This document shows positions 1 through 64,000 of a stretch of 64,000 bases of DNA, one piece after another; the stretch's first letter is position 1, and each line of letters begins with the position of its first letter. Position numbers and translations under genes: made by a program. Source of the stretch: Gemmatimonadota bacterium (lineage in GTDB: Bacteria; Gemmatimonadota; Gemmatimonadetes; Gemmatimonadales; GWC2-71-9); assembly GCA_003223395.1 (NCBI GenBank), contig QHUZ01000035.1, positions 1 through 64,000 on the forward strand, in the 5' to 3' direction. Under the pieces are notes generated by a model, which did not search any database, was not told the DNA's origin, and was given only the letters and a program-made list of their open reading frames with translations.

Positions 1-2
1 TC

Positions 3-440
3 GAGCCCGACGGGCGGCTGCGCATCACCGACTTCGGGCTCGCCCTCGCGTTGCGCGGCGGCGCTCGCTTCGGTGGCGCCACGTCACGCAGCGGCACACC
101 ACAATTCGCCGCGCCGGAGCAGCTGCTGGGGGAACGGGTCGATCAGCGAGCTGATCTCTACTCACTCTCGGCCGTGGCGTACTTCGTGTTGCTCGGCAAA
201 GCGCCGTTCAGCGGCAAGACACCGGAGCAGATCCTCGCGAAGCAGACGACCGACGACGTGCCGTCCCTGGCCGCGGAGCGCCGCGACGTGCCGCGGGACC
301 TGGAAGACATCCTGCGCCGCGCGATCCGCAGCGACCCGAACGAGCGATTCCACTCGGCCGGCGCGTTTCACGCCGCGGTGAAGAGTGTGTTTGGGGGTTT
401 TCTGCGAAGACTCGTCGCGCTCTTCCGACCAGAATCCTAG
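3..440 (+). CDS. Serine/threonine protein kinase, C-terminal part (5' end outside window)
   Basis: The reading frame enters from the left edge, so the ATP-binding lobe is missing. What remains is the C-lobe of a Hanks-type kinase. The Mg-binding DFG (ITDFGLA) comes within the first 15 residues, followed by the activation-loop end GTPQFAAPEQL and the subdomain IX segment DQRADLYSLSAVAYFVLLG. After the domain comes only a short basic tail (GGFLRRLVALFRPES), with no sensor domain or obvious membrane segment. Its stop overlaps tail-to-tail with the stop of the next gene (CTAG shared at 437-440). The family phosphorylates Ser/Thr; its substrate cannot be read from the fragment. Confidence 0.93.
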   Translation, partial: EPDGRLRITDFGLALALRGGARFGGATSRSGTPQFAAPEQLLGERVDQRADLYSLSAVAYFVLLGKAPFSGKTPEQILAKQTTDDVPSLAAERRDVPRDLEDILRRAIRSDPNERFHSAGAFHAAVKSVFGGFLRRLVALFRPES

Positions 441-1301
441 CGCCACCTGAAGATCTTCAGCGCGATCACGAAGCTCACGGCGCCCCACGCCGCGACGACC
501 GCGAGCGGTGTGGCGAGGCCCGTGATCGCGGCGCCGTCGATCATCACGGCGCGCAGTGCATCATTCAGCGCCGTGAGCGGCAGCGCCTTCACGAAGGGGA
601 TCATCGCGTCGGGGAACCGGGCATAGGAAAAGAACGTCCCGGACAGAATCCACATCGGCAGCATCACGAGGTTCATCAGTCCCGAGACACCCTCGATCGT
701 CTTCGCCCGGCTCGCGACCAGCAGCCCCAGTCCTGCGAACGAGAACGAGCCGAGGATCGTGATCCCCGCCAGCGACGCGAAGGACCCCCGCACGGCGACA
801 CCGAACAGCAGCCACCCGAAGCCCACCAGCGCCACCACCTCCACGATCAGGAAGACGAGCCGCGAGAGGATGAAGCTCAGCAGGTAGTGACTGCGCCGCA
901 TCGGTGTCGCCATGTAGCGCTTGAGCAGCTTGCGTTGCCGCGCCTGCACGACAGAGAACCCGACGCCCCAGATGCCGCTGCCGAGCAGGTTCATGCCTAG
1001 GAGCCCTGGGATCAGAAAGTCGATGTAGCGCGAGCCCGGAGCGACGACGCGGTCGTCCCGCACCGCGACGAGATCCTTCCGCCCGCGCGACCGCTGCAAG
1101 CACGACCGCCACCGCGCTGTCCCCGGGACCGGCGAGCACGCCGACCTGCAACTTGCCGGGCCCCGTGTTGCGGAAGGCGAGCCCGAGCGCGAAGGCAAGC
1201 ACGATCGGAAAGCCAAAGACCCAGAATACCGCTTCGGGCTCGCGGTAGAACTCCCGCATGCGCGAGAGCGCCAGCTGGTACATCGGATGCTCACGTATCA
1301 C
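437..1301 (-). pseudogene. ABC-2 type transporter permease, frameshifted with a probable internal deletion
   Basis: Two reading frames together make one permease. The first (GTG 1301 or ATG 1283) reads YQLALSRMREFYREPEAVF, a membrane segment, then a short stretch to about 1105. The second resumes near 1110 with LQRSRGRKDLVAVRDDRV and SRYIDFLIPGLLGMNLLG and continues through five further hydrophobic segments to 437. Members of this ABC-2 (drug/antibiotic efflux) family have, as I recall them, a periplasmic stretch of roughly 80 residues between these parts that is absent here. The shift lies near plus-strand 1098-1110, where GTGCTTGCAGCGG would read on as VLQR if one base were removed. It partners the ATPase immediately upstream (stop 1291). 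Genuine decay or an assembly error are both possible. Confidence 0.7.
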
Positions 1302-2250
1302 GGAGCTGGCGTCCGGTGAGCGCCACGAAGACGTCGTCGAGCGTCGCGTGATGCGTGGTCAGCGATGACAGCTCGAGCCGGCGCTGCTGGAGCAGGGCGA
1401 GGAGCGCGGGGAGCGTGCGATGGAGCTCCGTCACGGTCAACGAGAGGCCGCTCCCCCCGCCCCCACCGCCGCCCCCGGCAGCGGGTCGAACCGCGGTGAC
1501 GCCGCCCGTGCCACGGATCGGCTCGATCAGATCACCAGGGACCCCATCAGTCAAGGCGAACTCGATGACGTGCTCCGCGCCGAGCGACGCGATCAGCTCG
1601 CGCGGCGTGCCGAGCGCGATGATCTTGCCGTGATCCATGATCGCGACCCGGTCGCACAGGCGCTCCGCTTCCTCCATGTAGTGCGTCGTGAGCAGCACCG
1701 TGCCCCCCGCGGCGCGGAACCGGCGGATGATCTCCCATAGCTGCCGGCGCGAGTGCGGGTCGAGGCCCGTCGTCGGCTCGTCGAGGAACAGCAGCTCGGG
1801 CTTGCTCACCAGCGCGCACGCTACCGCCAGCCGCTGCTTCTGTCCGCCGGACAGCGTCACGACACGCGCGTTGCGTTTTTCCTCGAGCTCGACCAGCGCG
1901 AGCACTTCCGCGACGGTGTGTGACTGACGATAGAACGACCGGAACAGCGCGAGTACCTCCGTGACGGTGAGCTTGTCGGCGAGCTGCGTTTCCTGCAGCT
2001 GAATGCCGAGCCGCTCCCGCAGCGCCCGCCCGGCAGCGCCTTCGCGCCACGGCGTTCCCAGGATCTCGACGTCGCCCGAGTCCGGCGGGGTCAGCCCTTC
2101 GAGAATCTCGATCGTGGTCGTCTTTCCGGCGCCGTTCGGCCCGAGCAGGCCAAAGCATTCGCCGGCCCCGACCGTGAGATCGAGACCCGCGACGGCGACG
2201 ACGTCCCCGAAGCGCTTGGTCAGCGCCCGACAGTTGATCGCTACGATTTT
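1291..2250 (-). CDS. ABC transporter ATP-binding protein (drug/ABC-2 export type)
   Basis: This is the nucleotide-binding subunit of the exporter whose permease follows directly. It has Walker A GPNGAGKTTT, a Q-loop region IQLQETQLADKLTVTEVL, signature LSGGQKQRLAVA, Walker B LLFLDEPTTGLDP and switch H in LLTTHYMEEAERL. A glycine run (about nine Gly, from plus-strand 1450-1480) links the ATPase to a C-terminal domain of the DrrA/CcmA-like type. No ATG, GTG or TTG exists in frame before the conserved N-terminus. The first plausible codons are around ATC 2247, preceded by GAGAAG at 2258-2253, so the start is unresolved. The 5' end overlaps the small upstream gene by about 10 nt. Confidence 0.85.
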   Translation of the reverse strand, partial: KIVAINCRALTKRFGDVVAVAGLDLTVGAGECFGLLGPNGAGKTTTIEILEGLTPPDSGDVEILGTPWREGAAGRALRERLGIQLQETQLADKLTVTEVLALFRSFYRQSHTVAEVLALVELEEKRNARVVTLSGGQKQRLAVACALVSKPELLFLDEPTTGLDPHSRRQLWEIIRRFRAAGGTVLLTTHYMEEAERLCDRVAIMDHGKIIALGTPRELIASLGAEHVIEFALTDGVPGDLIEPIRGTGGVTAVRPAAGGGGGGGGSGLSLTVTELHRTLPALLALLQQRRLELSSLTTHHATLDDVFVALTGRQLRDT

Positions 2251-2636
2251 GGCTTCTCGGTGTCTTTTGCTTTTTCTTTTTCGGGCGGCATTTCGTGGGC
2301 CATCTTGAGCGCTTGATCGAGCTGCATCGACATGCTGTTCACGCCGTCGGTCAGCGCGCGCACCTTCATCATGATTCCCGTGCCTGCCCGGCTCGCGACG
2401 ATCGCCAATGTGCCGGCGACATCCGGCAGAGTGCCCAGATTCGCGGTGAGCGCGCGCTGGCGCATATGGGACAGGTCCCGCGCGATGTTCCCGCAGATGC
2501 CGTCGATGATTTTGGGTTTCGCGGCCCGGTTGGACTCGAGCTCGGCGACCAGCTTTCTGACGTGATCCACGGTCCGGACGTAGCCCTGCAGCTCTTCAAT
2601 GCGGCGGATCTGATTCGCCGATTGCTTCTGCACCAC
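2241..2636 (-). CDS. Small hypothetical protein with charged C-terminal tail
   Basis: A 131-residue protein not recognised from any family. The chosen GTG at 2636 is preceded by GAGGA about eight bases upstream, and it begins 2 nt after the phosphatase stop (2639). The first half looks helical (IRRIEELQGYVRTVDHVRKLVAELES). The centre has a small-residue stretch, DVAGTLAIVASRAGTGIMM, that could be a short buried helix. The end is highly charged (EMPPEKEKAKDTEKPKS). There are no catalytic motifs. Its position between the phosphatase and the ABC ATPase in a tightly spaced run suggests co-transcription only. Confidence 0.6.
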   Translation of the reverse strand: MVQKQSANQIRRIEELQGYVRTVDHVRKLVAELESNRAAKPKIIDGICGNIARDLSHMRQRALTANLGTLPDVAGTLAIVASRAGTGIMMKVRALTDGVNSMSMQLDQALKMAHEMPPEKEKAKDTEKPKS

Positions 2637-2638
2637 CG

Positions 2639-4213
2639 CTAGTTCCTCGGGCCCAGCGCCTCGGTGCGCGCGCGGCCATCGACGAGCGACAGCGGGGACA
2701 CGCCGAGCAGCACAGCGAGCGTCGGGGCGATGTCCACTGTGTTCATGCGCCCCGCGTACGACCCGCGCTTCACGCCGCGGCCCCAGAAGATGATGGGTAC
2801 GTGGGAGTCGTCTTCCGACGGCTGGCCGTGCATCGCGATCGGCAGGTTGAGGATGTCCCACACCGACCCGGGTTGCAGCGTGACGGTCAGGACGACTCCC
2901 GCGTCGGGCGCCAGGTGATGCAGCCAGCGGCGGGCGACCGGGTCGGACGCCGTGTCGGCGCGCGCCAGGTCGGCGGGCCGGATCACGCGCGCCACGCCCT
3001 GCACGCGCAGGATCCGTGCGGCAAGCGCATCGAGGACGCTGTCGGTCTTTACGCCGATCGCCGCGAACCGGCCGTTATCGCGCAGAAACAGCATGCCCGT
3101 TTCGAATTCCAGCCACCCGCGCGGTGGGTTGCCAGCCCCCGCGAGCCGGTCGAGATCGCGGTTGACTGCGATCACCACGGTGTCGAGCGACACGTGGTAC
3201 GCCGGGGCGTTGGTCTTCGCGCGCGTCCGCTCGGGGTACGAGGTCACGCCATGATCGGCCGTGAGGACGACGACGATGTTGTCGCGTCCCACGCGATCGG
3301 TGAGTCGCTTCAGGAACCACGCGAGGTAATGATCGAGCCGCAAGACTTGATCGTGAATCTCCCGCGAGTCGGGGCCGAACGCGTGGCCCACTGCATCGGT
3401 GGTGGACAGACTCACCGCCAGAATGTCGGTGCCTTTGCGGCCCAATTTCAGCGTCTCGAAGCCCTCGAGCGCGAACAGCAGCGTCAGCGAGTCCATGGCG
3501 GGCACGCCCGCGATCGCTGCGGCCGCAAGGATGCTGTCGGCGGGCAGCGCGTGCGGAAAGACGACGCCCGTGCCGCCATTCTCCCACACCTCATTGTCCG
3601 GTTCTTTGTACGCGCTATCCGGGAGGAGCAGCGACCAGACCATATTGGCGGCCTTGAACGGCAAGCGGCGCGCGTTGAATGCCTGGACCCACGTCGGCAA
3701 CGTGTCGGCGTAGTAGCGACTCGTCGTGAACAAGCCCGACTGATACCAGTAAACCTGTTCCTTCGCGCGCCCGACCGGGAGAATCGCGCCGCGGTCCTTC
3801 CGGCTCACCGACAACACGCGTGTGGCAGGATCGACCGCCTTGAGCCAGTCAACCAGCGTCGTGCCGCGGAAGCGCCGCGGCGACGCGCCGGGACCCGTGG
3901 TGCCGAGCAGCGGCGCGAGTGAGTCCTGCACCCCCTCGGAATTGCGGATAATGCCGGTATGCGCGGGCCACATGCCGGAAAGAATCGTCGAGTGACCGGG
4001 CGCCGTTTCTGTGACGGCATGGTCCTGATAGCCGTCGGTGAAGAACGCTCCCTCAGTCGCGAGCTGTCCCAGCCCTCCCGTCAGCTGGCTTTTCCAGCGC
4101 GTGAAGTAATCGGCTCGCAGCTGGTCCACGGTGATCACGACGACCAGCTTGGGCCTGGCTGGCGCAGGGTGGAGCAGCCAACCCAGGAAGGCGAGATAGA
4201 CGGCGAGGTTCAT
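2639..4213 (-). CDS. Secreted PafA-like alkaline phosphatase / phosphodiesterase superfamily protein
   Basis: A 524-residue alkaline-phosphatase-superfamily enzyme that probably hydrolyses phosphomonoesters outside the cytoplasm. The start ATG 4213 gives a hydrophobic leader, MNLAVYLAFLGWLLHPAPA. Metal and nucleophile motifs are in PafA order: ITVDQLRADYF, VTETAPGHSTILSG (nucleophile Thr), IIRNS (PafA Asn position), SRKDRGAILPVGR (the K-x-R pair that marks PafA-type monoesterases), VVLTADHGV and DSHVPIIFWG. An earlier in-frame ATG at 4270 would add 19 charged residues ahead of the leader and overlap the MFS gene. The gene lies 19 nt after the MFS stop, within a long minus-strand run. Confidence 0.85.
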   Translation of the reverse strand: MNLAVYLAFLGWLLHPAPARPKLVVVITVDQLRADYFTRWKSQLTGGLGQLATEGAFFTDGYQDHAVTETAPGHSTILSGMWPAHTGIIRNSEGVQDSLAPLLGTTGPGASPRRFRGTTLVDWLKAVDPATRVLSVSRKDRGAILPVGRAKEQVYWYQSGLFTTSRYYADTLPTWVQAFNARRLPFKAANMVWSLLLPDSAYKEPDNEVWENGGTGVVFPHALPADSILAAAAIAGVPAMDSLTLLFALEGFETLKLGRKGTDILAVSLSTTDAVGHAFGPDSREIHDQVLRLDHYLAWFLKRLTDRVGRDNIVVVLTADHGVTSYPERTRAKTNAPAYHVSLDTVVIAVNRDLDRLAGAGNPPRGWLEFETGMLFLRDNGRFAAIGVKTDSVLDALAARILRVQGVARVIRPADLARADTASDPVARRWLHHLAPDAGVVLTVTLQPGSVWDILNLPIAMHGQPSEDDSHVPIIFWGRGVKRGSYAGRMNTVDIAPTLAVLLGVSPLSLVDGRARTEALGPRN

Positions 4214-4232
4214 GGTCAGAAGGTAGCGGTCC

Positions 4233-5456
4233 TCACGTGGTTGCCGCCACCTGCGTCGGGGTATCCTCATGGATTCGTAGGGTCAGATACCCGACGAAGA
4301 GGATGATCCCCGCCGAGATGAAAAACGGAATGTGCTGGCCGAGTACTTGATAGGCACCACCGGCGTATACCGGACCCACGATTGCCGCGAGACCACGGTA
4401 GGTCTGCTGCACGCCGAGCGTCAGACCGATCTGATCGTGATGCGCGCGATGACTCACCAGCGCCGAATTGGCCGGAAACAGCAGCGCGGTGCCCAGCGGC
4501 AAGAGTATCTGCGCGCAGACGAACAGGGGAAGTGTGGGCGCCAGCGGCACGAGAATGAAGCCGGCAAGCAGGAGCAGAGTCCCCAGCTGCATCGTCCGCA
4601 CTTCGCCGAGCCTCGCATTGAACCAGCCAACGGGCGCGGTGCGCATCAGCACCCCGACGGCGCCGAAGATCATGAAGAAGAACCCGATCTGGTCTGCCGT
4701 AATGGAGAACCTGTCGTGCAAGTAGAGCGAGAAAATGGGTGGCAGCGCGTTGAATGCCAGCATGGCTAGCGCATAGATCCAGATCAGCAACGACACCGGC
4801 TCGCTGGGCTCCGCCACGACGCGCGCAGCCGGCTGGACGATCTGCCGCACGGCATCGCCCATGGTCAACGGCCGTCGCGGTGCAGCGGCCGCCGTGCGCG
4901 TGACTCCCGCCTGTGCCCAGCGCGACTCGGGCAGCCATTTCCACGCGAACGCCACGTTGACCAAGACCAGGGCGCTCGCGAACAAACCGGGCGCCGCTTC
5001 ACCGAAGCGGTGCATGAACGATCCGATCGCGGGACCGATGATCACCCCTGCGCTCGTAGCCGCGGACAGCCACCCCAAGGCCTTGGCGCGCTCGCGCGGC
5101 ACCATTGAGTCCGCAACGTACGCCTGAACGACTCCCGTGGTGCCCCCACCAAGTCCTTGCACGAAGCGCGACAGGAACAGGAGCCAGACCGTGTGCGCAA
5201 AGCCGAAGACGATGTAGGCGAACGCCGAAGCGCCGAGGCCCACGAGCAGCGCGGGGCGCCGGCCGTACCGGTCGGAGACATATCCCCACACAGGTGACGA
5301 CACGAGCTGAGCGACCGGAAATGACGCCGCGAGCAAACCGACCACGGTCGCCGTGGCCCCGAGGTTCTTGGCGTAGAGCGGCAGCAGGGGCCAAATGATC
5401 ATCAGCCCCATCATGTCTACGAACGCGACCAGCATCAGCACCGCAAGCTTCTTCAT
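4233..5456 (-). CDS. MFS transporter (TetA/DHA1-like)
   Basis: A 407-residue, roughly twelve-helix major facilitator. The first helix is followed by the loop 2-3 signature GYVSDRYGRRPALL, and a glycine-rich motif C-like stretch (GVIIGPAIGSFM) occurs in helix 5, both typical of drug:H+ antiporters of the DHA1 group. Its start overlaps the stop of the iron-type permease upstream by 4 nt (5453-5456, ATGA), so the two are translationally coupled. The substrate is unknown. Linkage to a metal importer allows either metallophore export or general drug efflux, but neither is shown by sequence. Confidence 0.9.
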   Translation of the reverse strand: MKKLAVLMLVAFVDMMGLMIIWPLLPLYAKNLGATATVVGLLAASFPVAQLVSSPVWGYVSDRYGRRPALLVGLGASAFAYIVFGFAHTVWLLFLSRFVQGLGGGTTGVVQAYVADSMVPRERAKALGWLSAATSAGVIIGPAIGSFMHRFGEAAPGLFASALVLVNVAFAWKWLPESRWAQAGVTRTAAAAPRRPLTMGDAVRQIVQPAARVVAEPSEPVSLLIWIYALAMLAFNALPPIFSLYLHDRFSITADQIGFFFMIFGAVGVLMRTAPVGWFNARLGEVRTMQLGTLLLLAGFILVPLAPTLPLFVCAQILLPLGTALLFPANSALVSHRAHHDQIGLTLGVQQTYRGLAAIVGPVYAGGAYQVLGQHIPFFISAGIILFVGYLTLRIHEDTPTQVAATT

Positions 5457-7084
5457 CGTCTCGCTCCCACGCCCAGCACCACCGCGCTGACCAACATGAG
5501 CACCACGCCGAACGCCGCGGCGACACCGGTCTCGGCGAGCCGCAGGCTCGAGAGGATCTCAATCGACACGGGTCGCGTCTCGTAGGTGTAGAGGACGATC
5601 GACGCCACGATATCACCGAGCGCGGCAACAAATGCGAGGCTGGCTCCCGCCGCCAGCCCGGGCCTGAGCTGGGGCAGCGTGACGCGCGCGAGCGTGCGCC
5701 AGCGGCCCGCGCCCAGACTCGCCGCGGCCTCCTCGAGCGACGGATCGAGCTGCCGGTACGCCGCGAGCACGCCCCGCCCCGTGAGCGGCAACGCGCGCAC
5801 GAGATACGCAAGCGGCAAGATGACCGCAGTCCCCACTAGGACGAAGCGCAGCTGCAGCGGCGCGTGTACACTGAACGTGATCGCGAGCGCGATCGCGAAG
5901 ACGGTGCCCGGCAGCGCCCACGGCAGCGCGAGCAGCGCTTCGATGGCACGGCGCAACGCCACGCGCCGCCGCACCACCAACCATCCGCCGACGAGCGCGA
6001 TCACAACGGCCACCGCGGTGCTGGCGGACGCCATCCAGAGCGAATTCCACAACGGCCGCAGCCGTTCGGTTTCGGAAAACAACCGGCGATAGTTGTCGAA
6101 ATTGATCACCGGCGGCAGCACTTCCGTCGTCCACGCGCCGTACGGCACCAGGGAGACCAGCGCCAGCGTCAGGTGCGGCAGCAACAGCAGCACCGCGAGC
6201 CCCCAACCCGCTCCCGCCGCGAGCCAGCGCACGCTCGCGCGCCGAATGGGACGCGGCCGGGGCGCGATCCCCTTCCCCAATGCGACGAGGATGTCGTCGC
6301 CCTCGGTGCGGCGCAGAATCGCGAGGCCGGCCACGGCGACGAGTGCCAGCGCGACGGTCTCGACCATGGCGAGCGGCAGGTCGCCGTTCAGTTTCGTCGC
6401 CACGATCTGCGTCGTCATCACGCGGAAGCCCCCGCCAAAGATGTACGGCGCGCTGAACGAGCCGAGCGCGGTCATGAAGGTGAGGATCGCCGCGCCGACG
6501 AGCGAGGGGCGGAGCAGCGGCACGATCACCCGCCACAGCGTCGCGCGCCGATCGGCTCCCAACGCCTGTGCCGCCTCCAGCATCGACACGTCCAGTTTCG
6601 CGAGTCCCGCGCGGGTAAACAGATAGAAGTAGACGTACATCGAGTAGGCGTGGACGAGCAGAATCGCCACTGCCCCTTGGAGCCGCCACGGCGCGTTCTG
6701 CAGGTGGAGCAGCGACTGGACTGCGCGGGCGATGAAGCCCGACTCGCCGTACAGAAAGAGGAACGCGATCACGCCGACGAGCGGCGGCAACACGACCGGC
6801 AGCGCGATGAGCGCGCCGAGCGTCTTGCGGCCGGGGAAATCGAACCACTCGAACAGAAACGCGAGGGGAATGCCGATCGCCGCCGCCAGGATCACGCTCA
6901 CCAGCGAGATCCAGATGCTGGCCCAGAGCGCGGCCCACTCGCCGGGGCGGGTGAAGAAGTCCCGGAGCGCTGATGGGTGGGCCGCATCGGCCGCGACGAT
7001 GACGATCGGATAGATGACGAGCCAGGCGAGCAGCAGCGTCAACGCCGCGGCCGCGAGGTCGGACCGCTTCGACCGCACCGTCAC
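5453..7084 (-). CDS. Fe(III)-type ABC transporter permease, fused two-domain (FbpB/AfuB-like)
   Basis: A 543-residue double-length permease with two copies of the binding-protein-dependent transport fold, about twelve membrane helices in all. Each half carries the EAA loop that docks on the ATPase: LEAAQALGADRRATLWRVI in the first and LEEAAASLGAGRWRTLARVT in the second. This architecture is usual for FbpB, AfuB and ThiP permeases. The start is GTG 7084, sharing GTGA with the ATPase stop. With the upstream ATPase and lipoprotein it makes a complete importer. Iron(III) is the most likely substrate, and thiamine or another small solute is possible. Confidence 0.9.
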   Translation of the reverse strand: MTVRSKRSDLAAAALTLLLAWLVIYPIVIVAADAAHPSALRDFFTRPGEWAALWASIWISLVSVILAAAIGIPLAFLFEWFDFPGRKTLGALIALPVVLPPLVGVIAFLFLYGESGFIARAVQSLLHLQNAPWRLQGAVAILLVHAYSMYVYFYLFTRAGLAKLDVSMLEAAQALGADRRATLWRVIVPLLRPSLVGAAILTFMTALGSFSAPYIFGGGFRVMTTQIVATKLNGDLPLAMVETVALALVAVAGLAILRRTEGDDILVALGKGIAPRPRPIRRASVRWLAAGAGWGLAVLLLLPHLTLALVSLVPYGAWTTEVLPPVINFDNYRRLFSETERLRPLWNSLWMASASTAVAVVIALVGGWLVVRRRVALRRAIEALLALPWALPGTVFAIALAITFSVHAPLQLRFVLVGTAVILPLAYLVRALPLTGRGVLAAYRQLDPSLEEAAASLGAGRWRTLARVTLPQLRPGLAAGASLAFVAALGDIVASIVLYTYETRPVSIEILSSLRLAETGVAAAFGVVLMLVSAVVLGVGARR

Positions 7085-8052
7085 AACGCGATCACGCGTG
7101 TGGCTTCCACATACACGCGCTCCCCCACCTTCGCGGCGTCGGGCTCGGCCATCACTTCGAAGCGCTCCTGGTCATCGCTCTCGACTACGAAAAACGCGGC
7201 GGCGCCGATGTAGCGCCGCTCGCGTACCACTCCGGGCAGGCCGGCCGCGCCAAATCGGAGGCGCTCGGGCCGGACCACGAGCACACCCTTGCCGTTGGCG
7301 CCGAGCGCTCGCGCCGCCTTGCCGCGAAAGACGTTCGCACGACCCACGAACGTGGCGACGAACAGATTGACGGGGTGCTCGTACAAGTCGTCGGGCGCGC
7401 CGGATTGTTCCAGTCGTCCCTGGTTGAGGACTGCGATGCGATCGCCAAGGTCGAACGCTTCTTCCTGCTCGTGCGTCACAAACACCGTCGTGATCCCGAC
7501 GCGCTTGATGACTTCGCGCAGCTCGTGGCGCGTCCGCTCCCGGAGCGCCGGGTCGAGATTCGACAGTGGCTCGTCGAGCAGCAGGATGCGCGGCTCGGGC
7601 GCGAGCGCGCGCGCCAGCGCGACGCGCTGCTGCTGGCCGCCGGACAGCTCCTGGACCTTGCGTCGCTCGTAGCCGGCCAGATCAACGAGTGCGAGCGCTT
7701 CAGAGATTTTTTGCTCTACCCGTCCCTCGTCCCCCTTCCCCCTTCCCTGCAGTCCAAAGCCGACGTTTTCCCCTACGTCGAGGTGCGGAAACAGCGCATA
7801 GTGCTGAAACACCATGCCGAAGCGCCGCTGCGCGGGCGGCACCGTCGTGACGTCCTCGCTCGCCACCGCGATCCGGCCGCCATCGGCCGTTTCGAAGCCG
7901 GCCAGGAGACGCAGCATGGTCGTCTTACCGCTTCCCGACGGCCCCAGCAGCGCCAGAATCTCGCCGCGCGCGATGTCGAGCGAGATAGGGCCGATGGTCA
8001 CATCGTGGGCCCAGCGTTTTTCGATCGCCTGAATCTGCAGAAATGCGCTCAA
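7081..8052 (-). CDS. Fe(III)-type ABC transporter ATP-binding protein (FbpC/PotA-like)
   Basis: A 323-residue ATPase of the ferric-ion/spermidine importer class. It has Walker A GPSGSGKTTM, Q-loop FQHYALFPHL, signature LSGGQQQRVALA, Walker B ILLLDEPLSNLDP and switch H VTHEQEEAF, followed by a C-terminal TOBE-like regulatory domain ending in VEATRVIAL. The best start is TTG 8052, which gives LSAFLQIQAIEKRW and shares TTGA with the binding-protein stop. A longer form from GTG 8088 would add 12 residues not typical of the family. Confidence 0.9.
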   Translation of the reverse strand: MSAFLQIQAIEKRWAHDVTIGPISLDIARGEILALLGPSGSGKTTMLRLLAGFETADGGRIAVASEDVTTVPPAQRRFGMVFQHYALFPHLDVGENVGFGLQGRGKGDEGRVEQKISEALALVDLAGYERRKVQELSGGQQQRVALARALAPEPRILLLDEPLSNLDPALRERTRHELREVIKRVGITTVFVTHEQEEAFDLGDRIAVLNQGRLEQSGAPDDLYEHPVNLFVATFVGRANVFRGKAARALGANGKGVLVVRPERLRFGAAGLPGVVRERRYIGAAAFFVVESDDQERFEVMAEPDAAKVGERVYVEATRVIAL

Positions 8053-9080
8053 TGGCCGTTTCCCGTGCCGCGCACGTGTTGGTCCCACCAGCGCATCCAG
8101 TCCGGGCCTTGCTCGGCGAGGAGATTCCAGTCCACGTCGGCCACGACCATGCGGCGCCGCACGTCTTTCACCCAGTCGGGCAATGAGTCGGCAGGCAGAT
8201 CGAGCCGAGCCGGCAGACGGTACACGTCCCGCGCCGCTGCGAGCTGCATCTCGACGCTGCCGACGAAATCCACGTAGGCGCGCGCCGCGGTGAGATGCTT
8301 CGCGCCGCGCACCGTCGCGATCCCGTCTTCGATCACCACCGTGCCGCTCTTCGGAAAGACATAGCCGATCGGCATCCCGCGGCGGCGGCTGATCAGGACG
8401 TCCGGCAGATCCCAGATCGTGACCAGCCCTTCCTGCCGCGCGATCTTCTCACTCACGAGCGCCGGGTTTTGCTCGTAGACCTTCGTCTGACCGTCGAGCC
8501 GCCGCAGCCACGCGAATCCGGCGGTGGTGTCGCCGGTCTGCTTCATGCCGCGCTGGATGATGTAGCCGAACACCGCGCGCATCGTGCCGCTCGCGACCGG
8601 GTCGCGGATGATCAGCTTCCCTTTCCACTTCGGATCGAAGAGGTCATCCCAATCCTGCGGCGCCTCGTCCGGCTTCACGACTTTCTCGGCATAGAGAAAG
8701 GGCGCCGGCGTCTCGTAGGCCGCGAAGTAGCAATCACCGGCGCCACGCCCGCGTGCGGCGATGGCCTCGGCCCAGTTCGGGCGCCGGCAATCGAGCAGCG
8801 AGTCGCGCGCGGCCTGCGCAAGAATGAGCGACGGACCGCCGAACCACACATCCGCCTGCGGGTTCGCGCGCTCGGAGCGGACGCGGTCGTAGACATCCTG
8901 CGAGCCCATGTCGAGCCAGCGCACGTCGATGTCGGGATGAAGGGCTTCGAAGCGGTGCTCGAAGAGCGTCAGCAGGTCGCGACCGTGGGGCGAGTAGACG
9001 ACGAGCGGCGTGCGGTGATCGCGCGAGCAGCCCAGGAGCAGGACCACGCACCACGCACCACGCACCGCCTTACGGAACAT
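8049..9080 (-). CDS. Extracellular solute-binding lipoprotein of the Fe(III)-type ABC importer
   Basis: A 343-residue periplasmic binding protein. The N-terminus is a lipoprotein signal (MFRKAVRGAWCVVLLLGC) with the acylated Cys at residue 18. The mature part shows the ferric-binding-protein pattern: PLVVYSPHGRDLLTLFEHRF, ADVWFGGPS near the ligand cleft, LYAEKVVKPDEAPQDWDDLF and a GYVFPKSGTVVIEDGIA segment. It precedes its ATPase and permease in the order fbpA-fbpC-fbpB. Its own start overlaps the PIG-L stop by 11 nt. The tyrosine pair that marks iron binding was not located with certainty, so the substrate is inferred from the family. Confidence 0.87.
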   Translation of the reverse strand: MFRKAVRGAWCVVLLLGCSRDHRTPLVVYSPHGRDLLTLFEHRFEALHPDIDVRWLDMGSQDVYDRVRSERANPQADVWFGGPSLILAQAARDSLLDCRRPNWAEAIAARGRGAGDCYFAAYETPAPFLYAEKVVKPDEAPQDWDDLFDPKWKGKLIIRDPVASGTMRAVFGYIIQRGMKQTGDTTAGFAWLRRLDGQTKVYEQNPALVSEKIARQEGLVTIWDLPDVLISRRRGMPIGYVFPKSGTVVIEDGIATVRGAKHLTAARAYVDFVGSVEMQLAAARDVYRLPARLDLPADSLPDWVKDVRRRMVVADVDWNLLAEQGPDWMRWWDQHVRGTGNGH

Positions 9081-11562
9081 TGCGCCGCTTCAATCCCAGC
9101 AGATTCATGAACAGCCGATAGGCCCCCGGAACTCCCGCCGGCAGCTGCCGGAAGAAACTCAGTCCCGTATAGACGTAGGTCCCGCGCCCCAACGGCGCAA
9201 TCAGCAGCCCACCCTTCAACTCCGCCGGTGGACTCGGCGGCGGAGGATCGTGCGTCTCGAGCACCGGCACATAGGTCGTGTCCCAGGTGTGCGCGAAGTA
9301 CAGCCCGCGCTCCTGAATCCACCCGCGCCAATCGCCGTCGCCGATGGCATTGGGATAATGAAAGACGGGATGCGCAGGATCGAGCTCGGTGACCGGCGCG
9401 TTTTCGTCGGTCACGCGGTCGTGAGGGCGCGCGATGGTCAACGGATACGGCGCGAATCCGCCGTCCACGAAGGGGTATTGCTGGTACTGCACAATCACGA
9501 GCCCGCCGTTCCTGCCGTAGTCGAGCAGCCGGCCATTGTTGGCGACGAGCGCGGGCTCGGTCTCGTAGGCGCGGCTGCCGATCACGATGGCGTCGTAGCG
9601 CGACAGGTCGCCGCGCGCGAGTGAATCGGCGCCGATGAGCTCGACCGGCACACCGATCGCCAGCAGCGCTTCGGGAACCCGGTCGGCGGCGCCGCGCACG
9701 TAGCCGACGTGGGACAGTCCCGGCAACGCGACACGCGCCGCGCGAATCTGTGCGACGGAGGGCCTCGTCAGCGCCCGCGGCCGGATGTGCGGGTAGTCGA
9801 TGATCTCCAACCACCCTGAACCGGCGCGCAGATCGTATGTCCCCGACTTGAGACTGTCGGCGGTCGGCGGTGCGACCGTCACCAGAACACTCTTCGTCTC
9901 GTCTTCGCGCGTGAAGGCGAGACTCTCAGCGGGAATCGGCGGCCAGCCGGCCGAAGGCGTGAGCGCGGTGCGGACAGACGCGGCCCCGCGCGCACGATTG
10001 GTCACCGTCACCGTGAAGTGCCGGGGCTCGTGCGATCCGCCGTCGATCGGCCAGAGCAACTCGTCCGGAGCGATCGCGACATCGACGTCGCGCGTGACGA
10101 AGATCGGACGCCGGACCTCGCCGATTGCCTGGTCGCGGTAGCGGTAGACGACCTCCCGGGTCAGCGTGATCGGCTCTCCCCCAATGACCAGGCGCACCCG
10201 CGCCGTAACCGGCGGCGGCTCGAACGGCAGGCCGCGCACGTCTGCGGGAGCCGTAGACCAGTCGTACAGACCGCCGCGATTGGTGCGCGGACGACGCAAG
10301 AAATAGGGTTGGGTCCGCTCGGCATCCTTCGCCACCGTCAGGACGAAACGGCGCGTTACCAGCGACCCGGGCGCGACGGTTGGGGTGCCGATCTCGAGGC
10401 GCTCCAGGCTCCAGCCGCTGGGCGCGGCCACGGCCACGCTGTCCACGCGGACGGCGCTGTCGCCCGCGTTCCAGACACTCACTTCGATCTGCAACCGCTC
10501 GCCCGGCGTGACGATCCCGTCATCTGCCGTCCCATCGATCGTCACGCCGGCGGCAATCGCGACCGCGCGCTCGAGCAGCGCGTGCTGCACCGTGTCGGCC
10601 GCTCCGACAAGCCGCAACGCGCGGACCAGATACGGCAGCGTGACGGAGGGGCGCCACGGTGTGAGCGTCGCGCGTGCCGAATCGATGAGCGCACCGTATC
10701 CCGGGACCTGAATCGTCGTGTCCACACCCGCGAAGACCGACGTCTCGCCGCCGCCTCCACTGCTCCCCGTCGGCGCCGGCTTGCTCGCGAGCAGCGCGAC
10801 TCCGGACGTGGCCGGCCCGGGCCGCTGCAGCTGCCCCATATCCTGGGATCGATGGCGGCTGCGGCTCGCCATCGCGACCTGGAAATACGATTGGCCGAGG
10901 ATCGGATCGAGAATGCCGACGGGTAGGGTCAGTGTGGTCGCGGTGGGATCGCCGCGCGTCGAGCGATAGAACTTCTGCGGCCCCCACGTCGAATCGCGCA
11001 GCAGGTCGAACGCCTGGCGGGCGAGAATCGCCGAGACCTGATGGTGCCCGTGCCCGTCGGCCGGCGTCCCGGAGAAGACGGCGATGATGATCTGCGGGCG
11101 GAACCGCCGGATCACATCCACCACGTCTTTCAGAATCGAGTCGCGCGGCCAGAAGCGGAACGTCTCTTCGGCCGACTTCGAGAAGCCGAAATCGTAGGCG
11201 CGCGTAAAAAACTGGCGCGCGCCGTCGAGCTCACGGGCCGCGAGCAGCTCTTCGGTGCGAATGATGCCGAGCTCGGCGCCGAGCTCGGGCCCGATGAGGT
11301 TCTGGCCACCTTCACCGCGCGTCAGCGAGAGATAGGCGGCCTGCGCGCCCATCCCGCGTGACAGCAACACCAGGAGCTGGGTGTCCTCGTCGTCGGGGTG
11401 CGCGCCGATCATCAGCACCCGCTTGTTGCTGCCGAGCTGGCGCAATGTGCTCGCCAGCGCAGCGACGCCGCCCGTGCCGGCCGGGGACAATTGTCCCTGG
11501 CAAGCATGGGCGGCGCCGAAGCTCAGGAAGAGCCCGAGGAGCCCGCCGACAAACAGTTTCAC
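9070..11562 (-). CDS. Secreted PIG-L (LmbE-like) deacetylase with large C-terminal domain
   Basis: An 830-residue exported protein. The signal sequence MKLFVGGLLGLFLSFGAAHA is followed by a PIG-L N-deacetylase domain over about residues 45-230, with the zinc motif AHPDDED, then LSLTRGEGGQN, and a second metal motif at DGHGHHQ. Roughly 600 more residues form beta-rich domains plus a terminal glutamine-amidotransferase-like segment (YDAIVIGSRAYETEPALV ... VIVQYQQYPFVDGG). Family members remove N-acetyl groups from GlcNAc-containing substrates, probably cell-surface or external glycans here. GTG 11562 shares one base with the amidohydrolase stop (TAGTG). Confidence 0.88.
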   Translation of the reverse strand: MKLFVGGLLGLFLSFGAAHACQGQLSPAGTGGVAALASTLRQLGSNKRVLMIGAHPDDEDTQLLVLLSRGMGAQAAYLSLTRGEGGQNLIGPELGAELGIIRTEELLAARELDGARQFFTRAYDFGFSKSAEETFRFWPRDSILKDVVDVIRRFRPQIIIAVFSGTPADGHGHHQVSAILARQAFDLLRDSTWGPQKFYRSTRGDPTATTLTLPVGILDPILGQSYFQVAMASRSRHRSQDMGQLQRPGPATSGVALLASKPAPTGSSGGGGETSVFAGVDTTIQVPGYGALIDSARATLTPWRPSVTLPYLVRALRLVGAADTVQHALLERAVAIAAGVTIDGTADDGIVTPGERLQIEVSVWNAGDSAVRVDSVAVAAPSGWSLERLEIGTPTVAPGSLVTRRFVLTVAKDAERTQPYFLRRPRTNRGGLYDWSTAPADVRGLPFEPPPVTARVRLVIGGEPITLTREVVYRYRDQAIGEVRRPIFVTRDVDVAIAPDELLWPIDGGSHEPRHFTVTVTNRARGAASVRTALTPSAGWPPIPAESLAFTREDETKSVLVTVAPPTADSLKSGTYDLRAGSGWLEIIDYPHIRPRALTRPSVAQIRAARVALPGLSHVGYVRGAADRVPEALLAIGVPVELIGADSLARGDLSRYDAIVIGSRAYETEPALVANNGRLLDYGRNGGLVIVQYQQYPFVDGGFAPYPLTIARPHDRVTDENAPVTELDPAHPVFHYPNAIGDGDWRGWIQERGLYFAHTWDTTYVPVLETHDPPPPSPPAELKGGLLIAPLGRGTYVYTGLSFFRQLPAGVPGAYRLFMNLLGLKRRNVP

Positions 11563-12839
11563 TATTGGGAAAGGTACACGGCGCCACCCTTCATAACGAA
11601 CTTCACCCGTTGCAGTTCCGTGATATCGCGTGTGGGATCGCCCGCGACGGCGATGATGTCAGCGTACAGTCCGGGTGCGATGGCGCCGACGTTTTGGTCC
11701 TGGCCGAGTAGCGCCGCGGCAACCGAGGTTCCCGATTGAATCGCCTGCATCGGGGTCATCCCGTACTGGACGTAGTACTCCAATTCCTTCGCCTGATTGA
11801 TCTCGGTCCATGGAAAGCCGCCGACATCGGTACCCATGGCGATCTTTACGCCCTTCTTCAGCGCGCGACCGAACGCCTTCCGCTCGAGATTTACGAGCGC
11901 CACCCACACTCCGCCGCGCGCGACCACATGCGCCCCGACCGTGACCGTCGGCACCCAATAGACGTTGTTGCGCACCATGACGTCCATGAGCGAGTCGGTG
12001 AGGCCGTCGCCGTGCTCGATGGAGTTGACGCCCGCGCGCAGCGCCGCGGCGATGCCGTCGGAACCGATCGCATGCGCCGCCACGGGACGACCGATGCGGT
12101 GGGCTTCGTCCACGATCGCCTTCGCTTCGGCGTCGGTGAAGTTGACCCAGCTGTGCAGCACGCTGTCGGGGGTGAAGTAGTACCGGCGGTCGCTGTAGTA
12201 CTTGATCCAGTCGGCGCCGTGCTGCACCTGCTGCCGCACCGCGAGGCGCGCGTTGTCGACGCCGTCCACCGGCTGGACGCCGTGCGGGAGCTCGAGCTCC
12301 CAGTTCGTCGTCGTGATCGGATACATCCCGGTCGGCGCCATCGCGCGCGTCGAGGCGAAGACGCGCGGCCCGGGGATCTCGCCGTTGTTGATCGCGAGCT
12401 TCACATCGACGTCGGCGTACATCGCCCCTTCAGTTTCGAGATCGCGGATCGCCGTGAAGCCGTGCTCCAGCGCAATCCGCGCATTGCGGGCCGCGAGAAT
12501 GGCGCGATAGGGCGTGGACTGTTTGAGCAGCTGGTCTTCGTATTCCTGCGACGTGATGTCGCCCTGCAGGAGCAGATGGGTATGGGCGTCGATGAGCCCG
12601 GGCAGGACCGTCATCTGGCTGAGGTCGATAACCCGGGCGTTCGGGGCCTGTCCCTGGATCTGGGCGAGCGGACCGACCGCCTTGATCCTTTCGCCTTCGA
12701 TCAGGATTCCTACATTGGGCTGGACGCTGGCGGACCGGCCGTCCACCAGGCGCCCCGCCTTGATCAGCACCTGCGGAGCCTGGGCATTGGCAGCCGGCAG
12801 GACGACGAGACCAACGAACAGCAGCATGAACCCGCGCAT
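11562..12839 (-). CDS. Secreted imidazolonepropionase-like amidohydrolase
   Basis: A 425-residue metal-dependent hydrolase and the first gene of the long minus-strand run. The start ATG 12839 gives the leader MRGFMLLFVGLVVLPAANAQ. TIM-barrel metal motifs are DAHTHLLL (strand 1 HxH), VAAHAIGSDG, SIEHGDGL and MGTDVGGFPW (the Asp), and the protein ends with the composite beta-sandwich (YADIIAVAGDPTRDITELQ). Exported relatives act on amide or cyclic-amide bonds of peptides or xenobiotics, and substrate cannot be predicted. The 60-nt gap to the divergent zinc-ribbon gene must contain both promoters. Confidence 0.88.
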   Translation of the reverse strand: MRGFMLLFVGLVVLPAANAQAPQVLIKAGRLVDGRSASVQPNVGILIEGERIKAVGPLAQIQGQAPNARVIDLSQMTVLPGLIDAHTHLLLQGDITSQEYEDQLLKQSTPYRAILAARNARIALEHGFTAIRDLETEGAMYADVDVKLAINNGEIPGPRVFASTRAMAPTGMYPITTTNWELELPHGVQPVDGVDNARLAVRQQVQHGADWIKYYSDRRYYFTPDSVLHSWVNFTDAEAKAIVDEAHRIGRPVAAHAIGSDGIAAALRAGVNSIEHGDGLTDSLMDVMVRNNVYWVPTVTVGAHVVARGGVWVALVNLERKAFGRALKKGVKIAMGTDVGGFPWTEINQAKELEYYVQYGMTPMQAIQSGTSVAAALLGQDQNVGAIAPGLYADIIAVAGDPTRDITELQRVKFVMKGGAVYLSQ

Positions 12840-12899
12840 CGGGAAGCTCCGGTTCTGGAGAGGCGCGGCAAATCTATCATCTCGGCGACGGAGGCGTAC

Positions 12900-13784
12900 A
12901 TGGCGGTGCATGTGATCTGCGAATGCGGTACGTCCTACGACCTCAAGGATGAGTTTGCAGGGAAGCTCGTGAAGTGTCCGCAGTGCGGGCGGCCCGCGCG
13001 CGCCCCCAGCGTCGCCGTCGCGACGGCGGAAGCCGACCCGGCCTTCGACCGCGACATTTTTCTGCTCCGCCAGCAGATGTTGAAGATCTCCGAGAAATAC
13101 GACGTCGGGGACGAGCAGGGCAACAAGATCATCTTCGTCGAGCGCCCCGCGCACCTGTTGCGGAATCTGGGCGCGATCCTCGTCGTCCTCGCCGGGCTGG
13201 TCCTCGGATTGCCGGCATTCGCGGCGCTCATCGACGCCATGCCGACCGGCAGCTTCCGGGCGATCGTTGGCATCGTCGGCATGGTCACGATTCTCATCGG
13301 CTCGATCGTGCTGGGCGTGGTGATATCCGCGAAGCGGCATGTCACCTTCTATCGCGATCAATCCAAGCGCGAGAAGCTGCTCGACATCCTCCAGGACAAG
13401 AAATTCGCGCCGATCACGATGACCTATACAGTGCGCGACGCGCGCGGCCGCAAGCTCGCCAAGCTTGGCAAGAATTGGCTGTTCAATGCGATCCGCAAGC
13501 GGTGGTACGTGTGGGCACCGAACGGGACGCTGTTGTTCCTCGCGAAGGAGGATTCCATCATCCTGTCGCTGCTGCGGCGCTTCCTCGGTCCCCTGTTCGG
13601 CATCCTGCGCACCAACTTCATCTTCCTTCCCGCGGGAACCGAGGATGTCATTGGGGAATTCAAGCGCAAATTCACGATCCTCGACCGCTACGTGCTCGAC
13701 ATGACGTCCGATCCGCAGCGACTCATGGACCGCCGGATCGCCATCGCCCTCGGCGTCATGCTGGATACGGGAGAGCGGCGGTGA
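12900..13784 (+). CDS. Zinc-ribbon membrane protein with LURP-one/scramblase-like domain
   Basis: A 294-residue protein. An N-terminal zinc ribbon (CECGTSYDL ... KCPQCGRPARA, two Cys pairs) is followed by SEKYDVGDEQGNKIIFVERP. Two strong membrane helices come next (about residues 95-145), then a beta-rich part with DARGRKLAKLGKNWLF and the closing GEFKRKFTILDRYVLDM. That strand pattern resembles LURP-one-related/phospholipid-scramblase folds, here with membrane helices inserted. This assignment rests on pattern alone. ATG 12900 follows GGAG at 12890-12893. The gene overlaps the downstream rhomboid by 4 nt (GTGA), so the two are coupled. Confidence 0.8.
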   Translation: MAVHVICECGTSYDLKDEFAGKLVKCPQCGRPARAPSVAVATAEADPAFDRDIFLLRQQMLKISEKYDVGDEQGNKIIFVERPAHLLRNLGAILVVLAGLVLGLPAFAALIDAMPTGSFRAIVGIVGMVTILIGSIVLGVVISAKRHVTFYRDQSKREKLLDILQDKKFAPITMTYTVRDARGRKLAKLGKNWLFNAIRKRWYVWAPNGTLLFLAKEDSIILSLLRRFLGPLFGILRTNFIFLPAGTEDVIGEFKRKFTILDRYVLDMTSDPQRLMDRRIAIALGVMLDTGERR

Positions 13785-14539
13785 CCACGGGCCCGGGGGG
13801 GGGGAACGGCGGCGAGCACGAAGAGCCGATCCTCATCACGCCCGAGATGCTGGCGCCGCGTCGGAGAGTACCACCCCCCATCTCCGATGGCCGCGTGGAC
13901 TTCGAGCGCGGCATGCGCCGCCTGCCGCCGCTCATCATTGCCCTGATCCTCGCCAACGTCGCGGTGTTCGTCTGGGAGGTCAGCGCCGGTGCCTTTGCCC
14001 CGATCCTGGGGTCGACTGGAGCTGATCACACCAGTCCGATCATGGCCGGTGCCCTGATCCGCGAGCGCGTCCTCGCCGGCGAGTGGTGGCGGATGATCAC
14101 GGCGACGTTCCTGCACGGCAGCCCCGATCATCTCATCGGCAACATGATCGCACTGTTCATCGTCGGGATGGCCTGCGAGCACGCGTTTGGCGTGACCCGG
14201 ACGGCGGCGATCTATGTCGGGAGTGGACTCGCCGGAACGGCGTTCAGCCTGGCGACCGGACCGGGACCGTCGGTCGGGGCATCGGGCGCGATCTTCGGCG
14301 TCCTGATGGCCGTCGTCGTCATGCTGTATCGCAACCAGCAATACTTCTTCGTGCGCGACAAGCGGATCGGCTTCGTGCTCGCGGCCTGGGCGGCCTGGCA
14401 GCTCTTCGTGGGCTTCATGAATCCATTCATCGACAACTTCGCGCATCTGGGTGGGATGACTGGGGGTGCGCTGGCCGCCTTGCTGCTGACTCCGACGCTG
14501 ACGGCGGAAGCGATGGTCGGGGGCGGTAGGGGGCGGTAG
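13781..14539 (+). CDS. Rhomboid-family intramembrane serine protease
   Basis: A 252-residue polytopic protein from GTG 13781. An approximately 50-residue cytoplasmic N-terminus precedes about six helices. Rhomboid motifs are the WWRMITATFLHGSPDHLIGNM element (helix 2 His/Asn), the nucleophile GASGAIFG and the catalytic His in NFAHLGGM, which gives a complete Ser/His dyad. The family cleaves membrane proteins within or near transmembrane segments. Coupling to the zinc-ribbon membrane protein suggests a functional link, perhaps substrate or partner, but this is inference. Confidence 0.93.
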   Translation: MTTGPGGGNGGEHEEPILITPEMLAPRRRVPPPISDGRVDFERGMRRLPPLIIALILANVAVFVWEVSAGAFAPILGSTGADHTSPIMAGALIRERVLAGEWWRMITATFLHGSPDHLIGNMIALFIVGMACEHAFGVTRTAAIYVGSGLAGTAFSLATGPGPSVGASGAIFGVLMAVVVMLYRNQQYFFVRDKRIGFVLAAWAAWQLFVGFMNPFIDNFAHLGGMTGGALAALLLTPTLTAEAMVGGGRGR

Positions 14540-14555
14540 GAGGCGGTACCGCCTC
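14518..14555. repeat. Short tandem GGNGGCGGTA repeat with palindrome, between convergent genes
   Basis: The 3' end of the rhomboid gene runs into three near-identical 10-mers (GGGGGCGGTA, GGGGGCGGTA, GGAGGCGGTA). The last forms one arm of the perfect 16-nt palindrome GAGGCGGTACCGCCTC at 14540-14555. It lies between the rhomboid stop and the M16 stop (14580), so it could act as a weak terminator for both. There is no T-tract. Confidence 0.5.
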
Positions 14556-14579
14556 TTTGCCGCCCCTTTACCGCCGCCA

Positions 14580-17360
14580 TTACCGTGCTGCCAGCGGTTT
14601 CCCGTCCGCATCCAGGAATCGGATCTCCCCGAAATTCAGCTCCCGAATCCCGGGCTCGATCTTCGACCGATCGCCCACGACCACCCAGACGAGGTGATCG
14701 GGACGAATCGTTTCCTGCGCCGCGCCGGCGGCGTCGGGAATAGTCAACGCCCGGACGCGCTGCGCATACGTCTCGTAGTAGTGATCGTCCAACCCGAACG
14801 TCACGAGCTGTTCGAGCGAGCCCTGCACGGCATCCATCGTTTCCCAATTGCCGGGCAGCGTCAGCGTCAGGTTCGCCTGCGCCTTCGCCAGCTCGTCCGC
14901 GGTCACCGGTTTCGGGCCGAGAATGCCGCGCAGCTCCTTGTCGACCTCGATCATCGACTCCTTCGTCTTGTCGGTCTGGACCGGGGCGTACGCGATGAAC
15001 GGGCGCTGGCCGCGGGCGTCCCAGATGAAGGTGAACGCGCCGTAGGACCAGTGTTTCGCCTCGCGCAAGTTCATGTTGACGCGGGAGGTAAACTGGCCGC
15101 CGAGCAGCGATGTCATCGCTTCGATGGCGTACTCACGGGGATTGGCTTTGGGCGCCGCGAGATCGGCGGCGAAAATGATCGACTGCTCCGCGCCAGGGCG
15201 ATCGAGAATGTAGACGAGTGACCGCGGCTGATCGGCGACCGTGCTCACGTTCTTCTGCGGGACGTCGCCGGCTCGCCAACCGCTGAACAGGCGCGTGAGC
15301 TTCGGCTGGATTTCCGCCAACGTGACGTCACCGACGATCACCAACGTCGCGTGGTTCGGCTTGAACCAGGTCCGGTGGAAGCGCATCAGGTCGTCGCGGG
15401 TCATGGCCGACACCGACGCTTCCGTGCCCGACCCCGTCAGCGGATTGCCGTACGCATGATTGGCGCCGTACAACAGCTGCGGGAAGACGCGGAGCGCCAT
15501 CTGCACCGGCTGCACTTTCTCGCGCTGGATGCGCGCCAGGCGCTGCCGCTGCTGCCGCTGGAAGTCGGCCTGCGGGAACGACGGATTGAGTACCACGTCC
15601 GCGAAGACATCGAGCGCCGGATCGAGATTGTCCTTCAGCGTGGAGAGCGCAATGCGCGACACATCCAGCTGCGAGCTCGTGAAGAGCTGGGCGCCCAGCT
15701 GCGACAGCGTGTCGCTGATCTGGAGCGCGGTGCGGCGGGTCGTTCCTTCGTCCAGCATGTCGAGCGCAAGGCTCGCCGTGCCGGGCGCTGCGAACTGATC
15801 CGCCGCATAGCCGGCATCCATGAGCAGCGTCAGCTGCACCTGCGGAATCGAGTGCCGCTCGGCGAGCACGACCTTGAGCCCGTTCGGCAGCGTCGCGCGC
15901 GCGAACGCCGGGAAGCGGGCGTCGGGGGGCGTCCCGGCGTCGGGCAGCTTCGTGCGGTCGGCGCCGCTCGCCGCCGTCTCGAACGTGGGATAGGGACGCA
16001 CCTCGAGCACCCAATCGCCATCGCTGAGCCAGCGGGTCGCGGCGGATTTGAGATCGCCGGCCGTCGCCGTCGCGATGCGCCGCTGCGTCACCAGGTAATG
16101 ATCGGCGCTGCCGGTGAATACTTCGTTTCGCGCGAGCACGTCGGACTTCCCGCCGAAGCCGCCGATCCGCTCGATGCCGCGGATGAAGTTCGCGCGCGAC
16201 TGCGTCTTGACGCGCCGCAGCTCGCTCGCGGTTGGACCCCCCTGGATGAAGCGCGCGAGCTCTTCGTCGATGGCCCGTTCCACCCGCGCGAGATCGCCGT
16301 TCGGCTTCGCCGTCGCGCGAATTACGAGCTGCCCACCGATCTCGCGGAGATCGACGTAGGCGATCACGTCGGTGGCGATCTGGTCGTCATAGACCAGCCG
16401 CTTGTAGAGCCGCGACGTCTTCCCCGCCGCGAGCACGTCGGTCACGAGGTCGAGATAATCGGCGTCCGCCGATCCGTACTCGGGGATGTTCCATTCCCTA
16501 TAGATCCGCGCCTGCGGGACGCGGTCCTGCATGATCTCCCGGTGCGACCCGGTGCGCTTCGCGATCCACGTCTCCTGCTTGGCAATCGGCGGGGTCGCGG
16601 GAATGTCGCCGAAGAACTGCTCCACTTTCTGACGCGCCGTCTCGGGCGTGATGTCGCCGGCCAGCGCGATGACGGCGTTGTTCGGACCGTAGTAGGTGCG
16701 GAACCATTGCTTCACGTCTTCGACCGAGGCGGCATTGAGATCTTCCATCGACCCGATCACCGTCCACGAGTACGGATGGCCGGCGGGATACGTGCCCTCG
16801 GTCATCAGATTGTCGACCTTGCCGTAGGGCTGATTCTCACCCTGCCGCTTTTCGTTCTGGACGACGCCGCGCTGCTCGTTGACCTTTGCCGTGTCGATCG
16901 CGCCGAGCAGATGGCCCATGCGATCGGATTCCATCCACAGCGCGATGTCGAGCGCGTTGGTGGGCACGTTCTCGAAATAGTTGGTGCGGTCTTCGTTCGT
17001 CGTGCCGTTCTGATCGGTGGCGCCGATGCGCTCGAACGGCTGGAAGTAGTCGTCGTTGAAATGCTCGCTGCCATTGAACATCAGGTGCTCGAACAGATGG
17101 GCGAACCCCGTGCGGCCGGGCCGTTCGTTCTTGGAGCCCACATGGTACCAGATGTTGACGGCGACGATCGGCGCCTTGTGGTCCTCGTGGACGAGCAACG
17201 TCAACCCGTTCTTCAGGACGAAACGCTGATAGGGAATCGTGATCGGCGCCGGCTCGGCTGCGCGTGCCCGGGTACGGGTGGCTCGAGCGGGGCGCTGTGC
17301 CACCGCGGGGAATGCGGCCGCGACCCCGAGCGCCAGGGCGAGAAACGCTAGGCGAGACAT
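14580..17360 (-). CDS. Secreted M16-family zinc metallopeptidase, two-domain
   Basis: A 926-residue exported peptidase. The start is ATG 17360, placed by AAGGAG seven bases upstream, in preference to the ATG at 17375. The signal peptide MSRLAFLALALGVAAAFPAVA is followed by the first M16 domain with the inverted zinc motif HLFEHLMFNG and a downstream Glu in VNEQRGVVQNE. The second M16 half (FARATLPNGLKVVLAERHS onward) lacks HxxEH, as is usual for the non-catalytic half. Such enzymes degrade peptides in the periplasm or outside the cell. The gene is transcribed divergently from the acyl-CoA dehydrogenase, with 65 nt between the starts. Confidence 0.93.
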   Translation of the reverse strand: MSRLAFLALALGVAAAFPAVAQRPARATRTRARAAEPAPITIPYQRFVLKNGLTLLVHEDHKAPIVAVNIWYHVGSKNERPGRTGFAHLFEHLMFNGSEHFNDDYFQPFERIGATDQNGTTNEDRTNYFENVPTNALDIALWMESDRMGHLLGAIDTAKVNEQRGVVQNEKRQGENQPYGKVDNLMTEGTYPAGHPYSWTVIGSMEDLNAASVEDVKQWFRTYYGPNNAVIALAGDITPETARQKVEQFFGDIPATPPIAKQETWIAKRTGSHREIMQDRVPQARIYREWNIPEYGSADADYLDLVTDVLAAGKTSRLYKRLVYDDQIATDVIAYVDLREIGGQLVIRATAKPNGDLARVERAIDEELARFIQGGPTASELRRVKTQSRANFIRGIERIGGFGGKSDVLARNEVFTGSADHYLVTQRRIATATAGDLKSAATRWLSDGDWVLEVRPYPTFETAASGADRTKLPDAGTPPDARFPAFARATLPNGLKVVLAERHSIPQVQLTLLMDAGYAADQFAAPGTASLALDMLDEGTTRRTALQISDTLSQLGAQLFTSSQLDVSRIALSTLKDNLDPALDVFADVVLNPSFPQADFQRQQRQRLARIQREKVQPVQMALRVFPQLLYGANHAYGNPLTGSGTEASVSAMTRDDLMRFHRTWFKPNHATLVIVGDVTLAEIQPKLTRLFSGWRAGDVPQKNVSTVADQPRSLVYILDRPGAEQSIIFAADLAAPKANPREYAIEAMTSLLGGQFTSRVNMNLREAKHWSYGAFTFIWDARGQRPFIAYAPVQTDKTKESMIEVDKELRGILGPKPVTADELAKAQANLTLTLPGNWETMDAVQGSLEQLVTFGLDDHYYETYAQRVRALTIPDAAGAAQETIRPDHLVWVVVGDRSKIEPGIRELNFGEIRFLDADGKPLAAR

Positions 17361-17425
17361 GGAATTCTCCTTCATGAAAGGCTGACGGCGGGCTGAACGG
17401 CCTGAAGATATTACATTTAAGGCGC

Positions 17426-19291
17426 ATGGCTACTCTCGCCCCACCCAAACGGACCGTCAGCGCCGACGAGGCGCGTGAGGTCGCCGAAGCGGCACGCGAG
17501 CAGGAATGGGCGGCGCCCAGCTTCGTCCGCGACCTGTTCCTCGGCAAGCTGCGGATGGACCTGATTCACCCCTACCCCGAACAAGACGCGGACGAAATCG
17601 CCCGCGCGAAACCGTTTCTCGACAAGCTCGAGCGATTCCTCCGCGAGGACGTCGATTCCGATCGCATCGACCGCGAAGGAGAAATCCCCGAGACGGTGAT
17701 CGACGGCCTACGCCAGCTTGGCGCCTTCGGCATCAAGATTCCCCGCGACTACGGTGGGCTCGGGTTGTCGCAGCTGTCCTACATGAAGGCGATCGAGCTC
17801 GTGTCGTCGGTGGACGGCTCGCTGACGGCGCTGCTGTCCGCGCACCAGTCGATCGGCGTTCCCCAGCCGCTCAAGATGTTCGGCAACGAAGCGCAGAAGA
17901 AGAAATACTTCCCCCGCCTCGCCAAAGGCGCGATCTCGGCATTCGCACTCACCGAACACGGCGTCGGGTCCGATCCCGCTGCGATGGAAACGACCGCCAT
18001 CCTCGACGACGATGTCTGGGTTCTGAACGGCGAGAAGCTGTGGTGCACCAACGGCACCAAGGCGGAGTTGCTCGTCGTGATGGCGCGGACGCCGTCGAAG
18101 ATGGTCAACGGGAAAGAGAAGAAGCAGATCACGGCGTTCATCGTGGAGACCGACTGGCCGGGCGTCGAGATCGTGCATCGCTGCCACTTCATGGGACTGA
18201 AAGCGCTCTACAACGGCGTGATCCGCTTCACGAACGTGCGCGTGCCCAAGGAAAACGTGCTCTGGGGCGAGGGCAAGGGATTGAAGCTCGCGCTCATCAC
18301 GCTCAATACCGGCCGGTTGACGCTACCCATTTCGTCGGTTGCCGCGGGCAAACGCTGCCTCGAGATCTCCCGCCGCTGGGCGGCCGAGCGCGTGCAGTGG
18401 GGCCGGCCGATCGGCCAGCACGATGCGATCGCGCAAAAGATCGGGACGATGGCAGCGAACACGCTCGCGATGGAGGCCGTGGCTGAGCTGTGCGGCGCGA
18501 TGGCGGAGCGCGGCGGCTACGACATCCGCCTCGAGGCCGCGATCGCCAAGCTGTACAACTCCGAGGCCGGCTGGCGCATCATCGACGACACGGTGCAGAT
18601 CCGGGGCGGCCGCGGCTACGAGACGGCCGATTCGCTGCGCGCGCGCGGCGAGGCGCCGATCCCCGTCGAGCGCATCATGCGTGACTTCCGGATCAACTTG
18701 ATCTTCGAGGGTTCGTCGGAGATCATGCACCTGTTCATCGCGCGCGAAGCCGTGGACAAGCATCTCCAGGTCGCCGGCGACGTCGTCTTGCCTGGAAAAA
18801 CTGTGCGGGAGCGCCTGGCCGGCCTGGGCCGTTCCGCGGCGTTCTACGGGTGGTGGTACCCGTCGCGCTGGCTGGGCTGGAGCCTGTGGCCGCGGTACGC
18901 CGAGTTCGGGCGGCTGGCGAAGCACGTCCGCTTCGTCGAACGCAGCTGCCGGCGTCTGGCGCGCAGTGTCTTTCATTCGATGATTCGGTTCGGTCCCAAG
19001 CTCGAGCTGCGCCAGTCGGTGCTGTTCCGGCTGGTAGACGTCGCCGCCGAGTTGTTTGCCATGGCAGCCACCTGCTCACGCGCCCAAGGGCTCTACAAGC
19101 AGGACCGCGCGGCGGGCGCGCGGGCGGTGAAGCTGGCGGATCTATTCTGCCGGCAGGCCCGGCGTCGCGTGCGTTCCAAGTTCAACGGACTGCGGCGCAA
19201 CGAGGACGTCCCCACGTACAAGTTCGCGCAGGAGATTCTAGCTGGAGAACATCGGTGGCTGGAGAGGGAGATCGTCGAACTACCGGAATGA
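17426..19291 (+). CDS. Acyl-CoA dehydrogenase (VLCAD/ACAD9-like, long form)
   Basis: A 621-residue flavoprotein for the first step of fatty acid beta-oxidation. The core includes FGIKIPRDYGGLGLSQLSYM, the FAD-binding AFALTEHGVGSDP, LWCTNGTKAELLVVMA, and the catalytic-Glu segment IFEGSSEIMHLFIA. A C-terminal extension of about 170 residues after the ACAD core matches the long VLCAD/ACAD9 layout, which mediates dimerisation or membrane contact in homologues. No electron-transfer flavoprotein or other beta-oxidation gene is adjacent. The stop codon lies inside the left arm of the repeat element that follows. Confidence 0.93.
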   Translation: MATLAPPKRTVSADEAREVAEAAREQEWAAPSFVRDLFLGKLRMDLIHPYPEQDADEIARAKPFLDKLERFLREDVDSDRIDREGEIPETVIDGLRQLGAFGIKIPRDYGGLGLSQLSYMKAIELVSSVDGSLTALLSAHQSIGVPQPLKMFGNEAQKKKYFPRLAKGAISAFALTEHGVGSDPAAMETTAILDDDVWVLNGEKLWCTNGTKAELLVVMARTPSKMVNGKEKKQITAFIVETDWPGVEIVHRCHFMGLKALYNGVIRFTNVRVPKENVLWGEGKGLKLALITLNTGRLTLPISSVAAGKRCLEISRRWAAERVQWGRPIGQHDAIAQKIGTMAANTLAMEAVAELCGAMAERGGYDIRLEAAIAKLYNSEAGWRIIDDTVQIRGGRGYETADSLRARGEAPIPVERIMRDFRINLIFEGSSEIMHLFIAREAVDKHLQVAGDVVLPGKTVRERLAGLGRSAAFYGWWYPSRWLGWSLWPRYAEFGRLAKHVRFVERSCRRLARSVFHSMIRFGPKLELRQSVLFRLVDVAAELFAMAATCSRAQGLYKQDRAAGARAVKLADLFCRQARRRVRSKFNGLRRNEDVPTYKFAQEILAGEHRWLEREIVELPE

Positions 19292-19326
19292 TGGAACGAA
19301 TGATGGAACGATGGAATGATGGAATG

Positions 19327-19354
19327 AAAGGCGGCTTTGTGGCCGCTTTTTTTT
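19327..19354 (+). terminator. Rho-independent terminator
   Basis: A GCGGC stem (19331-19335), 6-nt loop TTTGTG, matching GCCGC (19342-19346), then eight T, with AAA before the stem pairing into the T-tract. It sits 36 nt after the acyl-CoA dehydrogenase stop, just inside the left repeat array. Confidence 0.8.
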
Positions 19355-19413
19355 GTTTCCCGCATGACACAGAATGGTTAGGCACTCCGGGCCGGTCCAT
19401 TGATCTTGTCCCC

Positions 19414-19776
19414 ATGATGCCGTATCAGCGCCTCAATGCGTGGCGGAGTTGTCATCAGCTCGCACTTGCGACCTATCGGATAACGCAGTCGTTCCCGAAA
19501 TACGAACTTTACGGAATCACATCCCAGATGCGGCGCGCAGCCTTCTCGGCGCCCGCGAACATTGCTGAGGGAAGCGCGAAACGAGGCCCCAGAGAATTCC
19601 GACGTTTCCTCGATATCGCGCTTGGGTCGCTCGCCGAGCTGTCCTACGCCATTCTCTTCGCAAAGGAGTTGGGATATTTGTCAGAGTCGGACTGGAAAGA
19701 GCTCGACGAATTGAGAAGCGTGGCTGGCAAGTTGACGTGGGGCTTTTATCGATTGATCTCAGAGCGTGGCGGGTAG
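19414..19776 (+). CDS. Four-helix-bundle protein (23S rRNA intervening-sequence / Avd-like family)
   Basis: A 120-residue, mainly helical protein of the S23/IVS family (the same fold as the diversity-generating-retroelement accessory protein Avd). Family features are YQRLNAWRSCHQLALATYRIT, the central MRRAAFSAPANIAEGSAKR and the closing helices LDIALGSLAELSYAILFAKEL. Start is ATG 19414, or 19417 directly after. No reverse transcriptase or variable repeat lies nearby, so a DGR role is not supported, and the biochemical role of stand-alone members is not established. It is enclosed by inverted octamer arrays, which suggests acquisition. Confidence 0.85.
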   Translation: MMPYQRLNAWRSCHQLALATYRITQSFPKYELYGITSQMRRAAFSAPANIAEGSAKRGPREFRRFLDIALGSLAELSYAILFAKELGYLSESDWKELDELRSVAGKLTWGFYRLISERGG

Positions 19777-19816
19777 CAGGTCATTCCATCATTCCATCAT
19801 TCCATCATTCCATCGT

Positions 19817-20476
19817 TCAGGCGGCCTCGTGCGCAATCATGATGCTCTTCAGACGCTCAGGTGCTTCAGCCCCGGCGTCACCGTAGGGCGACGGATGGCC
19901 TTCCTGCTCCATCACGACACTGGGACACACGAGGGGATACTGCCGAGCACGAATCCGATCGGCGGCGGCCTGCGCGGCCACGGGCGTCGCGATCACCACC
20001 TCACGCGCGCCTAACCCCTCGGCGGCTTTCGCCGCGGCCAGCACTTTCCACGGATACACGATCTGCCCTTCGACGATCACCGCGGTGCGTCCCTCGAGCT
20101 TCTTCACCGGACGTTGCGTGCGGTACAGGACGAGATCCTGCCTGACCCGTGCGCGTGACTCGTCGATCGCGGCCTGGAGCTTTTCGAGGAGATTCATCCC
20201 CGGCTGAAAATCGGGGTCCATCTCGGCAGGCGCCGATTCGGCCATCGCACCGATGGGCGCGAGGTTGGCACCCAGCTTGATGAACGATGCCACGATCACG
20301 TCGAACTGCGCGCCCATCGCTTTGGCGGCATGCGCGGCGATCTCGACGCCTTCCGGCGTAATCCCCAGCAGAATGCACGACTGATAACCGCGGCTGGCGA
20401 GTTGCTGCCCCAGGAGGGCACCGGCACTCGAGCGGGTTGGATAGAGACTGGGACGGGATTGAGCCACGGTTGCCAA
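19817..20476 (-). CDS. Phosphoribosyltransferase-like protein
   Basis: About 220 residues. The core resembles the type I PRTase-like proteins often paired with erythromycin-esterase or dienelactone hydrolase domains: RSSAGALLGQQLASRGYQ, a VLGI-like ILLGITPEGVEIAAHAAKAMG, FDVIVASFIKLGANLAPIGAMAES, then EGRTAVIVEGQIVYPWKVLAAAKAA where the PRPP-binding loop sits in homologues. The usual acidic pair of a PRPP loop is not clear, so catalytic activity is doubtful. The start is uncertain: TTG 20476 or GTG 20467 avoid overlap with the divergent citrate synthase gene, whose start is at 20544. The stop is embedded in the neighbouring repeat array. Confidence 0.65.
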   Translation of the reverse strand: MATVAQSRPSLYPTRSSAGALLGQQLASRGYQSCILLGITPEGVEIAAHAAKAMGAQFDVIVASFIKLGANLAPIGAMAESAPAEMDPDFQPGMNLLEKLQAAIDESRARVRQDLVLYRTQRPVKKLEGRTAVIVEGQIVYPWKVLAAAKAAEGLGAREVVIATPVAAQAAADRIRARQYPLVCPSVVMEQEGHPSPYGDAGAEAPERLKSIMIAHEAA

Positions 20477-20543
20477 GATAGGACGACGATAGGAGACGGT
20501 AAAGGAGTTATCTTTTCCGCCTCCAACATCCAGGACACCCGTA

Positions 20544-21833
20544 GTGCCGAAGGACACGCTCACCGTGGTCGACAACCGCACCGGTAAGAGCTACGAGCTC
20601 CCCATTCAGGACGGAACAGTCCGGGCTGCCGATCTCCGCCAGATCAAGGCGTCCGACGACGATTTCGGGCTGATGTCGTACGACCCCGCCTTCATGAACA
20701 CGGCGGCGTGCCGCAGCGCGATCACGTTCATCGACGGCGACAAGGGAATCCTGCAATACCGCGGCTACCCGATCGAGCAGCTCGCCGAGCAGAGCACGTT
20801 CCTCGAGACCTCGTACTTGCTCCTCCACGGGGACCTTCCGACGGCCGCCGAGCTGGACGGCTGGGTCTACCAGGTCACGCACCACACGATCATTCACGAG
20901 AACATCAAGAAGTTCATCGACGGCTTCCATCATGACGCCCACCCGATGGGGATGTTCGTCAGCGCCGTCGCGGCCCTCTCGACGTTCTATGCCGAAGCGA
21001 AACGCATCTTCGACGAGAAGTTGCGCAACAACCAGATCGTGCGGCTCATCGCCAAGACCCCGACGCTGGCGGCGTTTGCGCACCGCCACTCCGTAGGGAT
21101 GCCGTACGCCTACCCCGACAACGATCTGAGCTATACCGGCAATTTCCTGAACATGATGTTCAAGACGACCGAGGTGAAATACTCGCCGCACCCCGTGCTC
21201 GAGCGGGCGCTCGACGTCCTCTTCATCCTCCACGCCGACCACGAGCAGAACTGCTCGACCAGCGCGATGCGCGGCATCGGATCCTCGCATCCCGATCCGT
21301 ACTCCTGCATGGCGGGGGCAGCCGCGGCGCTGTACGGGCCGCTGCACGGCGGGGCGAACGAGGAAGTGCTGCGCATGCTGCGCGAGATCGGGTCGATCGA
21401 CGCGATTCCCGCCTACCTCCAGCGCGTCAAGAAGGGCGAGGTCCGGTTGATGGGCTTTGGACACCGCGTCTACAAGAACTTCGACCCCAGAGCCAAGATC
21501 ATCAAACAGATTGCCGAGCAGGTGTTCGACGTGACCGGCAAGAACCCGCTCATCGACATCGCCGTGGAGCTCGAGCGGATCGCGCTGCAAGAAGAGTATT
21601 TCGTGACGCGGAAGCTGTACCCCAACGTCGACTTCTACTCCGGCATCATCTACGAGGCGATGAAATTCCCGGTGGACATCTTCCCCGTGTTGTTCGCCAT
21701 CGGGCGGACACCGGGGTGGCTGGCGCAGTGGCAGGAGATGTTGCTCGACAAGGAGCAGAAGATCGCCCGCCCGCGCCAGGTGTATATCGGTCCACCCAAG
21801 CGAGATTACGTGCCCATCGAGAAACGGAGCTGA
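20544..21833 (+). CDS. gltA: Citrate synthase
   Basis: A 429-residue type II citrate synthase that condenses oxaloacetate with acetyl-CoA in the TCA cycle. It begins at GTG 20544 (MPKDTLTVVDNRTGKSYEL). Active-site segments are FILHADHEQNCSTSAMR (catalytic His), GPLHGGANEEVL, LMGFGHRVYKNFDPRA (catalytic His and oxaloacetate Arg) and NVDFYSGIIYEAM (catalytic Asp). Length and the N-terminal beta domain match the hexameric bacterial type. The GYD protein follows 5 nt after the stop and is probably co-transcribed. Confidence 0.97.
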   Translation: MPKDTLTVVDNRTGKSYELPIQDGTVRAADLRQIKASDDDFGLMSYDPAFMNTAACRSAITFIDGDKGILQYRGYPIEQLAEQSTFLETSYLLLHGDLPTAAELDGWVYQVTHHTIIHENIKKFIDGFHHDAHPMGMFVSAVAALSTFYAEAKRIFDEKLRNNQIVRLIAKTPTLAAFAHRHSVGMPYAYPDNDLSYTGNFLNMMFKTTEVKYSPHPVLERALDVLFILHADHEQNCSTSAMRGIGSSHPDPYSCMAGAAAALYGPLHGGANEEVLRMLREIGSIDAIPAYLQRVKKGEVRLMGFGHRVYKNFDPRAKIIKQIAEQVFDVTGKNPLIDIAVELERIALQEEYFVTRKLYPNVDFYSGIIYEAMKFPVDIFPVLFAIGRTPGWLAQWQEMLLDKEQKIARPRQVYIGPPKRDYVPIEKRS

Positions 21834-21838
21834 GGCCC

Positions 21839-22132
21839 ATGCCCACTTACGTTTTGCTCTCCAACCTGACGGACGAGGGCGCGAAGGCGCTCAAGAGCAA
21901 CCCGAAGCGGCTCCAGGAAGTGAATAAGGAGATCGAAAAGTTCGGGGCCAAGGTCACTCAACAGTACGCGGTGCTCGGCCCCTATGACTTCGTCAGTATC
22001 GTCGAGTGCCCCGACAACGAGACCATCGCGCGCGTGTCGGTGGAGCTGGCGTCACGGGGCAGCATCCGGCTCATGACGCTCGCCGCGACGCCTGTCGCGA
22101 ACTTCATCCGGACGCTGAAAACGAGGGACTGA
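21839..22132 (+). CDS. GYD-domain protein
   Basis: A 97-residue protein that is essentially one GYD domain, a ferredoxin-like alpha/beta fold. It starts MPTYVLLSNLTDEGAKAL, has the name-giving LGPYDFVSIVECPD in the middle and ends SIRLMTLAATPVANFIRTL. The function of the family is not established. It lies 5 nt downstream of citrate synthase in the same direction. Confidence 0.9.
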   Translation: MPTYVLLSNLTDEGAKALKSNPKRLQEVNKEIEKFGAKVTQQYAVLGPYDFVSIVECPDNETIARVSVELASRGSIRLMTLAATPVANFIRTLKTRD

Positions 22133-22150
22133 CGGCAGTTTGATGAACGC

Positions 22151-22174
22151 AGGGGCGCAGCAGGCTGCGCCCCT
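22151..22174. repeat. Perfect palindrome, AGGGGCGCAGC arms (dispersed copy 1)
   Basis: Arms AGGGGCGCAGC and GCTGCGCCCCT of 11 nt with a 2-nt centre (AG). It sits between the convergent GYD and DEAD-box genes. A nearly identical palindrome with 13-nt arms occurs at 27141-27168. On the minus strand a GACGGTAAGGGA motif precedes it at the helicase stop. It may serve as a bidirectional terminator, and it is also a dispersed repeat. Confidence 0.75.
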
Positions 22175-22185
22175 CCCACTATCCC

Positions 22186-23400
<1,215 letters not shown>

Positions 23401-23598
23401 ACTACTCCTTGGATACACACGCGCACTGCGAGATGACCCAATGTCACCCCGACATCAGTGCTGCTTCCGTTTTTGAACCTGGGGGATGAAACCGTGCGTG
23501 TGTTCAGCGACGGAGTCCCTGAGCGGGACTGTCCTTGGGGGATGCCAGCTCGCGGTTCCTAACGAGGGGGAAAGCTAACGATTGAAGACCCAAAAACA
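23401..23598 (-). other. Upstream region of the helicase gene, no gene seen
   Basis: About 200 nt with no convincing reading frame. It contains the helicase Shine-Dalgarno and a short hairpin AGTCCC-TGAGC-GGGACT near 23511-23527. The region could be a structured 5' leader, as many DEAD-box genes have, but no known RNA family was recognised. The rest of the gap to 23717 is the palindromic repeat. Confidence 0.4.
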
Positions 23599-23720
23599 TA
23601 GGCCCTGCAACGACTAGGCCACAGACGCACCGCGGTAAACAGTCTTGAGTCAACGGGTTGTCCTGTCGCTGACTCCTGAAACCCGCTGCGCGTCTGAGGC
23701 CTAGTCTTTTGCCCGTCCTA
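23599..23720. repeat. Large imperfect palindromic dispersed repeat, copy 1
   Basis: About 122 nt folding back on itself. The left arm has ACTAGGCC then CAGACGC; the right arm has GCGTCTGAGGCCTAG. An inner stem pairs GAGTCA (23646-23651) with TGACTC (23670-23675). The 32 nt at 23605-23636 match the reverse complement of 46631-46662 with one mismatch, so the two copies lie in opposite orientation. The stop codon of the propeller-amidohydrolase gene (23718-23720) is inside its edge. The position just after a gene end fits a terminator or REP-like unit. Confidence 0.8.
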
Positions 23721-26700
23721 GCGCAAACTCTCGGCCGCCTTTGCCGGCTCCGTGCCCCACCACCACATCTTCGGCAACGTGCGCTGCCGCGGCCACACTT
23801 CATTCAGCGTGTCTCCCTCATAGAGCCGTCCGTTTTTCATGACGTAACGAACCGTGTTCGTGTTGTGTATATCCTCGAGCGGATTCGCATCCAACACGAT
23901 CAAGTCCGCGAGCTTGCCCGGCTCCAGTGATCCCAGATCCTGCTCGAATCCGATGGCGTGCGCGCCATCCCACGTGGCAACGCGCAGCACTTCCATCGGC
24001 GTCATCCCGCCGGCCGCCATCGCCCACATCTCCCAGTGGCAGCCCAGTCCGTCCAGTTGCCCGTGGCACCCCAGCCCCACGAACCCACCGGCGCGCAGGA
24101 TGGCCGCCGCCGACGACGCGATGCGGGGGAAGACGTACTGGTCGTCCCGGAACCACGCCCGCCGCTGCGCCCGTTGGTCGATCTCTTCGTGCGGAATGAA
24201 GCGCCGAATCTTCGCGTTGTCATGAATATCGAAGCGCTCGTAGAAATAATTCTCCGAGAACGGACCCCCGTATGAAACGAGCAGCGTGGGGGTGTAGTTG
24301 ATGCCCGACTGCGCGATGAGCTGCACCGCATCCTTGTAGAGCGGCATGATCGGGTAGGCGTGCTCGTGCCCCGGATATCCGTCGAGCGCCTCGGTGAGGT
24401 TCATCTTGAAGTCGAGGCCGCCCTCGGTCGTCGGCATCAGATTCAGCTCGCGCGCCGCCATGATGACCCATTGGCGCTGCTTGCGATTGCCGGTCATGTA
24501 CTCCTTGATGGTGTGCACGCCGTAGAACTCGCTGTAGCGGCGCAGCGCATTCCGCGCCTCGTCCAGACTCTGGAAGTTCTCATCCCAGAAGACGCCCGGG
24601 CCGGTGTGGTAGATCCGCGGTCCGAGCAGGTCTCCGGTTTCCACCTGATCGGCGTACGTGAGGACGTCGGTGGTCGCCGTCTGCGGGTCGCGGGTCGTCG
24701 TGATGCCGTAGGCGAGGTTCGCGAGGTACTGCCACACTTGCGACTCGTGAATGCCCCACGCACCGATCGGCCACGGGTGGGCATGCACGTCGATCAACCC
24801 GGGAATGATCGTCTTACCGCTGACATCGATAACCTGGGCGCCCGCTGGAGCCGGCCCGCGCGGGCCGACCGACACGATGCGATTGTCGGTGACGACGACG
24901 TCACCGTTCTCGATCACCTCGTCGCCCTTCATCGTGACGATGCGGGCGCCGCGCAGCAGCACCGTGCCATGAGGAACGTCGCGCGCTGCGCGAATCGTCA
25001 CATCCACGCGCTGGCCCTCGTACGCGGGTAGCTTGGTGAGTGAGTCGGAACGCGCCTTCAGCCGCTTCTGTACGGAGTCGGGAAACGCCTTTCCCGTATC
25101 GCTCTTTAATGAGTCGGCGCGCAGCGAGTCCGTCCGGGCCTTGAGCTTGCCAAGTGAATCGGCCACGGCGGGGTCGTAGCGGAAGAAGCTGCGGCCAATC
25201 GACCAGTACACCGACTTGGCGTCCGGCATCCAGCCGAGGAAATCCCCGCCGATGCGCGTCACGCGGTGGATCGGAAATGCCGCGTTTGCCGTGTCGGATA
25301 TGCTGATCGTCGGCGTCGGCCCCCCGACGAGCGGCAACGTCACGAGGTAGACGTTGTTGCCGGCCTGCGCGAGCACCTGATCGCTGTCGGGGCTGATCAG
25401 AATCTCATTGGCTGGATTGGGCTCGGCGCCGGGGCCCGGATAGGTGTATCCCGTGACCTTGAGATACGCGCGCCGGTCCGTGCCGTCGTAGCGAATCGAG
25501 ACCAGCCCCTCGGGGCCGGCGTAGTAGTAAATCCGACTCGGATCCCTCGTGAAGTGCGGTCGTCCCCATCCATCGTATGGCGCGATGCGCGTGGTCGCTC
25601 CACCGGCGGCCGGCAGCCACACGAGCTCGTATCCCGGTCCGAAATGCGCCGAGAGTCGCTGGCTGCGCGGTCCTTTTACCGCCACAATCCGTTGCCCATC
25701 GGGCGACCAGATCGGCGTGTCGTAGAACGCCGGGTCTGTGGTGAGACGCACGGGCGACCCACCGGCCACCCGTACCTTGTTGATCGAGCCCCCGGCATTG
25801 CTCCACGTGACGTATGCCAGCCATAGCCCATCAGGTGACCACACGGGCACCTGCTCGTGTACCGTGTCCGTGGTGAGCCGGCGCGGAGCGCCATTCGGCA
25901 GGTCCATCACATAGAGCCGATCGAGCGCGCTGAACGCGAGCCGCTTACCGTCGGGCGACGGCGCGGCATCTCGGATCTGGCGCACCAGCACGGTGCCGGT
26001 GTCCACGCGATAGGCGAAGCGGACCAGGGGTCCAAGTTGCTGATCGACCTTCGCGGTGAACGGAATGTCGGTCACTTGTCCCGAGGGGACCGTGACGCGG
26101 TGGATCTTGCCGCCGTAGGAGACGATGATCGCCTGGTTGTCGGGAGTGAACGAGAAGCCGGGATAGAGATCACGGGTGAAGCGGGACTCTTCATCGTCGC
26201 GGGTCACCGGATAGACCAGCCACTGCTCGTCGCCCGTTTGCAGATTGCGCACGCGCAATCCGGTCTCGGCATCGTAGCGCGTGGCATAGACCAGCCACTT
26301 CCCGTCTGTCGATAACACCGGCCGCATGGCGCTGCCGTACAAATCGGTCTGCAGGAACGTCCGCCCCTGCTGCCGGTCATAGATCGCCAGCTGCCACAGC
26401 GGATATTGGAGATCGTAGCCGAACCCGCCACGGTGGCGTGACACCCAGATGTAGCGCGGATCCTTCCCGAAGGCCGCGCCGAGCGTGTTCATCGGCGGCG
26501 GCTGGTTGGGGCCGGCCTGCACGCGCAGCATCGCCGCGCCCGATCCGCCGTCCTTGTGAATCAGCCACAGCTCGTAGACGCTGCCCAGCACGCCGCTGGT
26601 CCGCGAGACGACGATGTAGTTGCCGTCCGGCGTCCAGTCCGGTGAGGCGTAGAGGTTGTTGGTGCCCTTGGTGAGTGCCTTGCTATGGGTGCCGTCGGGG

Positions 26701-27041
26701 TCGCAGATCCAGACGTTTTCGGCGCCGCTGCGGTCGGAGAGGAAGACGATGCGCTTGCCGTCGGGCGACCAGCGCGGCTGCGAATCGAACCCGGGGCCGG
26801 ACGTGATCCGCGTGGCCGTGCCACCGGCGACCGGCAGCGTGTAGAGATCGCCGAGCAGCTCGAAGACGATCGTTCTGCCGTCGGGTGAGACGTCGAGGGA
26901 TATCCATGTGCCCTCGGACGTCTCGAAGCTCACGGTCCGCTCCGTCTTCAGCGGGAGCGAGTCGCGCTTTGTCGTGTCCTGCGGAGAGGGTGGAGGCGGC
27001 TGCTGGACGGCCAACGACGCTGCGACAAGCAGGGCAAACAT
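23718..27041 (-). CDS. Secreted TolB-like beta-propeller fused to amidohydrolase
   Basis: A 1107-residue exported fusion protein. The start ATG 27041 follows GGAGA and gives the leader MFALLVAASLAVQQ. Residues about 40-640 are repeated WD40/PD40 propeller blades (SPDGRTIVFELLGDLY, WSPDGKRIVFLSDRSG, WTPDGNYIVVS, WSPDGQRIVAVKG). A charged linker follows (KARTDSLRADSLKSDTGK), then an amidohydrolase with LIDVHAHPWPIG, AHAIGFEQDLGSLEPGKLADLIVLDANP and the composite C-terminal sheet. Such fusions are common in Gemmatimonadota and Bacteroidota as secreted hydrolases of unknown substrate. The last residues and stop lie in the palindromic repeat. Confidence 0.92.
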   Translation of the reverse strand: MFALLVAASLAVQQPPPPSPQDTTKRDSLPLKTERTVSFETSEGTWISLDVSPDGRTIVFELLGDLYTLPVAGGTATRITSGPGFDSQPRWSPDGKRIVFLSDRSGAENVWICDPDGTHSKALTKGTNNLYASPDWTPDGNYIVVSRTSGVLGSVYELWLIHKDGGSGAAMLRVQAGPNQPPPMNTLGAAFGKDPRYIWVSRHRGGFGYDLQYPLWQLAIYDRQQGRTFLQTDLYGSAMRPVLSTDGKWLVYATRYDAETGLRVRNLQTGDEQWLVYPVTRDDEESRFTRDLYPGFSFTPDNQAIIVSYGGKIHRVTVPSGQVTDIPFTAKVDQQLGPLVRFAYRVDTGTVLVRQIRDAAPSPDGKRLAFSALDRLYVMDLPNGAPRRLTTDTVHEQVPVWSPDGLWLAYVTWSNAGGSINKVRVAGGSPVRLTTDPAFYDTPIWSPDGQRIVAVKGPRSQRLSAHFGPGYELVWLPAAGGATTRIAPYDGWGRPHFTRDPSRIYYYAGPEGLVSIRYDGTDRRAYLKVTGYTYPGPGAEPNPANEILISPDSDQVLAQAGNNVYLVTLPLVGGPTPTISISDTANAAFPIHRVTRIGGDFLGWMPDAKSVYWSIGRSFFRYDPAVADSLGKLKARTDSLRADSLKSDTGKAFPDSVQKRLKARSDSLTKLPAYEGQRVDVTIRAARDVPHGTVLLRGARIVTMKGDEVIENGDVVVTDNRIVSVGPRGPAPAGAQVIDVSGKTIIPGLIDVHAHPWPIGAWGIHESQVWQYLANLAYGITTTRDPQTATTDVLTYADQVETGDLLGPRIYHTGPGVFWDENFQSLDEARNALRRYSEFYGVHTIKEYMTGNRKQRQWVIMAARELNLMPTTEGGLDFKMNLTEALDGYPGHEHAYPIMPLYKDAVQLIAQSGINYTPTLLVSYGGPFSENYFYERFDIHDNAKIRRFIPHEEIDQRAQRRAWFRDDQYVFPRIASSAAAILRAGGFVGLGCHGQLDGLGCHWEMWAMAAGGMTPMEVLRVATWDGAHAIGFEQDLGSLEPGKLADLIVLDANPLEDIHNTNTVRYVMKNGRLYEGDTLNEVWPRQRTLPKMWWWGTEPAKAAESLR

Positions 27042-27106
27042 GGAATCTCCGGATGGAAGAGCGACGGCGTGCGTGAGCGGCGTAAAAACTACTGCGACGG
27101 TAAGGG

Positions 27107-27168
27107 ACGGTAAGGGACGGTAAGGGACGCCACAAAAAAAGTAGGGGCGCAGCATGCTGCGCCCCTAC
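27107..27168. repeat. Tandem ACGGTAAGGG decamers followed by GC-rich palindrome (dispersed copy 2)
   Basis: Three tandem copies of ACGGTAAGGG (27107-27136 region), a short A-rich spacer, then a 28-nt perfect palindrome at 27141-27168. Each palindrome arm is 13 nt (GTAGGGGCGCAGC) with centre AT. The order decamer-then-palindrome is the same as at 22151-22195 read on the minus strand. It lies upstream of the propeller-amidohydrolase and downstream of the XRE gene, so it may terminate the latter. Confidence 0.7.
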
Positions 27169-27189
27169 CTGCTCCACACTCGCCAGTTC

Positions 27190-27867
27190 TTAGATACTCA
27201 ACGCCCTCACCTGCCGCGGCGCCGGATCCTGCGACCGCAGCACGATCCGCATCGCATGGGTATCGTAGTCGATGTCCCAGCCGGCAATGCGAGGCCGAAC
27301 GAACTCCGCGCCGTCATCCGGCGTCAGCCCTTCGGGCGTCGCGTCGAGGAACTCCATCAGCTTCATGCGCCACTCGAGATAACTGCAGCCTTCACGGCTC
27401 GCCGCGATGCGAATACCCACATCATCGTCGAGTTGGCGCCGCACAAAGCCCTGGGCAACCTCCAGCAACCGGCCGACAATGACCCGCTCGAGGGTCACGC
27501 CGTCTTTGCGGCCGAGCCGGCGCGCGAGCACGCGGGCTTTGGCGGGATCGAGGCAGAGCTCCAGGAACTGCTGCCGGATCTCCGGATGCGGCCTGCGCTT
27601 GCTCTTGGTCTCGCCGTCCCGCTCCGCCTTGGCGCACGTGGGCAGGTCGTTGCGGTGCAGCTTGAGGAACTTGGTCATCGGGGCGTAGACGTCCATGCGA
27701 CCGGGGGCCGGGGGACGCCGCCGTCCGGCGACGAGGTCAGAGATGTAGATCTCAGACACCTGAACCGCATCCGCCAGTTCGCGCGGGGTGCGCTTCAGCT
27801 CGCGCAACCGGCGCCGTACGAGTTCTCCGACTTTGACGGGGCGCTTCAGGGGGAGGGCTGCCGCCAT
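27190..27867 (-). CDS. XRE-family helix-turn-helix protein with unknown C-terminal domain
   Basis: 225 residues. The N-terminal 60 fit a Cro/C1-type helix-turn-helix (VGELVRRRLRELKRTPRELADAVQVSEIYISDLVAGRRRPP). The following 160 residues are not recognised; they contain a positively charged helix (EIRQQFLELCLDPAKARVLARRLGRKDG) and end RIVLRSQDPAPRQVRALSI. Start ATG 27867 has AAGGAG six bases upstream. The gene is divergent from the AhpD-like/ChrB pair, with 155 nt between starts. It may regulate itself or that pair, but no operator-to-regulator link can be proved from sequence. Confidence 0.75.
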   Translation of the reverse strand: MAAALPLKRPVKVGELVRRRLRELKRTPRELADAVQVSEIYISDLVAGRRRPPAPGRMDVYAPMTKFLKLHRNDLPTCAKAERDGETKSKRRPHPEIRQQFLELCLDPAKARVLARRLGRKDGVTLERVIVGRLLEVAQGFVRRQLDDDVGIRIAASREGCSYLEWRMKLMEFLDATPEGLTPDDGAEFVRPRIAGWDIDYDTHAMRIVLRSQDPAPRQVRALSI

Positions 27868-27981
27868 GTAGGCTCCTTGGTTGCCGTGTTGTGGGGTCGG
27901 GCAATGTAGCTAAATGCAGGCCAAAACGGTAGTTCTGCTGGCTTAATCCCCCCGATTCGAATGCCAAGACGTGACGAGACC

Positions 27982-28018
27982 TTGCCGGGTGGCGTACCAA
28001 GATGATACAATTGTATCA
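27982..28018 (+). promoter_or_regulatory. Promoter with embedded palindromic operator upstream of the ChrB operon
   Basis: A -35-like TTGCCG (27982-27987) and -10 TACAAT (28006-28011) are separated by 18 nt. The -10 lies inside the perfect 16-nt palindrome TGATACAATTGTATCA (28003-28018), so a bound dimer would block RNA polymerase. The predicted transcription start is only about 5 nt before ATG 28023, giving a nearly leaderless message. The likely binders are ChrB itself or the divergent XRE protein. Confidence 0.65.
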
Positions 28019-28022
28019 CACT

Positions 28023-28553
28023 ATGGGTACACTTGTGACTCGGCTCTGGCGCGCACTCGTTGCTCCCCCGACCCCAATGGTCCCGCCCGGCGGTCCGCGT
28101 GTGTTACCCGCGTATGCCGCGCTCGCGCGCTATCAGACGAACAGCCCCGATCTCGATCCGCGTCTGCGCTTGCTCGTTACGCAGCTCGCCGCCGAACGCA
28201 GTCGCTGCCGCTGGTGCATCGACCGCGGCCGCCATCTCTGGCGTGAGGCACAGCTTCCAATCGACGCGCTGGACGGGCTCGCACGCTACGAGACCAGCGC
28301 GCTGTTCTCGAATCGCGAGCGGGCGGCACTGCGGTTCACCGACGCGGTGACGCGCTACAGCGAGGCCAACGGCGGGATGCCGCTCGAGTCGCTCATGCGT
28401 GCCCGCCAGCACTTAAGCGAGCCGGAGATTGCCGCGGTCACAGGGTTGGTCGCCGCCCAGCATTTCTTCAATCCGATTACCGGTGCCATGGGCGCCGATG
28501 TCGCCCCGTGGGGTGCGCCCGTGGGCTCGTCGCTGCGGAACCTGTGGCTATGA
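28023..28553 (+). CDS. Carboxymuconolactone decarboxylase / AhpD-like protein
   Basis: A 176-residue helical protein with the AhpD-type redox motif CRWC in AERSRCRWCIDRGRHLW, followed by the general layout LFSNRERAALRFTDAVTRYSE and AAVTGLVAAQHFFNPITG. Family members are CxxC peroxidases or reductases. Start ATG 28023 lies just past the operator palindrome; an alternative ATG at 28002 would place the operator inside the coding region. It overlaps chrB by 4 nt (ATGA), so the two are coupled and a redox-stress role alongside chromate response is likely. Confidence 0.85.
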   Translation: MGTLVTRLWRALVAPPTPMVPPGGPRVLPAYAALARYQTNSPDLDPRLRLLVTQLAAERSRCRWCIDRGRHLWREAQLPIDALDGLARYETSALFSNRERAALRFTDAVTRYSEANGGMPLESLMRARQHLSEPEIAAVTGLVAAQHFFNPITGAMGADVAPWGAPVGSSLRNLWL

Positions 28554-29437
28554 AAGAAAGCCGCTGGTTGCTGTTGATTCATCAGCTCCCGCCGAAGCCC
28601 GACTATTTCCGCGTCAAGATTTGGCGGCGCCTGCAGGGCCTCGGAGCGGTCGCGATCAAGAATTCGGTCTACGCCCTGCCCTTCAGCGCCCAGGCGTCCG
28701 AGGACTTCCAGTGGCTGCGCAAGGAAATCACGGCGGGGGGCGGCGAGGCCTCGGTCTGCCGCGCGTCGTTCGTCGATGGACTCACCGATCCGCAAATCGA
28801 AGCGCTCTTCCGGGCGGCGCAGGATGCGGCATACGCGGATGTTACACGCGCCGCCGAGCGCGCCGAATCTACGGCGGAGATCGCGCGACTCGAGCGGCGG
28901 CTGCGCGACGTTACGGCGCTCGATCATTTCGGGGCTGGGGGACGAAAAGCAGCGGAGGCGGCGATGGCCAAACTGAAGACGCTTCGGACCGGGCGCGGGA
29001 AAAAAGAGAGGGTGCCCAAGCAACAAACGTGGGTCACGCGGCCGGATGTGCAGGTCGATCGCATCGCGAGCGCGTGGCTGATCCAGCGCTTCATCGATCC
29101 AAAAGCACGATTCGTTTTTGGCGAGGCGCGTGAAGGGGCGGTCAGCTTCGACGTGTTCGAGGGGGATTACACGCACGAGGGCGACCGCTGCACGTTCGAA
29201 ACGCTGCTCCAGCGCTTCGGGTTGGAACAGGACGGAGCGCTCCGCGCGATCGCCGAGATGGTGCACGACGTGGACATGAAGGACGGCAAGTTCGGGCGGG
29301 ACGAGACGGCGGGCTTCGAGCGGATGATCGCCGGCATCGTCAAGCGTCACGCGCGCGACGACGCCCGCATCGAGCGCGGTATCGAGCTGCTTAACGACCT
29401 TTACGAATCAATACAGCCGTCCCCACCAGGGCGATGA
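28550..29437 (+). CDS. chrB: Chromate resistance protein ChrB
   Basis: A 295-residue two-domain ChrB. The N-terminal domain reads WLLLIHQLPPKPDYFRVKIW and GAVAIKNSVYALPF. The C-terminal chromate-resistance domain begins WVTRPDVQVDRIASAWLIQR and includes DPKARFVFGEAREGAVSFDV and HDVDMKDGKFGRDE. Characterised ChrB proteins act as chromate-responsive regulators of the ChrA efflux pump. No chrA is present in this window, so here it is paired only with the AhpD-like gene. The 3' end overlaps the convergent SURF1 gene by 47 nt. Confidence 0.9.
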   Translation: MKESRWLLLIHQLPPKPDYFRVKIWRRLQGLGAVAIKNSVYALPFSAQASEDFQWLRKEITAGGGEASVCRASFVDGLTDPQIEALFRAAQDAAYADVTRAAERAESTAEIARLERRLRDVTALDHFGAGGRKAAEAAMAKLKTLRTGRGKKERVPKQQTWVTRPDVQVDRIASAWLIQRFIDPKARFVFGEAREGAVSFDVFEGDYTHEGDRCTFETLLQRFGLEQDGALRAIAEMVHDVDMKDGKFGRDETAGFERMIAGIVKRHARDDARIERGIELLNDLYESIQPSPPGR

Positions 29438-30020
29438 GCGCAAAGCTGAACCACTGAATCGCGTAGGAGAGATGCGGGCCGTCGTCGAGCGCAGGTGGAG
29501 GCCAGCGACGGGGGAGGCCCCGGTTGGAGGGCGGCCCCGGCGTCTCGAGCTGAATAACGAAGGGCAGAAACCCCGCCACAGCGACGTCACCGCGACCGCG
29601 CGGCGGAATCAGCGCAATACCCGTGGCGGTGGTCGAATCCGGCTCCCGATACAGCGCGTGATCGACGTGGAACGCGTCCGGCGAAGGCACCCAGCCCCGG
29701 TCAACCAGAACCGCTGACCCGTCGGCGAGGCGCATCGGAGTGAGGAGGGCAACGCCCGGAGTGCCCTGAAAACTCCGTCCCGGCCAGCTGCGCTCGGCGG
29801 CGAAATCGTAGACCCCGCGCGCCACCACACGGCGCTGCCGCGCACTGTCCGCCGTGACGTTCCGAGCGACCGGGAGCGGTGGCAGCGCCAAACGGGCGGC
29901 GAGCGCGGCATTCCGCGCGCGGCGCTGCGCCAGGCGATTGAGCTGCCACCGCCCCAGCAGCACACAGGCCGTCGCCACCAGCACCGCCACGGCGGCGAGC
30001 GTTACGTCCCGGCGTTGCAC
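29391..30020 (-). CDS. SURF1-family protein (cytochrome c oxidase assembly)
   Basis: A 209-residue protein with one membrane helix at each end, as in Surf1/Shy1. N-terminal VTLAAVAVLVATACVLLGRW runs into the conserved LGRWQLNRLAQRRARN. The middle has VARGVYDFAAERSWPGRSF and LVDRGWVPSPD, and the end has HLSYAIQWFSFALIALVG. The family helps insert heme into cytochrome c oxidase, but no oxidase subunit gene is adjacent. The start overlaps the GIY-YIG stop by 19 nt and the 3' end overlaps chrB. Confidence 0.9.
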   Translation of the reverse strand: MQRRDVTLAAVAVLVATACVLLGRWQLNRLAQRRARNAALAARLALPPLPVARNVTADSARQRRVVARGVYDFAAERSWPGRSFQGTPGVALLTPMRLADGSAVLVDRGWVPSPDAFHVDHALYREPDSTTATGIALIPPRGRGDVAVAGFLPFVIQLETPGPPSNRGLPRRWPPPALDDGPHLSYAIQWFSFALIALVGTAVLIRKGR

Positions 30021-30286
30021 AAGGCCAACTTCTCGACGCGAGACAGCCGCCGGATCGCGGCCTCGCGTTTTAGCGCGCTGCCGCGGTCGGCCGCGACTTC
30101 GTGGTAGGCGAGCGAGACCGGACGGCGCGCGCGGGTATAGGCACTCGCCTTGCCGCGGCGATGCGACTCGAGGCGCTGCGGCAGATCGTTGGTGATTCCG
30201 GTGTACAGCGAGCCGTCGCGGCAGCGGAGGAGATACACGGTCCAGGGCACGCGGCCAGCCGCAAACGCGTCAGGCCAGCTTTGCAT
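30002..30286 (-). CDS. GIY-YIG nuclease-fold protein (YhbQ-like)
   Basis: A small protein of 94 residues from ATG 30286, or 82 from GTG 30250, which is nearer the family N-terminus. The GIY-YIG core is WTVYLLRCRDGSLYTGITND, then LPQRLESHRRGKASAYTRARRP and the second strand/helix SLAYHEVAADRGSALKREAAI with the usual Arg and Glu. Family members are structure- or sequence-specific endonucleases of DNA maintenance, and this small class is poorly defined. It sits between osmC-like and SURF1 genes with overlaps on both sides. Confidence 0.85.
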   Translation of the reverse strand: MQSWPDAFAAGRVPWTVYLLRCRDGSLYTGITNDLPQRLESHRRGKASAYTRARRPVSLAYHEVAADRGSALKREAAIRRLSRVEKLALCNAGT

Positions 30287-30698
30287 CCATCGTAATCTCG
30301 ACGTTGCCCTGAATCGCCTTCGACAGGGGACAGTTCTTCTTCGCCGCCTCGGCCGCCTGCCGGAACGCCGCCTCGTCGATGCCGTCAACTTTTCCCCGCA
30401 CCTCCAACGCGCTACGCGTGACCTTGGGCGCCCCATCCACCGTTTCCAGTGTGACGGCCGCGCGCGTTTCGATGCGCGTAGCGGGATGGCCCGCTTTCTC
30501 GAGACCGGCCGAAAGCGCCATGCTAAAGCAGCCGGCGTGCGCGGCGGCGAGCAGCTCCTCGGGGTTCGACCCTTTCTTGCCTTCGAAGCGCGTGCCGAAG
30601 CTGAACGAGCCACTGAACACGCCGCTCTGCGCCTTGAAGCTGCCTTTGCCGTCTCTGAGCTTGCCTTCCCAAACCGCGACAGCGTTGCTGGTCGCCAT
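30270..30698 (-). CDS. OsmC-family peroxiredoxin
   Basis: A 142-residue thiol peroxidase of the OsmC/Ohr superfamily that reduces organic hydroperoxides. The two redox cysteines are in ELLAAAHAGCFSMALS and KKNCPLSKAI. The start is MATSNAVAVWEGKLRDGKG. The end of the gene overlaps the GIY-YIG coding region if that starts at 30286. It is divergent from the glyoxalase-like gene. Confidence 0.93.
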   Translation of the reverse strand: MATSNAVAVWEGKLRDGKGSFKAQSGVFSGSFSFGTRFEGKKGSNPEELLAAAHAGCFSMALSAGLEKAGHPATRIETRAAVTLETVDGAPKVTRSALEVRGKVDGIDEAAFRQAAEAAKKNCPLSKAIQGNVEITMDAKLA

Positions 30699-30790
30699 GA
30701 TCGACTGCTCCGATGGTTACAGGGGAACGGGGAATCTGGCGAGACGCGCGGCGGTTCGCTACGCTTCGTGACCCTTACGGAGCATATCTG

Positions 30791-31261
30791 ATGGCGACCA
30801 AGAAGGCGGCCAAGAAACGGCCTCGTTCCAAGGCAGCGACCAAAGCCAAGACGCGGCCCGGCGCCCGGCGGCAGCCTGAGACGCTGCGCCTGCGCGACAT
30901 CTCTCCCACGTTTACCGCGACCGACCTGCAACGCAGTATCGCCTTCTATCGCGACGTGCTGGGCTTCGTCGTGGGCGAGGAGTGGCGCGAGAACGGCACG
31001 CTCGAGGGCTGCGAGATGCGCGCCGGGTCGGTGACGTTCTATCTCACCCAGGACGATTTCGCCAAGGGTCGGGACCGCAAGAAGGGAATCGGCTCGCGGC
31101 TGAGCTGCACGACCGCGCAAGACCTCGACCGGTTCGCCGCCGAGGTCAAAGCACGCGGGGGCGCGCTCGACCAGGAGCCGATGGACATGCCGTGGGGCGA
31201 GCGCCTGTTCATGATCACCGATCCGGACGGGTTTAAGCTGACGTTCGTCCAAACGCGTTGA
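30791..31261 (+). CDS. Glyoxalase/bleomycin-resistance (VOC) superfamily protein with basic tail
   Basis: 156 residues. A lysine/arginine-rich N-terminus (KKAAKKRPRSKAATKAKTRP) precedes a single VOC module: ISPTFTATDLQRSIAFYRDVLGF, then FYLTQDDFAKGRDRKKG and the closing GERLFMITDPDGFKLTFVQ. The DLQRSIAFYRDVLGF and ITDPDGFKL elements are diagnostic of the fold, while substrate is unknown. ATG 30791 follows CGGAG by about nine bases; an upstream in-frame ATG (30713) adds residues unlike the family. Its TGA overlaps the TTG start of the GMC gene. Confidence 0.85.
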   Translation: MATKKAAKKRPRSKAATKAKTRPGARRQPETLRLRDISPTFTATDLQRSIAFYRDVLGFVVGEEWRENGTLEGCEMRAGSVTFYLTQDDFAKGRDRKKGIGSRLSCTTAQDLDRFAAEVKARGGALDQEPMDMPWGERLFMITDPDGFKLTFVQTR

Positions 31262-33159
31262 GTCTCTCACCCGCCGCGCGGAACGTCCTACGATCGGTCG
31301 CAGCGACGCTCGTTCCGGACGGCGCGGCGGACCTCGACGAGCAGGTCGCGCGGAAGATCGCATCGCTGCCGCGGCCTGCCGACCGACGCGAGCTCGATCT
31401 CCTGCTCCGCCTGCTCGACAGCCGCATCGTCAATCTGCTCCTCAGCGGCATCCCCAAACCATTCACCCGCATGTCGCCCGGCGCGCGCGAACGCTGCCTC
31501 CGCGGCTGGGCGACGAGCCGCCTGCCGCAGCGCCGCAAGGCATTTCAGGCGTTAAAGCGCCTCACGACCGTCACGCATTACACGACGCCCGGTGCAGCAC
31601 GCGCCATTGGGTATCCGGGCCCCCTCGGACCGCCACCGACCACACCGAAGCCGATTCACCCCGTCGTCATCACGGCAAATAACACACTCGCCTGCGATGT
31701 CGTTGTCGTCGGCTCGGGAGCCGGCGGTGGCGTCGTCGCGGCCGAGCTGGCGGCCGCCGGGAAGGATGTGATCGTTCTGGAGAAGGGTGGCTATCGCAAC
31801 GAGGCAGACTTTACCCATCTGGAGGGAGACGCGCTCGAAACGATGTACGATGCCGGCGGGCTGCTCGCGACCAGTGACTTGGGTCTGGTCGTGCTGCAAG
31901 GCGCGACGCTGGGCGGCGGCACCGTGATCAACTACACGACAAGCTTCCCGACACCGGAGAGCGTGCGCCGGCAATGGGCGACAGAACACAACTTGCCGCA
32001 CTTCCTGAGCTCGGAATTCACGCGCTCGCTCGATGCGGTCGCGCGCCGGCTCGGCGTCAACACCGATCACGCGAAGCCTTCGGGCCGCGACCAGGTGCTG
32101 ATCCGCGGGCTCGAGCAACTCAACTGGCATCACGGCTTGCTGCCGCGCGACGTGCGTAACTGCCCGCAGGACGATGCGTGTGGCTACTGCGGGATGGGGT
32201 GCCGTCGCGGCGCCAAGCAATCGACGTTGATCACCTACCTGCAGGATGCGGCGGATCGCGGTGCGCGCATCGTCGTGAATTGCGCCGTGCACCGCGTCGT
32301 GATCGATCGCGGCACCGCAACGGGCGTTGAGGCGCGCGTCGGCGACTTGGCGCTGACCGTGCGTGCGAAAGCCGTGATTGTCGCCGCGGGCTCGGTGCAT
32401 TCGCCGGCGCTGCTCCTGCGCTCAGGCGTGACCGTCCCCGCGCTCGGCCGCCATCTCGCACTCCATCCCGCGACCGCCGTGCTCGCAGACATGGGCCGGG
32501 ACGTCCGGCCGTGGACCGGAACCGTGCAGGCCCACTATTCGGATCAATTCGCCGATCTCGACTCCGGGTACGGATTCAAGTTCGAGACCGCACCCGTCCA
32601 CCCCTCGCTGCAGGCGCTGGCGGCCCCGTGGGAATCGGCCGCCGGGCATCGTGACCGCATGGGCAAGCTGCCGCAGACCGCGCTCGTCGGCATCCTGCTG
32701 CGCGATCGGTTTGGCGGGCGTGTGCGGGTGGATCGCGACGGTGCCGCGGTCGTCGATTACCGGCTGTCGCGCTACGACCGCGCCCATCTGCGCCGCGCGA
32801 TCGGCGCCGCGGCCGAGGTACTCGAAGCGGCGGGAGCGCGCGACATCTGGGTCCCCCTCGCGCGCGACGTGAGCTACCGGCCGGGCTCGAACGCGGCGCG
32901 AGAGGACTGGCTCAGACGCGTGGACGCCGTCGGGTGGGGACCGAACGAGCTCTTGCTCGTCACGTTCCATCAGATGGCATCGTGTCGCATGGGGACCAAC
33001 GCGGCCGCCTCGGTCGTGGATCCGGACCATCGGGTGTGGGGAACCCGAGGCTTGTACGTGGCGGATGCGAGTACTTTCCCCAGTGCGTCCGGAGTCAACC
33101 CGATGCTTACCGTGATGGCGATGGCGCATCGCGCCGCCGCCGTCATGGTGACTCACTAG
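31258..33159 (+). CDS. GMC-family FAD oxidoreductase (long-chain alcohol oxidase-like)
   Basis: A 633-residue flavoprotein from TTG 31258. About 120 N-terminal residues resemble the small-subunit-like region of fatty alcohol oxidases and gluconate dehydrogenases (LVPDGAADLDEQVARKI). The Rossmann motif DVVVVGSGAGGGVVAAELA follows, then GATLGGGTVINYTTSFPTPE and the C-terminal active-site region HQMASCRMGTNAAASVVDP with the GLYVADASTFPSASGVNPM signature. It likely oxidises long-chain or sterol-like alcohols. It is coupled to the glyoxalase-like gene by a TTGA overlap. Confidence 0.88.
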   Translation: MSLSPAARNVLRSVAATLVPDGAADLDEQVARKIASLPRPADRRELDLLLRLLDSRIVNLLLSGIPKPFTRMSPGARERCLRGWATSRLPQRRKAFQALKRLTTVTHYTTPGAARAIGYPGPLGPPPTTPKPIHPVVITANNTLACDVVVVGSGAGGGVVAAELAAAGKDVIVLEKGGYRNEADFTHLEGDALETMYDAGGLLATSDLGLVVLQGATLGGGTVINYTTSFPTPESVRRQWATEHNLPHFLSSEFTRSLDAVARRLGVNTDHAKPSGRDQVLIRGLEQLNWHHGLLPRDVRNCPQDDACGYCGMGCRRGAKQSTLITYLQDAADRGARIVVNCAVHRVVIDRGTATGVEARVGDLALTVRAKAVIVAAGSVHSPALLLRSGVTVPALGRHLALHPATAVLADMGRDVRPWTGTVQAHYSDQFADLDSGYGFKFETAPVHPSLQALAAPWESAAGHRDRMGKLPQTALVGILLRDRFGGRVRVDRDGAAVVDYRLSRYDRAHLRRAIGAAAEVLEAAGARDIWVPLARDVSYRPGSNAAREDWLRRVDAVGWGPNELLLVTFHQMASCRMGTNAAASVVDPDHRVWGTRGLYVADASTFPSASGVNPMLTVMAMAHRAAAVMVTH

Positions 33160-33168
33160 GAGAGCTAC

Positions 33169-35034
33169 ATGCTCGCGTTGCTGCTTGTGTTGCAACAATC
33201 CATCGCTGACTCCTCGTCCTTTCGCGCGCTCGCGCTGCCGCCCGCGACATCCACCAGGAGCGCCTCCGGCACGCCTGGTCCCCGCTACTGGCAGCAGCGC
33301 GCCGACTACACGCTCCAGGCCACGCTCGACACCGGTACGAACGTCCTGCGGGGCCAGGGCCGGATTTATTACGTCAACCGCTCGCCCGAGACGCTCGACC
33401 ATGTCTGGGTGCAGCTCGATCAGAATCTGTTCGCGCCGAACTCGATCTCGAGGGCGCTCAATCTCCCGCCGTTGCGGTTCGCCGGCGGCGTGGTCTTCGA
33501 CTTCACGAGCAAGGGGTTCGCCGGGGGGATCACGGTCGATCGCTTTGCGGTGGCAGGCCGCCCGCTCACGACGAAGGTGTTCGGCACGATGATGCGGGTC
33601 GAGCTGGCGCGGCCCCTCGCGCCCAATCTCAGCATCACGTTCGACATCGCGTGGCACTTCCCGATTCCGCCGTACGGGGGCGGTCGCATGGGGCGCGTGG
33701 GCTCGCGCTTCTACGAGCTGGGCCAGTGGTACCCGCGCATGGCCGTCTACGACGACGTGCATGGCTGGAACACGTTGCCATTTCTTGGCGCGGGCGAGTT
33801 TTATCTCGAATTCGGCGATTTCGACGTGAGTCTCACGGTCCCCGCCGGCTTCCAAGTCACCGCGACAGGCGCGCTCGCCAATCCGACGGTTATTCGCACG
33901 CCGCAGGAGCGAGCCCGCCTGGCGCGGGCGTTCACGTCGCCGGGGCAAGTCGTCCAGGTTGTCACGCGTCAGGAAGCGGTCGCCGGCGCGACCCGACCCG
34001 TTCCCGGCACGCGCACGTGGCGCTTTACGGCGAGTGGCGTGCGCGACTTCGCCTGGGCCGCCGGATCGGGACTGCGCTGGGATGCAAGCGTCTGGGATGG
34101 GATTCTGGTGCAGACGTTCTACCATCCCGAAGCCACGCCCTGGGAAGAATCCAACATGATGCTGCGGTTTGCGCTCAGGCACTTCTCCGGCGCGCTGGGC
34201 CAGTATCCCTGGCCGCAGATCTCGGCGGTCGAGGGACTGATCGAGGGGATGGAGTACCCGACGGTGATCTACTGCCCCTCGCTCCGGAAGCGTGAAGACC
34301 AATACTGGGTGCTGATGCACGAGCTCGGGCATCAGTGGTTTCCGATGCAGGTGGGCTCGGACGAGCGGCGCTACCCATGGATGGACGAAGGCTTCAACAC
34401 GTTCGCCGATTACGACGCCGCCGAGGCTTTTTTCAAAGGCACGCCGTATGCCGACAGCGTGCGGCGCGAGCTCCTCGCCGCGTACGCCGCGACGGCAATT
34501 CCGGGCAGCGAGCAGCCGATGATCACGAAGCCCGACGAAGTGCGGGAGTTGTACTGGACCGCGTATCAGAAGCCGGCGCTCATGCTCACCATCCTGCGGG
34601 AAGCGGTCATCGGGCGCGAAGAATTCGATCGCGCCTTTCGCGAGTACGCGCGCCGGTGGAAGGGGAAGCATGCGCAACCGGTGGATTTCTTCCGGACGAT
34701 GAGCGATCTGACGGGGCGCGATCTCGACTGGTTCTGGCGCAGCTGGATTTACACCACGGCTCGGCTGGACCAGGCCGTGGATTCCGTGCGCACCCGGGAC
34801 GATTCGACGTTCCTATATCTGTCGAATCGCGCCCAGATGGTCCTGCCGGTGACGCTGGAGCTGCGCTACGCCGATGGAACGAGCGAGACGCGCAGCCTGC
34901 CGGTCGAGATGTGGAACCTCGGGAGTCGCTTCACCTATCGGATGCCGAGCGCCAAGCGCCTGGCGAGCGTCGTGATCGATCCGCGCGTGATCTATCCGGA
35001 TGTCAATCGTGAGAACAATAGCTGGCGACGATAG
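33169..35034 (+). CDS. Secreted M1-family aminopeptidase-like metallopeptidase
   Basis: A 621-residue exported zinc peptidase of the gluzincin M1 family. A short leader (MLALLLVLQQSIADSS) is followed by the N-terminal beta domain (ADYTLQATLDTGTNVLRGQG). The active site VLMHELGHQWFPMQVGSDE has HExxH, with the third zinc ligand in WMDEGFNTFADY. GAMEN is replaced by EGLIEGMEYPTVIY, as in the bacterial subgroup. A C-terminal helical part ends YPDVNRENNSWRR. ATG 33169 has AGGAGAG upstream. A strong hairpin follows the stop. Confidence 0.92.
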   Translation: MLALLLVLQQSIADSSSFRALALPPATSTRSASGTPGPRYWQQRADYTLQATLDTGTNVLRGQGRIYYVNRSPETLDHVWVQLDQNLFAPNSISRALNLPPLRFAGGVVFDFTSKGFAGGITVDRFAVAGRPLTTKVFGTMMRVELARPLAPNLSITFDIAWHFPIPPYGGGRMGRVGSRFYELGQWYPRMAVYDDVHGWNTLPFLGAGEFYLEFGDFDVSLTVPAGFQVTATGALANPTVIRTPQERARLARAFTSPGQVVQVVTRQEAVAGATRPVPGTRTWRFTASGVRDFAWAAGSGLRWDASVWDGILVQTFYHPEATPWEESNMMLRFALRHFSGALGQYPWPQISAVEGLIEGMEYPTVIYCPSLRKREDQYWVLMHELGHQWFPMQVGSDERRYPWMDEGFNTFADYDAAEAFFKGTPYADSVRRELLAAYAATAIPGSEQPMITKPDEVRELYWTAYQKPALMLTILREAVIGREEFDRAFREYARRWKGKHAQPVDFFRTMSDLTGRDLDWFWRSWIYTTARLDQAVDSVRTRDDSTFLYLSNRAQMVLPVTLELRYADGTSETRSLPVEMWNLGSRFTYRMPSAKRLASVVIDPRVIYPDVNRENNSWRR

Positions 35035-35045
35035 CCGTCTGCTAT

Positions 35046-35085
35046 CAGCCGTCTGCCGTCAGTGACTGCTGATGGCAGATGGCTG
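35046..35085. terminator. Bidirectional hairpin between convergent genes
   Basis: Arms CAGCCGTCTGCCGTCAG (35046-35062) and CTGATGGCAGATGGCTG (35069-35085) pair over 17 bp with two G-T pairs and a 6-nt loop. It lies between the M1 peptidase stop (35034) and the pntB stop (35093). There is no T-tract, so it is more like a stabilising or rho-type structure or a dispersed REP-like unit. Confidence 0.6.
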
Positions 35086-35092
35086 AACGCCG

Positions 35093-36502
35093 CTAGTGAA
35101 TGCCACCGCTCCCGAACTGTCTCACGAGATCTGAGAGCACAGCTTTGGCATCCCCGAACAACATCCACGTGTTGTCCCCGACGTAGAGCTCGTTGTCGAT
35201 GCCGGCGAAACCCGGATTCTTGCTGCGCTTCACCGCGAGCACCGTCTTCGCCTTGTCGGCGTCGATGATCGGCATGCCGTAGATGGGCGTGCCCTTGTTG
35301 TAGCGCGCGGCCGGGTTCACGACGTCGTTGGCGCCCAGCACGAGCGCAATGTCGGTCTGCGGCATCTCGGGATTGATCTCGTCCATCTCTACGAGTGCCG
35401 AGTAGGGGATGTTCGCCTCGGCGAGCAGCACGTTCATGTGCCCCGGCATCCGGCCCGCCACGGGATGGATCGCGAACTTCACCGTGACGCCGCGTTTCGT
35501 GAGCGCGTCGTACAGCTCGCGCACCTTGTGCTGCGCCTGCGCCACCGCCATGCCGTAGCCGGGAATGATGACGACGTTGCGGGCCTGCTCGAGCAGCTGC
35601 GCCGCTCCCTCGACGCTTTCCTGTTTCCATTCCTTCTGCTCACCCTTGATCGCCGCCGGCTGCGCTTTCCCAAACGCACCGAACAGCACGTTCGTGAACG
35701 AGCGGTTCATCGCGCGACACATGATGATCGAGAGGATCAACCCGCTCGAGCCGTCCAACGCGCCGGCCGTCACGAGCAGCTTGCTGTCGAGTACGAAGCC
35801 CATCGCGACCGCGGAAAGACCGGCGTAGGCGTTCAAGATCGAGATCACGGTCGGCATGTCGGCGCCGCCGATCGGGACGATGAGCAGCACGCCAAAGATC
35901 AGCGCCAAGGCTGCGATCGCGAGGAACGCCTGTTGCGCCCACGCTGCACCAGGATTCAGAACCACGGCGACACCCAGCCCAACGGCGACGAGCAGGACGC
36001 CGATGTTGACGACGTTCTGGCCCGGATAGGTCACGGGACGCTGCGGAATCCACTTCACCTCTTGCAGTTTGCCGGCGGCCATCAGGCTGCCCGTGAACGT
36101 CAGGAATCCCAGAATGACTTCGGCGCCCAGCGCGCTCATGCGGAACGGCGTCATCGCGACGGTCGAGGAGCCGCTCTTCCACAAGAAAAACTCGGCCATG
36201 CCTACGAGACCAGCTGCGAGGCCGCCGAACGCGTGCGAGAGCGCCGTCCGCTGCGGCACGGCGGTAAGCGGCACGCGCGACAGGGGCACGCCGACGACGA
36301 AGCCGAGCGCGATGGCACCGATGATCCAGCCGTGATGGATGATCTCGGGCTGGATCCACGTCGCGACTACCGCCACCGTCATGCCGACAATGCCCGCGAT
36401 GACCCCGTGACGTGCGGTCTTGGGGTCGTTCATCCAATAGAGCGCGAAGATGAACAGCGCCGTCGCGAGGACGGCGGAGAGCTCGCCGATCAGATGCATC
36501 AC
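35093..36502 (-). CDS. pntB: NAD(P) transhydrogenase subunit beta
   Basis: A 469-residue subunit of the membrane proton-translocating transhydrogenase that exchanges hydride between NADH and NADP+. About nine N-terminal membrane helices are followed by the NADP-binding domain III: VVIIPGYGMAVAQAQHKV, IHPVAGRMPGHMNVLLAEA, ALVLGANDVVNPAAR and KRSKNPGFAGIDNELY. It overlaps the upstream pntAB gene by 4 nt (ATGA), which completes a three-gene pnt operon. Confidence 0.97.
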   Translation of the reverse strand: MMHLIGELSAVLATALFIFALYWMNDPKTARHGVIAGIVGMTVAVVATWIQPEIIHHGWIIGAIALGFVVGVPLSRVPLTAVPQRTALSHAFGGLAAGLVGMAEFFLWKSGSSTVAMTPFRMSALGAEVILGFLTFTGSLMAAGKLQEVKWIPQRPVTYPGQNVVNIGVLLVAVGLGVAVVLNPGAAWAQQAFLAIAALALIFGVLLIVPIGGADMPTVISILNAYAGLSAVAMGFVLDSKLLVTAGALDGSSGLILSIIMCRAMNRSFTNVLFGAFGKAQPAAIKGEQKEWKQESVEGAAQLLEQARNVVIIPGYGMAVAQAQHKVRELYDALTKRGVTVKFAIHPVAGRMPGHMNVLLAEANIPYSALVEMDEINPEMPQTDIALVLGANDVVNPAARYNKGTPIYGMPIIDADKAKTVLAVKRSKNPGFAGIDNELYVGDNTWMLFGDAKAVLSDLVRQFGSGGIH

Positions 36503-36777
36503 TGCTTTTTGAACATCTTGAGCATGCGGTCGGTGATCATGAAGCCGCTGACGATGTTCGTCATCGAGGCGAAGAGCGCTACTGCGCCGAGAATGCGGAT
36601 CGTCAGCGGGTGGTCAGCCCCCGTCACCACGATCGAGCCGACGACCGCGATCGCCGAGATGGCGTTGGTGAGCGACATCAGGGGCGTGTACAGCAGCCGC
36701 GAGACGCGGCGGATCACGCCGAGCCCGATGAACGTCGCCAGCACGAACACGAACAGCATCGATCCGAAGTCGGTCAT
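36499..36777 (-). CDS. pntAB: NAD(P) transhydrogenase subunit alpha, membrane part
   Basis: A 92-residue protein with three predicted membrane helices (FGSMLFVFVLATFIGLGVI, AISAIAVVGSIVVTG, ILGAVALFASMTNIVSGF). It corresponds to the C-terminal membrane half of E. coli PntA, encoded separately as in many bacteria. Overlaps of 4 nt with pntAA (36774-36777) and pntB couple all three. Confidence 0.95.
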   Translation of the reverse strand: MTDFGSMLFVFVLATFIGLGVIRRVSRLLYTPLMSLTNAISAIAVVGSIVVTGADHPLTIRILGAVALFASMTNIVSGFMITDRMLKMFKKQ

Positions 36778-37871
36778 GATTTGCGTACCTCGCCGGCGTG
36801 CGTCACGCAGGTGTCGCGGATGATTTGATCTTCGAAGTCCAAGCGCAGCTTGCCGTCCTGCACGATGTGGCCGAGGAAGGCCGCAACGTTTTTCGCATAC
36901 ATCTGGCTCGCGTGAAGCGGCACGGTACTCGGCAGGTTCAACGGGCCGAGGATCGCGACGCCGTTGCGCACGATCTCCGAGCCCGGCTGTGTCAGCTCGC
37001 AGTTGCCGCCCGTTTCGGCGGCGAGATCGACGATCACCGATCCCGGCTTCATCCCCTGCACCGCTCCCGCGGTCAGGAGAATCGGGGCTTTTTTGCCCGG
37101 AATCGCGGCAGTCGTGATCACGATGTCGGCATCTTTCGCGGCGCCCGCCAGGAACACGAGCTCCTTCTTATGCGCCTCCTCCGACAGCTCCTTGGCATAG
37201 CCGCCCGCGGTCTCGGCGTGCTCTTCTATCGCCATCTCGAGGAATGTCGCGCCCAGGCTCTGGACCTGTTCCTTCACCGCCGGCCGCACATCGAAGGCCG
37301 AGACGATGGCGCCGAGCCGGCGCGCCGTCGCAATCGCCTGCAGTCCTGCGACGCCCGCGCCCAGCACGAGCACGCGCGCGGCGGACAACGTGCCGGCCGC
37401 GGTCACGAGCATCGGAAAGACTCGGCCGGCCGCGGATGCGGCGAGAAGGACGGCTTTGTAGCCTGCGACCGTCGCTTGGGACGACAGGACGTCCATCGGC
37501 TGAGCGCGCGTGATGCGCGGCAAAAGCACGAGGCTGAAGGCCGTGAGCCTGCGCTGCGCGAGTTGGCGCAGCAGATCGGCGCCCGGCTGGAAGAACGCGA
37601 CCAGGGCGGTGCCTTCAGGGATTTGGGTCAGGGACTCGGGATTGGGTGCTTGCACCTGAAGAATGATCTCCGCGTGTCCAAGCACCGATCCCCGATCCCC
37701 AACACTCGCCCCGGCCTTCGTATAGGCCTCATCGGGAAAAAACGCGGCCGATCCTGCGCCGCGCTCGAGGAAGATCTCGAAGCCGCCCTTGGTCAGGCGG
37801 CCCACAACGTCCGGCGTCAGGGCGACCCGCCGCTCGTTGGGAGCGATCTCCTTCGGCACGCCGATGCGCAT
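36774..37871 (-). CDS. pntAA: NAD(P) transhydrogenase subunit alpha, NAD-binding part
   Basis: A 365-residue soluble domain I homologous to alanine dehydrogenase. It starts MRIGVPKEIAPNERRVALTP. The NAD-binding Rossmann motif is VLVLGAGVAGLQAIATARRLG, and the domain also has the RQD-like segment VDLAAETGGNCELT and GPLNLPSTVPLHASQMYA. It lies 4 nt after the TM2 gene stop and is first of the pnt genes. Confidence 0.96.
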   Translation of the reverse strand: MRIGVPKEIAPNERRVALTPDVVGRLTKGGFEIFLERGAGSAAFFPDEAYTKAGASVGDRGSVLGHAEIILQVQAPNPESLTQIPEGTALVAFFQPGADLLRQLAQRRLTAFSLVLLPRITRAQPMDVLSSQATVAGYKAVLLAASAAGRVFPMLVTAAGTLSAARVLVLGAGVAGLQAIATARRLGAIVSAFDVRPAVKEQVQSLGATFLEMAIEEHAETAGGYAKELSEEAHKKELVFLAGAAKDADIVITTAAIPGKKAPILLTAGAVQGMKPGSVIVDLAAETGGNCELTQPGSEIVRNGVAILGPLNLPSTVPLHASQMYAKNVAAFLGHIVQDGKLRLDFEDQIIRDTCVTHAGEVRKS

Positions 37872-37875
37872 CGAG

Positions 37876-38343
37876 CTACGAACCGCGTGGGAGCTGTGGT
37901 CTGGGAGCCTCGCGGTGCTGCGCCAGCATCCGCTCCGCGAAGTCCACGCGTTCGGCGAGGTCGTTGAACTGTTGGCGCAGGCCCTCGAACTGCTCCTCGA
38001 GCTCGTTCACGCGCTGCTCGGCGCGTCCGACGAGGCGGTGCTGCTCGAAGGATGATTTCGAGACGCCCCAGTTCCGCAAAGGCAGATCGTCGCTGTCGCG
38101 GAATTCGCCCGCGGCCAGCAGCACGAGGTCGTAGAGCCACCAGACGAAGCACCCGCCCACCGTGAAGAGCATCGCGATGCCGGTTTTCGGCTTCTCCACG
38201 TAGAAGCGATGCAGTCCGAAGATTCCGCCGAAGGCGCACAACCCCAGCGCCACGCCACGCGAGCGCTTGGAGATTGGCTCCTGTTGGAACGCCTCGTCGG
38301 CGTCGGCGTCGGCGTCGTCGTCGTAAGCGTCGGGAAGCGGCAT
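37876..38343 (-). CDS. TM2-domain membrane protein with coiled-coil tail
   Basis: 155 residues. An acidic, repetitive N-terminus (DAYDDDADADADEAF, encoded by GTC-rich microsatellite DNA) precedes a TM2 module: ALGLCAFGGIFGLHRFYVEK, AMLFTVGGCFVWWLYDLVLL. The remaining 60 residues are a probable coiled coil (VNELEEQFEGLRQQFNDLAERVDF has heptad-like spacing). The function of bacterial TM2 proteins is not established. It lies 8 nt downstream of the epimerase gene and 4 nt upstream of pntAA. Confidence 0.85.
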   Translation of the reverse strand: MPLPDAYDDDADADADEAFQQEPISKRSRGVALGLCAFGGIFGLHRFYVEKPKTGIAMLFTVGGCFVWWLYDLVLLAAGEFRDSDDLPLRNWGVSKSSFEQHRLVGRAEQRVNELEEQFEGLRQQFNDLAERVDFAERMLAQHREAPRPQLPRGS

Positions 38344-38351
38344 GCCCGATA

Positions 38352-39263
38352 CTACCGGGACCCTTCAGAGGGGGCAAGCAAGTGCCGCAGCGCCGGCTCG
38401 ACCTCCCTGAATGAGAATTTGAAGCCGGATGCGAGCAGGCGCGCCGGCAACACCCGCTGCCCGCCTTGCACCATGGCCGCGCCCTCGGTGCCGAAAGCGA
38501 TTCGGAGCGCGAACGCCGGTACGGTGACCACCGCCGGACGGCCGAGCACTTTTCCCAAGGTCTTGGCGAACTCACGGTTCATGAGGGGCGTCGGCGCCGT
38601 CATATTCACGGGCCCGACCAGATTCGGGTTGCCGAGCAGATGCAGGATGGCATTGACGATGTCGTCGAGTACGATCCAGCTCAGATACTGGTTTCCACTC
38701 CCGACCGGACCGCCGAGGCCGAGGCGAAAGGCTGGCAGCATTTTGGCGAGGGCCCCGCCGATCGTCGTCAGTACGACGCCGGTCCGCATGTTGACGACGC
38801 GAATTCCGGCACGGGTGGCTGGCGCCGTGGCGGCCTCCCAATCGCGCGCCACGTGGGCGAGAAAGTCCTCTCCCGGCGCGCTCTCCTCCGTGACCGCTTC
38901 TTCGCCGCGGTCGCCGTAATAGCCGATCGCCGACGCCGCGAGCAGCGTGGCGGGAGGTCGGTGCAGGCCGGCGAGCGCGTCAGACACCAGGCTGGTGCCT
39001 TTCACGCGGCTGTCGTAAATCCGCTGTTTCTTTGCCGGCGACCACCGTCCGAAGACGTTTTCGCCGGCGAGATGAATGACGGCGTCCGTGCCCTCGAGCC
39101 CGGCCCGATCGATCGTTCCCCGCTCAGGATCCCACGCGAGCGCCTGCTCGCCCCGCGCCACACGCCGCCGCACCAACGGGACGACCTCGTCGCCTCGCCG
39201 AGCGAGCGCGCGACTCAATGCGGAGCCGATCAAGCCGGTCGATCCGCTCACAACGATTTTCAT
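38352..39263 (-). CDS. TIGR01777-family NAD-dependent epimerase/dehydratase (YfcH-like)
   Basis: A 303-residue extended SDR. It has the N-terminal [20 protein letters not shown] nucleotide motif, [34 protein letters not shown] (Tyr-containing active site) and a C-terminal DUF1731-type part, [20 protein letters not shown]. Members such as YfcH and SULA-like proteins bind NAD(P), but their reactions are unknown. It overlaps the RidA stop by 4 nt. Confidence 0.92.
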
Positions 39264-39649
39264 TCGGGAAGAATCGCTTCAGCCTCGATTTCGACCAGCA
39301 TGGTGGGATCGACGAGCTGCTGTACCGCGATCAGCGTGGATGCGGGACGAATGTCCCGAAAGACCTCGCCATGCGCCCGCCCCACCGCCTGCCAGTGCTC
39401 GATGTTCGTGAGATACATCCGGGTTCGCACGACGTCCGTGAGACCGCCTCCCGCCTGCTCGAGCGCCCGGCCGATGTTGCGGAGTGCCTGCACCGCCTGT
39501 GCGTAGGGATCACCCGCGCCCACGATTTTGCCGCTCGGGTCCGTCGCCGTCGTGCCCGACACGTGGATTACCCGACCCACCCGCACCGCCCGCGAATAAC
39601 CCACGATCGGCTCCCAGGGCGTCCCGCTGGCGATGTTACGACGACTCAT
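39260..39649 (-). CDS. RidA (YjgF/YER057c/UK114) family protein
   Basis: A 129-residue protein from ATG 39649. Family features are [50 protein letters not shown] (with the conserved Arg), and the closing [13 protein letters not shown]. RidA-type enzymes hydrolyse reactive enamine/imine intermediates; this divergent subgroup may differ. The start lies within the end of the GGDEF gene (14-nt overlap). Confidence 0.9.
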
Positions 39650-40211
39650 GCACCGAATTCCACGTGATGTGAGACGGCGCCCCCATCGACTTCGCCTCGA
39701 CGATGCGCTCATCGGTCGCGCGGATGATCTCCTCGACGGCATGCGGCGGATTGAGGAATGTCACGCCGCCGATGCTCGGGGCGGCGGGCCGGCCGTCGGG
39801 CAGGCGGAGATCCGCGAGTCCGGCGCGGAGCTTGTCGAGGACGATGCGGGCCGAGGCAGCCGACGTTTCCGGCAGGAGGGCGATGAACTCATCACGTCCC
39901 AGGCGGGCGACCAGATCCGTGGCCCGGAGCGCGCCGCGGAGGACGGTGGCCGCTGAGCGCACCAGGTCGTCCCCGACACGGGATCCGAGGTCCACCGCGG
40001 CGACGCTGAAGGGATGCTGGTAGCGCCGGGCCCGCTCGATTTCGGCGCCGGCCGCCTCACGGAAGGCGCGGGCGTTGCGGACCCCGGTGACGTCGTCCAC
40101 GCGGGCCAGCCGCCGCTCCCGGGCCAGAGAACTCCGGAGCGCCACGATGGCCCAGGTCAGTCCGCCAATGGCCACGAGCGCCAAAACGATGATCGGCACG
40201 CAGTCCCGCAT
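39636..40211 (-). CDS. Membrane-anchored GGDEF-domain protein with altered active site
   Basis: 191 residues. One N-terminal membrane helix ([20 protein letters not shown]), then a GGDEF-type cyclase fold: [30 protein letters not shown] and [16 protein letters not shown]. The signature reads GRDEF instead of GGDEF, with Asp and Glu kept but the first two glycines changed. Diguanylate cyclase activity is therefore uncertain. No EAL or sensor domain is present. Confidence 0.8.
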
Positions 40212-40227
40212 GCCGAAAAGCTATCCG

Positions 40228-40665
40228 CTAAGACGGGTTTTTGCGCAATGGCACCACAGCGATGGCGTACCAACAAGGATTCCAGCGGCATCCTTCCATC
40301 ACGACGCGGATGCCGTAGACCGCGGTCGTCTCAGCGGTGAAATGCAGGATGGGAAGACTTTCACTATTCCGTTCTTTCGCGATGTCGCTGCCGCTGGGTG
40401 AAAGCAGCGTCAATTGCAGCCGCGAGCAATCGTCGTCGCACACCGCGATGATCGCGTACGGCGTGTGCTGCGCAAGCGTCGTCTGGAAGGACGCTGCCTC
40501 GTCGGTGTTCAGCATCCCGGATCGTCTCACCACGGGGAGTCCCGGGGATGTGCCCACAGCCGCGATCGTGCGCTGCACGCGCTCTTGTACTTGGCGCTCC
40601 CAGCGCTGTCCGACGAGCACCCGGGGGATTCCAGAGACCGCGAGCAGAACCAGGATGATTCTCAT
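40228..40665 (-). CDS. Hypothetical secreted protein
   Basis: A 145-residue protein with the leader MRIILVLLAVSGIPRVLVGQ. The mature part has two Cys pairs (VCDDDCSRL and GCRWNPCWYAI) and beta-rich spacing (LQLTLLSPSGSDIAKERN, LPILHFTAETTAVYGIRVVM). This resembles small secreted domains that bind ligands through a sheet, but no family was recognised. It shares ATGA with the preceding gene and is the last of the GntR-ABC operon, 16 nt before the GGDEF gene. Confidence 0.6.
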   Translation of the reverse strand: MRIILVLLAVSGIPRVLVGQRWERQVQERVQRTIAAVGTSPGLPVVRRSGMLNTDEAASFQTTLAQHTPYAIIAVCDDDCSRLQLTLLSPSGSDIAKERNSESLPILHFTAETTAVYGIRVVMEGCRWNPCWYAIAVVPLRKNPS

Positions 40666-41849
40666 CGGATCTGCCGTCGCGACGCGGTACCGGCCACGAC
40701 CACAATCGCGAAGACCGCGATTGTCAGCGCGATGACGACTCCCCCCAGCGGTGCCGCAGGACCCAAGCGAATGGGTTGGACGAAACCGCGTTCCCAATCC
40801 GCGGTCCACTCACCGACTGGTCGCTTGAGCGCCGCGGCGAGGGCGGTATCCACCGGGAGCGCTGAAGTCCAGAAACGCAGGAAACGGTGGCGTCCTACTT
40901 CGTCAGCGACGTCCGCTAGGAAACGTTGGCCCTCGACCAGGCGTGGGATGCGCCTCCACCAGCGTTGCTCGATGCGCACGATATCGGGAAACGGAATTGC
41001 TGGATCGTCACTCGCCCCCGCGAGGACCGCGGCGCGACATCCCTCGGGCCGGCTCGCGATGCACGCGACAGCCGTGGGTGGCAAAGAATAAATCGGCTCC
41101 CAGTAAGAGTAATGTCGCGCTTCGGCCATCCCAATCGGCGAGTTACCTTGCCGTCCGCGTGCGCCCGCATCCACGGTCAGCGCAAGGTCCCAACCGCGCG
41201 ACACCAACCACCCGCGCACCGATTTGCCGGGGGTACCGTAGGCGGCATAAAACGCGCACGGGCCGAGGCCGGTCTTGAGAGTCAGTACCGCCGCGTCGAA
41301 CGGTAGCCGACCGCTCACCCTCGCGCCCCGAAAGACGCGCGTCCAGTAGTTCCCCGCCGGGAGCACCGCAATGCATGTTGTCCGGTCGGTCGAGTCGGGT
41401 GCGAGATACGCGGCGATTCCCTCTTCGATTGCAGGCCGATCGTGCACCGCAGTCGCGACCGCCAGCTGGATGATCACCGCAACTCTGACCTTCGTCTCGC
41501 CGAGGCCCAGCTGGCGCCAGGCGACGTGGATGGCGCTATCGACGATTGGAGGAGTCGGTATCGCGACGTCAGCGGACTCGCTCACGACGACGAGTGACGT
41601 CCCGGCCCTCGCTTCTCGCAACAACCCTTGCAGCTCACGCCGCGCGCGCAACAGCCGCAACGAGGCGTCCGCGCCGCGCCATTCGTCCGCCAGCGCCTGA
41701 GCGCGTTGCCGGGCTGGTGTGCCCCGCCGCGATTGGGGCATGAAGAACGAACGCTCGCTCGGTGTCGCCCCGCGCGGCGGCAGATACGCCAATGCCAGGG
41801 CGAAGCATCCCACGAGTCCGACCAGGATCCAGCGCCTCAGAGACGCCAC
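40662..41849 (-). CDS. Hypothetical membrane protein, paralogue of the preceding gene product
   Basis: 395 residues from GTG 41849, chosen for GGAG six bases upstream; ATG 41918 is an alternative that overlaps the previous gene by 82 nt. There is a membrane helix at each end (WILVGLVGCFALALAYL and LGGVVIALTIAVFAIVVVAG) and a large external part between them. It has AIEEGIAAYLAPDSTDRTTC, GLGPCAFYAAYG and HRFLRFWTSALP. The order and spacing recall the preceding gene product (ALANWLGAALRP, a C-terminal WTADW/VRWRND segment, then a helix), so the pair may be old tandem duplicates with a degenerate peptidase-like fold. No catalytic motif was seen. Confidence 0.6.
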   Translation of the reverse strand: MASLRRWILVGLVGCFALALAYLPPRGATPSERSFFMPQSRRGTPARQRAQALADEWRGADASLRLLRARRELQGLLREARAGTSLVVVSESADVAIPTPPIVDSAIHVAWRQLGLGETKVRVAVIIQLAVATAVHDRPAIEEGIAAYLAPDSTDRTTCIAVLPAGNYWTRVFRGARVSGRLPFDAAVLTLKTGLGPCAFYAAYGTPGKSVRGWLVSRGWDLALTVDAGARGRQGNSPIGMAEARHYSYWEPIYSLPPTAVACIASRPEGCRAAVLAGASDDPAIPFPDIVRIEQRWWRRIPRLVEGQRFLADVADEVGRHRFLRFWTSALPVDTALAAALKRPVGEWTADWERGFVQPIRLGPAAPLGGVVIALTIAVFAIVVVAGTASRRQIR

Positions 41850-42925
41850 CGGCTGCTCCGCAGTGCGCAGAATCCAAAGAAGGCCGTCCAACCAATTGCC
41901 GCGAAACTGGCCCACCATGGCAGCGCGAGCGGCTTGGGACGCGCCGCCCGCACGTCGTTCCGCCACCGCACGACCAGCGAGTCGATATCCATCCCTGCCG
42001 CACTCGCCAGTCTCTCGCCGATAGGCGCGCTCGGACGCGCGACGAGACGCCGGTAGGCGTCGCGCCCTCCCGCGCGCAGCGCTTCGCGAACGAGCAGAAT
42101 GCCAGCGGCCTGAGGGAGTGGGCGCGGCAAAGTCCCCGGCGGTAGCGACTGCAACAGCGTGGTGCACGCATCATCATGATGTTGACGGCATCGCTGCAGC
42201 GATGGTGCAGTCGCGCCGCGCGCGAAGTAATCGGTGAACGCTTCGGTGACGAGCGCTTCCCGCTCCGCCGGCGTCACGTACCAGCGCGCCAGCAGTCCAG
42301 TCGAATCGCCGACCTGCAGCACGTCTTTGCAACGGGCGATGTCGCCCAGGAAACAGCGGCGCACCGCCTCGGCGGGCGCGGTGACGAGCAGCACGAAGAC
42401 AACGGCGCGCTCATCCTGCGGCCGGAGCGTCGGGCGCAACGCGGCGCCCAGCCAGTTCGCCAATGCGGGGTCGAAATGCGGCGCCGTCACAGTCGTCAGA
42501 AGGACCGTGGTGGTTGCACGGAGGTCGAGGTCCCAGGGGACCTCGACGCCCACATGCAGCACCGCGCGGCGCACGCCGCTGTCGGGATCGACGGCGCGGA
42601 AGATATAGGGATGTTGCGGCAAGTCTTCGGCGGCGCTGCCGTAGAGACTGTCGATGACGGGCCAGGCAAGTTCGGCCGCTTGTCGCCACGGCAGAGGCGA
42701 TGGATTCACGACGATTCGTAGGCCACCCACGGCGATGGTATCGGAGCCGGCCGTCGCGCGCACCTGCTCGAGACTGTCGGCGACATCGGCCAGCTTCTCA
42801 GCTTCACGCCAGCTGCCTAGCAGGCTATCGGACTGCCGGCGCAGCCGCGCCATCAGCGAATCCTGGCTGTGAAGCGGTGACGCCAGCAGCGAGGCCGCGA
42901 CCACCAGCCCAAGGAGTCTAGACAT
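41837..42925 (-). CDS. Hypothetical secreted protein with C-terminal membrane anchor
   Basis: 362 residues from ATG 42925, with leader MSRLLGLVVAASLLASPLHS and a C-terminal helix (LPWWASFAAIGWTAFFGF). The external part has ITALW-free alpha/beta sequence including AVVFVLLVTAPAEAVRRCFLGD, LVTEAFTDYFARGATAPSL and RDAYRRLVARPSAPIGERLA. No family was recognised, and the HExxH of related peptidase-MA-like folds is absent. It overlaps the permease upstream by 8 nt and the next gene by 13 nt, so it belongs to the GntR-ABC operon. Confidence 0.6.
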   Translation of the reverse strand: MSRLLGLVVAASLLASPLHSQDSLMARLRRQSDSLLGSWREAEKLADVADSLEQVRATAGSDTIAVGGLRIVVNPSPLPWRQAAELAWPVIDSLYGSAAEDLPQHPYIFRAVDPDSGVRRAVLHVGVEVPWDLDLRATTTVLLTTVTAPHFDPALANWLGAALRPTLRPQDERAVVFVLLVTAPAEAVRRCFLGDIARCKDVLQVGDSTGLLARWYVTPAEREALVTEAFTDYFARGATAPSLQRCRQHHDDACTTLLQSLPPGTLPRPLPQAAGILLVREALRAGGRDAYRRLVARPSAPIGERLASAAGMDIDSLVVRWRNDVRAARPKPLALPWWASFAAIGWTAFFGFCALRSSRWRL

Positions 42926-43583
42926 CCACCAGCATCCATCGCCCCGTAAAGACGGCGAGTGGCCCCGGACCGAGTAACAGCACAGTCTGCGCGGCGGCGA
43001 AGAGGTTGACATCGAGGTTGGCGATGCTGGCGACCACCTGGACGAGGACCGCCGCGGCAATGACGACGAGGATGATGCCCGCAGTGCGAGCCGTTCCCGC
43101 GGACACGGCAAAGAAGACGGCATAGGCGACAAACACCGCGAACGCAAACCGCACCGCCAACGCGATCGGATACGCCTGCAATCCTGGCGGCAGGGTCGCG
43201 GTGAGCACCGCGAGCGAGGAGCCGATGAGGACGGCCGCGATTGGCGCCGCCAGGAGCACGAACCCGGCTCCGAACCGCAGCAGCACATATCGCCAGCGTG
43301 CGAGCGGCAGGGTGAGCGCGTGAATGTGCCGCCCGCGGTGGTCGGCGGCCCATGCCGCCATCGCCATTAGAAGACCGAGTGCGGTCGCGAGCAGTGGATA
43401 CAACGTTCCCCACGACTGCACGGCCCGAAGCAGGTCCTGCGTCTGGAGGGCACCTCGATCGGCCCGCGCGGCGCCTTGCAGCGACAGCAGCGGAATCGCA
43501 AACGCCGCGACTGTTCCCAGCACGACGATGAGCCGCGACCACTTCCACTGGGTGTAAAGGACTGCGCGGAACATGGCGATCAT
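42918..43583 (-). CDS. ABC transporter permease-like membrane protein
   Basis: A 221-residue protein with about six hydrophobic helices (VVLGTVAAFAIPLLSL, LLATALGLLMAMAAWA, FVLLAAPIAAVLIGSS, FAFAVFVAYAVFFAVS, GIILVVIAAAVLVQVV and a C-terminal segment). It has the ABC-2 permease layout and follows directly on its ATPase with a 4-nt overlap. The substrate is unknown. The YtrA-type regulator of the operon suggests induction by envelope stress or cell-wall antibiotics, as in related systems. Confidence 0.8.
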   Translation of the reverse strand: MIAMFRAVLYTQWKWSRLIVVLGTVAAFAIPLLSLQGAARADRGALQTQDLLRAVQSWGTLYPLLATALGLLMAMAAWAADHRGRHIHALTLPLARWRYVLLRFGAGFVLLAAPIAAVLIGSSLAVLTATLPPGLQAYPIALAVRFAFAVFVAYAVFFAVSAGTARTAGIILVVIAAAVLVQVVASIANLDVNLFAAAQTVLLLGPGPLAVFTGRWMLVDV

Positions 43584-44488
43584 CGGCCTGTTCCCCCCTT
43601 CCGGAAGCTGCGTAGCAGCTCGACGAATCCATCCTCGAGATCGAGATCGATCACTTCGCGGACCGACGCGCCCACTCCCTCGAAGTACGACGTCATGCCC
43701 GGCTCCCAGTCACCGACGACCCAGTTCTCACCCGTCCCGCCACCGTTCGTCGACTCGCGTGTCAGGACTCGGAACGGTGGGTTGACGATTTCAGCCGGCG
43801 CGCCCATCACGACGAGGCGCTTGGTGCCCTGTTTGAGCTTTTCCATCGGCGCCTCGGTGATCAGTCGACCGTCGTCCATCACGGCGACCCAGTCGCAGAC
43901 CCGCTCCAGCTCGTGGACGAGATGGCTCGAGATGAAAATCGTGGCGCCGCGTTCCGACACATATGTGATGAGCGCGCTGAGGATGTCACGCCGCACGACG
44001 GGATCGAGTCCGTCCGTCGGCTCGTCCAGGACGAGCAGATCGCCGCATTGGGCCAGCGCGAGCAGAATCATGAGCTTCGCCTTCTGGCCTTTCGAGAGAC
44101 GGCCGAACAGATGCTCGCCGTCGAGCTCGAAGCGCTCGACCAGCTCCTCGGCTCGCGCGCGATCCCACCGGGGGTAGAACGCCGCCTGGAAATCGATCAG
44201 CTCGCGAACGGTCAGGGTCGCGTCGAGATGCGGTTGTTCCGGCACATAGCCGACGCGACCGAGGATCTGCGCATGTTGGTCGGGCATCGGGAGGTCGAGG
44301 ACGGTGACGCGCCCGCTGAGCGGTCGCAGTAGGCCCAGGATGAGGCGAATCGTGGTGGTCTTGCCTGAGCCATTCGGGCCGAGGAATCCGTAGATCGATC
44401 CGGACGGGACGTGGAGATCGAGATTCGGGATCTCAAAGTGTTTCCCGGCGCGATACTGCAGGTGCTCGAGATGGATGGCGTGGCTCAT
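43580..44488 (-). CDS. ABC transporter ATP-binding protein (YtrB-like)
   Basis: A 302-residue ATPase with Walker A FLGPNGSGKTTTIRLIL, Q-loop VPEQPHLDATLTVRELIDF, signature LSKGQKAKLMILLALA (LSKGQ instead of LSGGQ, common in this export subgroup), Walker B LLVLDEPTDGLDP and switch H ISSHLVHELERV. A C-terminal domain of about 90 residues follows. It overlaps the GntR gene and the permease by 4 nt each. Confidence 0.92.
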   Translation of the reverse strand: MSHAIHLEHLQYRAGKHFEIPNLDLHVPSGSIYGFLGPNGSGKTTTIRLILGLLRPLSGRVTVLDLPMPDQHAQILGRVGYVPEQPHLDATLTVRELIDFQAAFYPRWDRARAEELVERFELDGEHLFGRLSKGQKAKLMILLALAQCGDLLVLDEPTDGLDPVVRRDILSALITYVSERGATIFISSHLVHELERVCDWVAVMDDGRLITEAPMEKLKQGTKRLVVMGAPAEIVNPPFRVLTRESTNGGGTGENWVVGDWEPGMTSYFEGVGASVREVIDLDLEDGFVELLRSFRKGGTGR

Positions 44489-44865
44489 GTGGTTTTCGCT
44501 CCCAGCTCGGTCTCGAGGGCGCGCTGCAGCTCCGGCAGCGAAACGCCGGCGCGCCGCGCTTCGGCCAGCAGTTTGCGCACGAGCGCGCCGGCTTGTTGCG
44601 AGCGCTCCCGCGCCCTCCGCCCCGGCGCCAGCTCGCGCACGAACGTGCCGGCGCCGTGACGGATTTCGACGAAGCCCTGCGCCTCGAGGTCTTTATAGGC
44701 CTGAATGACCGTCGCGGGATTGATCCGCAGCTCGGCCGCCAGTTGGCGCACGGACGGCAGCGGCGCCGCGCTCCCGAGCGTACCGGTCGCGATCGCGAGG
44801 CGCACGCGCTCGGCGATCTGGACATACAGAGGAATAGGACTGCGGGGATCGATCCCGTGAAACAT
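44485..44865 (-). CDS. GntR-family transcriptional regulator, YtrA type
   Basis: A 126-residue short GntR protein: winged helix IPLYVQIAERVRLAIATGTL, LPSVRQLAAELRINPATVIQAYKDLEAQGFVEIRHGAGTFV, then a short helical dimerisation tail without a ligand domain, which defines the YtrA subfamily. Such proteins repress adjacent ABC operons. The operator dyad at 44886-44897 lies 20 nt upstream of the start, matching autoregulation. Confidence 0.93.
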   Translation of the reverse strand: MFHGIDPRSPIPLYVQIAERVRLAIATGTLGSAAPLPSVRQLAAELRINPATVIQAYKDLEAQGFVEIRHGAGTFVRELAPGRRARERSQQAGALVRKLLAEARRAGVSLPELQRALETELGAKTT

Positions 44866-44885
44866 CCAGCCGGCTCGCGTTTCAG

Positions 44886-44902
44886 TGTACTAGTACAGTA
44901 TA
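44886..44902 (-). promoter_or_regulatory. Promoter and palindromic operator of the GntR-ABC operon
   Basis: The perfect 12-nt palindrome TGTACTAGTACA (44886-44897) abuts a -10 element TATACT on the minus strand (44902-44897). A weak -35 (TTGCGA, 44923-44918) stands 15 nt upstream. Operator over the start region fits repression by the YtrA-type protein encoded directly downstream. Confidence 0.65.
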
Positions 44903-44972
44903 ACAGTTGCCGACGACTCGCAAGCGCCGGCCGTTGTGGCAGATTTCAAGCACGACTCAACGAGGAGAGCAT

Positions 44973-45464
44973 ATGAGCGAGAAAAAGGCGTTTCTCGACG
45001 CCTGGGAGCGGGAGATGGCGACGACGATAAAGGTCCTGCGCGCCTACCCCGGCGGGAAAGAAACCATGAAGCCCCACACCACCTGTCGCACGGCCCAGGA
45101 GTTGGCGTGGACGTTCGCGTTCGAGGGTGTGGCCGCGACGCAAGCGCTCCAGGGCGAGTTCAAGTTTCCGCCGACGAACATGCCGGCGATGCCGAAGACG
45201 TGGTCGGACACCGTCGGCGAGGTCGAGCGTGTGTTCAAGAAGATGGCCGATACCGTCCGCAAGGCGGACGACCGCGAGCTGAGCTCCACGATCAAGTTCT
45301 ATACGGCGCCCAAGCAAATGGGGGACGTGCGCCGGCAGGATTTCCTCTGGATGATGCTGAACGACATGATCCATCATCGCGGGCAGTTCTCCGTCTACCT
45401 GCGCATGGCGGGCGGCAAGGTGCCGTCGATCTACGGTCCGTCCAAGGACGAGCCGTGGCAATGA
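44973..45464 (+). CDS. DinB-family protein
   Basis: A 163-residue four-helix protein of the DinB/YfiT metal-dependent superfamily. The end reads FLWMMLNDMIHHRGQFSVYLRMAGGKVPSIYGPS, the typical last helix with two His of the metal site. ATG 44973 follows GAGGAGAG. Family members are thiol-dependent S-transferases or hydrolases, with the substrate unknown here. It is transcribed away from the GntR gene. Confidence 0.88.
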   Translation: MSEKKAFLDAWEREMATTIKVLRAYPGGKETMKPHTTCRTAQELAWTFAFEGVAATQALQGEFKFPPTNMPAMPKTWSDTVGEVERVFKKMADTVRKADDRELSSTIKFYTAPKQMGDVRRQDFLWMMLNDMIHHRGQFSVYLRMAGGKVPSIYGPSKDEPWQ

Positions 45465-45523
45465 GGATTTGAGCGCACAAATCGGATAGAACTCCAGTGG
45501 GGGTTGGCACTAACTTCTCCGCC

Positions 45524-46570
45524 ATGAGTCCCACTGAGCGCTGGCACGCGGTGTTGGCAAGAGATCGCCGGTTCGACGGGGTGTTCGTGTACGCCGTCCG
45601 CTCGACCGGCATCTACTGCCGCCCCTCCTGTGCCAGCCGCCGCCCGCGGCGTACCCAGGTCACGTTTTTCCCGATCCCCGAAGCGGCCGAGCGCGAGGGA
45701 TTCCGCGCCTGCCGGCGCTGCCATCCGGCCGCTGCCAACGGCGGCGATTCCGCCGTCGCGCTGGTGCGCGAGGCGTGCCGGGCAATCGCCGCCGGTGCCC
45801 GCCCGCGCGGCGATCGCCGCCGGCTCGCCCGCGCGTTCAAGCGGGTGCTGGGGATCACGCCGCGGGCCTACGCCGAAGCGCGCCGGGTATCGCGCTTCAA
45901 ACAGGAATTGAAACGGAGGAAGCACGTGAGCCCCGCACTCTATGAAGCCGGCTACAGCTCCACCAGCCGTGTCTACGAGCACGCGCACGAGCAGCTTGGC
46001 ATGACTCCCGCGACGTACGCCCGCGGCGGCGCGGGGATCGGCATTGCTTACGTCACCGTGCCCACGTCCCTCGGACGCCTGCTGGTTGCAGCAACCGAGC
46101 GTGGGGTCTCCCGCGTCGCCCTGGGCGAGAACGCCGCGGCGCTCGAGGCAGAGCTGATCGCTGAATTCCCGGCGGCCCGAGTCGTCCAGGACAAGAGCGG
46201 CAAACTCCACGGTTGGGTCGCCGCGATTCTCGCGTATCTCGATGGTGCCGAACCCGATCTCGATCTGCCGCTGGACATTCGCGCCACCGCGTTCCAGCGG
46301 CGGGTCTGGCAAGAACTCCAGAAGATCCCGTTCGGCCAGACGAGGACGTACGCGGAGGTGGCCAGGCGGATCGGGCAGCCCACGGCAGCGCGAGCGGTCG
46401 CGCGAGCGTGCGCGACAAACCCCACCGCCCTCGTGATTCCGTGCCATCGAGTTGTTAGTACGAGCGGAGAAACTGGGGGATATCGGTGGGGCGTTGAGCG
46501 GAAAAGATCGCTGCTGGAAATGGAAAGCGAGGACATGCAAAAGCTAGATGTACAGACGCAGCAGCGGTAA
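45524..46570 (+). CDS. ada: Ada-type methylphosphotriester/O6-methylguanine-DNA methyltransferase with shortened AraC domain
   Basis: 348 residues. The N-terminal Ada zinc domain has four Cys in GIYCRPSCASR and ACRRCHPA, the first being the phosphotriester methyl acceptor. The AraC-like region that follows is too short: ACRAIAAGARPRGDRRRLARAFKRVLGITP skips roughly 17-20 residues of the first helix-turn-helix present in homologues. The second HTH (HVSPALYEAGYSSTSRVYEHA) is intact. The C-terminal alkyltransferase has the acceptor motif PCHRVV. Repair by both Cys should remain, while transcription activation may be impaired. The last 14 residues and the stop are encoded by the palindromic repeat. 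Confidence 0.88.
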   Translation: MSPTERWHAVLARDRRFDGVFVYAVRSTGIYCRPSCASRRPRRTQVTFFPIPEAAEREGFRACRRCHPAAANGGDSAVALVREACRAIAAGARPRGDRRRLARAFKRVLGITPRAYAEARRVSRFKQELKRRKHVSPALYEAGYSSTSRVYEHAHEQLGMTPATYARGGAGIGIAYVTVPTSLGRLLVAATERGVSRVALGENAAALEAELIAEFPAARVVQDKSGKLHGWVAAILAYLDGAEPDLDLPLDIRATAFQRRVWQELQKIPFGQTRTYAEVARRIGQPTAARAVARACATNPTALVIPCHRVVSTSGETGGYRWGVERKRSLLEMESEDMQKLDVQTQQR

Positions 46571-46670
46571 ACCGTCTGGAGTCAACGGGACAACCCTCGC
46601 GCGGGTGGTCCCGTTGACCGTTTCCCGAAAACCGCGGTGCGTCTGCGGCCTAGTCGTTGCAGGTCCTCGC
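46527..46670. repeat. Large imperfect palindromic dispersed repeat, copy 2
   Basis: A 144-nt fold-back. Outer ends are GCGAGGAC (46527-46534) and GTCCTCGC (46663-46670). Mid stem pairs CAGACGCA (46553-46560) with TGCGTCTG (46638-46645). The inner stem is the 11-nt perfect pair GTCAACGGGAC (46581-46591) and GTCCCGTTGAC (46608-46618). It overlaps the end of ada and stops 4 nt before the DUF5916 stop, so it lies between convergent genes. It matches copy 1 at 23599-23720 in inverted orientation. Confidence 0.85.
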
Positions 46671-46673
46671 TTA

Positions 46674-49274
46674 TCAGTTTACCGGAATCCAGTAGCTGAC
46701 CTTCACCGCAAAGAAATTGTCCCCTCGCGCTCCGAACGATCGGGCCAGATCGTCGAAGCCCACTCCGCGCACGACGGACTGCGAGCCATTCTTGTTCTGT
46801 GCCCACACGAGGTAGAGCGTGCTGCCGGGCCGCCACTCCCAGCGCAGCACGGCATTGCTGCGGAATGACAGGACGTTGAAGTCGGGGTTGGGGATCGCGA
46901 CGGTGTGCGTAGGACCGTCGGTGACGGTGTAGTCGCCGACCGAATCGCGCGCGATCGTCGTTCCGCTCGTGCCATACTGCCGCAGGTTGAACGTGCGCGG
47001 CGCGGCCAGCTCGCCGATACCGTAGTAGTGACCGCTGGCGGCGAACGGCTCGCCCCAGACCTCGAGCGTCAGATCAGGGCCGACAGTGTAGTTCGCCCGC
47101 AAGTCGATCAAGAACGTGCTTTGATCGATCGGACTGAAGACGTAGCGCGAGCCGTACGTGGCCGGCGATCCGCCCGTATCGACGGTCATCACCCATTGGC
47201 GCGGCTCGATATCCCGCAAATAGTTGGGCGTTACGGAAAACTGGAAGCGGGTTGACGGCCGAATCGAGAGCTCGCCGCTCAGCCGGTACGTCTCGGCGCC
47301 GAGCTCACCCTTTCCGTAGTAGACGCGCGCCACCCACCCAGTTCGAGCGCCGAACTTGCTGGAAAGGCGCACGACCCAGTTCGCGAATGCCGGCGTCGCC
47401 ATGGTGGGACCACCGCGTGTCCGGGAGTGATCGAACGAGCGCGGCTGGTAGTCGACGTACGAGCTCAAGTCCCAGAAATTCTTGAGTGTCACCTCGCCAT
47501 AGAGTTGGCTGGACAGGATCTGACGATCGCCCCCAAAGTCGTACTCCGTGAATGCACTCAGCGTAGCGACGTAATTCTGGAACCAGGCGCGCGGCTTCGT
47601 CTGCCGGTAAATCATCCCCGCGAACGCCGTACGGCCATCGGCATTGCCGAGCCGTCCGGCATCGTTCGGGTCATAGGCCGGTGATTCCCAGCCGTATTCG
47701 AGATCGAACAACAAGTTGCCCTTGGTTTTTCGGAACCAGAGATCCGCGACGGAGCCCGTGAACGAGGTGCGCGTGGAGTCGTAGATCAGATAGCGCGCGT
47801 CGGGACGCTGGAAGTAGTGCACCGGGGAGCGCTGCACCCGGTTGATGTCACGCGCGTCGCCGCGCAGATGCGTGAACCCCGCGTAGCCGCGCAGCTCGTA
47901 CGCGCCGCGGTCCCAGCGTAGCACCCAATCCGCGCCGCCCGCATAGGCACGCCTCGTGTAGTTCGGGGCGAGCAAGCTGTCGAGGTCACGCTGCACCGTG
48001 GTGAACGTAACGCCCACGACCGATTTCGAGGCTCCGAACTCCTGCTGCAGGCGCATCACACCGTATCCGGCGGGCGGCGCGACCGCGGTGCGGCCGAAAG
48101 TCCGCGTCGTGGAGTCGTAGGTGCGCGCGAACTCGCGTCCCGTGACCGCAGTGAGAACACCCAGCGACATTCCCGTCGCGAGGCGCCCGGTGACCTTGGC
48201 GGCGCCGAGAATCGTGGCATTCTGCGGGCAATCCACAAAATCCCCGCTCGCATCGCAGCCGGGCCGCGCCCCGATCCGGCGAGAGTAGAAATAGCTCGGG
48301 CCATTGCCCCGCAGCAGCTGGCTCCCCTCGGTGAAGAACGGCCGCTTCTCGTCGAAGAAGAATTCGAAGCCGGACAGATTGACGATCGACGGGTCGGCTT
48401 CGACCTGCCCGAAGTCCGGATTCATCGTGGCATCGAGCGTGATGTTCGGACCGAGGCCCATCTTCAAGTCGGCGCCGAGGCGACCCGCGAAGTTGGCCTT
48501 GTCGTTGAACGGATCGACCGGGCTCACGTTGCTCAGGACGCGCGAGTCGACGGCGCCGTACGGCATCAGCTCGAGCCGCCGCGTCGGCTTGATGCCGGCG
48601 ATCCCCACCAGCTCGCCCATGAACGACGACCATCCGGTACGATTGGTGGGCACCGGGATCCAGTAGTCGTCCTCGCTCGTTACGGGATTCCAGCGGTTGG
48701 CATTGAAGCCCCAGACCTGGACCGGCTGATTCGTGAAGCGGAGCTGCGAAAATGGGATGCGCATCTCCGCCGTCCAGCCGAGGGCGTCGATGTTCGCTTT
48801 CGCCTCCCACACGGGGTCGAACCCCCAGTTTATGTCGTTTTCATTGTCCGACGCATGATACCAGTCCGCCCGCACCCCGGATGCCGAGATGCCGAACGAG
48901 TACGCGGTGCGCTTGTCGTGGTAGCTGTCGAACGACACCCACATGCGTTCAGACTGGAAGGTATTGTCGCGGCGTGAGAGCGGCGCCTGAATCTTGGACG
49001 GATCACGGCTGAACATCCGCGCGCCGACATAGATCGCATCGTCGTCATAGAAAATCGCGATGCGCATGCTGTCGCTGGGGGCCGCGCCTTCCCGCGGGCG
49101 CTTCTGGACGAAGTCAGTGATCCACGCCGCCCGTGCCCAGGCCGGATCGTCGAGCCGTCCATCGACGGTGATGGACGTGCCCTGCCGGCGAATCGCCCGG
49201 ATCTGCTTGGCCGGCGGTGCCTCGCTCGTCTGCAGCATGACGGCGGCGACGAAGCACAGCGCGCCGACGCTCAA
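46674..49274 (-). CDS. DUF5916 outer-membrane beta-barrel protein with carbohydrate-binding-like N-domain
   Basis: An 866-residue exported protein. A leader (VGALCFVAAVMLQTSEA) is followed by a CBM9-like sandwich (ITVDGRLDDPAWARAAW, YDDDAIYVGARMFS, MWVSFDSYHDKRTAYSF) and then a long barrel of alternating beta strands of the DUF5916 type, ending in an aromatic strand (FFAVKVSYWIPVN). The role is unknown, possibly glycan or peptide interaction at the outer membrane. The start is TTG 49274, sharing TTGA with the M56 gene stop, so it is the third gene of the BlaI-M56 operon. Confidence 0.88.
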   Translation of the reverse strand: MSVGALCFVAAVMLQTSEAPPAKQIRAIRRQGTSITVDGRLDDPAWARAAWITDFVQKRPREGAAPSDSMRIAIFYDDDAIYVGARMFSRDPSKIQAPLSRRDNTFQSERMWVSFDSYHDKRTAYSFGISASGVRADWYHASDNENDINWGFDPVWEAKANIDALGWTAEMRIPFSQLRFTNQPVQVWGFNANRWNPVTSEDDYWIPVPTNRTGWSSFMGELVGIAGIKPTRRLELMPYGAVDSRVLSNVSPVDPFNDKANFAGRLGADLKMGLGPNITLDATMNPDFGQVEADPSIVNLSGFEFFFDEKRPFFTEGSQLLRGNGPSYFYSRRIGARPGCDASGDFVDCPQNATILGAAKVTGRLATGMSLGVLTAVTGREFARTYDSTTRTFGRTAVAPPAGYGVMRLQQEFGASKSVVGVTFTTVQRDLDSLLAPNYTRRAYAGGADWVLRWDRGAYELRGYAGFTHLRGDARDINRVQRSPVHYFQRPDARYLIYDSTRTSFTGSVADLWFRKTKGNLLFDLEYGWESPAYDPNDAGRLGNADGRTAFAGMIYRQTKPRAWFQNYVATLSAFTEYDFGGDRQILSSQLYGEVTLKNFWDLSSYVDYQPRSFDHSRTRGGPTMATPAFANWVVRLSSKFGARTGWVARVYYGKGELGAETYRLSGELSIRPSTRFQFSVTPNYLRDIEPRQWVMTVDTGGSPATYGSRYVFSPIDQSTFLIDLRANYTVGPDLTLEVWGEPFAASGHYYGIGELAAPRTFNLRQYGTSGTTIARDSVGDYTVTDGPTHTVAIPNPDFNVLSFRSNAVLRWEWRPGSTLYLVWAQNKNGSQSVVRGVGFDDLARSFGARGDNFFAVKVSYWIPVN

Positions 49275-51724
49275 TCGCGGCTCAGCGCCTCGAACACCCG
49301 CCCGCGATCGTACTGCGAGCTGATCGACGCGGCGTCCGTACGAATGGCGGCCCGGATAGCGTCGTCGTTCGGGGCACGCTTGATGACGGCGAGCAGCAGC
49401 TCCGACAGCTCGTGATCCGACCCGATCCCCTTGGCCGATTCCAGCACCGCGAGCGCCACCGGGCGCGACAGCTCGCCACGCTCGACCACGCTCAGCAACG
49501 TGCGGCCATGCTCGTAGTCGGAGCCGAGATTGTTGGCGGCGGCGAAGAACGCGGGCCGCAGCGCGTCGTCCAGCACGTACGAACCGCCAACTCCGACGAG
49601 CAGCTCGGCCAGCTCATAGTCGGAATTGAGGGTCTTCGCCGACGTGAGGACGTCGAGCAGCATCCCCGGACTCATCCCGGTCCGCTTGACGACGGCATCC
49701 AGCACACGACGATGCTCGTAGTCGGACTGCAGCTTGTTGGCCGCTTTGAAGAACGCGGGCCGCACGGCCTCATCGATCGGGCGGGCCGTGTTCACCTCGA
49801 TCAACAGCTCGGCCAGCTCATAGTCGGACCCGATGTCGGCGGCGGCGGCGAGCATGGCCGCTTCCATGGCCGGCGTGAGACCGGGGCGCGACAGGGCGGC
49901 CTTGAGTACGCGATGGCGCTCGTAGTCGGAGCCGATCTTTTTGGAGGCCGTGACGAAGCCCGCCTGCATCGTTTCGGTGAGCGGTTGCTTCTCGGCAACT
50001 GCAATCAGAAACTCGGCGAGCTCATAATCACTGTCGATGGTTTGACCGGCCATCGTGACGAGCCGCTCGTACCCCGCGGCATCCAGCTTGCCGCTCTCGA
50101 CGGCAGCCTGGTAGTAGATCCGCCGCGTGTAGTCGCCCGTGAGCTCGCCGAGCTCTTCGATCAGTCCTTGAATGCCGCGGCGCTCGAGAATCCAGCGCGA
50201 GCGCTCTTCGGCCATGAAGCCCGTGCGCCGCAACAGGAACGTCAGGGTCTCCTTCAGCCACGCCTTGGCCTCGTCGTCGAACGGCCGGATGTCGCCGTCG
50301 ATCTTGTAAACATGCTCGAGTCCGTTGTTGCCGCGCTGAATCGTGAGGCGGCGATCGTGCGCACCATAATCCACCTGGATGACGATCCGCCCGCCCGACG
50401 CGAGCGTGGCGATGTCGCTGAAATCATCGTTGAACGTGAACTTCCCGTCCCCATCGAACGTGACAGCGCACCGCCCCACCGTGATACTGAGCGTCACGAC
50501 GTCGCCGTCGCCCTCATGGCTATGCGACGAGCGACGCGAGCCATCCGAGCTGCAGCCACGCAGGGTGTCGATTGCCGCCGACGGTCGCCGCGACGCCGCC
50601 GCCGAGGCTCTTGGCGCTGGAATCCGCGGAATCGTATCGAGTGAGCCGGAAGCGGGCGCCGGCTGCGCCACGCGTGGCGCAGCGGCCGCAAGCGGCACGA
50701 CGACCGCGATCGCCGCCAGCCATGCGGGCAGCGCGGCGCGGGGGGAGAGCGTATCGCGGCGCCGCCGCGTGTCGAGCACGTCGATCAGGCGCGTCGCAAG
50801 CTGGGCCGGCCGCGCCATCGCGACCGTCGCGAGCGAGGTCGCGCGCGCCGCGCGCAAGCCGCGCGCGATGTCCAGCAGATGCGTGGCATACGCCGATGGG
50901 GTCGCGCCGGCGCGCAGCACGTGATCGTCACATGCGCGCTCCCGCTCCTCGCGCAGGCGAGTCGCCGCAAGCCACACCAGGGGATGGAACCAGTAGACCG
51001 CGCACGCGATGCGCGCGATCAGCTGAATCATGAAATCATGGCGCTTGACGTGGGCCAGCTCATGCAGCAACACGTCGCGCCGCCGCTCCGCACTCCACGC
51101 GTCCGCTTCAGCGGGCAGCAGAATCGCGGGACGGCGAATGCCCCACGTCATCGGCATCGCCGGACCCTGCGCCTGCAGCAAGCGGACGTGACGGTGGAGT
51201 CCCAGCTCCAGCGATAGCTCCTCGACCAAGATGAGCCACGCCTCGTCCTGGACCGGCCGCGTGACGCGATCGAGCCACATGATTCGGGCCAGCCCCACCG
51301 CCAGCAAGATCAAGACGGCTCCGACGCCGCTGAGCCATACCGGCAACACGAGCGCGGTCCAATCGGACGTCAGACGCCAGCGAACCGGTTCTTCACCGAC
51401 TGTCGTCGATGGTACCGAACTCGCTTGGTGCGCGGCCACCGTCGGGACGACGGGCGCAGCAGGTGTGGGGCCGGGTTTCGGCGCGGGCGGCGTGATCTGC
51501 TCGGCGTCGAACGCGACCGGCACATCGAGTCGCGGCCAACCGGCGAGGCTCCAATTGGGCAGCAGCGCGGACGCGAGTGGCAGTACGAGCACGCCGCCAC
51601 AGGCGAGGGTCCACACCAGGTGCCGCAGCGACGCGGGCGAGCGGCGCAGGAACACTGTCACCAGGGCGGCCAGCAGCAGCAGCACGGTCGCCTTGACGAA
51701 GGCATCAGCGAGGAACGCGATCAT
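49271..51724 (-). CDS. M56 (BlaR1/MecR1-like) membrane metalloprotease with SDYE repeat array
   Basis: An 817-residue protein. The N-terminal M56 domain has membrane helices and the zinc motif HELAH at residues 221-225, and a downstream CDDHVLRAG ligand region. A fourth membrane segment (LPAWLAAIAVVVPLAAAA) leads to an external part. In place of the penicillin-binding sensor of BlaR1 there is a small beta domain (residues about 400-520) and, from about residue 560, eight repeats of about 34 residues. Each begins near xxxSDYE, alternating two types (DYELAELL and DYExxRVL). Signal sensing by cleavage of its partner BlaI is expected from the family, and the ligand is unknown. Confidence 0.9.
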   Translation of the reverse strand: MIAFLADAFVKATVLLLLAALVTVFLRRSPASLRHLVWTLACGGVLVLPLASALLPNWSLAGWPRLDVPVAFDAEQITPPAPKPGPTPAAPVVPTVAAHQASSVPSTTVGEEPVRWRLTSDWTALVLPVWLSGVGAVLILLAVGLARIMWLDRVTRPVQDEAWLILVEELSLELGLHRHVRLLQAQGPAMPMTWGIRRPAILLPAEADAWSAERRRDVLLHELAHVKRHDFMIQLIARIACAVYWFHPLVWLAATRLREERERACDDHVLRAGATPSAYATHLLDIARGLRAARATSLATVAMARPAQLATRLIDVLDTRRRRDTLSPRAALPAWLAAIAVVVPLAAAAPRVAQPAPASGSLDTIPRIPAPRASAAASRRPSAAIDTLRGCSSDGSRRSSHSHEGDGDVVTLSITVGRCAVTFDGDGKFTFNDDFSDIATLASGGRIVIQVDYGAHDRRLTIQRGNNGLEHVYKIDGDIRPFDDEAKAWLKETLTFLLRRTGFMAEERSRWILERRGIQGLIEELGELTGDYTRRIYYQAAVESGKLDAAGYERLVTMAGQTIDSDYELAEFLIAVAEKQPLTETMQAGFVTASKKIGSDYERHRVLKAALSRPGLTPAMEAAMLAAAADIGSDYELAELLIEVNTARPIDEAVRPAFFKAANKLQSDYEHRRVLDAVVKRTGMSPGMLLDVLTSAKTLNSDYELAELLVGVGGSYVLDDALRPAFFAAANNLGSDYEHGRTLLSVVERGELSRPVALAVLESAKGIGSDHELSELLLAVIKRAPNDDAIRAAIRTDAASISSQYDRGRVFEALSRD

Positions 51725-51725
51725 G

Positions 51726-52115
51726 TCAGCGGCCCTCCTTCCGCGCGTCAGCAATGAGCTGGCTCAGGCGGGCGAGCTCCGCGTCGGAGAGGCGTGTGGA
51801 AGAGAGATCGAGCAGCGCCGCAACGGCCTGCTCCGTGGAACCGTCGAAGAAGGTGTGGAGCAGCTGTCGCAGCGCCGATGCCCTAGCGCGCTCGCGCGGC
51901 ACGGTCGGCACGAACACATAGCGGGGGCCGTCTTCCTCATGACGCAGATGCCCTTTCTCCTCGAGCACCCGCAGCAACGCGCGCACGGCGGAATAACTCG
52001 GCGGCTCGGCGAGCTGATCGAGCACCTCGGCGGCGGTGGCGCGGCCGGAGCGATAGATCACATCCATGATCTCCCGTTCCCGGCGGCTCAGCTGCGTATT
52101 CGTTTCTTTGGACAT
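51726..52115 (-). CDS. BlaI/MecI/CopY-family repressor
   Basis: A 129-residue winged-helix repressor: LSRREREIMDVIYRSGRATAAEVLDQL, then YSAVRALLRVLEEKGHLRHEEDGPRYVFVPTV, with a C-terminal dimerisation/cleavage region. It is inactivated by the M56 protease in characterised homologues. One nucleotide separates its stop from the M56 start. Two operator dyads lie upstream at 52138-52174. Confidence 0.95.
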   Translation of the reverse strand: MSKETNTQLSRREREIMDVIYRSGRATAAEVLDQLAEPPSYSAVRALLRVLEEKGHLRHEEDGPRYVFVPTVPRERARASALRQLLHTFFDGSTEQAVAALLDLSSTRLSDAELARLSQLIADARKEGR

Positions 52116-52137
52116 TGCCGCTCCCCCAACGGTTGGA

Positions 52138-52193
52138 TGCTAAAAAATTAGCACTTACTGCTAAGAAAGTAGCATTGGGGGGATTCTTGTCAA
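52138..52193 (-). promoter_or_regulatory. Promoter with two BlaI-type operator dyads (TGCTA-N6-TAGCA)
   Basis: Minus-strand -35 TTGACA (52193-52188) and -10 TACTTT (52171-52166) are 16 nt apart. Dyad 1, TGCTAAGAAAGTAGCA (52159-52174), covers the -10. Dyad 2, TGCTAAAAAATTAGCA (52138-52153), follows 21 nt away on the same helix face. The arrangement is that of self-repressed bla/mec operons. The -35 overlaps the stop of the DinB gene. Confidence 0.8.
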
Positions 52194-52744
52194 GCGAGGC
52201 GGTTGCGGACGTTCCGGGCTTGCCAAAGATGCCGGCGGTCGTGGGCAAGAATGAAGTTGAAGTAGGAGCCCAACGGCATGCGCAGCAGGCGGTTCACCGG
52301 CGAGATCACCCGCACGTGCGCCAGATCGAGACCGTCCGCCTGGCGCACCCGCGCGCCGAGTTGGTCCCGCACCCGAACGAACTCCGGCAACACTTCAGCG
52401 CTGCGGCGGGTCGTGGCCGGAGCGACGCGAATCAGCTTGGGAGAACGCATACGCCACTTGGGAGGCGGCTCCATGGATCCCGCGACCATCCGTGCGAACC
52501 AGCCATAGCGGAACGGCCCATTCGACGTCTGTCCCTTTGCGCGTCCTTCGGCGATGGAGCGATCGAATGCCGGTAACGTCTTCGTCACACCGACGTTCAG
52601 GTGCTCCAGACAATCGAGGATCGACCAGCTGCCTTCGGCGGGATGCCAGTTCAGTTGCTCATCGGTGAGGCCCGCGGTCACCGCCCGCCCTTCCGTTTTG
52701 ATTGCCTCGATCTGATCGAGCATCGACTGGGTGTCGGCATTCAT
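52190..52744 (-). CDS. DinB-like superfamily protein (DinB_2)
   Basis: A 184-residue protein with the DinB_2 layout: LDQIEAIKTEGRAVTAGLTDEQLNWHPAEGSWSILDCLEHLNVG at the N-terminus and LRMPLGSYFNFILAHDRRHLWQARNV at the C-terminus, giving three candidate metal-binding His (EHL, HDRRH). Such proteins bind a divalent metal and likely use a thiol cofactor. ATG 52744 follows AAGGAGG. It stands between the two BlaI-M56 modules and is unrelated to them by sequence. Confidence 0.9.
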   Translation of the reverse strand: MNADTQSMLDQIEAIKTEGRAVTAGLTDEQLNWHPAEGSWSILDCLEHLNVGVTKTLPAFDRSIAEGRAKGQTSNGPFRYGWFARMVAGSMEPPPKWRMRSPKLIRVAPATTRRSAEVLPEFVRVRDQLGARVRQADGLDLAHVRVISPVNRLLRMPLGSYFNFILAHDRRHLWQARNVRNRLA

Positions 52745-52807
52745 GACGTGCCCTCCTTGCCGGGTCAGGGACACCGGGGTCAGGTTTCGTGACATCCCGG
52801 AGGCTCT

Positions 52808-53551
52808 ATGACCGTGTTGGCCGTCCCGCTGCTCGTGCTCTCAACACTCGCACAAACTCCTGCTCCCCGCGACCTCGTCGCACGCGCCGTTACCGCGATG
52901 GGCGGGGAGACGGCAGTGCGCGGGCTGCGTGGTTCCGCTATCGACTTCTACCAGGCGATGTTTGCCTTGGGGCAGGAAGAGACGCCGGCCTCCCCGGCGC
53001 GAGCTAATTTGACGGTCGGCCGGCAAGTGACGGACTATGCGGGCGACCGCATGCTGATCACAACGGAGGGCCGCAACCCAACCGGTGCCGTCAACAAGGT
53101 TCGCCGCGTGATCGCCGGCAGCATCGGGATGACTGAGACCAACGGCGTGCCGGCGCCGGACAACCCCGGGCAGGTAGCCACCCTCGAACGGTTCATGCGG
53201 CGTACACCCGAGCGATTGCTCCTCACAGCACTGGATAATCCCGCGGGCGCGGACACGCTCGATCTCTACTTCGATCGCCGCACGGGACTGCTGGTCCTCA
53301 CCGAGACGCTGACCGACGATCCGATCCTCGGCGATCGTGTCACGCGCACCGCGTTCACCCGCTGGCAGGACGCCGGCGGGGTGCTGCTTTGGCGGCAGCT
53401 CGACGTCGAAGTGAATAACCGGTTGCAAAATCATAGCGTCGCCACGGCCATCAGCACGAATCCCGCGCTGTCCGATAGCATGTTTGCGATTCCCGACTCC
53501 ATCGCCGCTCGCGCGCAGCGGAGCGATGCCACGCCGCCACCCGTGGGGTGA
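52808..53551 (+). CDS. N-terminal part of a secreted metallo-beta-lactamase-fold protein (broken gene)
   Basis: A 247-residue frame with leader MTVLAVPLLVLSTLAQ, followed by the sequence region typical of proteins that carry a helical/beta pre-domain ahead of an MBL hydrolase (VARAVTAMGGETAVRGLRG, RVIAGSIGMTE, FTRWQDAGGVLLWRQLDVEV). The frame ends after ARAQRSDATPPPVG, where the MBL core with its HxHxDH would be expected. A matching C-terminal MBL fragment follows in another frame. The product, if made, lacks the catalytic core. Confidence 0.7.
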   Translation: MTVLAVPLLVLSTLAQTPAPRDLVARAVTAMGGETAVRGLRGSAIDFYQAMFALGQEETPASPARANLTVGRQVTDYAGDRMLITTEGRNPTGAVNKVRRVIAGSIGMTETNGVPAPDNPGQVATLERFMRRTPERLLLTALDNPAGADTLDLYFDRRTGLLVLTETLTDDPILGDRVTRTAFTRWQDAGGVLLWRQLDVEVNNRLQNHSVATAISTNPALSDSMFAIPDSIAARAQRSDATPPPVG

Positions 53552-53795
53552 CGCGCAGGTCGTTGCGTACCGCCTGCCCACCGCACACGCCGAAGGGATG
53601 CTCGCGGTCTACGTCCCCTCCGCCAGGATTCTGTTCCAGAGCGACGTGGTCAACGCCACGCCGACCCCGCCCGCCGGGGGGAGCGCCGAGTTGGTGAAGT
53701 TCGTGAAGGCGCGCGGGATCGCGGTCGACCGGGTCGCGGGGGGGCATGGCGTGGTGCTGCCGTGGGCCAATGTGGAGCGCGCCGCCGCTCCGTGA
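53535..53795 (+). pseudogene. C-terminal metallo-beta-lactamase-fold fragment, out of frame with the preceding part
   Basis: The frame reads DAQVVAYRLPTAHAEGMLAV, YVPSARILFQSDVVNATPTP and DRVAGGHGVVLPWANVERA, the last third of a secreted MBL-fold hydrolase. The His in TAHAEGM and Asp in FQSDVV correspond to late metal-site segments. About 150-200 residues including HxHxDH are missing between this and the upstream frame. The join is near 53535-53555. Confidence 0.65.
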
Positions 53796-53797
53796 AG

Positions 53798-53841
53798 TAC
53801 GAAACGCATCGTATTGACAAGTACGAAGTCTTTCGTATTTT
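53798..53841 (+). promoter_or_regulatory. Promoter with two BlaI-type operator dyads (TACGA-N6-TCGTA), probably leaderless
   Basis: Consensus -35 TTGACA (53814-53819) and -10 TATTTT (53836-53841) with a 16-nt spacer. Dyads TACGAAACGCATCGTA (53798-53813) and TACGAAGTCTTTCGTA (53822-53837) flank the -35 and fill the spacer. ATG 53848 lies about where transcription should begin, and no Shine-Dalgarno sequence precedes it. Confidence 0.85.
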
Positions 53842-53847
53842 GCACCT

Positions 53848-54228
53848 ATGATTCGTCCCACCAATGCAGAGCTGGCCATTCTGGGCGTGCTGTGGCAGCG
53901 CGGACCCAGTACCGTGCGCGACGTGCACGAGGCGCTGCGCGCGGCGCGCGGCGGCGTCGTCGGATACACGACGGTCCTCAAGCTCCTCCAGATCATGACC
54001 GAAAAGAAACTCGTCAAACGGGACACCCGCTCGCGCACACACGTGTATGCCGCCGCCGTTTCCGAGGCAACCACCCGAGATCACTTGCTGTCTGATCTGG
54101 TAGACCGGGCGTTCGGAGGGTCGTCGCTGGCGCTCGTGCTCCAGGCGTTGTCCACTACCCGCGCGACCCCCGCCGAGCTCGAACAAATCCGACGCCTCCT
54201 CGATGAGAGGAAGGGAGATTCGCGATGA
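53848..54228 (+). CDS. BlaI/MecI/CopY-family repressor
   Basis: A 126-residue repressor: PTNAELAILGVLWQRGPSTVRDVHEAL, GYTTVLKLLQIMTEKKLVKRDTRSRTHVYAA, and a C-terminal region RDHLLSDLVDRAFGGSSLALVLQAL corresponding to the dimerisation helices. It differs clearly from the other BlaI in this window, and its operators have a different half-site. It overlaps the M56 gene by 4 nt. Confidence 0.95.
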   Translation: MIRPTNAELAILGVLWQRGPSTVRDVHEALRAARGGVVGYTTVLKLLQIMTEKKLVKRDTRSRTHVYAAAVSEATTRDHLLSDLVDRAFGGSSLALVLQALSTTRATPAELEQIRRLLDERKGDSR

Positions 54229-57200
54229 ACGCAACACATGCGCTGGGATGGGCGCTCGTGCATTTCCTGTGGCAGGGCGCGGCACTCGCGATTCTCCTGG
54301 GCGTCGCCCTCGCGCTCATCCGGCCCACGGCGGCGCGGACGCGCTACACGCTTGCGATGGTCACGCTGGCTGCGATGTTCATTCTTCCCATTGCGACGAC
54401 GCTGCGACTGTACGATCCCGCAGTTTCGACTGCGACCAAGACATTCGTTGCGCCGGAGCCATCGTCGGACCTGACGGCCTCCCCCTCCCCAACACCACGC
54501 GGTGCGACCGTCAAGTCGCTGCCGCTCATCGCGTCCGCGACGCAGCCGAACAGCGGGTCGGCACGACTCACGCTGCTCCGTGATCGCCTCGAACCCGTCT
54601 TGCCCTGGCTCGTCGTCGTGTGGGTAGTGGGAGTCTTGATCCTTTCAGTGCGCCTGGCCTACGGGTGGATGGGGGCACACCGCCTGCGGACGCACGGCAC
54701 GCGCGCCGTGCCCGAAGCACTGCAGCAGGTGCTGGCTCGGCTCGCCGCGCAACTGCGCCTGAACCGGCCGGTGCGGCTGCTGGAATCGTTGCTCATCGAA
54801 GTTCCCGCCGTCGTCGGGTGGCTGCGTCCGGTCGTTCTCGTACCGGCCAGCGCGCTCACCGGCCTGACGCCGCAACAACTCGAAGTCTTGCTCGCGCACG
54901 AGCTGGCGCATGTGCGTCGCTACGATTACCTCGTCAACATCGTCCAGTGCGTCATCGAGACGTTGCTCTTCTATCATCCGGCAGTGTGGTGGGTCTCGCG
55001 CCGCGTCAGGGAAGAGCGCGAGCACTGCTGCGACGATCTCGCGGTCGCCGTGTGCGGCGATCCGCACCTCTATGCCACGGCGCTCGTCGGTATGGAACGT
55101 ATCCGCTCGACGACACCGCGCCTGGCGCTCGCGGCTACCGGCGCCGGCGGCTCATTGCTCACGCGTGTCAGACGGTTGATCCTTCCGGCAACGGCGCGCA
55201 CGGAATATTTCCCGCGCTGGGCCGCCGGTATCGCCGGGATGCTCGCCGTGACTGTCGGCCTCCTGACAACGGGCAGCCGTCGCTTGGCGGGCGAGCCCGC
55301 CACGGATGTCGTCGCCGATACGACCCGCGCGGCGCCGGACACCGTCCTCCGCCACCCCGACCCCTCGCAGCCACTCGCGCAGCGCTGGGACTGGGCACGC
55401 GCCCAGGCCCGGCAGCTCAACCGCCGCATGTACTGGCTCGGGTACGCGATCAAGCGGCCGTCGTGGCTCGAGCACTCGGTGTACGTCGATCGTGGCATGG
55501 AGGTGAAGGGTCAGGACGTCACGATCAGCGGCCGCTTGTTCGGGGACTTCCAGGGTTTCCTGTTCCACGGCGTGCGCCTCGCGCGCTTGACGGGGAGCAA
55601 CGATTCCGACGACATCGTGATCCTGTTGGGATTCACGGCCGATGCCAGCGGCAAGGTCGCGCTGTCGCACGTCCACGTGGCGAGCTTCTACCTGCCGATG
55701 GACTTCCGCGGCCGCACCCTGTTCTGGCTCGGCGACGCCGCCGACGCGCAGAGTCTGCCGGTCGTCGAAGCGCTGTTCACCGCCACGTCACAGCCGGAGC
55801 TGCGCGAGGACGTCGTCGCGGCGATTGGAATCCACGGGTCGAGCAACCTGGTCGTTCCCATCCTGCAGCGCTTGCTCACGAGCCGCGAGCCGGCCGATGT
55901 GCGTGCCCAGGCGGCGGAGTGGCTGGGATTCCATCCCACGCCGGCCGCCGTCGTCGGTCTCAGCGCGGCGGCGCGCAACGATCCAGCCGGCGATGTGCGC
56001 CGGCAAGCGGCGGAGGCACTCGGCGACAACCCGTTGCCGGCCGCCACCGAGTCCACTATCGCGGTTGCCAGGACCGCGAGCGATCCGGACGCCCGGCGTG
56101 AAGCGGTGGAGGGGCTCGGCAAGAAAGACTCGGACCGCGCGCTCACCACGCTCGTGGCGATCGCCCAGTCCGATCGCGACGAGGATGTGCAGCGCGAAGC
56201 CGTGGAGACGCTGGGACAAATGCCGAACGGACGCGGGCTCAGCGCGGTCCGAGACATCGCGCGCAACCATCCGCGGTCCGATGTGCGGCGCAAGGCGGTC
56301 GAGACGTTGGGCGAGCAACTGCCGCCCGCCGAGGCGATTACCCTCTTGAAAAGCATCGCGACCAGCGATCCCAGCTCCGATGTCCGTCGCGAAGCGGTCG
56401 AGACGCTCGGTGAACGGGCGCCGACCGCCGAGACCGTCCGGGTGCTCGCGGACATCGCGGCCAACGACCGGAATGAAGACGTGCAGCGGGAAGCGGTCGA
56501 GACGCTCGGCGAAATCGGCGATCTCGGACTCCCGGCCGTCATCGAGATTGCTCGCACGCATCCCTCCACCGACGTCCGCCGCTCTGCCATCGAGACGATC
56601 GGGGAGAAGGCGCCCGCCGCCCAGTCCCTCGATTTGTTGGCGCAATTCGCGCGGCGCGATCGGGATCCGGATGTCCAGCGCGAAGCGGTCGAGCGGCTCG
56701 GCGAGCTGCACGACGACCGTGCCTACAACCTCCTCGTCGAGTTCGCGCGCAGCCACCCGGTCAGCGACGTTCGGCGCAAAGCGATCGAGACGCTGGGCGA
56801 GAAGGGGCGTGCCGACAGTGTAATGGTCATCCTCGACGATCTCGCGCGCCGCTCGGACGACGAGGACGTCGCGCGGAAAGCGGTGGAAACGCTGGGAGAG
56901 CTGCACGACGCGCGGGCGTTGGCGCTGGTGGCGCGGATCGCGCGCACGCATCCGAACGTCGACGTCCGGCGGAAAGCGATCGAGACCTACGGCGAATCGG
57001 CGCCGAGCGATTCGTCAGTGGCACTGCTCAAGAGCATCCTGGCCAGCGATGCCCCCGAGGACGTCTACAACGCCGTGCTCGAGGCGCTCGAGGAGATGGA
57101 CGATGGCGCTGGGATCCCGGCGCTCATCGAGGCCGCACGCTCACATCCCAACCGTGAGGTCCGGGCCGCCGCCCTCCGCCGCCTGGCGGAGAGCGACGAC

Positions 57201-57245
57201 CCTCGTGCGCAAAAGATTTTCGACCAGACGCTGGGGCGGCCTTAG
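54225..57245 (+). CDS. M56 (BlaR1-like) membrane metalloprotease with C-terminal HEAT-repeat array
   Basis: A 1006-residue protein. The N-terminal M56 domain has helices from residue 10, zinc motif HELAH at 225-229 and EREHCCDDLAVAVCGDP. A membrane helix follows at about 335-355 (YFPRWAAGIAGMLAVTVGLL). After a beta region (EVKGQDVTISGRLFGDF) comes a long solenoid of about thirteen 31-37-residue HEAT repeats, with consensus DVRRKAVETLGE or DVQREAVETLGE, alternating in type. BlaR1-type sensor domains are replaced by this array, so its stimulus is probably a protein or polymer. It shares TTAG with the convergent S9 gene at the stop. Confidence 0.92.
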   Translation: MNATHALGWALVHFLWQGAALAILLGVALALIRPTAARTRYTLAMVTLAAMFILPIATTLRLYDPAVSTATKTFVAPEPSSDLTASPSPTPRGATVKSLPLIASATQPNSGSARLTLLRDRLEPVLPWLVVVWVVGVLILSVRLAYGWMGAHRLRTHGTRAVPEALQQVLARLAAQLRLNRPVRLLESLLIEVPAVVGWLRPVVLVPASALTGLTPQQLEVLLAHELAHVRRYDYLVNIVQCVIETLLFYHPAVWWVSRRVREEREHCCDDLAVAVCGDPHLYATALVGMERIRSTTPRLALAATGAGGSLLTRVRRLILPATARTEYFPRWAAGIAGMLAVTVGLLTTGSRRLAGEPATDVVADTTRAAPDTVLRHPDPSQPLAQRWDWARAQARQLNRRMYWLGYAIKRPSWLEHSVYVDRGMEVKGQDVTISGRLFGDFQGFLFHGVRLARLTGSNDSDDIVILLGFTADASGKVALSHVHVASFYLPMDFRGRTLFWLGDAADAQSLPVVEALFTATSQPELREDVVAAIGIHGSSNLVVPILQRLLTSREPADVRAQAAEWLGFHPTPAAVVGLSAAARNDPAGDVRRQAAEALGDNPLPAATESTIAVARTASDPDARREAVEGLGKKDSDRALTTLVAIAQSDRDEDVQREAVETLGQMPNGRGLSAVRDIARNHPRSDVRRKAVETLGEQLPPAEAITLLKSIATSDPSSDVRREAVETLGERAPTAETVRVLADIAANDRNEDVQREAVETLGEIGDLGLPAVIEIARTHPSTDVRRSAIETIGEKAPAAQSLDLLAQFARRDRDPDVQREAVERLGELHDDRAYNLLVEFARSHPVSDVRRKAIETLGEKGRADSVMVILDDLARRSDDEDVARKAVETLGELHDARALALVARIARTHPNVDVRRKAIETYGESAPSDSSVALLKSILASDAPEDVYNAVLEALEEMDDGAGIPALIEAARSHPNREVRAAALRRLAESDDPRAQKIFDQTLGRP

Positions 57246-59305
57246 CGCTGATGCGCGTCGCCTGACCCGCTCGCGGCCGCCTCACTCCCGAGCCGGTGCT
57301 GTTGATACCAGCTCATCATGTAGAGCTGGGTCCGGAGGAAATTCGACGGCTTGGAGCTGGTGCCGTGGTACTCGCCGTTGAAGCGCAGCATCACGACGGG
57401 CACCTTCAGCATCTTCAGCGCGGAGTAGTACTCCTCGGTCTGCGGGATGGGCGTCCGCAGATCGAGCTCGCCGGTCATCAGGAGTGTCGGCGTCTTCACG
57501 TTGCCGACATACGCAAGTGACGACTGCTTGATCCACTGCTCCGGCTTTTCCCAGAACGGCGCGTCGAAGAAGCCGTAGGTGAACAGCGGGACGTCGGTCT
57601 GCCCCGCCATGCTCATCCAGTCGATGACGGGACAGCGCACGGCCGCCGCCGCGAACCGCGTCGTGTGGCCAATCACCCAGCTCGACAGCACGCCGCCGCC
57701 GGAGCACCCGCCCACATACATGCGCTGCGTATCGATGTAGCCGCGGGCCACGACGGTATCGACGCCGGCCATCAAGTCGTCGTAGTCGACGCTCGGATAG
57801 GCGCGCTCGATCGCGTTGCCGAATGCGCTGCCGTAGCCCGTGCTGCCGCGCGGATTGGTGATGAGGACGACGAAGCCGTTGGCGGCGAAGTTCTGCAGCT
57901 GATAGCTGAACGCGCCGTTGTACATCCCGTGCGGCCCGCCGTGGATCTCCATGATCAGCGGATACTTCTTGCCGCGATCGAAGCCAGGCGGCTTGATGAT
58001 CCAGCCCTCGACCCGTGCGCCGCCGGTCGAGGTGTACCACACTTCCTCCTCGGCGCCGAGCTTGACGCCCTGCAGCACATCGGCGTTCACGTTCGTGAGA
58101 CGGGTGACTGGCTGAGCGCGCCGCAGGCTGAATCGCACGACGTCGGCCGGATCATCGGGGTCGGAACGGATGCCGACCGCATTGAAATCCCGCGACACCG
58201 ACGTGAGCGACATCATCTGATTGCCCTCGGTCACCTTGCGATTACCACCCCGCAGTCCCGCGAAGTAGACGTTGCTGGTCCCCTGCTCGGCCAGCGCGAA
58301 GAACACGCCGCTGCCGTCGGGGCTCCAGCGGACGGCCGCAGGATCGCGATCGTACGTCGTCAGCGCGCGCAGCCCGCTGCCGTCGATCCCGACCGTCCAC
58401 ACTTCGTCGGCACGGTAGGAGAACGTGCCGTATTCGTGACCGGTGAACGCCACGGTGCGTCCATCGGGCGACACCACAGGTCCGGTCCAACCACCCTTTT
58501 TCGAGACGAGCTGTCGCACCGCGCCGCTCCGCACATCGACCGTGTAGAGGTACGATTCGCGGTAGCGATAGTCGGCATCGGCTTCGCGGAGCCCGTCGAA
58601 GACGATCGTGCGCCCGTCGGGCGTCCAGTCGTAACTCGGCGTGCCGAGGCCGCCCAACTCGCTGGCGCCGAAGTCGCCCTTGGTGAGCTGCCGGGGTGTG
58701 CCACCCTCTCCCGGCACCAGGAAAATCTGGACCGTGCCCTGCTCGACGTAGCCGGTGCGATCGCGGCGATAGTGGAGGCGGTCCACGATGCGCGGCGCGG
58801 GCGTCCACTTCGCCCCCTCGGGCGCGGCCGGCATGCTGATCTTCCACGGCGTCTCGCTCTTCACCAGCATCGTGAACGCCAGCGAGCGTCCATCGGGAGA
58901 CCAGCTCAGGTTCGCGGGCGTTTCGCTGACGTGCGTGATCTGCGACGTGGCACCTTCGGCGTCCATCCAGCGCACGAACACCTGCGTGCCCTTCGGCTCC
59001 CCGTCGGCGAAGTAGGCGATGCGCGTGCCGTCGGGCGACCAACGCGCGTTCGAGCCCTTCACCAGGAAGCGGTTGCGCGAGCCGTCGGCGTTCATGATCC
59101 ACAGCCCGGCATCCCAGCGGTCTTCGATCTTGTTCACCCAGCGGCGCGTGTACAGGATCTGGGAGCCGTCCGGCGAAACCTGCGGATCGGCGACCTGTTC
59201 CCAGTCGAGATAGTGGTTGACGGTGAGGAGCGTGTCGGATGCGGTTTCTTGAGTCGCGGCAACGGACGGAACAACGAGGAGCGCGGCCACAATCACGGAA
59301 CGCAT
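57242..59305 (-). CDS. Secreted S9-family (prolyl oligopeptidase-like) serine peptidase
   Basis: A 687-residue peptidase from ATG 59305, with GGAGG six bases upstream and leader MRSVIVAALLVVPSVAATQ. TolB/PD40 propeller blades (VSPDGSQILYTRRWV, WSPDGTRIAYFADG, WSPDGRSLAFTM) form the N-terminal two thirds. The alpha/beta hydrolase domain has the oxyanion segment IMEIHGGPHGMYNG, nucleophile Ser at residue 535 (GGCSGGG, with Cys before Ser), Asp in TGELDLRTP and His in NGEYHGTSS. Family members cleave oligopeptides after export. It is convergent with the HEAT-M56 gene, sharing three bases. Confidence 0.92.
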   Translation of the reverse strand: MRSVIVAALLVVPSVAATQETASDTLLTVNHYLDWEQVADPQVSPDGSQILYTRRWVNKIEDRWDAGLWIMNADGSRNRFLVKGSNARWSPDGTRIAYFADGEPKGTQVFVRWMDAEGATSQITHVSETPANLSWSPDGRSLAFTMLVKSETPWKISMPAAPEGAKWTPAPRIVDRLHYRRDRTGYVEQGTVQIFLVPGEGGTPRQLTKGDFGASELGGLGTPSYDWTPDGRTIVFDGLREADADYRYRESYLYTVDVRSGAVRQLVSKKGGWTGPVVSPDGRTVAFTGHEYGTFSYRADEVWTVGIDGSGLRALTTYDRDPAAVRWSPDGSGVFFALAEQGTSNVYFAGLRGGNRKVTEGNQMMSLTSVSRDFNAVGIRSDPDDPADVVRFSLRRAQPVTRLTNVNADVLQGVKLGAEEEVWYTSTGGARVEGWIIKPPGFDRGKKYPLIMEIHGGPHGMYNGAFSYQLQNFAANGFVVLITNPRGSTGYGSAFGNAIERAYPSVDYDDLMAGVDTVVARGYIDTQRMYVGGCSGGGVLSSWVIGHTTRFAAAAVRCPVIDWMSMAGQTDVPLFTYGFFDAPFWEKPEQWIKQSSLAYVGNVKTPTLLMTGELDLRTPIPQTEEYYSALKMLKVPVVMLRFNGEYHGTSSKPSNFLRTQLYMMSWYQQHRLGSEAAASGSGDAHQR

Positions 59306-59339
59306 AGGGCCTCCGCGGACGGCGGATTGAAGGATATCT

Positions 59340-59863
59340 CTAAGAAAGCCTCGGAACACCGATCAGGTAACTCCCCCGCAGCGGCGACCAGCCGCCTCGA
59401 AAGTCCCCGATCTCCCAGTCATAGCTGTCGAGTCCCCGGACAAGCTCCTCGAGCTCCGGTGTCGAATAGGTCCGCAGGCAGGAGACGATCCCGTCGAACG
59501 TCCCGACGATCGGGAGCACGGGCGGCAGATAGGTCCACGCGAAGCGGGACCACCGCCAGGGGCGCACGAACGGGGCGGACACGATCGTCCCCAACCATGT
59601 GAGAGCGACCACGGCGATCTCGAGCGGCGCCCGCCGGGCGATCCTACCCGCGAGGCGAGCCGCCGCCACGGCCCTCCGGCGCCGGAGCAGAGGTCGACGA
59701 TCCGGCGCGCTTTCGTCCGCTCGACCGCGCGGCGCAGCAACGGAGCCACCGGATCATAGGCGCCGGCGAGATTCTCGGTAAACGCCAGGAAATCGGTCAG
59801 CGCATCGCGCAACGACGGCGGGCAGGACGGCAAGTCGTGGATCTCGACGAGGTGCACTCGCAT
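59340..59863 (-). pseudogene. SAM-dependent methyltransferase-like gene, frameshifted with probable internal deletion
   Basis: The first frame (start 59863) reads HLVEIHDLPSCPPSLRDALTDFLAF and RIVDLCSGAGGPWRRLA, which is motif I of a class I methyltransferase fold. The second frame, from about 59660, reads RRAPLEIAVVALTWLGTIVSAPF, RPWRWSRFAWTYLPPVLPIV, FDGIVSCLRTYSTPELEELV and DYWEIGDF-like YDWEIGDFRGG, which is the C-terminal half of the same family. The middle of the Rossmann fold (about 70-80 residues) is missing. The join is near 59650-59690. Decay or an assembly artefact are possible. Confidence 0.65.
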
Positions 59864-59957
59864 CTCAGCAAAGTTAGATTTCGCGCCCGATAATGGACAA
59901 TTTCGAGCTCCCCCGACTGTTCGTCGTTTTCGCCCCCGCAGAAACGCCGGCCGCGAC

Positions 59958-61151
59958 GTGAGCCTGCGGACTACGCCGTTTCATCCCCGCACGGGTCCAT
60001 TGTCGGAAGGTCAGGCCTGGCGGCGCTGGGCCGGCTACGTGGTTGCCAGCGCGTACGAGCTGTCGCACGACCGCGAGTACCACGCGATCCGGAATTCCGC
60101 GGCGCTGTTCGACGTGTCGCCGCTCTACAAGTACATGGTCACCGGCAAGGATGCGTCGCGGCTGCTCGACCACGTCGTCACCCGCAACGTCGGCAAAGCC
60201 AAGGTCGGACAGGTGCTGTACACGCCGTGGTGCGACGACGAAGGCAAGCAGATCGACGACGGCACGATCTCGGTCCTCGGCGAACAGACGTTCCGTATGA
60301 CGTCCGCCGACCCAACGCTGCGCTGGCTGCATCTCAACGCGTCCGGTCTCGACGTCACAATCGCCGACGTCTCCGAAACGACGGCGGCGCTGTCGCTGCA
60401 GGGTCCCAGCTCGCGCGCGATCCTCCAGATCGCCGCGGAGCGCGACCTGTCCGCGCTCAAATACTTCCGGCTGACCAGCGCGAAGATCCGCAACATCCCC
60501 GTCACCATCTCGCGTACCGGCTATACGGGGGATTTGGGGTTCGAGGTCTGGGTTGATGCGTCGCAGGCCGTCCCGCTCTGGGATGCCCTGATCGAAACCG
60601 GCACGCCGTACGGCCTCACACCGGCGGGAATGCTGGCCCTCGACGTCGCACGCATCGAGGCGGGCCTGCTGCTCATCGAAGTGGACTACTTCTCCTCGCG
60701 GCACGCGTTGATCGAATCGCAGAAATCGTCGCCGCTCGAGCTCGGGCTCGGCTGGACCGTCGCGACCGACAAGGAGCGCTACAACGGCCAGGCCGCGCTC
60801 GACGCCGAGCGAAAGCGCGGTCCGTCCTGGCAGTTCACTGGCCTCACGGTCGACTGGGATTCGCTCGAGCAGCTGTACGCCGACGTGGGGCTGCCGCCGC
60901 GGCTGCCGAGCCAGGCGTGGCGCACCAGCGTGCCGATCTACGATCGCGGCGGCCACACGCAGCTGGGGTACGCGACGAGCGGCGGCTGGTCGCCGCTACT
61001 CAAGCGCTACATGGCGTTGGCACATCTCGGCTCCGAACATGCTCCCGGAATGGAAGTCCGCATGGAGGTCACCGTGGAGCATCACCGTAAGCAGGCGAAG
61101 GCCCTCGTCACGCCGCTGCCGTTCTTCAACCCCGAGCGGAAGCGGGCATGA
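59958..61151 (+). CDS. GcvT-like folate-dependent aminomethyltransferase-family protein
   Basis: A 397-residue protein of the GcvT/DMSP-demethylase/sarcosine-dehydrogenase family from GTG 59958. Features are EYHAIRNSAALFDVSPLYKYMVTG, VGQVLYTPWCDDEGKQIDDGT, LSLQGPSSRAIL, SRTGYTGDLGFEVWV and GMLALDVARIEAGLL, all conserved around the folate site. It is coupled by ATGA to a PYROXD2-like flavoprotein gene, with a second one after it. No glycine cleavage gcvH/gcvP genes are adjacent, so a demethylase-type reaction on a methylated amine is plausible but unproved. Confidence 0.88.
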   Translation: MSLRTTPFHPRTGPLSEGQAWRRWAGYVVASAYELSHDREYHAIRNSAALFDVSPLYKYMVTGKDASRLLDHVVTRNVGKAKVGQVLYTPWCDDEGKQIDDGTISVLGEQTFRMTSADPTLRWLHLNASGLDVTIADVSETTAALSLQGPSSRAILQIAAERDLSALKYFRLTSAKIRNIPVTISRTGYTGDLGFEVWVDASQAVPLWDALIETGTPYGLTPAGMLALDVARIEAGLLLIEVDYFSSRHALIESQKSSPLELGLGWTVATDKERYNGQAALDAERKRGPSWQFTGLTVDWDSLEQLYADVGLPPRLPSQAWRTSVPIYDRGGHTQLGYATSGGWSPLLKRYMALAHLGSEHAPGMEVRMEVTVEHHRKQAKALVTPLPFFNPERKRA

Positions 61152-62725
61152 AACGCTACGACGCGATCGTCATCGGCGGCGGCCACAACGGTCTCGTGAC
61201 CGCGGCATATCTCGCGCGCGCCAAGAAGTCGGTGCTCGTCCTCGAGCGCCGGCCGCGCGTGGGCGGTGCGGCAATCACCGAAGAGATCTTCCCCGGCTTC
61301 AAGTTCACGATGTTCTCCTACGTCGTCTCCCTGCTCCGGCCCGAGATCATTCGCGATCTCGATCTCCCGAAGCACGGGCTGCACATCCTGCCGCTCGAGA
61401 GCACCGTCACGCCGATGGAGAACGGTGACTACCTCGCCGCCTGGGGCGATCACGACGAAACCCGGCGCGAGCTGTATCGCCACTCGCCCCGCGACGCGGA
61501 AGCGTACGACGAGTACGGCCGGTTGATGCACTTCATGGCGCAGGCGGTCAAGCCGATCCTCGGCATGGTGCCGCCCGATCCGACCTCGTTTGCGCCGGGT
61601 GATCTGGCCGGCCTGCTCAAGCTCGGCAAGCATTTCCGGGGCCTCGGCGGCGAGCGGCTGCACGCGCTCGTCAAGCTGATGACGATGAGCTCGGCGGACT
61701 TCCTGGATGAGTGGTTCGAGACGGACGTGCTCAAGGCGACGAAGTCGGCGAGCGGGATCATCGGCACATTCCTGGGGCCGCGGTCGCCGGGGACGGCGTA
61801 CGTGCTCCTCCATCATTACATGGGAGAGCTGGACGGGGTGTTTCGGGCCTGGGGATTCGCGAAAGGGGGCACGGGCGCGGTGAGCGAAGCCATCGCGTCC
61901 GCCGCCCGCTCGTTCGGGGCTGAGATCAGGTGCGATGCCGGTGTTTCGAAGGTCCTCGTGCGTAACGGCCGGGCCACTGGCGTCGTGCTGGAAAGCGGTG
62001 ACGAGTTGTCTGCGGGAATTGTCGTGTCGAGCCTCGATCCGCGCCGGACCTTCCTCCAGCTGCTCGACTCCAATGAGCTGCCCGCGGAGTTCGTCGCGGA
62101 TATCAAACGCTTCAAGTTCCGCGGTTCGTCGGGCAAGGTGAACCTGGCGCTCGATTTGTTGCCCAGCTTCACCTGCATGCCGGGCATCGGCCGGCAGCAC
62201 CGCGGTGCGTTCTCGATCAGTCCCAGCCTCGACTACGTCGAGCGCGCGTACGACGATGCCAAATACGGCGAGTTCTCGCGCCGGCCCTACATGGACATCG
62301 TCTTCCCCTCGATGATCGATCCCGGCATGGCGCCGCCGGGGAAGCACGTCATGTCGATCTTCGTGCAGTACGCGCCGTATCACCTGAACGGCGGTTGGAC
62401 CGACGCGAAGCGCGAGGCGTTCGGCGACGCGGTCGTGAACACGGTCGAGAGCTTCGCCCCGGGGTTCACGTCGAAGATCCTGCACCGGCAGGTCATTACG
62501 CCGCTCGACATCGAGAAGATAACCGGCCTGTCGGAAGGCAACATCTTCGCCGGCGAGCTGGCGTTGCATCAGCTGTTCTTCCTGCGACCCGCGCCGGGGT
62601 GGGCGAAGTTCGCCACGCCGGTCCGTGGCTTCTATCAGGCCGGCTCGGGGACGCACCCAGGCGGCGGGATCATGGGGGCGTCGGGCCGGCTTGCGGCAAT
62701 GCGCATCCTGAAGGATCGGGCGTGA
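61148..62725 (+). CDS. PYROXD2-like NAD(P)/FAD-dependent oxidoreductase
   Basis: A 525-residue flavoprotein of the phytoene-desaturase-like fold. N-terminal DAIVIGGGHNGLVTAAYLARAKKSVLVLERR (Rossmann plus ribose Glu) is followed by RVGGAAITEEIFPGFKF, then AWGFAKGGTGAVSEAIA and a C-terminal FYQAGSGTHPGGGIMGASG that closes on FAD. It overlaps the GcvT-like gene and the following paralogue by 4 nt each. The substrate is unknown. Confidence 0.9.
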   Translation: MKRYDAIVIGGGHNGLVTAAYLARAKKSVLVLERRPRVGGAAITEEIFPGFKFTMFSYVVSLLRPEIIRDLDLPKHGLHILPLESTVTPMENGDYLAAWGDHDETRRELYRHSPRDAEAYDEYGRLMHFMAQAVKPILGMVPPDPTSFAPGDLAGLLKLGKHFRGLGGERLHALVKLMTMSSADFLDEWFETDVLKATKSASGIIGTFLGPRSPGTAYVLLHHYMGELDGVFRAWGFAKGGTGAVSEAIASAARSFGAEIRCDAGVSKVLVRNGRATGVVLESGDELSAGIVVSSLDPRRTFLQLLDSNELPAEFVADIKRFKFRGSSGKVNLALDLLPSFTCMPGIGRQHRGAFSISPSLDYVERAYDDAKYGEFSRRPYMDIVFPSMIDPGMAPPGKHVMSIFVQYAPYHLNGGWTDAKREAFGDAVVNTVESFAPGFTSKILHRQVITPLDIEKITGLSEGNIFAGELALHQLFFLRPAPGWAKFATPVRGFYQAGSGTHPGGGIMGASGRLAAMRILKDRA

Positions 62726-64000
62726 AGTACGACGCGATCGTCATCGGCGCGGGAGCCAACGGCCTCGTGACTGCGCACTATCTCGCCCGCGCGGGCAAAC
62801 GCGTCGTCGTGGTGGAACAACGCCAGGCAGTTGATCCCTCCGCCGATATCGGTTGGGTGCCGCCCCGGGTGATTCGCGATCTGGGTCTACGAAACCTTCG
62901 ACTCGAGCAGCCCGATCCGTGGCTCACCGTGCCCCTCGATGGCGGTGGGACGCTCGAACTGTCGCGCGACGTCGGTCGGTCGGCCGACGCGATTCGCCGC
63001 CTCAGCCCCGCCGACGCCGCCAAGTGGCCCGAGTTCTGCGCGCGCATGCGGACGCTCGCCGGGGTTCTCGAGAAGCTCTACCTCGTGCCGGCGCCCGATA
63101 TCGAGACTCGGGACCCTCGCGAGCTGGCGCGCATCGTAGGCCTGGGCCTGTATGTGCGCCGACTTGGCAAGCAGGCGGTCATCGACCTCGCCCGCATTCT
63201 GCCGATGTCCATCGCGGAGCTGCTCGACGACTGGTTCGAGAACGATGCCCTGAAGGGCGCGCTGGGTGCGCTCGGCATCTGGCACCTGAAGCAAGGGCCC
63301 CGCTCGGGCGGCACCGCGTTCAACTTCCTGCATCACCACGTAGGAAGTGCCGCGGGCGTGTTCCGGCCACCTCGCTCGAATATCACGGCGGCGCTCGCCG
63401 CGAAGCCGGGCGTCGAGATTCGCCGGGGAGCGCGTGCCACGGTTCTCGCCAAGAATGGCCGCGCCAGCGGCGTGGTGCTCGAGAACAGCGGGGAGACGAT
63501 CGAGGCACCGCTCGTCGTATCGAGCGCCCCGCCGCGCGCCACCCTGCAGCCGCTCGCGATCGAGCTTTACCCAGACTTCGCGCGCGCCGTGAGCAACATC
63601 AAGGCACGCGGTGTCGTGGCCCGCGGCACACTAACGCTCGCACAGCCGCCCGCGTACTCCACCCTCTGCATCGCCCCCTCGCTCGACTATCTGGAGCGCG
63701 CTTATGACGATGCCAAGTACGGCAAGGACTCGACCGCTCCGTACGTCGAGGTCCAGCGTACGGACGGGCGGGTAGAGGTCCACGTGCAGTTCGTGCCGCC
63801 CGGCACGCATGGCGGGCTCGCGGAGCGGGTTGCGCAGATCCTCGAGGTTCGCCCCAACCAGGTGACGCTGCAGCCGGCCGAGGAGAGCCTCTACCACGGA
63901 GAGCTTACTCTCGACCAAATTCTGTTCATGCGTCCCGTGCCTGGTTGGAGCCGCTACCGCACGCCCATCGAGGGGCTGTATCTGTGTGGCTCGGGCACGC
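62722..64000 (+). CDS. PYROXD2-like oxidoreductase paralogue, 3' end outside window
   Basis: Open from GTG 62722 to the right edge (about 426 codons seen). N-terminus YDAIVIGAGANGLVTAHYLARAGKRVVVVEQR is a complete FAD-binding motif. Compared with its neighbour it lacks the GGAAITEE-F-PG segment after the first Rossmann motif (it reads RQAVDPSADIGWVPPRVIRDL) and the glycine-rich KGGTGAVSEA stretch (FRPPRSNITAALAAKPG). Downstream parts are well matched: DDWFENDALKGALGALGI, IAPSLDYLERAYDDAKYGKD, LYLCGSGT. The GTGA overlap couples it to the preceding gene. It may be a partner subunit or divergent duplicate. Confidence 0.85.
   Translation, partial: MKYDAIVIGAGANGLVTAHYLARAGKRVVVVEQRQAVDPSADIGWVPPRVIRDLGLRNLRLEQPDPWLTVPLDGGGTLELSRDVGRSADAIRRLSPADAAKWPEFCARMRTLAGVLEKLYLVPAPDIETRDPRELARIVGLGLYVRRLGKQAVIDLARILPMSIAELLDDWFENDALKGALGALGIWHLKQGPRSGGTAFNFLHHHVGSAAGVFRPPRSNITAALAAKPGVEIRRGARATVLAKNGRASGVVLENSGETIEAPLVVSSAPPRATLQPLAIELYPDFARAVSNIKARGVVARGTLTLAQPPAYSTLCIAPSLDYLERAYDDAKYGKDSTAPYVEVQRTDGRVEVHVQFVPPGTHGGLAERVAQILEVRPNQVTLQPAEESLYHGELTLDQILFMRPVPGWSRYRTPIEGLYLCGSGT

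Follow-up and report, generated by a model that had tools for sequence, protein, structure and literature searches.

The stretch of DNA analysed here (the window, 64,000 nt from an uncultured Gemmatimonadota bacterium) carries two BlaI-M56 gene pairs that are probably two independent proteolytic switches of the BlaR1 type with repeat solenoids as sensors, and their twin arrangement looks like two independent modules juxtaposed. BlaI-M56 systems are known mainly as inducers of beta-lactam resistance, and BlaR1 and MecR1 classically sense by means of a penicillin-binding domain. I will refer to the minus-strand module, with an SDYE-repeat sensor, as S, and to the plus-strand module, with a HEAT-repeat sensor, as H.

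The source genome, like all sequences considered here, comes from a draft assembly (3.41 Mb, 97.6% complete, with the window on contig 69), and no M56 or BlaI match was found in it beyond the S and H modules. The order of genes is Ada-[DUF5916-M56_S-BlaI_S]-DinB-MBL(broken)-[BlaI_H-M56_H]-S9. The modules are 1.7 kb apart, separated by a DinB-family gene and a broken gene of the metallo-beta-lactamase (MBL) fold, and the H operon contains BlaI_H and M56_H and nothing else. An initial annotation had described two complete, divergent BlaI/M56 pairs, and the list of open reading frames together with a Pfam search (PF03965 and PF05569 matches) finds both of them, complete and divergent, where it had placed them. 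Absent from that annotation were the DinB-family and broken MBL-fold genes, the two pairs of operators, and the beta-sandwich (residues 409-480) in one of the sensors. At the far end of the H module, M56_H (plus strand) and an S9 prolyl-oligopeptidase-like gene (minus strand) overlap tail to tail by 4 bases (57242-57245).

The repressors, BlaI_S (129 aa; 51726..52115, minus strand) and BlaI_H (126 aa; 53848..54228, plus strand), match the winged-helix domain PF03965 with E-values of 1.4e-27 and 2.5e-23 (96.8 and 83 bits, respectively, cut-off 22.6). The sensor-proteases, M56_S (817 aa; 49271..51724, minus strand) and M56_H (1006 aa; 54225..57245, plus strand), match PF05569 with E-values of 1.8e-33 and 8.8e-31. 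The likely start of M56_S is the ATG at 51724, the TTG given in the list of open reading frames lying further up. Its M56 domain (residues 6-314) includes HELAH at 221-225, D230, E262xxxD266, Y279, and R312, and the zinc motif of M56_H consists of HELAH at 225-229, D234, and E266xxxD270, so that both proteins possess counterparts of the catalytic residues mapped in Staphylococcus aureus BlaR1: HExxH, Asp210, and E242xxxD246 (PMC9834060). The only PDB sequence match of either protein is BlaR1, and a fold search with the AlphaFold model of M56_S (overall pLDDT 82) ranks S. aureus BlaR1 first, with a target-normalised TM-score of 0.56 to its membrane-protease part. The NCBIfam BlaR1 scores of the two proteins are 98 and 88, the cut-off being 400; among named relatives, those closest to M56_S come from Gemmatimonadetes assemblies. 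The last transmembrane segment lies at about residues 328-347 in M56_S, followed by a linker of low confidence in the model, and at about 333-351 in M56_H. As far as predicted topology goes, the hydrophobic segments, the last of which precedes the C-terminal domain, fit placement of that domain across the inner membrane, and the C-terminal part of M56_S is predicted to be periplasmic.

This C-terminal part begins, in M56_S, with a beta-sandwich (B) domain (residues 409-480; 50285..50500, minus strand), recognised by its strands in the AlphaFold model (pLDDT ~81-93) and recurring in 47 of the 114 M56 proteins surveyed in the phylum. These are the proteins that scored highest in the phylum search, and neither this nor the other survey rates are therefore unbiased. 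There follows an SDYE array (residues 484-816; 49277..50275, minus strand) of seven 34-residue units and a degenerate eighth, each unit consisting of two helices. The array is modelled as an alpha-solenoid (pLDDT ~87-98) and matched no Pfam family; SDYE repeats occur in 24 of the 114 proteins. M56_H ends in about 13 HEAT repeats (13 repeat matches; residues ~508-1002; 55746..57230, plus strand), with HEAT_2 matching nine stretches at 2.4e-87 (287.8 bits, cut-off 27.7). Their central part is modelled as a solenoid as well (pLDDT ~83-94), in a model made from a single sequence and unreliable outside the HEAT part.

The repeat units, the HEAT_2 match, and the modelled solenoids agree with the initial annotation, which had one M56 protein ending in SDYE repeats and the other in HEAT repeats. 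It had also claimed that neither contains an SxxK/SDN/KTG acylation set or a penicillin-binding sensor. SxxK was sought in both C-terminal regions and was not found, so neither sensor has the SxxK/SxN/KTG set, and a Pfam scan of both M56 proteins gave no transpeptidase or penicillin-binding domain. Solenoids of the HEAT and SDYE type usually bind proteins or peptides. Those of the window are putative sensors of the switches, and might instead be effectors or anchors; since they are not of the penicillin-binding type, the stimuli are probably other than beta-lactams, as had been proposed.

The modules might nonetheless answer indirectly to beta-lactams or cell-wall damage, by way of the neighbouring MBL-fold gene or of a partner receptor. 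Such a gene does lie between them, and it is uninterrupted in the congener G255 (L242:4858-6315, Lactamase_B 1.7e-8). Moreover, the BlaR1 homologue of Mycobacterium tuberculosis is, like the proteins of the window, an M56 protein without a penicillin-binding sensor (unlike them, it has no equivalent sensor domain at all), and PknB has been suggested as its stand-in (PMC9834060). I consider this unlikely, however. Acylation motifs are absent from both C-terminal regions, and the MBL-fold gene in the window (52808-53795, plus strand) is broken by an internal loss of ~0.4 kb plus a change of frame. It sits upstream of the H operators, and therefore outside the H operon, and a search for it in the loci of G002 and G022 gave no match.

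Each module has a pair of candidate operators. Those upstream of BlaI_S, on the minus strand, are S-1 (TGCTACTTTCTTAGCA; 52159..52174) and S-2 (TGCTAATTTTTTAGCA; 52138..52153), which follow the pattern TGCTA-N6-TAGCA and start 21 bp apart. Those upstream of BlaI_H, on the plus strand, are H-1 (TACGAAACGCATCGTA; 53798..53813) and H-2 (TACGAAGTCTTTCGTA; 53822..53837), which follow the pattern TACGA-N6-TCGTA and lie 24 bp apart, flanking a TTGACA. An exact-pattern search of the 3.41-Mb genome finds each 5-N6-5 motif exactly twice, both times only at its own promoter, the patterns being strict enough that they might overlook weaker members of a regulon. S-1 and S-2 are kept in three congeners, G194, G002, and G022 (S-2 is identical in G194 and differs by one arm base in G002 and G022), and the H pair is kept in G255, with the same arms and 24-bp spacing and with different spacers. 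Allowing one mismatch did not reveal a wider regulon: there were 40 forward sites of the TACGA type vs. 21 in the reversed control, and 10 of the TGCTA type vs. 237, and since these sites are mostly scattered, with GC-rich spacers, I have treated them as chance occurrences.

The operators lie over the promoters of their own operons. S-1 overlaps the likely -10 of the S operon (TACTTT, 52166-52171), a weak one, which a spacer of 16 nt separates from the likely -35 (TTGACA, 52188..52193, minus strand), invariant in an alignment of four species; a promoter scan, at its threshold, did not report the S promoter. The only promoter-like site that the scan found in 52080-53900 is that of H, a sigma-70-type TTGACA-N16-TATTTT (53814..53841, plus strand) interleaved with both operators, H-2 lying between the -35 and the -10. 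The predicted -10 would put the start of the H transcript at or beside the ATG of BlaI_H (region 53836-53848), whose mRNA is for this reason possibly leaderless. With operators apparently private to each module, cross-talk between S and H is probably not to be expected, and the different sensors and private operators together suggest that two different signals are probably watched independently.

The operators of the window belong to a broader pattern. Near the BlaI starts of 109 pairs from the phylum there are 104 5-N6-5 palindromes vs. 30 in shuffled sequences, a comparison that overstates significance because the sequences are related. The operator classes are TGCTA, TGCTG, TGTTG, TGTCA, TACGA, and TGCGG, and the class follows the residue of the recognition helix that comes after Val-Arg or Val-Leu (Ala, Ser, Gly, or Lys). 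Ala is associated with TGCTA (21/22), Ser with TGTTG (8/8), Gly with TGTCA (4/4), and Lys with TACGA (3/3), a class whose three holders all have the distinctive helix YTTVLK. The recognition helices in the window are PPSYSAVRALLRVLEEKG for BlaI_S and VVGYTTVLKLLQIMTEKK for BlaI_H.

The third gene of the S operon encodes a DUF5916 protein with a CBM9-like N-terminal domain (46674..49274, minus strand; PF19313 7.7e-66, 223.5 bits, cut-off 22.6), a member of a family that I take to be outer-membrane beta-barrels. The initial annotation joined this gene to the operon through a TTGA overlap, and the overlap is present, with the stop of M56_S at 49271-49273 and the TTG start of DUF5916 at 49272-49274. 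Two congeners also retain DUF5916 (L039 and L041), and in both its alignment begins at the very base where M56_S ends. The partnership is recurrent: 26 of 109 BlaI-M56 pairs have a DUF5916 gene on their own strand within the 6.5 kb that follow them, vs. about 1 of 109 expected by chance, an estimate made from the approximately ten DUF5916 genes of the source genome, one of which is in a BlaI-M56 operon. In G022 (L040), M56_S runs directly up to the Ada gene and DUF5916 is missing, so the gene is dispensable.

The second recurrent partner is a soluble twin of the sensor. Downstream of HEAT-M56, 20 of 31 pairs have a HEAT protein that looks secreted, and none has a B-domain protein; with the SDYE+B type, a B-domain protein follows in six of seven pairs and a HEAT protein in none. 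Exact cognate operators occur near the starts of downstream soluble-twin or DUF5916 genes at seven places among the pairs of the phylum, as compared to 0.4 for non-cognate classes and 0 in the equivalent upstream stretch, which makes both the twin and DUF5916 likely targets of BlaI. In domain types and in having BlaI upstream, the M56 proteins of the window resemble the HEAT-M56 and SDYE-M56 proteins found elsewhere in the Gemmatimonadota and in other phyla, but their modules lack the secreted twin (HEAT or B/SDYE) that, along with DUF5916, lies downstream of many of the latter. The possibility that M56_H is an M56 protein fused to a secreted HEAT twin was considered and rejected: its linker finds a match only in the M56 protein of L089, with no convincing match to any secreted HEAT protein.

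The linkage of BlaI to M56 and both sensor architectures are already common in the phylum. A survey of M56 architectures and their BlaI neighbours, suggested by the initial annotation, found BlaI directly upstream in 109 of the 114 M56 frames. Of the Pfam families matched by 108 C-terminal regions, HEAT was the most frequent (35), and the first 25 included no transpeptidase family. HEAT-M56 and SDYE-M56 proteins are also found in some Acidobacteria, Eisenbacteria, and related phyla. The literature searched, with subscription papers and preprints mostly outside its scope, contained no paper linking M56, BlaR1, and HEAT repeat, and none naming DUF5916.

The initial annotation favoured shared ancestry of the two modules followed by diversification of their sensors. 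As a local event, in which a BlaI-M56 module was duplicated and the sensor subsequently altered, this would account for two such pairs lying 1.7 kb apart, but I find it highly improbable. The M56 domains of M56_S and M56_H are only 24% identical in the survey alignment, whereas M56_H is 58% identical to the protein of G111, from another genus. In the tree the two lie in distant clades, M56_H grouping with the proteins of G111, G255, and G242 only, and M56_S with those of its genus and other SDYE types. A sister relation of the two proteins is rejected (p 1e-34), the joining of their clades is rejected more weakly (p 0.034), and the grouping of all HEAT types, as expected if such sensors had a single origin on M56, is strongly rejected (p 1.5e-5). 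All three tests used a set of 60 rows, which was chosen, and its groups named, after a first tree had been seen, and they share long-branch caveats. M56, then, has probably acquired HEAT sensors on two or more occasions. Finally, within the genus, the interval between Ada and S9 contains only the S module in G002, S without DUF5916 in G022, and only H in G255. The modules are evidently gained and lost independently of each other, which private wiring would permit.

Two irregularities were seen in the relatives. In G194 a frameshift within the SDYE repeats interrupts M56_S (L041:4433); it is either real or an error of assembly. On contig 72 of G255 (L042) there is another HEAT-M56 frame, a shorter one, for which the 1.7 kb upstream yielded no BlaI.

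That BlaI is the substrate of its neighbouring protease is indicated by three observations. The near-obligate pairing has been given above. The putative cleavage site is Phe in 102 of 106 BlaI proteins in the survey alignment, including residue 90 of BlaI_S (HTF|FDGS) and residue 89 of BlaI_H (DRA|FGGS), a column inferred, by its sequence pattern, to be equivalent to Phe102 of S. aureus BlaI, where cleavage leaves Phe as the P1' residue (PMC9834060). Lastly, BlaI and M56 have diverged in step (Spearman 0.78, with none of 500 permutations as high). The same observations make it very unlikely that M56 and its solenoid act mainly as a membrane-anchored quality-control protease or scaffold, with BlaI a simple autoregulator of M56 levels rather than its main substrate, even though an H operon encoding BlaI and M56 alone would suit that arrangement.

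Conservation of the M56 catalytic residues and of the P1' Phe of BlaI makes destruction of the repressor by the protease, as with BlaR1, the best mechanism for the two proteolytic switches. The sequence shows the gene pairs, the catalytic and cleavage residues, the candidate private operators, the predicted solenoid folds, and the DUF5916 overlap; the rest of the scheme would run as follows. In each module, BlaI dimers would occupy the two inverted repeats over their own promoter. The multi-pass membrane protein would expose its M56 zinc protease to the cytoplasm and its solenoid to the periplasm. Contact of the solenoid with its cue (most likely some protein or peptide, judging by the usual ligands of such solenoids; my guess is an envelope protein) would activate the protease, which would then cut BlaI before the conserved Phe and so derepress the operon. 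The output of S would be more sensor and the overlapping DUF5916 product, probably an outer-membrane barrel. For H, at the level of strict operators, the output would be limited to BlaI_H and M56_H, in which case M56_H might itself serve as the effector, or an effector gene might have been lost. The different operators would prevent one module from acting on the other.

The BlaR1-BlaI and MecR1-MecI systems of Staphylococcus and Bacillus (PF05569, PF03965) share with the window an adjacent repressor and membrane zinc protease (HExxH...ExxxD), inverted-repeat operators, the cleavage Phe of BlaI, and a C-terminal domain after the last membrane helix. They differ in the sensor, a penicillin-binding domain in place of a beta-sandwich and SDYE solenoid or HEAT repeats, and in the output, beta-lactamase or PBP2a in place of the module itself and DUF5916. 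A pair of BlaI circuits insulated from each other, with paired sites, has a precedent in Clostridium thermocellum. Its BlaI_0696 and BlaI_1845 have paired inverted repeats and regulons of one to three operons, as determined by DAP-seq and EMSA (PMC8457756). There, as is predicted for the window, each of two BlaI proteins in one genome has its own pairs of inverted repeats and a very small, autoregulated regulon that includes blaR1 genes (PMC8457756). The letters of the operators are different, the sensors are not described as solenoids, and there is no DUF5916.

More speculatively, and at somewhat less than even confidence, there may be a class of BlaI-M56 switches in which solenoids sense envelope proteins, a secreted copy of the solenoid induced by the switch gives feedback, a DUF5916 barrel is the usual output, and paralogues are kept apart by a BlaI helix code dominated by one residue. 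What is new here are the apparently private operators, the predicted one-residue operator code, and the recurrent DUF5916 and secreted-twin partners with candidate cognate operators. DUF5916 is thereby placed in a regulated context, and the operator code provides a direct route to reading regulons and to testing the cue of each sensor. BlaI-M56 appears here, in several phyla, as an envelope sensor of general use whose solenoid heads are interchangeable.
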